Below are positions 1 to 21,138 of a DNA stretch of 21,138 nt, piece by piece; position 1 is the first letter of the stretch, and each line of letters begins with the position of its first letter. A model generated the notes under the pieces. It worked only from the letters and a program-made list of their open reading frames with translations. It was not told where the DNA came from and searched no databases. Source of the DNA: a virus; IMG/VR virus record IMGVR_UViG_3300030329_001758, positions 1 to 21,138 of that record. One strand, 5' to 3'. The translations under genes were made by a program, and so were the position numbers.

Positions 1-2
1 GC

Positions 3-47
3 AAATGGAAGCGCTGCGAAAATAAGCTCAAACAATATGGAGATTAA
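3..47 (+). CDS. C-terminal end of an upstream phage gene (partial)
   Basis: Only the last 14 residues and the TAA stop are in the window; the end reads KWKRCENKLKQYGD. This frame was chosen because its stop (45-47) overlaps the next ATG as TAATG, the same coupling used by most gene pairs downstream. In SU10-like phages the gene before the scaffold is the portal or a small gene next to it, so one of these is likely. The fragment is too short to identify by sequence. Confidence 0.45.
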   Translation, partial: KWKRCENKLKQYGD

Positions 48-1000
48 TGATGTCTGGTACTCAAACTGAATCCAGTCTTTCGCAGCAAGAAGCTGTAAAT
101 TTACTTTTGGACACTCAAGCCCCTGAAGAGGCAAGCGAAGAGGTACAAGAGCCAACCGCCGAAACAACTGAAGTAGAGGCACCCGAAACTGAAGAAACAG
201 AAGTTGAAGCCGTCGAGCAAGACCAAGTTGAGACTGAAGTTGAAGAGGTTGAGGACGATAGCGAAGAGGTGGAGACTATCGACACCTATGCTGTTAAAGT
301 TGATGGTGAGGATGGTGAGGCAACTATTGATGAACTCATCAAGTCCTATCAGCTAGAAAAAACCGCTCAGAAAAGACTACAAGATGCTGCTGAACAGCGC
401 AAAGCTGTTGAGGCAGAGAAAGCGTCAACTGAGCAAGCTCGTCAACAATACGAGCAAGCCCTGGAGGTTATTTCTCAGCAACTACAACAGGCTACCCAGC
501 CCAAGGATGAAACCTACTGGAACAACCTGTATGAGAATGACCCACTAGAATACGTCCGGCAACGCGATCAAGAGCGTGATGCACAGGCTAAACAACAAGC
601 CGTTCAGTCTGAGCAATTACGCATGAGACAAATCAAACTTGCTGAAGAGCAAAAGAAACTACTGGAACTGATACCAGAGTGGAAAGACCCTGAAGTTGAA
701 ACACGAGAAAAGGCGGCTATCGCTGCTTATGCTCAGACCAAGGGTTGGACTACTGAAGAGCTAGGTAACGCTGTTGACAGTCGTTACGTTGATTTGATGC
801 GTAAAGCGTATCTTTATGACAATTTGCAATCGAAAAAACCGATGGCAAAGAAGAAAGTAAAGACCGCACCCAAGATGGTAAAAAGTGGGCAACCGAAGTT
901 AAAGGGCGACTCTGCAACAGAGCGAAAGCGTAAGGCTTTTGATAAACTCAAGAAAACCAATAGTCGTGACGCGGCTGTTGAATATTTATTAACTCGCTAA
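47..1000 (+). CDS. Head scaffolding-type protein
   Basis: This 317-residue protein has the architecture of podovirus head scaffolding proteins and lies directly upstream of the major capsid gene. Residues about 20-80 are extremely acidic (Glu/Asp-rich, low complexity). Residues about 95-220 are Gln/Glu/Lys/Arg-rich and predicted to be a long helix or coiled coil. The C-terminal 60 residues are strongly basic, which in scaffolds is typically the capsid-binding end. Its expected role is to direct procapsid assembly and then leave. Two starts are adjacent: ATG at 47 overlaps the upstream stop, while ATG at 50 sits 7 nt after a GGAG (39-42) and may be the better start; the difference is one residue. 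There is no enzymatic motif. The assignment rests on composition and position. Confidence 0.75.
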   Translation: MMSGTQTESSLSQQEAVNLLLDTQAPEEASEEVQEPTAETTEVEAPETEETEVEAVEQDQVETEVEEVEDDSEEVETIDTYAVKVDGEDGEATIDELIKSYQLEKTAQKRLQDAAEQRKAVEAEKASTEQARQQYEQALEVISQQLQQATQPKDETYWNNLYENDPLEYVRQRDQERDAQAKQQAVQSEQLRMRQIKLAEEQKKLLELIPEWKDPEVETREKAAIAAYAQTKGWTTEELGNAVDSRYVDLMRKAYLYDNLQSKKPMAKKKVKTAPKMVKSGQPKLKGDSATERKRKAFDKLKKTNSRDAAVEYLLTR

Positions 1001-1018
1001 CTTTAAAGGAGGCCAATC

Positions 1019-2185
1019 ATGGCTACTTACACAAGCGCAACCGCTATCGGTGAGCGCGAAGACTTAAGCGATGTGATTTACCGCATTAACATTTGATCGG
1101 TGCGGTCTAAACTGGGTGAACTGCTGGAACCCTAAGTCAGAAATGATAAGGCAATCAGCATCCAAGCTATCTACACAGCGATAGAAGGTTCAGAGACTAC
1201 CTGAGAGGTTAGACCTCTTAATAACAGGCTAGAGCGCCCAGCGCTACGAGTACATTTGCCTCGTGGTGATGATATAGTCCAATCCTCATCGAAAGGTGAG
1301 AGGGAATGCGATCCCGACGAAACCCCTCTGTTCTCTAATGCACAGAAGGAAACAACAAGAGGCATAATCACAGAATGGCAAGTACAAGAGCTTGCTGCGG
1401 CGGTTGATGACAATTCAGCCTCAGAAGGTGCTGATTTTAGTTATACTAATCCCAGCGCTACAACTAGACTTACTAATGTTCACCAAATCGCTGTACAAGC
1501 AGCGTCAGTATCTAACACATTAGATACCGTCGATAAAGCTGGTCGTGATAAGGAAACTGCTTACGTTAAGGTACTCAAGGGTATCGAACAGCGTAGAGAC
1601 ATTAACAAGTCTCTATACAAAAACGAAGCTAAGTCTACGTCAGAGCCACGTAAAGCTGCGAAGCTTCTTACGTACATTACTAACGGTGATAGTCCAGCAG
1701 ATATGTCGTTTTCTAATGGCACAGGGTCAGACTCGTGTGACCTAACTGGTACTGCTGCTGCGCTTACTTTGGCAAAAATCGACGCTGCTATGCTTGCTGC
1801 TTATAACGATGGCGGCAACCCAAGTATGCTTCTAATGTCACCTACAAATAAGCAGAACTTCTCAGGTCTGTCTTCTGGTTCAGTATCAACTAACCAGATC
1901 ACTTACACAGCGCCACGAGAGGCGGCGATCATAGGAAGCGTGAGTCTATACCTAAGTGATTTCGGCGAATTAGCTGTGACGGTCGATAGGAATTGCCCGA
2001 ACTCAGAAATGTATCTCATTGATACAGATTATGTATGTATCGGTCACTTGCCAGGTCGTATGTTCAGCGTGTCTGATGTTGCCCCTGTTGGTGACGCAAC
2101 ACGTTTTGCAATCGTGTCTGAGTACACGTTGATCGTGAAAGCGCCTAAGAGCCACGCTGCCGTAATTGGTCTAAACGGTTCATAA
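1019..2185 (+). CDS. Major capsid protein (SU10/DUF5309 type), join(1019..1086,1309..2185), interrupted by a group I intron
   Basis: The main shell protein of the head is encoded in two exons. Exon 1 (68 nt) starts at an ATG behind a near-perfect AAAGGAGG ribosome site and encodes MATYTSATAIGEREDLSDVI followed by YR and two bases of an Ile codon. Exon 2 begins with the third base of that codon at 1309. The joined frame (945 nt, 314 residues) reads DVIYRIDPDETPLFSNA across the junction. This matches the conserved N-terminal motif of the SU10-type capsid family, roughly D-[IV]-IY-x-I-x-P-x-[DE]-TP, followed by the usual EWQVQEL-like segment. Without splicing, translation stops at TGA 1094-1096 after 25 codons. 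An ORF opened from TTG 1256 would carry 18 intron-encoded residues and lack the true N-terminus. The gene follows the scaffold gene and ends just before a strong terminator, as expected for the most abundant late product. Confidence 0.93.
1087..1308 (+). ncRNA. Group I self-splicing intron (probably subgroup IA) in the capsid gene
   Basis: The intron is 222 nt and its core reads directly. P1 pairs exon ACCGCAT (1080-1086) with guide GTGCGGT (1100-1106), giving the required U1086-G1100 wobble at the 5' splice site. P10 pairs GATCG (1095-1099) with 3' exon CGATC (1309-1313). P3 is CTGGG 1112-1116 with CCCAG 1237-1241. P4 is TGCTG 1122-1126 with CAGCA 1156-1160. P5 is CCT 1131-1133 with AGG 1149-1151. 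P6a is CTATC 1167-1171 with GATAG 1180-1184. The R element GTTCAGAGACTA is at 1188-1199 and the S element GATATAGTCC at 1271-1280, with P7 GACTA 1195-1199 pairing TAGTC 1275-1279. P7.1 is CCTG 1200-1203 with CAGG 1225-1228, enclosing hairpin GAGGT/ACCTC (1205-1217). P8 is ACGAG 1246-1250 with CTCGT 1260-1264. P9 (1286-1299) has a GAAA tetraloop. The intron ends with omega-G at 1308. Extra P7.1 stems point to subgroup IA. No homing endonuclease ORF is present. Confidence 0.95.
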
Positions 2186-2211
2186 GGCAACACTTACAAA
2201 TTAACTTACAG

Positions 2212-2235
2212 AGGGCAGCTTCGGCTGCCCTTTTT
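2212..2235 (+). terminator. Rho-independent terminator after the capsid gene
   Basis: A perfect 8-bp stem, AGGGCAGC (2212-2219) with GCTGCCCT (2224-2231), is closed by the very stable UUCG tetraloop and followed by a run of T (to 2235). It lies 27 nt after the capsid stop. It probably limits read-through into the tail genes and so keeps capsid message in excess. Confidence 0.95.
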
Positions 2236-2249
2236 ACATTGAGGTAACT

Positions 2250-2567
2250 ATGAAGAAGCTACTTACTGCTGATCCACGTACAGGCAAGAAAACTTACTTT
2301 CACGGCGAAGCTGATGGCAACTATGTCAAAACAGAACAGCCAGTAAGCAACATACTAGACGCTGCCAAAGAAGAGGCAAATGAATGGCGTTATGGTGATC
2401 TGATGGGTAACACCCAGAAGCACAAACAGAAGGTCGCTGATATACCAGCAGTGATTTATTATGAGTTACTCAGCAAGTTTGGACAGCCAAGGGATAACCC
2501 AAAGGCATGGCTAAAATGGCTTGAGGAAAACAAAGGTTTCAAAGCAACAGGTGGTAAATTGATCTAA
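2250..2567 (+). CDS. Conserved small phage protein of unknown function
   Basis: This 105-residue soluble, charged protein begins MKKLLTADPRTGKKTYFHGE and contains a central mixed region and a C-terminal segment rich in Trp and Lys (about 80-95). It has no signal peptide, membrane segment or recognisable catalytic motif. The start has a GAGGT ribosome site 6 nt upstream, and the gene is the first after the capsid terminator. Its TAA overlaps the next ATG (TAATG at 2565-2569), so it is probably translationally coupled to the adaptor gene. Position between capsid and adaptor suggests a head or head-tail completion role, but that is inference only. Confidence 0.8.
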   Translation: MKKLLTADPRTGKKTYFHGEADGNYVKTEQPVSNILDAAKEEANEWRYGDLMGNTQKHKQKVADIPAVIYYELLSKFGQPRDNPKAWLKWLEENKGFKATGGKLI

Positions 2568-3190
2568 TGGCAATTTCGACTTACGCTGAGTTACAAACAT
2601 CTATCGCTAACTTTTTGGCGCGGGATGATTTAACCTCAGTTATACCCGACTTTATACAACTGGCAGAAGCGCGAATGTCGCGTGAGCTAGAAACTCGTTC
2701 ACAGGAAAAACGTGCGATTGCACCAACGGTTGCTGGCGATGAGTTTATTAGTTTGCCGACAGACTTACGTAAAATCCGTTTGGTCAAGCTAAACACTGAT
2801 CCTGTTGACGTTTTGGACTATGCTGCTCCTCAAGATTATTATGAGACATACCCTTCCTCTGGTGGTGGTCGTCCAAGAATTTACACGGTGATTGGCACAG
2901 AGATAGCTTTGCGTCCAATTCCAGACAGTGTGTTGAATGTTGAGATAATTTACTCAGAAGACGTTTCTGCTTTATCTGCAAGCAATACAACAAACACTGT
3001 TTTAAGCCGACACCCCGATACTTATCTTTTTGGCTCTTTATCTGCTGCACATATGTTTTTGATGGATGAACAAAGAGCTACTCAATACGATGCCATTTTT
3101 ACTAGAGCTATGGAAGAGGTCAAAAAGGATAACGAAAAGGCTTTCTTTGGAAGTCCTTTAACAATGAAAACTGAATATTTAGGAGCTTAA
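2567..3190 (+). CDS. Head-tail adaptor protein, phiSU10-like
   Basis: This 207-residue protein resembles the adaptor (portal-to-tail ring) proteins of podoviruses of the phiSU10 type. It opens with AISTYAELQTSIANFLARDD, followed by an IPDFIQLAEARMSRELETR helix that is characteristic of the family. Then comes a segment with ISLPTDLRKI, the proline-rich ALRPIPDS beta region, and a C-terminal helix with HPDTYLFGSLSAAHMFLMDE. In this family 12 copies attach below the portal and form the docking site for nozzle and fibres. It overlaps the previous gene by TAATG and is followed within 2 nt by the next gene. No oddities are visible. Confidence in the family is good; the exact subfamily cannot be fixed by eye. 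Confidence 0.8.
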   Translation: MAISTYAELQTSIANFLARDDLTSVIPDFIQLAEARMSRELETRSQEKRAIAPTVAGDEFISLPTDLRKIRLVKLNTDPVDVLDYAAPQDYYETYPSSGGGRPRIYTVIGTEIALRPIPDSVLNVEIIYSEDVSALSASNTTNTVLSRHPDTYLFGSLSAAHMFLMDEQRATQYDAIFTRAMEEVKKDNEKAFFGSPLTMKTEYLGA

Positions 3191-3192
3191 TT

Positions 3193-3579
3193 ATGAGCGC
3201 AATGAGTGACTACTTAGAAAACGAAATCCTAGATCACATTCTAGGTACTGGTGCATATACAATGCCAAGCAACGTATACGTTGGATTAGCAACTGGTTCA
3301 TTTGGCGAGGATGCGTCTGGAAGTGAGCTTTCGGGCAACAACTACTCTCGTGTATCTGCAAGTTTTGGTGCGGCTTCAGGCGGTACCACATCTAACTCTG
3401 GTGCAATAGAGTTTGCGGCGGCAACTGGATCATGGGGATCGGTAAGCCATTTTGGTTTGTTCGATGCTTCATCATCTGGAAACTTGCTTATCCACGGTGC
3501 ATTTAGTGCAGCCAAAACGATAGCTTCTGGCGATATACTACGCATTGCGGCTGGAGATTTAGACGTAACAGCGGCATAA
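3193..3579 (+). CDS. Small tail-fibre-type virion protein
   Basis: This 128-residue protein resembles a widespread short phage virion protein often annotated as tail fibre. The N-terminal helix (SDYLENEILDHILGTGAYT) is followed by PSNVYVGLATG. A Gly/Ser/Ala-rich beta region then includes SGNNYSRVSASFGAASGG, a second FAAATGSWGSVSHFGLFDA stretch and a C-terminal ASGDILRIAAGDLDVT. These are the family hallmarks. The protein is soluble and has no catalytic motif. It is spaced 2 nt from the adaptor gene with a TTAGGAGC ribosome site inside the adaptor's end. It probably forms a minor tail or fibre-attachment component. The exact structural position in the virion is not known from sequence. Confidence 0.7.
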   Translation: MSAMSDYLENEILDHILGTGAYTMPSNVYVGLATGSFGEDASGSELSGNNYSRVSASFGAASGGTTSNSGAIEFAAATGSWGSVSHFGLFDASSSGNLLIHGAFSAAKTIASGDILRIAAGDLDVTAA

Positions 3580-3583
3580 CCTC

Positions 3584-4411
3584 ATGCCTGATATTATTGG
3601 CGCAAGTCTTGAAGACCTCGATAATTGGGGGTCTATGGATGCGCTGGACTCGCTTGGTACTCTTGAAGAGCTAGACAATCTAAATTTATTTGAAGCAAGT
3701 GCTAGTGTAACAGGTGCGGCTTCGGTTTCTGCTGTTGTCAGATTTACCGTATCTATGGCGGCAAGCGTAAGTATTGCTGTTACGGAAAGCACGAGCGCAA
3801 CTAGAGTACAATCTGCTGCTGCAAATGAGAGTTTAGCAGTTACCGCTACGGCAAGCGCTGAAATTGTTAAGAGCGCTTCCAGTGCCGTTGATTTAGCAGT
3901 TACTGAGTCAACCAGTGCCACACTCATTGCAAGCGCTGCGGCAACGCCAAGTTTAGCTGTAACGGCTACAGCAAGTGCGGCTCGTATGCAAAATGCGGCT
4001 GCTAGTGTTACTGGTGCTGCTTCTGTTGCTGCATCATGTGTAATTGTTGTTAATGCTGCTGCAAGTGTATCGGTTGCTGTCACGGTAACTGGCGCGGCTG
4101 CGATCATACAAAACGCAAGTGCAAGCGAGAGTGTAGCTGTCACGGTTACGGCAACGCCAACGGTTGTATTTAGTATTGCTTCTGCTGTTGATGTCGCGGT
4201 CACAGCATCAGGTGATGCAGTTTACACAGCGGCAATGGCTGGCACGCCAAGCATAGCAATAACAGGTACAGCGACAGGCAAAGTGCCAGGCGAAGACTGG
4301 ATTGACACTACGCCAGAAAACGAAGTTTGGACGGATACAACACCGTCAGCAATCATACCATTTGTGGAGCAAACACCAGCGTCCGCAACAGGAGTTTGGA
4401 AATCACAATGA
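3584..4411 (+). CDS. Ala/Val/Ser/Thr-rich repeat protein, putative tail component
   Basis: This 275-residue protein has three parts. Residues 1-38 contain short Leu-Asp repeats (SLEDLDNWG, SMDALDSLG, TLEELDNL). Residues about 38-230 are about nine degenerate repeats of roughly 20 residues built on SLAVTATASA and AVTESTSAT cores, likely a beta-solenoid or stacked beta-sandwich. The end has two related acidic segments (DWIDTTPENEVWTDTTP) and terminates VWKSQ. It has no Cys-based or catalytic motif. It overlaps the next gene by ATGA (4408-4411), implying coupled translation. The SLE-x-LD motif recurs in the downstream protein (SFSLEALDN), suggesting the two products are structurally related or interact. 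The function is unknown; a fibre or tail-decoration role is inferred from repeats and position. Confidence 0.75.
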   Translation: MPDIIGASLEDLDNWGSMDALDSLGTLEELDNLNLFEASASVTGAASVSAVVRFTVSMAASVSIAVTESTSATRVQSAAANESLAVTATASAEIVKSASSAVDLAVTESTSATLIASAAATPSLAVTATASAARMQNAAASVTGAASVAASCVIVVNAAASVSVAVTVTGAAAIIQNASASESVAVTVTATPTVVFSIASAVDVAVTASGDAVYTAAMAGTPSIAITGTATGKVPGEDWIDTTPENEVWTDTTPSAIIPFVEQTPASATGVWKSQ

Positions 4412-5868
4412 TACCTTTTGGCGAATGGCTACCAGATCAATCTGATCTGCAAAACCCCGGTTCTACTGTTGCTAAGAATGTATTACCAGCGGCGCGTGGC
4501 TATAGACCTTTTGCAAGCCTAACAGAAGTATCTGCTGCGGCTACGGAAAGATTACGTGGCATTTACGCGACTAAGTTTGACGACGGTAGTGTTATTACTT
4601 TCGCTGGCGATGACGATGATTTATACAAGCTAAATACAAGCACATTTGCGCTGGACAGTATTAACTCTGGCTATGCCATGACAGGAGATATGTACTGGAA
4701 GTTTGTCAGGTTTGGCGATGAAGTTATTGCTGGTGGTTCTGATAGTGACACTTTGCAAGGTTTTACGGTTGGCACAGACTCAGCGTTTGCAGCGGTAAGC
4801 GGTGCGCCAGCGGCAAGACAATTAGCTGTTGTACGTGATTTTGTGGTCACAGGAAACGTATCCTATAGCGGTGGAACTCATCGCTCTCGTGTACGTTGGT
4901 CTGCTATTAACGATGCTACAAGCTGGACGATTGGCACAAACCAAGCTGACTTTCAGGACATACCCGATGCTGGACAAATCACTGGCTTGGTTGGCGGTGA
5001 GTACGGCGTTGTATTATTAGAAAAAGCGATTGCTCGGATGCAATACGTTGGTTCTCCTTTGATATTCACTTTTGAGAAAGTGGAGACAGGTCACGGATGT
5101 AACTACCCCAACAGCGTTGCATCATTAGGTGCGTCACAGGTATTTTACCTTGCTGACGATGGTTTCTTTATGTTCAACGGACAGAAAAGCATACCTATCG
5201 GCGCTGAAAAGGTAGACCAGTTTTTCTTTGACGACTTAGACTTTGATAACTCTGACAGAATAACTTGTACGATAGACCCAGAAAACCAGTGTGTTATGTG
5301 GGGTTATCCTTCAGTTAATGGTTTTGGTAATCCAGATCGTATTATTGTTTACAACTACGCTGTACAAAAATGGTCAATCGTAGAACTAGATCACGAGTTG
5401 TTATCGTCTTCGCTCACACCAAGTTTTTCGCTTGAAGCGTTGGATAACATAAGTAGCACGCTAGAAGGTTTAACAACCTCGCTGGATAGTAGGTTTTACT
5501 CTGGTGGATTTTTTCAACTTTCTGCTGGCAAGGACAAAAAGATACACACGATTACTGGTTCGCCTTTATCTGCTGTTTTGGAAACAACTGAGTTTGAACC
5601 AGCAAATATGCGGCAATCACTCATTCGCAGTGTAACGCCTTACGTCACAAGCAAAAGCACAACAGCGCCAACTGTAACATCACAGCTTGCGTCACGTTCA
5701 CGGCAAATCGACGGTTTTACTTATGGTAGTGCAGTTACGCTTACGAATGATAACACTTGCCCGATTAGGGGAAGTGGTCGGTATCACCGTGTTCGCGTGA
5801 ATGTTACTGGCGATTGGCGATATGCGTTAGGAGTAGACATAGATGCAAGCGCTATGGGCAAAAGATGA
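4408..5868 (+). CDS. Probable tail nozzle / stabilisation protein
   Basis: This 486-residue all-beta-looking protein begins MIPFGEWLPDQSDLQNPGST. It has the blocky repeats of WD/propeller-like phage tail proteins, for example SVITFAGDDDDLYKLN, YWKFVRFGDEVIAGG, RDFVVTGNVSYSGG and YNYAVQKWSIVELD. This resembles the proteins forming the tail nozzle in phiSU10-type podoviruses and the P22 gp10-type tail stabilisation proteins. The in-frame reading extends upstream to 4327, but ATG 4408 is preferred: it overlaps the preceding stop as ATGA and the first residues match the conserved family start. Its own stop overlaps the next ATG. The expected role is to form the short tail tube below the adaptor ring. 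The functional call is a family-level inference. Confidence 0.65.
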   Translation: MIPFGEWLPDQSDLQNPGSTVAKNVLPAARGYRPFASLTEVSAAATERLRGIYATKFDDGSVITFAGDDDDLYKLNTSTFALDSINSGYAMTGDMYWKFVRFGDEVIAGGSDSDTLQGFTVGTDSAFAAVSGAPAARQLAVVRDFVVTGNVSYSGGTHRSRVRWSAINDATSWTIGTNQADFQDIPDAGQITGLVGGEYGVVLLEKAIARMQYVGSPLIFTFEKVETGHGCNYPNSVASLGASQVFYLADDGFFMFNGQKSIPIGAEKVDQFFFDDLDFDNSDRITCTIDPENQCVMWGYPSVNGFGNPDRIIVYNYAVQKWSIVELDHELLSSSLTPSFSLEALDNISSTLEGLTTSLDSRFYSGGFFQLSAGKDKKIHTITGSPLSAVLETTEFEPANMRQSLIRSVTPYVTSKSTTAPTVTSQLASRSRQIDGFTYGSAVTLTNDNTCPIRGSGRYHRVRVNVTGDWRYALGVDIDASAMGKR

Positions 5869-6188
5869 CAGACTTTAACTATGTTAAACTGCCAGCTTCG
5901 GGCGCTGACCCACGGCAAACGGCGCAAGTTGTTAACTTATTGGTGGACGGCAAGTTTAACGCTGTTGGCAGTGTAACGCTTACGGCAAGCGCTGCATCTA
6001 CGGCGGTTACAGATTTTCGCGTTGGACAAGATACCGTTATATTATTTACGCCGACTACGGCAAATGCTGCTGCTGAACAAGGCAACGGCACGATGTTCTT
6101 ATCTGCAAGAGCAAAGCAGAGTTTTACGATAACTCACGCTAACAACTCACAGTCAGACAGGACTTTTCTTTACATTGTTATCGGATGA
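5865..6188 (+). CDS. Small beta-rich virion-type protein, unknown function
   Basis: This 107-residue protein begins MTDFNYVKLPASGADPRQTA and contains VVNLLVDGKFNAVGSVTLTA and a beta-strand pattern ending RTFLYIVIG. It looks like a small single-domain beta protein, with no Cys, signal peptide or membrane helix. ATG 5865 was chosen over the upstream in-frame start at 5814 because it overlaps the previous stop as ATGA. The stop again overlaps the next gene as ATGA (6185-6188). Similar short proteins are common among marine podoviruses near the nozzle gene. It may be a decoration or tail-accessory subunit, but nothing in the sequence proves that. Confidence 0.7.
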   Translation: MTDFNYVKLPASGADPRQTAQVVNLLVDGKFNAVGSVTLTASAASTAVTDFRVGQDTVILFTPTTANAAAEQGNGTMFLSARAKQSFTITHANNSQSDRTFLYIVIG

Positions 6189-6601
6189 AATTCACAGCTA
6201 TTCACCCACAGCTTTTACCTCACGTTTGGACGCACATTGCTCCATTGCTAGATAAGGCTATTTCTCTCACTCCAAAATTAATTGATTTGGATACAGTTTA
6301 TGAAGGTGCTTTAGCTGATGTGTATGTCGTTTGGGCTGCGATTGATGAGGAAACAAATGAATTTGTCGGTGCTGTAACAACAAGAATAGTAAAGTACCCC
6401 AAGTCTGACGCACTAGCGATGGATTTCTTGGGTGGTACTCGAATGAAAGAGTGGCTTCACTTGGCGCAAGAAGCTGTTGAAGAACACGCAAATAGAAACA
6501 ACTGCAAGTATTTGGAAGCTTACGGAAGAAAAGCTTGGTCTAGGTATTTAGAGCCGTTTGGTTGGGATCAAGCTTACACAACATATAAAAAGGAATTATA
6601 A
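6185..6601 (+). CDS. GNAT-like acetyltransferase-fold protein (putative)
   Basis: This 138-residue protein begins MKFTAIHPQLLPHVWTHIAP. Strands VYVVWAAIDEETNEFVGAVTTRIV are followed by a Met-rich turn (AMDFLGGTRMKEW), a helix (LHLAQEAVEEHANRNNC) and YLEAYGRKAWSRYLEPFGWD. This order matches the compact GNAT-type proteins found in tail or internal-protein regions of T7-like and marine phages. The classic acetyl-CoA loop (Q/R-x-x-G-x-G/A) is not clear; FLGGTRMKEW is its only approximate counterpart, so activity is uncertain. The gene overlaps the previous stop by ATGA and is separated from the next ATG by 1 nt. Its target and its role in the virion are unknown. Confidence 0.6.
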   Translation: MKFTAIHPQLLPHVWTHIAPLLDKAISLTPKLIDLDTVYEGALADVYVVWAAIDEETNEFVGAVTTRIVKYPKSDALAMDFLGGTRMKEWLHLAQEAVEEHANRNNCKYLEAYGRKAWSRYLEPFGWDQAYTTYKKEL

Positions 6602-6602
6602 T

Positions 6603-7691
6603 ATGGGCGTTTTTGGTGGAAAAGGTGGTGGTGGCGGTAGTCAAACCGTTACGAATGTTCAGGCACTTCCCCCTGAGTTAGCTGCACCACTTACGGCGGC
6701 TTATGCAAACTTCAATCCATTTCAACAGGCTTTTAATCAGGTTGGTGCATTTGATCCACGAGCAGCATTAGCTGGAACGGCTGGATTATCTGCTGGTGAA
6801 GACTTTGCAATCCAAGCGGCTAACAGTGCGTTGAGAACAAGACCAGCTTTCTTAGGTACTGCACAGCAAAACCTTGGTAGCTTGATGGACACCAGCGGAA
6901 CAAATGAATTTTTGCAAAGGCAGATTGATGATGCAATCGGCGATACTGTTGACAGGGTAAGCTCTCAATATGCTCTTGGTGGACGGCTAGGTTCTGACAC
7001 CTTTGCTGAAGCTCTGGGTGAGGGAATAACTAGCGCTGCTGCACCAGCACTTGCTCAAAACTTGCTAAATAATCAGCGCACCCAACTTGCAGCTATTAGC
7101 GCTGCACCTAGCTTACTTGGTGCAGATCAGGCGCTTATTTCACAAGCAGCACAGCTTGGCGCTCTTGAGCGTGGGATTGATCAGGCAAGAAAAGACGCGA
7201 TTGCGGCACAAGCCAATCAGCAAAACATACTCGATCAAAACGAACTTAACGCATATCTCAGCGCTGCTGGGTTGGGCAGTGGTTTGTTTGGAACAACTAC
7301 AACGCAATCTGGTGGTGGGCCAAGTGCAATTAACCAAGGATTAGGCGGTGCCTTAGCTGGCGCTGGTTTGGCTAATACAATCGGTTCTGCTGCCTTTAGC
7401 CCAGCGATGGGCGCTGGCATAGGCGGCGGTTTAGGCTTGCTGGGCTTTCTATCTGACCGACGCTTGAAGAAAGACATTAAGCAGATCGGCACACACGCGA
7501 ATGGCTTGGCAATGTATAGCTGGCAATGGAATGACGAAGCGCAAAGTCGTGGGTTTGATATTTACCCAACAGAAGGATTTATGGCGCAAGAGGCTAGAGA
7601 AGTTTATCCGCAACACGTTCATGTTCATCCATCTGGTTACTTGATGCTTGATTATGCGTCACTCAGCAACGAAACAATGGGGGCTGCGTAA
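6603..7691 (+). CDS. Gly-rich internal/tail protein with C-terminal S74 chaperone segment
   Basis: This 362-residue protein starts MGVFGGKGGGGGSQTV, and a glycine-rich N-terminus is frequent in podovirus ejection proteins. Residues 60-225 are Ala/Gln-rich helices. Residues about 245-283 form a Gly/Ala-rich hydrophobic stretch able to insert in a membrane. Immediately after this comes SDRRLKKDI (S284, K289), the start of a peptidase S74 intramolecular chaperone of about 75 residues; the Ser/Lys pair is spaced as in endosialidase chaperones. ATG 6603 is chosen over the upstream in-frame TTG because of AAGGA 13 nt upstream and the 1-nt gap after the previous stop. It could be an internal ejection protein or a trimeric tail protein. 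The short S74 domain without an obvious terminal coiled coil is unusual. Confidence 0.7.
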   Translation: MGVFGGKGGGGGSQTVTNVQALPPELAAPLTAAYANFNPFQQAFNQVGAFDPRAALAGTAGLSAGEDFAIQAANSALRTRPAFLGTAQQNLGSLMDTSGTNEFLQRQIDDAIGDTVDRVSSQYALGGRLGSDTFAEALGEGITSAAAPALAQNLLNNQRTQLAAISAAPSLLGADQALISQAAQLGALERGIDQARKDAIAAQANQQNILDQNELNAYLSAAGLGSGLFGTTTTQSGGGPSAINQGLGGALAGAGLANTIGSAAFSPAMGAGIGGGLGLLGFLSDRRLKKDIKQIGTHANGLAMYSWQWNDEAQSRGFDIYPTEGFMAQEAREVYPQHVHVHPSGYLMLDYASLSNETMGAA

Positions 7692-9430
7692 TGGGCATAT
7701 TTGATAGCTTCAATCAAAGGGTAACAGGGTTAGGCTTGCCGGGTGGTCTAGGCTTGCTGCAAGCTGGCACTGACATGCTAGGTGGCAAACAAATTGGTGA
7801 TGCTGTTCGTGGTGGCTTACAGACGTTTCAGGATGTTACTCAGCTAGACGAAGAACGTAAGCGTAAAGCGCTAGTGCAAGATTTGGTTTCCAAAGGTGGC
7901 TTTACACCGCAAGAGCAAGCGCTGATTTTAGCTAGTCAAAACCCTGCTGCTGTTGCTGCACAGATACGAGCGCAAAAGGCGGCGGCTGCGTTAGCTGCTT
8001 CTAAACCATTGACAAACCTTGGACAACTAAGAAGCGACTTAGAAAGAGGACTTATTTCCCCAGAGAATTATGACAAAGCCGTAGCTAAGTTAACCTTTAC
8101 CACACCAGTAAAGCCTACTGCACTTCAAGAGAAATCTGACCTTCTGACAAAAGCTGGAATACTACCGGGATCTGATGATTATAATCAAGCTTTGTTTGGC
8201 ATACCAAAGGACAAAGAAACAACTCTTGAGGAAAGAGATAGGCTTCTAAGGGCTGCTGGAATTACACCGGATAGTCCTGAGTATTTACAATCTATGTTTA
8301 ACATTACCCCAGACAAAGTATCCGCTTTTGCTGAAAAAGAGGCGGCTGTTCGTGCGGCTGGGTTTGAAGTGGGTTCTAAAGAGTACAATCAAGCTTTATT
8401 TAATATTAAAGATGATAAACCAAGTGTTTTCCAAGAAAAAATTACACAGCTTACAAATGATAAAGTAGAAGTTGGTTCGGCAGCTTGGAACCAAGCACTT
8501 TATGGTATTACGCCAAAAGCACCAATTTTTAGAGAGTTTGACGGTGATCTTTATAAAGTAAATGCTGAAGGTGGGCTTGATCTTGTTCAAAAGGGAACAA
8601 AAGACAGCAAATTTGTTACAGTTAATGGTAAGGTATTCCGTCAAGATGGTGAAAATCTTGTTGAAGTATTAGACGAGTCAAAACCAAAATCTGCAAACTT
8701 AATTAACTTACTTGCAACAAGAGATTTTACCTTAGACGGTCAGTTAATTAAGCAAGGACAAGTTTTTGCATTAGATAAAAATAGTCAAACAAACTTAATT
8801 AATCAGGCGACAAACCTTCAAACAGGTGGCGCAATCATAGCGCCAAGCGCAATTGAAAACATCACACGTTCACAAAATAATATTTTAGAAAACGTAGAAA
8901 AAATAATCAGTGAAACAGAAAGTAAGGTATCTGGTAAAGAATTTACCATTGGTACTGCTGCTGGTGGCGATATTAAGGGCGGTTTAGTTGATTTAGGTAA
9001 TGCTTTTCTTGGTTTTACTTTTGGTGTTCCTTTAAGCGAAGAAAGATCAAGGCAAGCTGCATTTATTGCTAATGCAAATAATCAAATAAAAATTCCAATG
9101 GTTAGAGCGCTTGCTCCAAGAGGTGCAAAATATGCTAGGGATGAAATTGATAAAATTATTCCACAATCAACAGATAGTAACCCGAAATTTGTTTCTAAGC
9201 TAAGACAAATATTGCCTGACGTTGAGATAACAATAAGAGAAGTTGCAAAAGAAATAGATGCTGAAGAGTCTGAAAAAGGATTGGGTACTGCGCTCGGTTT
9301 AAGAGGCCAATTAGAAAATTTGATTTCGTACAAAGTTAGTGCGGAAAAAGCTCTTCAAAACTACGACGCAAGTAATATCAAAACCGAAACCCAGAAAAAA
9401 GCTGACGAAATATTAGGGATAGGAAACTAA
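7691..9430 (+). CDS. Putative internal virion / ejection protein with four internal repeats
   Basis: This 579-residue protein starts MGIFDSFNQRVTGLGLPGGL at an ATG overlapping the previous stop (TAATG). Residues about 145-280 contain four degenerate repeats of roughly 33 residues, with cores GSDDYNQALFGI, DSPEYLQSMFNI, GSKEYNQALFNI and GSAAWNQALYGI. A KVNAEGGLDLVQKG beta region follows, then a long C-terminal helical region. It has no signal peptide, catalytic motif or strong membrane helix. It is in the position of the second of three large internal proteins of podoviruses, which leave the head ahead of DNA and span the cell envelope. That function is inferred from order, size and composition. 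The second half is visibly more AT-rich than the first. Confidence 0.65.
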   Translation: MGIFDSFNQRVTGLGLPGGLGLLQAGTDMLGGKQIGDAVRGGLQTFQDVTQLDEERKRKALVQDLVSKGGFTPQEQALILASQNPAAVAAQIRAQKAAAALAASKPLTNLGQLRSDLERGLISPENYDKAVAKLTFTTPVKPTALQEKSDLLTKAGILPGSDDYNQALFGIPKDKETTLEERDRLLRAAGITPDSPEYLQSMFNITPDKVSAFAEKEAAVRAAGFEVGSKEYNQALFNIKDDKPSVFQEKITQLTNDKVEVGSAAWNQALYGITPKAPIFREFDGDLYKVNAEGGLDLVQKGTKDSKFVTVNGKVFRQDGENLVEVLDESKPKSANLINLLATRDFTLDGQLIKQGQVFALDKNSQTNLINQATNLQTGGAIIAPSAIENITRSQNNILENVEKIISETESKVSGKEFTIGTAAGGDIKGGLVDLGNAFLGFTFGVPLSEERSRQAAFIANANNQIKIPMVRALAPRGAKYARDEIDKIIPQSTDSNPKFVSKLRQILPDVEITIREVAKEIDAEESEKGLGTALGLRGQLENLISYKVSAEKALQNYDASNIKTETQKKADEILGIGN

Positions 9431-12141
9431 TGGCTACCGCTGAAGAATATGCTAATTGGTTAGTTAATAACCAAGATAAAGCTGGAACTGAAGACTTTGA
9501 AACTGTCAGAAGAGCATACCTTGAAGTTAGACCGTCATCTGGCGTCAAAAAAGCAGGGGCGACACTCAAAGGATTCAACGTCGGCTTGGCTGACATTATT
9601 GGCGCTCCTGTTGATCTTTTAAACCAAGCACCGCGACTTTTAAACTTACTTCCAGGTGAGCAAGGCTTTCAACCAATCAGCGACAATCCAGTAGGCGGTT
9701 CTCAGTCTATCAGAAACACAATGTCAAACCTGTTTGATATTGGTTACAAAGATGTAACTGATTTACCAGCAGATCAACGGCCTTTCGCTGTTGGTGGTGA
9801 GGTTGTCGGACAAACGGCTGGAACGGTTTTACCTATCGCTGGTGCTGCACGAAATGTATCTGCTTTAAATGCACTTACGCAAACTGCACCTAAGTCGAAC
9901 GTAGGAGCAGAAATATTAGATACAGTTATTAAAACACAAGCAAGAAAGCCAGCTAGTACTGCTGGTGTAGAGGTAGGTTTAGGTGGATTTGCTGGTGTAG
10001 GCGCTGGGATAGCAGAACAGGTTGATCCTGGCGATCCGACCAGTCGTATGATTGGTGAGATTGGTGGCGCATTTTCACCTTTGGTAGTCACATCGACATT
10101 GCCTGATGCTATTAAAGGAATAAGCAGATTTTTAATGTCACGAACAGAAAAAGGTGTAGAAACTTCAGCGGCAAGACTTTTGCAAAAAGACTTAGTGGAC
10201 GCTGGCAGTGAGCCAGAAAGATTGGCTGCAATTCTCAGAGCAAGCGGCGATACTAGCCAAACATCTGCACAAATCACTGGTGATGAAAGATTACTCGCTA
10301 TTGAAAATCAGCTTGTGTCGGACAGTGCAACATTAAGCGATGATGTTGCCAAGCAAACAAAGGAAGCTATCGGTGAGTTAAATGCAGCTTATCGTCAGGC
10401 AATAACAAGCGGTGATCCTGAGTTGGTTCGACAAGCTGCTGAAGCTAGACGTGAATACATATTAGCTCTTGTAAAAGGTCGGGCAGAAGACGCTGAGAAA
10501 AAAGCACAACAGATTGCAAGCACGACGCTTAGAACAACAGACCCAAATGCAGCAAATGTAAGAGCCAGAGAAATACTAGACCAAGAGCTTGAGATTGCTA
10601 GAGCTACAGAAACCCAACTTTGGACTGCTGTTAAACGTGATGTAAACGTATCTGCTGATAAGTTTCTTGCCAAGTTTGATGAACTCAAAGGTGAACTGAC
10701 TGTTGGCGAAAGTCTACCAGAGCCAGTTACAGCGTTAGCAAAAAGTATTAGTAAAACAGGTGAGACAACATCTGGTGATTTGCTAAGAGCAAGAAGCCGT
10801 TACTTAGAGAGAGCAAGAGAAGCTAGAGCTAATAAAAAGTTTGGCGATGCTAGACGTTTTCAACAACTTGCCGACGCTATGCTTGATGATCTGGATAGCG
10901 TGGTGGGTGAAGCTGCAACAACAGCAAGAGCGTTTTCACGAGAGTTAAACAAAAACTTTACACAAGGTTATATTGGTCGAACACTTGGCTTCGAAGGTGA
11001 TGGCTCACTCAGGGTAGCTCCAGAGCGTACTATTGAGTCTGCTGTTACTGGTTCAGACGTACAGCAAAGGTTAAACTTGCAAGCTCAACAAGCGGCTGCT
11101 GGGGGATCACAAGTTTTAGATACAGCAAATGCTGAAACACTCGCTAGGCTTGGCGTTGACCCAAGTTTGCTTGGCGGTCAAGCGGATGCACTTCTACAGC
11201 AACAACAAGACTTTTTCACTAATCTTGCTGCACGAACCACAAACTTTGACGGTTCAGTAAATCCGGACAAACTGCAAAACTTCATCAACAACAACGCTGA
11301 TACTTTGCGATCTTTGGGCTTAGAAGACGCGCTAACAAATGTTACTGCCCAGCGCAGATTAGCGGATCGTGTTGCTGCAAGCGCACAAAGAGCTAACAAA
11401 TTTGTTGATCAAAAATCTGCTGCTGCAAGAATACTTAAAGTAAACAACGTAAACGAAGCGATTGCTTCAGCCTTACGGTCTGGCAACGTCAATCAACAAA
11501 TACAAGACTATGCAAACTTAGCTAAAGCTGCTGCACGACGAGATAACAATCCAGCCGTACTTGATGGCTTACGATATGGCATTTACGAAACGCTGCTGGA
11601 CTCGGCGACCATACCAACTTCTGGGTTAATCTCAGGCAATCGCCTTGAATTGCTATTGAATGCTAAGTCTGGCGGTAAAACACTGAAGAAAACACTGGTG
11701 GACACTGGTGCGATTACGTCCGGTCAGGCAAACAACATTGATCGACTAATTAAGAAAACTAAGCAGTTTGAGGCGGCACTGGCAAACACCAGCAGAGCCG
11801 AAGACTTGCTTGGTGGTGAAGACATATTCTTTGATCTACTGCTACGTGTAGGTGGTGCAAACATAGGTTCTATGGGTGCTTTATCACAGGCAACAGGCAC
11901 ACCGTTGGTATTAGCTGGCGCTGGTGTTCGAGCTTCTCAGAGGTTTTTTGATAAGTTGCCTAGATTAGCAGTGAAAGGTGTTCTTGCTGAAGCGGTAAAA
12001 AATCCAAAGCTCATGGCAACGCTTTTAGAAAAACCAGTAGGGATCAAAGCCACAAATTTACGCAACAAACGTCTAAATGCAATTCTGGTTCAGGCTGGCA
12101 TTTTGGATGGCTCAGAAATTCTTGAAGAGGAAAACAACTAA
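9430..12141 (+). CDS. Large putative internal virion / DNA-ejection protein
   Basis: This is the longest gene in the window (903 residues). It opens with EYANWLVNNQDKAGTEDFET, a short helical motif often found at the start of phage internal virion or large polyvalent proteins. A region near residues 130-220 is rich in Gly/Ala and hydrophobic (VGQTAGTVLPIAGAAR, VGLGGFAGVGAGIAEQ) and could cross membranes. Residues about 230-720 are almost entirely amphipathic helix. Near the C-terminus there is a further Gly/Ala hydrophobic segment (about 815-850). No transglycosylase or protease motif was recognised. Overlaps at both ends (TAATG) place it in the same translational unit as its neighbours. An ejection-channel role is inferred. 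Confidence 0.7.
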   Translation: MATAEEYANWLVNNQDKAGTEDFETVRRAYLEVRPSSGVKKAGATLKGFNVGLADIIGAPVDLLNQAPRLLNLLPGEQGFQPISDNPVGGSQSIRNTMSNLFDIGYKDVTDLPADQRPFAVGGEVVGQTAGTVLPIAGAARNVSALNALTQTAPKSNVGAEILDTVIKTQARKPASTAGVEVGLGGFAGVGAGIAEQVDPGDPTSRMIGEIGGAFSPLVVTSTLPDAIKGISRFLMSRTEKGVETSAARLLQKDLVDAGSEPERLAAILRASGDTSQTSAQITGDERLLAIENQLVSDSATLSDDVAKQTKEAIGELNAAYRQAITSGDPELVRQAAEARREYILALVKGRAEDAEKKAQQIASTTLRTTDPNAANVRAREILDQELEIARATETQLWTAVKRDVNVSADKFLAKFDELKGELTVGESLPEPVTALAKSISKTGETTSGDLLRARSRYLERAREARANKKFGDARRFQQLADAMLDDLDSVVGEAATTARAFSRELNKNFTQGYIGRTLGFEGDGSLRVAPERTIESAVTGSDVQQRLNLQAQQAAAGGSQVLDTANAETLARLGVDPSLLGGQADALLQQQQDFFTNLAARTTNFDGSVNPDKLQNFINNNADTLRSLGLEDALTNVTAQRRLADRVAASAQRANKFVDQKSAAARILKVNNVNEAIASALRSGNVNQQIQDYANLAKAAARRDNNPAVLDGLRYGIYETLLDSATIPTSGLISGNRLELLLNAKSGGKTLKKTLVDTGAITSGQANNIDRLIKKTKQFEAALANTSRAEDLLGGEDIFFDLLLRVGGANIGSMGALSQATGTPLVLAGAGVRASQRFFDKLPRLAVKGVLAEAVKNPKLMATLLEKPVGIKATNLRNKRLNAILVQAGILDGSEILEEENN

Positions 12142-13562
12142 TGGCAAAAACTAAGATAAGCGAATACGACGCAACGGCCGCTAACAACACGGACATTGAC
12201 AGCATTAACATCGCTGAAAACTGCGCTCCGTCTGGTATAAATAACGCTATTCGTCAATTAATGGCTCACCTGAAGACTGAGTTTTTCAAGACAGGTTCAG
12301 ACAACACATCCCTTGGCGACACAGCGCTAGACAGCTTGGATGGTTCAAGTCCAGGTGGTAATAATACTGCGCTTGGCTCTGGTGCGCTGACTGCATTAAC
12401 TACTGGAAATGATAACGTAGCTGTAGGTTTTGAGGCATTAAAAACAGATACACTAGGAGATAGAAATGTTGCGATTGGACTTCGAGCATTAAAAACTCAA
12501 AACTTTACTACAAGTACAGCTAGTTACAACACTGCTATAGGATATGCAGCAGGGTTGGAGGTTACAACAGGACAAAGTAACACTATTGTAGGTGGATTAG
12601 CAGGAGATGCTTTAACCACTGGAAGTTTAAATACATTTGTTGGTACTGCCGCAGGTTCAGCTACAGATGATGGTGCTAGTAACACAGCAGTAGGTGCATT
12701 TGCTCTTGATGCAGGTAACTGTGGAGATAATAATACTGCTATAGGTGCAGGTGCTTTAGGAGATTCATCTCACACAGGTACAGACAATACTGCTGTTGGT
12801 AAAGATGCAGGTAATGCAATCACTACTGGCACCAAGAACACTATCCTTGGATGCTTCAACGGCAACCAAAACAGCCTAGACCTAACTACTTCAAGCAATA
12901 ATATTATGTTGTCTGATGGAGATGGTAATCCTAGATTTTGGATAAATAGTAATGGTGCTGTGAGTGCTACTGCAAACGGAGTAACTCATCCCACAGGTAC
13001 ACAAAGTTATCACATGTTTAAAAATAGCGCTTCGGGCACTTACACATTGATGGCTAGAAATGGAAGTGCTAGTCCGGGTGCCCACTATATGAGTGAGCTT
13101 CAGTTTTCAGGAGCAGCACCAAATAATACAACAGCTAAGTTTTTACAATGTCGTGATACTGGTGGTGCAAGATTAGACATTGAAAGCAATGGAGATGTTA
13201 AAAATGCAAATAATACTTACGGTGCTATTTCAGATGAGAAATTAAAAGAAAATATAGTTGATAGTGGGTCACAATGGGCTGATATTAAAGCGGTTAAGGT
13301 TCGAAAGTATAGCTTTAAAGCAGACGAGCTAGATGCTGCTAATAAAATAGGTGTTATCGCACAAGAGCTAGAAGCCTCTGGTATGAACGGTCTTGTTGAT
13401 ACTCAAAAAGACCTAAATTTAGAAACAAGAGAAGAGTTAGGTACAGAAACTAAGTCTGTTAAATACTCTGTTCTTTACATGAAAGCAGTTAAAGCATTGC
13501 AGGAAGCAATGGCTAGGATAGAAACGCTAGAAACAAAAGTAGCGGCTCTTGAAGCCGAATAA
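12141..13562 (+). CDS. Tail fibre with YadA-head-like repeats and S74 intramolecular chaperone
   Basis: This 473-residue protein is a probable trimeric receptor-binding fibre. Residues 1-60 form the N-terminal virion-attachment region (KTKISEYDATAANNTDIDSI). Residues about 70-240 carry repeated NTAxG motifs (NTALG, NVAVG, NTAIG, NTFVG, NTAVG, NTILG) at about 14-25-residue spacing, as in YadA-like adhesin heads. A central variable region follows. The peptidase S74 domain starts at ISDEKLKENI with nucleophile S364 and K369, spaced as the Ser/Lys dyad of endosialidase chaperones, so self-cleavage before S364 is expected after trimerisation. The end is a short coiled coil (RIETLETKVAALEAE). Base composition shifts toward AT in the middle, consistent with exchange of receptor-binding parts. 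Confidence 0.88.
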   Translation: MAKTKISEYDATAANNTDIDSINIAENCAPSGINNAIRQLMAHLKTEFFKTGSDNTSLGDTALDSLDGSSPGGNNTALGSGALTALTTGNDNVAVGFEALKTDTLGDRNVAIGLRALKTQNFTTSTASYNTAIGYAAGLEVTTGQSNTIVGGLAGDALTTGSLNTFVGTAAGSATDDGASNTAVGAFALDAGNCGDNNTAIGAGALGDSSHTGTDNTAVGKDAGNAITTGTKNTILGCFNGNQNSLDLTTSSNNIMLSDGDGNPRFWINSNGAVSATANGVTHPTGTQSYHMFKNSASGTYTLMARNGSASPGAHYMSELQFSGAAPNNTTAKFLQCRDTGGARLDIESNGDVKNANNTYGAISDEKLKENIVDSGSQWADIKAVKVRKYSFKADELDAANKIGVIAQELEASGMNGLVDTQKDLNLETREELGTETKSVKYSVLYMKAVKALQEAMARIETLETKVAALEAE

Positions 13563-13588
13563 TAACCCCCCAAACATAGGAGACTTAC

Positions 13589-13807
13589 ATGGGAAAAGAT
13601 AAAAAAACCCCCATAAACGTCAACAACAAGGAATACTTTGTGGAAGACTTTAACGAAACTCAATCAGCAGCATTTAACCATATTCAAGACTTAGACAGAA
13701 AGCTTGCAAGCGCTCAGTTTAACTTAGATCAAATGACAGTAGGTCGTGAGGCTTTCGTCAAAATGCTTGCTGGTTCGCTGGAAGAAGACACAGCAAAGGT
13801 TAATTAA
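13589..13807 (+). CDS. Small conserved phage protein of unknown function
   Basis: This 72-residue soluble protein begins MGKDKKTPINVNNKEYFVED. A short beta segment (NVNNKEYFVEDF) is followed by a single long helix with heptad character (SAAFNHIQDLDRKLASAQFN). Proteins of this size and pattern are common after fibre genes in marine phages. It has a TAGGAGA ribosome site and lies 26 nt after the fibre stop. Its TAA overlaps the next ATG (13805-13809). There is no membrane segment, unlike its downstream neighbours. The function is unknown. Confidence 0.8.
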   Translation: MGKDKKTPINVNNKEYFVEDFNETQSAAFNHIQDLDRKLASAQFNLDQMTVGREAFVKMLAGSLEEDTAKVN

Positions 13808-13998
13808 TGGATAAACGAACAGTATCATCCGCGCATGAAAGGATAGACAGCATGGAAAAGCAATTAGTAGCATTGCAAACTACCGTTGATCTACAAATGC
13901 GTGATCTGTTCAACCGGGTAAAACGCCTGGAGTATATCTATATAGCCACATCTGGGTTTATTATTGTGCTTCTGCTGAGAATGACGCTCGTAGGCTAA
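13807..13998 (+). CDS. Small membrane protein with N-terminal coiled coil (XhlA-like)
   Basis: This 63-residue protein consists of a helical coiled-coil N-terminus (AHERIDSMEKQLVALQTTVD, then MRDLFNRVKRLE) and a single C-terminal membrane helix (YIYIATSGFIIVLLLRMTLV). This is the layout of XhlA-type phage membrane proteins that assist holins. It begins at ATG overlapping the upstream TAA. Its position at the head of the lysis region supports a lysis-accessory role. Whether it is the holin itself is unlikely, because a better three-helix holin is encoded at 15433. Confidence 0.75.
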   Translation: MDKRTVSSAHERIDSMEKQLVALQTTVDLQMRDLFNRVKRLEYIYIATSGFIIVLLLRMTLVG

Positions 13999-14001
13999 GC
14001 C

Positions 14002-14412
14002 ATGTCAGATAAGTTGCCAAAAGTATCAATCGCGGTTGTGGGTGTAGTGATCGCGCAAATAGGTGGTTTTATTTGGTGGACAGCACAACAGGCAAGTACC
14101 ATCGCAAACCTGGAAGAAACGGTAAACGTACTGACAGTAGAGAACAACGCGACTGACCGCACAAATCTAATTAGGGATGTGGAACATAATACGGAACAAA
14201 TTGAAGATCTCATTGATTATATTGTCGAACTTGAGGAGGAAGGCGAGGAAACTTTATCGGACGTGATGTCAGAATTTGACGATGTCTACGAAACACAAGA
14301 GGGTTTCTTACTTCAGTTTAACCAAATCGTAAAACTACAAGCTAGAGTGAAGACCCTAGAAAACACATTGGAATTTTTGGCAAGACGACCATCTTTATCT
14401 GACGGACGATAA
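14002..14412 (+). CDS. Membrane-anchored coiled-coil protein, possible inner-membrane spanin-like factor
   Basis: This 136-residue protein has one N-terminal membrane helix (VSIAVVGVVIAQIGGFIWW, residues 8-26) and a long acidic coiled coil (ASTIANLEETVNVLTVENN, HNTEQIEDLIDYIVELEEE, LQARVKTLENTLEFLA). This type II layout (short cytoplasmic start, coiled coil outside the inner membrane) is that of i-spanins, but no o-spanin lipoprotein with a lipobox was seen nearby. It is in the lysis cassette and separated from its neighbours by 3-4 nt. The role in lysis is inferred from topology and context; virion-associated membrane proteins are an alternative. Confidence 0.75.
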   Translation: MSDKLPKVSIAVVGVVIAQIGGFIWWTAQQASTIANLEETVNVLTVENNATDRTNLIRDVEHNTEQIEDLIDYIVELEEEGEETLSDVMSEFDDVYETQEGFLLQFNQIVKLQARVKTLENTLEFLARRPSLSDGR

Positions 14413-14415
14413 GTC

Positions 14416-14871
14416 ATGGAAGTATTAACGATCCTTGCGAGCGTCAAGGCTGGGCTTGCCGCCGGAAAATCTGTTGCTGGTTTATCAAAACAAATAGGTC
14501 AGTTTTTCGATGCAACGGACGCAGCTAAGAAAACGCTACAGAAAAAAGGTATCTCAGGCAAAAGCGTAAACGCAACCGCATTAGATCGTTGGGCAAAGGT
14601 ACGTCAAGCCGCTGAAGCCGAGGCCGAACTTCAGGAGTGGATCACCCAAACCTATGGCAGAAGCAAGTGGTTAGAGCTTCTTAAAATACGCAAAGAAGTC
14701 TTAGCAGAAAAACGCGAAGCTGAAGCGCAAGCCAGAAGAGATCAGATAGCACAACAAGAGCTAATGATTACGGTCGTGGGTATACTCGTCTTGTTGATTT
14801 TTACGTTCATAGGAGCCGCTGGTTTTTTGCACTATAATAAATGGATCGACCTAACGGATTGGCTACCATGA
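14416..14871 (+). CDS. C-terminally membrane-anchored helical protein, unknown function
   Basis: This 151-residue protein resembles a family frequent in marine phages near lysis genes. The N-terminus is a Gly/Ala-rich amphipathic segment (VKAGLAAGKSVAGLSKQIGQ). The middle is basic helix (KWLELLKIRKEVLAEKREAE). One membrane helix (LMITVVGILVLLIFTFIGAA, about 117-139) precedes a short WIDLTDWLP tail. The stop overlaps the next ATG as ATGA (14868-14871). No catalytic residues are visible. Its function is unknown; it may be a holin accessory or a virion membrane component. Confidence 0.75.
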   Translation: MEVLTILASVKAGLAAGKSVAGLSKQIGQFFDATDAAKKTLQKKGISGKSVNATALDRWAKVRQAAEAEAELQEWITQTYGRSKWLELLKIRKEVLAEKREAEAQARRDQIAQQELMITVVGILVLLIFTFIGAAGFLHYNKWIDLTDWLP

Positions 14872-15044
14872 TCTACGTTCTTGTCTTTCTGCATTTCGTA
14901 AACACTGACCACCTAAAGTATTACCAGGTGGGGTCTTCATACGCAGACCTGAAAGAATGTGAGGTTGAAATGATGAAAGCTAAACAAGCGCTCGTCATAC
15001 ATAAATCTCAGACCGTTGTTTGCCTTGAAGTTGCTGGAAATTAA
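14868..15044 (+). CDS. Small secreted or membrane-tethered two-cysteine protein
   Basis: This 58-residue protein begins MIYVLVFLHFVNTDHLKYYQ, a short hydrophobic start that resembles an uncleaved signal or anchor. It continues as a small domain with two cysteines (LKECEVEM and VVCLEVAGN) that could form a disulfide outside the cytoplasm. There is no lipobox Cys after the hydrophobic segment, so it is not an obvious outer spanin. ATG 14868 was chosen because it overlaps the upstream stop as ATGA; an in-frame ATG at 14841 would add nine residues within the previous gene. Its role in the lysis cassette is inferred only from context. Confidence 0.65.
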   Translation: MIYVLVFLHFVNTDHLKYYQVGSSYADLKECEVEMMKAKQALVIHKSQTVVCLEVAGN

Positions 15045-15225
15045 ACACAACCGCTTTGTTGTTTACGACGATAACGGCAAGGTCGTGATTATAACCTCAG
15101 ATAGCAAAGTATTAAGGAAGGTAATCGAAAATGCCAAAAGCGAAGTACGACCTCAACGACAACGGAAAAATAGACCCCGACGAAAGAGCAATAATGCTCG
15201 AAGACCGTCGAAGAATAATGATTGA
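15016..15225 (+). CDS. Possible small basic protein overlapping the next gene
   Basis: This reading frame of 69 codons fills the 86-nt gap between two confident genes. Its first half (LLEIKHNRFVVYDDNGKVVI, ITSDSKVLRKVIENAK) looks like a real small alpha/beta fold. Its last 30 residues are Arg/Asn/Lys-rich and lie inside the next gene (overlap 15131-15225). Only TTG starts are available (15016, 15025, 15031), with no strong ribosome site. It could be a genuine short gene with a basic tail, or a broken remnant. Confidence is limited. Confidence 0.45.
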   Translation: MFALKLLEIKHNRFVVYDDNGKVVIITSDSKVLRKVIENAKSEVRPQRQRKNRPRRKSNNARRPSKNND

Positions 15226-15436
15226 TCAGGATGCCAAGCGCGATGCACAGCGAAGAATGGCTTGGTTTAGTCTTACTGGTATGTTGGTGTTTCCGTTTGG
15301 CGTGATTTTCACAGAATGGATGCAACTACCGCAAGCCTCAGTGATGTTATCTAGCATGAGCAATATCTATTACGTTTCTATCGCTGCGATTGTTGCCAGC
15401 TACTACGGTTTTACGAATATGGGTAAAGGACAATGA
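15131..15436 (+). CDS. Two-helix membrane protein with an N-terminal EF-hand loop
   Basis: This 101-residue protein carries a canonical calcium-binding EF-hand loop at residues 7-18 (DLNDNGKIDPDE, with D, N, N, G, I and E at the expected places). A charged helix follows (about 19-43). Two membrane helices come next: MAWFSLTGMLVFPFGVIF and a second containing SNIYYVSIAAIVASYYGF. It precedes the holin and overlaps it by ATGA (15433-15436). The start has AAGGAAGG upstream. The EF-hand would lie on the same side as both membrane termini, most likely cytoplasmic. It may be a holin accessory or holin-like protein that responds to divalent ions. The function is not established. Confidence 0.8.
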   Translation: MPKAKYDLNDNGKIDPDERAIMLEDRRRIMIDQDAKRDAQRRMAWFSLTGMLVFPFGVIFTEWMQLPQASVMLSSMSNIYYVSIAAIVASYYGFTNMGKGQ

Positions 15437-15828
15437 TTGGACAGATACTAGGTGCAGCCGCGCCCATCTTAGATAAGTTTATCGAGGACAAAGACGCTAA
15501 GAACAAGATTAAAGCAGAACTAGAGCAAAGCATAATTGGTCTACAAGCAGCACAAGCAGCAGCGAATGTAGAACAGGCGAAGCACTCATCCTTGTTTGTC
15601 GCTGGGGCAAGGCCAGCAATCATGTGGATATGTGCGCTTGGTTTACTAACTCAGTTTTTCCTAATGCCTATCGCTGAATGGGCTTCAGCTTTGTGGTTTC
15701 CAGACATAGCCTTGCCGAGTTTAGCCACTGAAGAATTAATGACTTTGACATTGGCACTGTTGGGGCTTGGTGGAATGCGTAGCTTTGAAAAGTCAAAAGG
15801 CGTAGCTAGGGAGAGTATGAAAAAATGA
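15433..15828 (+). CDS. Three-TM phage holin, GTA-type
   Basis: This 131-residue protein resembles the family of holins with three membrane segments described for gene-transfer agents and phages. The N-terminal amphipathic region (GQILGAAAPILDKFIEDKDA) leads to the central helical linker (KIKAELEQSIIGLQAAQAAA). The conserved RPAIMWICALGLLTQFFLMP motif starts the membrane part, followed by a second hydrophobic segment (IAEWASALWF) and a third (LMTLTLALLGLGGMRSFEK). It should form inner-membrane lesions that let the endolysin reach peptidoglycan. It overlaps the endolysin gene by ATGA (15825-15828), the classic holin-endolysin arrangement. Confidence 0.85.
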   Translation: MIGQILGAAAPILDKFIEDKDAKNKIKAELEQSIIGLQAAQAAANVEQAKHSSLFVAGARPAIMWICALGLLTQFFLMPIAEWASALWFPDIALPSLATEELMTLTLALLGLGGMRSFEKSKGVARESMKK

Positions 15829-16445
15829 GTAAAGCAATGAAAGCCTTGCAAGCCAAGGTTGGCGCGGTCGCAGACGGTGCGTTTGGTAAAAACACAGCTA
15901 AAGCTATCGCCAAGCATTACGAGTTATCTCGCAATCGCGCTGCACATTTGCTGGGTCAGGCGCATCACGAAAGTGGTGGTTTTAAGCGCACCAGAGAAGG
16001 GCTGTATTACAGCACGCCAGAGCGACTAATGGCTGTATGGCCTAGTCGATTTAAGTCTGTAGAGGAAGCAATGCCTTACACCAAAGACCCACAGAAGTTA
16101 GCAAACAAAGTTTACAACGGACGCATGGGCAATGCTGAAGATTCTAATGACGGTTGGCTGTACTCTGGAAAAGGTTTTTTGCAATGCACTGGCAAATCAA
16201 ATGTCAGAGCGTTTGCATCTGATATGCGCTTACCTGAAGTTATGGAAAACCCCATGTTGCTTGAGAACGAATATGCTTTTGAAAGTGCTATCTGGTTTTT
16301 TAGAGCCAACAACTTATTTAAGCTTTGCGATCAAGGCGTGGACACCGATACAATCAAAGCGATTACCAAGCGTGTAAATGGTGGCTATCATGGCCTGAAA
16401 GATCGACAAGAGCAAACCACCAAAATATACGAGTGGTTAGGGTAG
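15825..16445 (+). CDS. GH19 chitinase-like endolysin
   Basis: This 206-residue protein cuts host peptidoglycan sugar linkages at lysis. Residues 8-33 (LQAKVGAVADGAFGKNTAKA) look like a short peptidoglycan-binding repeat. The catalytic GH19-type domain follows. HHESGGF carries the likely catalytic E49 and REGLYYS carries E58. The substrate-cleft motifs are YNGRMGN, GWLYSGKGFLQCTGKSN and ITKRVNGGYHGLKDRQE. There is no signal peptide, so release depends on the holin encoded immediately upstream. Length is typical for phage GH19 endolysins. The stop codon lies within a 6-bp hairpin (16440-16457). Confidence 0.9.
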   Translation: MSKAMKALQAKVGAVADGAFGKNTAKAIAKHYELSRNRAAHLLGQAHHESGGFKRTREGLYYSTPERLMAVWPSRFKSVEEAMPYTKDPQKLANKVYNGRMGNAEDSNDGWLYSGKGFLQCTGKSNVRAFASDMRLPEVMENPMLLENEYAFESAIWFFRANNLFKLCDQGVDTDTIKAITKRVNGGYHGLKDRQEQTTKIYEWLG

Positions 16446-16457
16446 CTTGTACTACCC
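16440..16457. repeat. Hairpin at the endolysin stop codon
   Basis: GGGTAG (16440-16445) pairs perfectly with CTACCC (16452-16457) around a 6-nt loop. The loop and right arm include a TTGTACTA octamer (16447-16454). There is no T-run after it, so it is not a standard terminator. It may be a processing or pausing site, or a protein-binding dyad. Confidence 0.5.
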
Positions 16458-16503
16458 AAAACACTGTTTAACTAGTACACAACCAAATTTGTACTAATTG
16501 TTA

Positions 16504-16532
16504 TTGACAGTTTATTTTTCCCCCCATACCAT
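16504..16532 (+). promoter_or_regulatory. Sigma70-like promoter of the RNA element
   Basis: A perfect -35 TTGACA (16504-16509) is followed after 17 nt by a weaker -10 TACCAT (16527-16532). The predicted start is about 16539-16541, exactly where the 5' strand of the long closing stem begins. Confidence 0.65.
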
Positions 16533-16540
16533 AATGCCAT

Positions 16541-16690
16541 GTTATCACTGAAGATTTAGCGATTATTTCTTTTAGTTCTTTACACATCAATCCCCCTTAG
16601 GAGTATATTTTATTCCTCTTGGTGGTAAATCCGAAAGCTAAAAAACTTCAGTGATAACAACGAACTAACTAGCCTTTTGGCCTTTTTTTA
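16541..16690 (+). ncRNA. Candidate structured small RNA (rod-like, about 150 nt)
   Basis: The element is closed by a perfect 13-bp stem, GTTATCACTGAAG (16541-16553) with CTTCAGTGATAAC (16646-16658). It continues as TTTAGC (16555-16560) with GCTAAA (16637-16642) and GATT with AATC further in. The tip has a 7-bp hairpin AGGAGTA-TATTT-TATTCCT around 16600-16618. A promoter ends just upstream, and a short GCC-TTTT-GGC hairpin with a T7 run (16672-16690) follows. No ORF of useful length fits. It resembles no phage RNA that I recognise; the long-rod architecture recalls 6S-like RNAs, but sequence homology is not evident. An attP dyad is the main alternative. Confidence 0.55.
16672..16690 (+). terminator. 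Possible weak intrinsic terminator of the RNA element
   Basis: A 3-bp GC hairpin (GCC 16672-16674 with GGC 16679-16681, loop TTTT) is followed by seven T residues (16683-16689). The stem is short, so termination efficiency is uncertain, but its position 14 nt after the closing stem fits the end of the transcript. Confidence 0.45.
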
Positions 16691-16792
16691 TGTCTAAACT
16701 TATGCGTTTCTGAATATAAAAGGTGGTACAAGGCTAGTACATAATTTGACTAAACTAATACTTTAGTGTTAGCAACGACTGAGGAGAAAGTA

Positions 16793-16999
16793 GTGAAAAA
16801 CATAAAAATCACAGACCATGGGATAAAGCTTTTGGGCGAGTTACAAAAAATTAGAGAAGCATTTACAGCTTCCGACGACTTGTCACTAGATACACAAAAT
16901 CAACTTGCAGACGCATATCTAGCAAAAGCAAATCCTTATGAAACACAAATAATCGAGGAAATTTTTGATGCCAATAATAACCAGACTGGAAAACCTTAA
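16793..16999 (+). CDS. Small ORF overlapping the integrase start, unknown function
   Basis: This 68-residue, mostly helical, acidic protein begins at GTG 16793, chosen because GAGGAG lies 6 nt upstream. The reading frame is open further up to GTG 16766 but without a ribosome site. It contains ITDHGIKLLGELQKIREAFT and ANPYETQIIEEIFDANN. There is no helix-turn-helix clear enough to call an excisionase and no membrane segment. Its last 32 nt overlap the start of the integrase gene, so the two are translated together. An excision or integration accessory role is possible from position only. Confidence 0.6.
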   Translation: MKNIKITDHGIKLLGELQKIREAFTASDDLSLDTQNQLADAYLAKANPYETQIIEEIFDANNNQTGKP

Positions 17000-18083
17000 C
17001 TTATACAAATGCACCACAAGAGGCTATCAACTTCGCTGGACAAGTAAGGATGGCGATAAAATCAGACACCAAGTACCAGCAGACTTACAGAGCAAAGAAA
17101 AGGCGTTGCAATACGCTATTGATAAATCTGCACTTGTTAAGCATGGATTGATGAAAAAAAACAAAAAATGTAAGCCTTTGAAAGACCATGTTTCAGAATA
17201 TTATGCTTTGTTGGACAGGCAAGTTTTAAACTATCAACATAACGGAGAATATGGAGATAAAATACGTCCAGCCAGGCGTGAATGTGTTAAGTCTCACATC
17301 AGGCTACATATCTTGCCCCACTTGGGCGACGTGCCGATTGATCTTATAGAGCCAGTAGACATATTTAGATTACAAGAAATTTTGCGGCAAAAGATGCTAC
17401 CACAGACGGTCAATCCAGTTATAGGTACGCTGTCTCGCATGATGAAGTTTTTTATAGTCGAGAGATTAATAAGAAGCGATCCTTGTCGTGATATTAACGC
17501 TCTAAAAAAGGTGCAAACTGACCCACGTTATACACCTACAAAAAAAGAGGTCGAGCAAGTGATTAATCACTTGGACGGCTGGAAACAAACTATGGTGATG
17601 CTGGCGGCTGGCACTGGCCTACGGATTAGCGAGATATTAGCGCTGGAATGGGATAACATAAAAGGTGATACAATCAGCGTGGAAGCCAGCGCTGTAAAAA
17701 CCAACATAGGCACACCTAAGACCAAGCATAGTCGCCGTAAAGTGCGTGTTGATAGTCGGCTAAAAGTGCGGCTACAAGAAATGCGATTGCAAAGCACTGG
17801 CTCGTTTTTGTTTCTCAATAAGAATGGCCGATTGTTTACGGCTGTGGACGTGCTGAATAGGGTGCTTTATCCAGCGATTAAGAAAGCTGGTGTGCCTAAG
17901 TTTGGCTTTCATGGCTTACGACGGTTTTACGCCAATGAGCTAGAAGCGCAGGGCGTGATGAAAGACCACATACAGCGCCTCATGGGTCACGAAATAGGCA
18001 GCAAAGTAACGGACAAGCATTACCGTAGAGTACGGCAAGAGGAAGTGCTTTTGGATGACTATGTAATCGAGGTGGGGGTCTAA
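16968..18083 (+). CDS. int: Tyrosine-type site-specific integrase
   Basis: This 371-residue recombinase catalyses phage integration and excision. The N-terminus (about 1-65) is an arm-binding-type region with aromatic and basic residues (YQLRWTSKDGDKIRHQV). Residues about 72-165 form the core-binding SAM-like domain (KDHVSEYYALLDRQ, HILPHLGDVPIDLI). The catalytic domain shows the complete set: R219 (GTGLRISEILALEW), a Lys in TPKTKHSRRKVRV (K251 or K253), H315 and R318 (FHGLRRFYA), H341 (LMGHEI) and nucleophile Y352 (KHYRRV). ATG 16968 has GAGG at about 10 nt upstream; a TTG one codon earlier is less likely. It ends convergently with the repressor gene, overlapping it by 4 nt. Confidence 0.95.
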   Translation: MPIITRLENLNLYKCTTRGYQLRWTSKDGDKIRHQVPADLQSKEKALQYAIDKSALVKHGLMKKNKKCKPLKDHVSEYYALLDRQVLNYQHNGEYGDKIRPARRECVKSHIRLHILPHLGDVPIDLIEPVDIFRLQEILRQKMLPQTVNPVIGTLSRMMKFFIVERLIRSDPCRDINALKKVQTDPRYTPTKKEVEQVINHLDGWKQTMVMLAAGTGLRISEILALEWDNIKGDTISVEASAVKTNIGTPKTKHSRRKVRVDSRLKVRLQEMRLQSTGSFLFLNKNGRLFTAVDVLNRVLYPAIKKAGVPKFGFHGLRRFYANELEAQGVMKDHIQRLMGHEIGSKVTDKHYRRVRQEEVLLDDYVIEVGV

Positions 18084-18089
18084 GCCCCA
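18073..18089. terminator. Hairpin at the convergent integrase/repressor stops
   Basis: TGGGG (18073-18077) pairs with CCCCA (18085-18089). The 7-nt loop contains both stop codons (TAA of the integrase, TAG of the repressor on the other strand). There is no flanking T-run on either side, so it may be a pause or partial bidirectional terminator rather than a canonical one. Confidence 0.35.
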
Positions 18090-18745
18090 GCCCGATTGCG
18101 TTGACTACCGACAACTACGTGTAGCGCATATATGTCTGCTTTATTCAACGTAACAGGTTTATTACTAGCTACGTCTTTGATGACGATCTGATCATCTGTT
18201 TGACTGACAAATTCGCGGAATATCCCAGCCATACGATCTGGCAATCTAAACATCACCACAACGTCATCTTTTGACTGTGCATCCAGTTTGGGATCAATAA
18301 ATAAGATGTCACCAGTGAAATAGCGAGGCTCCATACTTGCGCCGTAGTTTGTGGCTGCATATGCCTCGTCTGAGTAGTCCAGAAAGCTTGGCTTCCTGAT
18401 CTGTGTTTGTGTTGCACTTAGTTGGCGTACAACAAAGCCATCTCCTTTTTCAAATTCTTGGTTCATTGTTTGTCTCTCGTTAAACAGTGGTATAAACACG
18501 GCTGCGCCAGAGTTTGTAAGAGTGCTGAATATGGGTTGCGTTTCTAAGTTTTCACTTTCGTCGCGTAAATCGTCTATCGTGCAATTTAGCGCTTCAGCTA
18601 TTCTCACAAGCTTGTCGTGTGCTGGTGAGCTAGTCAGACCTTTTTCTATCTTGCTAATCTGACTTTGGCTAACTTTACTTAGTTCACTTAATTTAGACTG
18701 ACTTACTTTCAGCCTGGTTCTTACGTTGTACAGATTTGTGTACAT
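18080..18745 (-). CDS. CI-like lysogeny repressor, XRE HTH plus S24/LexA-type C-terminal domain
   Basis: This 221-residue protein should repress the early rightward genes and maintain lysogeny. The helix-turn-helix lies at about residues 17-36 (SKLSELSKVSQSQISKIEKG), followed by the typical AEALNCTIDDL helix. After a linker, residues about 125-215 form the S24 peptidase-like fold: NYGASMEPRYFTGDILFID contains the nucleophile S137. The catalytic Lys expected after the next strands is not obvious; the segment reads MAGIFREFV. Autocleavage, and thus SOS induction, may be lost or replaced. The start has GAGGT 5 nt upstream. It is divergent from the Cro-like gene across a 261-nt control region. 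Confidence 0.9.
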   Translation of the reverse strand: MYTNLYNVRTRLKVSQSKLSELSKVSQSQISKIEKGLTSSPAHDKLVRIAEALNCTIDDLRDESENLETQPIFSTLTNSGAAVFIPLFNERQTMNQEFEKGDGFVVRQLSATQTQIRKPSFLDYSDEAYAATNYGASMEPRYFTGDILFIDPKLDAQSKDDVVVMFRLPDRMAGIFREFVSQTDDQIVIKDVASNKPVTLNKADIYALHVVVGSQRNRAGA

Positions 18746-18784
18746 ATTTTACCTCGCTTTTCGCTGGGTAACGCTACTGAAACC

Positions 18785-18798
18785 CCTCTGATCAGAGG
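18785..18798. repeat. Perfect 14-bp palindrome CCTCTGATCAGAGG
   Basis: The palindrome lies 40 nt upstream of the repressor start codon. It is not followed by T residues on either strand, so it is not an intrinsic terminator. It could be a dimer binding site in the repressor leader. Confidence 0.55.
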
Positions 18799-18860
18799 CA
18801 AATCATAGCGTCTGATAATAATTTAGTAGTCTTATTTTAACTCGTTATTCAAGCTTTATT

Positions 18861-18876
18861 TATGCAATCTTGCATA
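18861..18876. promoter_or_regulatory. Candidate CI/Cro operator TATGCAATCTTGCATA
   Basis: This 16-bp site has 7-bp perfect arms and a 2-nt centre, suiting an HTH dimer. A matching half-site TATGCAC at 18978-18984 overlaps the predicted early promoter start, which supports a shared regulator. Confidence 0.6.
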
Positions 18877-19006
18877 TTTATTACTGAATAACAATAGCAA
18901 AACAGGGAAATATTCAAATATTTACATAAAATACGAAAAAAGTCATTGACTTGATTAATCTAGTTATTTTATCAAGATATGCACAACCAAATATCGGGGT
19001 CAGACA

Positions 19007-19291
19007 GTGCAACTATACAAATATTTGATTCACCACAACATTTCACAAAGCGAATTTGCAGACAAAATTGGTGTCTCACAGCCTACACTCAGCAGATATT
19101 ATAACGGCGATACGCTTCCCAGCGTGGTCATAGGCGCACGAATTGAGAAGGCAACAGGTGGTGAAGTATCTTGCGGAGATTGGGAAAATCTCAACCAAGA
19201 TATTCAAAATGAAATCAATAGTAATCAATCACCATTTAGAGACAACGATACGGACGTAATCGAGCTAGTGGATGATGGTGCAAATGGTTAA
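19007..19291 (+). CDS. Cro-like HTH regulator
   Basis: This 94-residue protein has an N-terminal HTH (LIHHNISQSEFADKIGVSQP followed by TLSRYYNGDTLPSVV) typical of Cro/CI-type regulators. Its C-terminal half is acidic and low in structure (INSNQSPFRDNDTDVIELVD). The start is GTG 19007, with only a weak GGGG ribosome site. It is the first gene rightward of the control region, opposite the repressor, which is the position of Cro. It is likely to repress the repressor promoter and start the early operon. It overlaps the next gene. Confidence 0.8.
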   Translation: MQLYKYLIHHNISQSEFADKIGVSQPTLSRYYNGDTLPSVVIGARIEKATGGEVSCGDWENLNQDIQNEINSNQSPFRDNDTDVIELVDDGANG

Positions 19292-19724
19292 TGCTAACTC
19301 TAAAGGCAAACGAGGCGAAAATCAGGTAAAGACGCAATACTTAGATCATTTAGGTATTCGCCTAAAACGTGACCTGGAGCAATATCGCACAGCAGATCAC
19401 GGTGATTTACTACCAGACTTTCAAGACGGTGACTTTGATTGGCCTTTTTGCATAGAGGTAAAAACCTACGGCACAACGGCTGATAAGCATCGTCCAGCGT
19501 GGTGGGAGCAAGTACGCAAAGCGGCAAAGTCACAAAAGCTCATCCCTGTGCTTTGGTATAAATATGACCGCCGCGATTGGCGAATAGTCATGCACATGAA
19601 CCATGTAAGCTTCGCGCTTGGCGGCACAACAGATCACGCAGATGAAAACTTGTTGCTCACGATGGACATGGATACTTGCTTCTATGTCACACGCGAAATC
19701 CTGTCAGCGAGGGCAAGCGTATGA
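19272..19724 (+). CDS. PD-(D/E)XK nuclease, Holliday-junction-resolvase-like
   Basis: This 150-residue protein shows a small nuclease fold. KGKRGENQVKTQYL carries E15, HGDLLPDF carries D45 or D49, and FCIEVKTYG is the E-x-K motif (E62, K64). Together these fit the E...D...ExK core of archaeal-type Hjc resolvases and related phage nucleases. The basic C-terminal half (KYDRRDWRIVMHM) could bind DNA. Starts at 19272, 19275 and 19284 are possible; the last would sit near the Cro stop. Its place in the early operon with a methyltransferase and an exonuclease suits DNA recombination or junction resolution. The exact substrate is not shown by sequence. Confidence 0.7.
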   Translation: MMVQMVNANSKGKRGENQVKTQYLDHLGIRLKRDLEQYRTADHGDLLPDFQDGDFDWPFCIEVKTYGTTADKHRPAWWEQVRKAAKSQKLIPVLWYKYDRRDWRIVMHMNHVSFALGGTTDHADENLLLTMDMDTCFYVTREILSARASV

Positions 19725-20473
19725 GGGTACTGGTTGCGTGTGAGTTTTCTGGTCGCGTAAGAAAAGCTTTCAAGAAAAACGGTCACGATGCCTGGTCATG
19801 CGATCTGTTGCCCTCTGATGATAAATCAAACAATCACATAACTGGTGATGTAAAAGACATAATCAATGATGGCTGGGATTTGCTAATTGCACACCCACCT
19901 TGCACCTACCTCACCAACGCTGGCGTTGTCTGGCTGCACAAAGACCCTGATCGTTGGAATAAACTAGATGAAGCGGCAAGGTTTTTCAAAACCCTACTAG
20001 ATGCTGACATACCTAAAAAATGCGTCGAAAACCCGATTATGCACAAGTACGCGATTGAGCGTATTGGCGGCGTAAAACAAACGCAAGTTATTCAACCCTG
20101 GATGTTTGGTCACACCGAACAGAAAGCAACCTGTTTGTGGCTGAAAAACCTTCCCAACCTTGAACCCACTAATAACGTCAAAAAAGAAATGCTTCTTTTG
20201 CCCGATAATAAACGACAACGCATACATTATTTACCACCCAGCAAAGATAGATGGAAACTCAGGTCAATGACCTACTTAGGCATTGCTGACGCTATGGCGC
20301 AACAATGGGGTCAACCAGAAAACGAAACCAAGAAATGCGACAAGTGTGACGGTCTAGGCTACGTTGATGAAACACGCGATGTCATTGATTACGTCAATGG
20401 TGGCTACCAAGATGAAGTGCTGAATACTTGCCCGAAATGCTTTGGGCTAGGCGAGGTGTGCGCCGATGAATAA
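19721..20473 (+). CDS. C5-methyltransferase-like phage protein with C-terminal DnaJ-type zinc motif
   Basis: This 250-residue protein resembles a phage family usually annotated as DNA cytosine methyltransferase. MRVLVACEFSGRVRKAF fits the nucleotide-cofactor motif I. AHPPCTYLTNAG contains the Pro-Cys (C61) of motif IV. CVENPIMHKY has the Glu-Asn of motif VI. The KRQRIHYLPP region may match motif VIII. It is shorter than typical cytosine-5 methyltransferases and has no clear target-recognition domain. Residues 206-244 add two CxxCxGxG units (CDKCDGLGY and CPKCFGLGE), as in the DnaJ zinc domain. The start ATG 19721 overlaps the upstream stop by ATGA. Catalysis is plausible but not proven; a role in DNA modification is inferred. 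Confidence 0.7.
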   Translation: MRVLVACEFSGRVRKAFKKNGHDAWSCDLLPSDDKSNNHITGDVKDIINDGWDLLIAHPPCTYLTNAGVVWLHKDPDRWNKLDEAARFFKTLLDADIPKKCVENPIMHKYAIERIGGVKQTQVIQPWMFGHTEQKATCLWLKNLPNLEPTNNVKKEMLLLPDNKRQRIHYLPPSKDRWKLRSMTYLGIADAMAQQWGQPENETKKCDKCDGLGYVDETRDVIDYVNGGYQDEVLNTCPKCFGLGEVCADE

Positions 20474-20627
20474 CGCCGAAACAATAGTTGCTAGCATCAA
20501 GCGTAAGGCGTTGATCATAAAAGATGACCTAAAGCGTCCACCAGCGCGAATGACGCAAATGCAACGTGCTGAAGAAATAATTTCTCTGTGTGAACTCCTA
20601 GAGAAAGCTTTGGAGCAAAACACATGA
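20466..20627 (+). CDS. Very small helical protein of unknown function
   Basis: This 53-residue ORF starts at ATG 20466, overlapping the end of the methyltransferase-like gene by 8 nt, and its TGA overlaps the next ATG (20624-20627). It begins MNNAETIVASIKRKALIIKD and has a C-terminal helix (RAEEIISLCELLEKALEQN). It has no motif that I recognise. Coding is supported by the coupled start and stop and the residue pattern. Confidence 0.65.
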   Translation: MNNAETIVASIKRKALIIKDDLKRPPARMTQMQRAEEIISLCELLEKALEQNT

Positions 20628-21138
20628 AATGCTGGGTATGCAAAACAGAAATGCAATGGAGTTACGACAGTAAGCGAATTGTCATTAATCAGCCTTACAC
20701 AATTTGTCATTTTAGCTGCCCAAAGTGCGGCTCAACATTAGGAAAAACAAAAACAATGAGCTATCCTTACGGTTTACACAAAAACATATCTAACGAAGAA
20801 TACCACGCATTAAAGACAAACAACGGCATACCAACAGTTAGCAGTAGCTTGGTCAAAGCCTGGTATAAAACGTCGCCTTACCATGCGACAGCCGACTTAC
20901 CAGACAAAAAAAGCACTGCCCTAGATATAGGCACAGCCGTACATTCTTGGACGCTAGAAGGCGTTGTACCCATCAAAGGCACAGAAAAACGTGTGGGGAA
21001 AGCGTGGCAAGATGCGTTAGAAGAAGCCAAAGAGCAAAACACTGTTGCCCTTAACCATGCTGACTATGAGAAAGTAGAGCATTGCGTCGCGGCGCTCCAC
21101 AAAAACCCACACATAAAAATGCTACTGGAACACAAAAA
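20624..21138 (+). CDS. RecE-like exonuclease with N-terminal zinc ribbon (partial, runs off window)
   Basis: At least 171 codons are open to the window edge. Residues 1-40 form a zinc-ribbon-like unit with CWVC and CPKC pairs. From about residue 45 (MSYPYGLHKNISNEEYHALK) the protein resembles the PD-(D/E)XK exonucleases of the RecE/Exo VIII type (DUF3799-like): VSSSLVKAWYKTSPYHATAD is followed by TALDIGTAVHSWTLEG, the family's helix with the conserved His. The catalytic D and ExK would lie beyond the window. In-frame ATG 20756 could start the nuclease alone, but it has no close ribosome site, whereas ATG 20624 is coupled to the previous stop. The protein would process DNA ends for phage recombination. 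Fusion to a zinc ribbon is unusual. Confidence 0.7.
   Translation, partial: MKCWVCKTEMQWSYDSKRIVINQPYTICHFSCPKCGSTLGKTKTMSYPYGLHKNISNEEYHALKTNNGIPTVSSSLVKAWYKTSPYHATADLPDKKSTALDIGTAVHSWTLEGVVPIKGTEKRVGKAWQDALEEAKEQNTVALNHADYEKVEHCVAALHKNPHIKMLLEHK

Follow-up and report, generated by a model that had tools for sequence, protein, structure and literature searches.

A constrained non-coding block beside the tyrosine integrase gene of a marine temperate phage, possibly its attP and integrase control region

The virus contig IMGVR_UViG_3300030329_001758 (21,138 bases, analysed whole and called the window below) carries, between its endolysin and tyrosine integrase genes, a conserved non-coding block of some 270 bp. 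The likeliest reading, to which we give a probability of about 50%, is that this block comprises the attP and the region controlling the integrase operon. The block, its constraint, the repeats, the clustered conserved sites and the adjoining tyrosine integrase are established. We favour attP and integrase control because of the position between lysis and tyrosine-integrase genes, the sites in mixed orientation on both sides, the span of about 295 bp and the constraint along this whole span. An earlier note, made from the sequence alone, had placed an undescribed small RNA gene at this lysis/integration boundary. An element is indeed present there, real, selectively constrained, non-coding and provided with a conserved promoter match; among the sources searched it is undescribed as a specific sequence and it is ordinary as a kind. 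The features are as follows.

15825-16445, + strand: endolysin gene, upstream neighbour (phrog_181 endolysin, 3.9e-50)
16447-16454, + strand: TGTACTA-type site 1, proposed integrase arm site, same in the relative
16473-16480, - strand: TGTACTA-type site 2, same in the relative
16488-16756, no strand: conserved non-coding block, proposed attP/integrase control region, from comparison with the relative
16489-16496, + strand: TGTACTA-type site 3, same in the relative
16504-16532, + strand: sigma-70-type promoter match TTGACA-17-TACCAT, 10/12, same in the relative
16540-16659, + strand: hairpin 1, a 14-bp perfect inverted repeat around inner helices (fold and repeat search)
16599-16617, + strand: tip hairpin AGGAGTA-TATTT-TATTCCT, 7 pairs (arms 16599-16605/16611-16617)
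16668-16738, + strand: hairpin 2, outer stem of 9 pairs (16668-16676 with 16730-16738), enclosing the supposed terminator
16672-16689, + strand: weak terminator-like GCC-TTTT-GGC then T7, 3 pairs, no call by the terminator scan
16724-16731, - strand: TTGTACCA, degenerate site 4, same in the relative
16735-16742, - strand: TGTACTA-type site 5, in tandem with site 4 at 11 bp, same in the relative
16793-16999, + strand: 68-aa gene without a family, GTG start after GAGGAG, overlapping the integrase gene
16965-18083, + strand: tyrosine integrase (PF00589, 5.1e-18; phrog_1, 3.9e-47)

The window encodes a SU10-type major capsid protein, a holin, an endolysin, a tyrosine integrase, a CI-type repressor and a Cro-type regulator, and its stabilization protein has kin in several aquatic phages, including a Pelagibacter phage. 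The phage is marine and, since an integrase, a CI-type repressor and a Cro-type regulator are among its genes, temperate. The catalytic domain of the integrase is full, residues 192-359 covering positions 4-171 of the 172 in the PF00589 profile. The 68-aa protein was assigned no family in family searches and was present, in a viral-contig scan, in just this phage and one relative; it overlaps the integrase start and, by its position, may be an excision factor. Elsewhere in the window, a group I intron (Rfam RF00028, 79 bits, 1065-1301) lies at the start of the frame of the SU10-type major capsid gene (1256-2185). The related Phage C72C1 (OQ984150) likewise has its capsid gene split, into two CDS about 470 bp apart, which suggests a capsid gene intron in this phage group.

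The sole relative found with the same module is IMGVR_UViG_3300030406_000717. Viral-contig scans with the integrase, the 68-aa protein, the repressor, a 903-aa protein, the endolysin and the exact stem pattern returned this one module-bearing contig, and the endolysin scan, with at least 167 relatives, contained the module in 1 of the 80 kept; near-identical copies, in the genome of the window itself or in one very close to it, possibly lie outside the search that gave this single-relative count. BLASTN against phage and plasmid records gave no match, and a covariance model built from the two sequences detected no further copies in 91 loci (own relative apart) or in 385 genomes. A shorter stem pattern produced many matches, attributed to chance, and a looser tip pattern matched, by chance, within a coding region of an unrelated locus, L245.

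Comparison of the two phages delimits the block. It carries 5 changes in 269 positions, where the intergenic flanks have 13 in 77 (p=4.5e-6) and nearby four-fold degenerate sites 6 in 49 (p=0.0025), with the p-values here and for the motif below being somewhat optimistic since block borders and motif were picked after the data had been seen. The low change relative to the flanks therefore indicates that the non-coding block under selection is larger than the RNA gene proposed. Constraint extends about 65 bases beyond the T-run and is no stronger in hairpin 1 than elsewhere in the block (3/120 versus 2/149 changes). A 28-aa minus-strand frame, MCKELKEIIAKSSVITWHYGMGGKINCQ (16501-16587, after the ribosome-site-like AAGGGGG), was also considered; it is probably not coding, because both changes in the relative look, by reading, amino-acid changing.

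Short repeated sites surround hairpin 1. TGTACTA occurs exactly 4 times in 21 kb on both strands, at 16448, 16473 (-), 16490 and 16735 (-), all within 16448-16741. Taken alone, this clustering is suggestive and not proof, because its p-value is about 0.02-0.07 when any 8-mer is allowed. Changes between the phages avoid the sites in the left flank, where 7 of 7 fall outside them (p=0.008). At 16473-16496, the motif forms an inverted site, TAGTACA-10-TGTACTA, whose arms are unchanged in the relative and in which two of the bases between differ; it could be a crossover-type or an operator site. A role of TGTACTA as repressor operator was rejected, since the cI-cro region lacks the motif. Between the CI-type and Cro-type genes lies a perfect 14-bp palindrome, CCTCTGATCAGAGG, at 18785-18798, with near-palindromes at 18861 and 18908, and these are likely repressor operators.

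Hairpin 1 is genuine. Its closing stem pairs 16540-16553 with 16646-16659 and is perfect, as the earlier note had described, with a length of 14 bp instead of the 13 given there; an arm pair of 14 bp at the same spacing arose in 0 of 60 dinucleotide shuffles of the window. The further paired segments and 7-bp apical hairpin reported inside the stem are likewise there, the three inner helices being 16555-16560/16637-16642, 16579-16590/16619-16629 and the tip stem. AGGAG, which had been proposed to mimic or sequester a ribosome site, sits paired within this tip stem and not exposed in the loop, and we do not retain that proposal. The hairpin folds with a z-score of -4.9 (0 of 200 shuffles equally good), and among 600 segments of 140 nt scanned on both strands the one over it has the best score (z -6.4, from 20 shuffles only). 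However, z-scores near -5 are reached in several other places of the window, so the fold score alone is not decisive. It owes mostly to the 14-bp repeat: the interior alone gives z -2.1 here, modestly better than chance, and -1.1 in the relative.

An independent small RNA gene, as first proposed, would be transcribed from about 16540 to the T-run, and its rod-shaped product of about 120-150 nt would regulate phage or host genes by pairing or protein binding. The fold score, the best in the window, speaks for such a gene, as do closing and tip stems identical in the relative and a conserved promoter match just 5' of the stem. Counting both strands, the 21-kb window has 7 promoter-like sites that score 10/12 or better, and the match is the sole one among them with a perfect -35 hexamer. 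It stops 7 bases before hairpin 1, and the promoter match claimed in the earlier note stands. We treat it as a candidate promoter, conserved and 10/12, whose activity we infer. At the other end, the T-tailed hairpin read as a terminator is not confirmed: its stem has just 3 G-C pairs (16672-16674/16679-16681), the terminator scan called no terminator at 16672-16689, and the T-run is part of the 5' arm of hairpin 2, which is the better hairpin (z -3.9, no changes in the relative) and is absent from the earlier note.

The pattern of change does not favour the small RNA gene either. Hairpin 1 differs in the relative at 16555 (T>A), 16618 (C>T) and 16640 (A>T); the first and last disrupt pairs of helix 2 and 16618 is unpaired. 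Thus 2 of 41 pairs are broken and 0 changes are compensatory, in two sequences only, too few for a proper covariation test. The interior fold is near chance in the relative, constraint continues past the proposed gene, and antisense pairing to phage start regions is no better than with shuffled sequence. No match came from Rfam, from the loci or from the genomes searched above: an Rfam scan of the window found only the group I intron, far away, and a lenient scan of the region to E 10 gave three chance-level matches to other families. The element is accordingly undescribed with respect to Rfam families, as had been supposed. Its suggested kinship with 6S-type RNAs is dismissed, the RF00013 covariance model being unmatched at the gathering score and up to E 10. 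Of the proposed gene, the promoter match and the stem survive, whereas the terminator, the limits of the constraint and the compensation argue against it, and we consider it rather unlikely.

The same hairpins could instead belong to a structured leader of the operon formed by the 68-aa gene and the integrase, hairpins 1 and 2 governing termination, RNase III processing or integrase translation. One strand carries, in line, the promoter match, hairpins 1 and 2 and the 68-aa gene's ribosome site, and the T-run either follows the short hairpin or pairs in hairpin 2, in an attenuator-like manner. Nevertheless, constraint does not reach the start codon but stops at about 16756, the final 36 bases of such a leader vary freely, and the constrained DNA sites at both ends are left unexplained; we judge the leader unlikely. 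Neither it nor the small RNA is exclusive of attP. A combination, in which the attachment site itself would be transcribed as a two-hairpin RNA coupling integration state or integrase binding to expression of the integrase operon, appears improbable.

A chance inverted repeat within a spacer would agree with the fold z-scores near -5 found elsewhere in the window; it is very improbable given the shuffles, none with a 14-bp arm pair, and the conservation of the block (p=4.5e-6). A MITE-like mobile repeat, suggested by a 120-bp element with perfect 14-bp terminal inverted repeats, is hardly credible, since the flanks have no target duplication and the repeat pair occurs in one other viral contig only, at the same place.

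For attP and integrase control, the parts might be arranged as follows. If the block is recombined, as we infer, an excision factor or the integrase, through its amino end, would bind the TGTACTA-type sites (three on the left, two in tandem on the right) as arm-type sites. The crossover core would then fall between the left and right sites, within the hairpin or next to it. As to the inverted repeats, they may serve at the DNA level, offering paired sites to accessory proteins of the integrase, or at the RNA level, in the leader of a transcript that begins at the 16504 promoter and runs through the 68-aa gene and the integrase. Two separate contigs run unbroken from the lysis gene through the block and the 68-aa gene to the integrase start, which fits the expectation for an unsplit attP. 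The possibility that the inverted repeat is the attP core had been raised in the earlier note as a case against the RNA; the flanking TGTACTA sites do favour an attP/integrase region, whereas the repeat itself is unlike a core. To our knowledge, attP cores do not typically consist of 14-bp repeats 92 bp apart, and we know of no attP model that requires such an inverted repeat with a promoter match. It also counts against attP that the strong fold and the conserved promoter match equally suit an RNA.

No attB-like match above noise was found in 385 class-level and 398 phylum-level genomes; the best matches lay mostly inside unrelated genes and were discarded as noise. This negative is weak evidence, because these genomes need not include the host and a core can be short. 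An integrase scan of genomes gave only distant and uninformative integrases, none of the 385 alphaproteobacterial genomes contained a near relative, and the predicted fold of the phage integrase (pLDDT 36) was too poor to reveal an arm-binding domain.

If the block is attP, it provides a defined site and integrase pair for an uncultured group of marine temperate phages and, via attB, a route to their hosts. If the block gives rise to a stable RNA, a structured RNA would lie within an attachment site, which is unusual. In both cases, a promoter match and a fold score are by themselves insufficient to establish a small RNA gene.

Among known systems, the resemblance to 6S RNA (RF00013) is superficial and lies in the long rod with internal bubbles. 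6S RNA has a size of about 180 nt; the element here has 120 nt and no Rfam match even at E 10. Phages encode regulatory RNAs, including OOP, c4, IpeX and 24B_1 (review PMC12197685), with which the element shares its non-coding and structured nature, its place at the lysis/lysogeny boundary and a promoter match; it differs from them in its weak terminator and in having no sequence or structure match here. As for the attP regions of tyrosine-integrase phages (lambda; Cluster K mycobacteriophages such as CrimD, PMC3203893), the common core or attB was not found here, and the 14-bp inverted repeat 92 bp apart and the promoter match are additional. In the attP of mycobacteriophage CrimD, the core lies 5' of int, the paired arm sites of 11 bp are oppositely oriented, and a stem-loop sits between the core and one of the arms (PMC3203893). 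The block is like these regions in its position 5' of or beside the tyrosine integrase gene and in its short repeated sites on both sides, partly inverted, and it is like CrimD attP in having a stem-loop inside.
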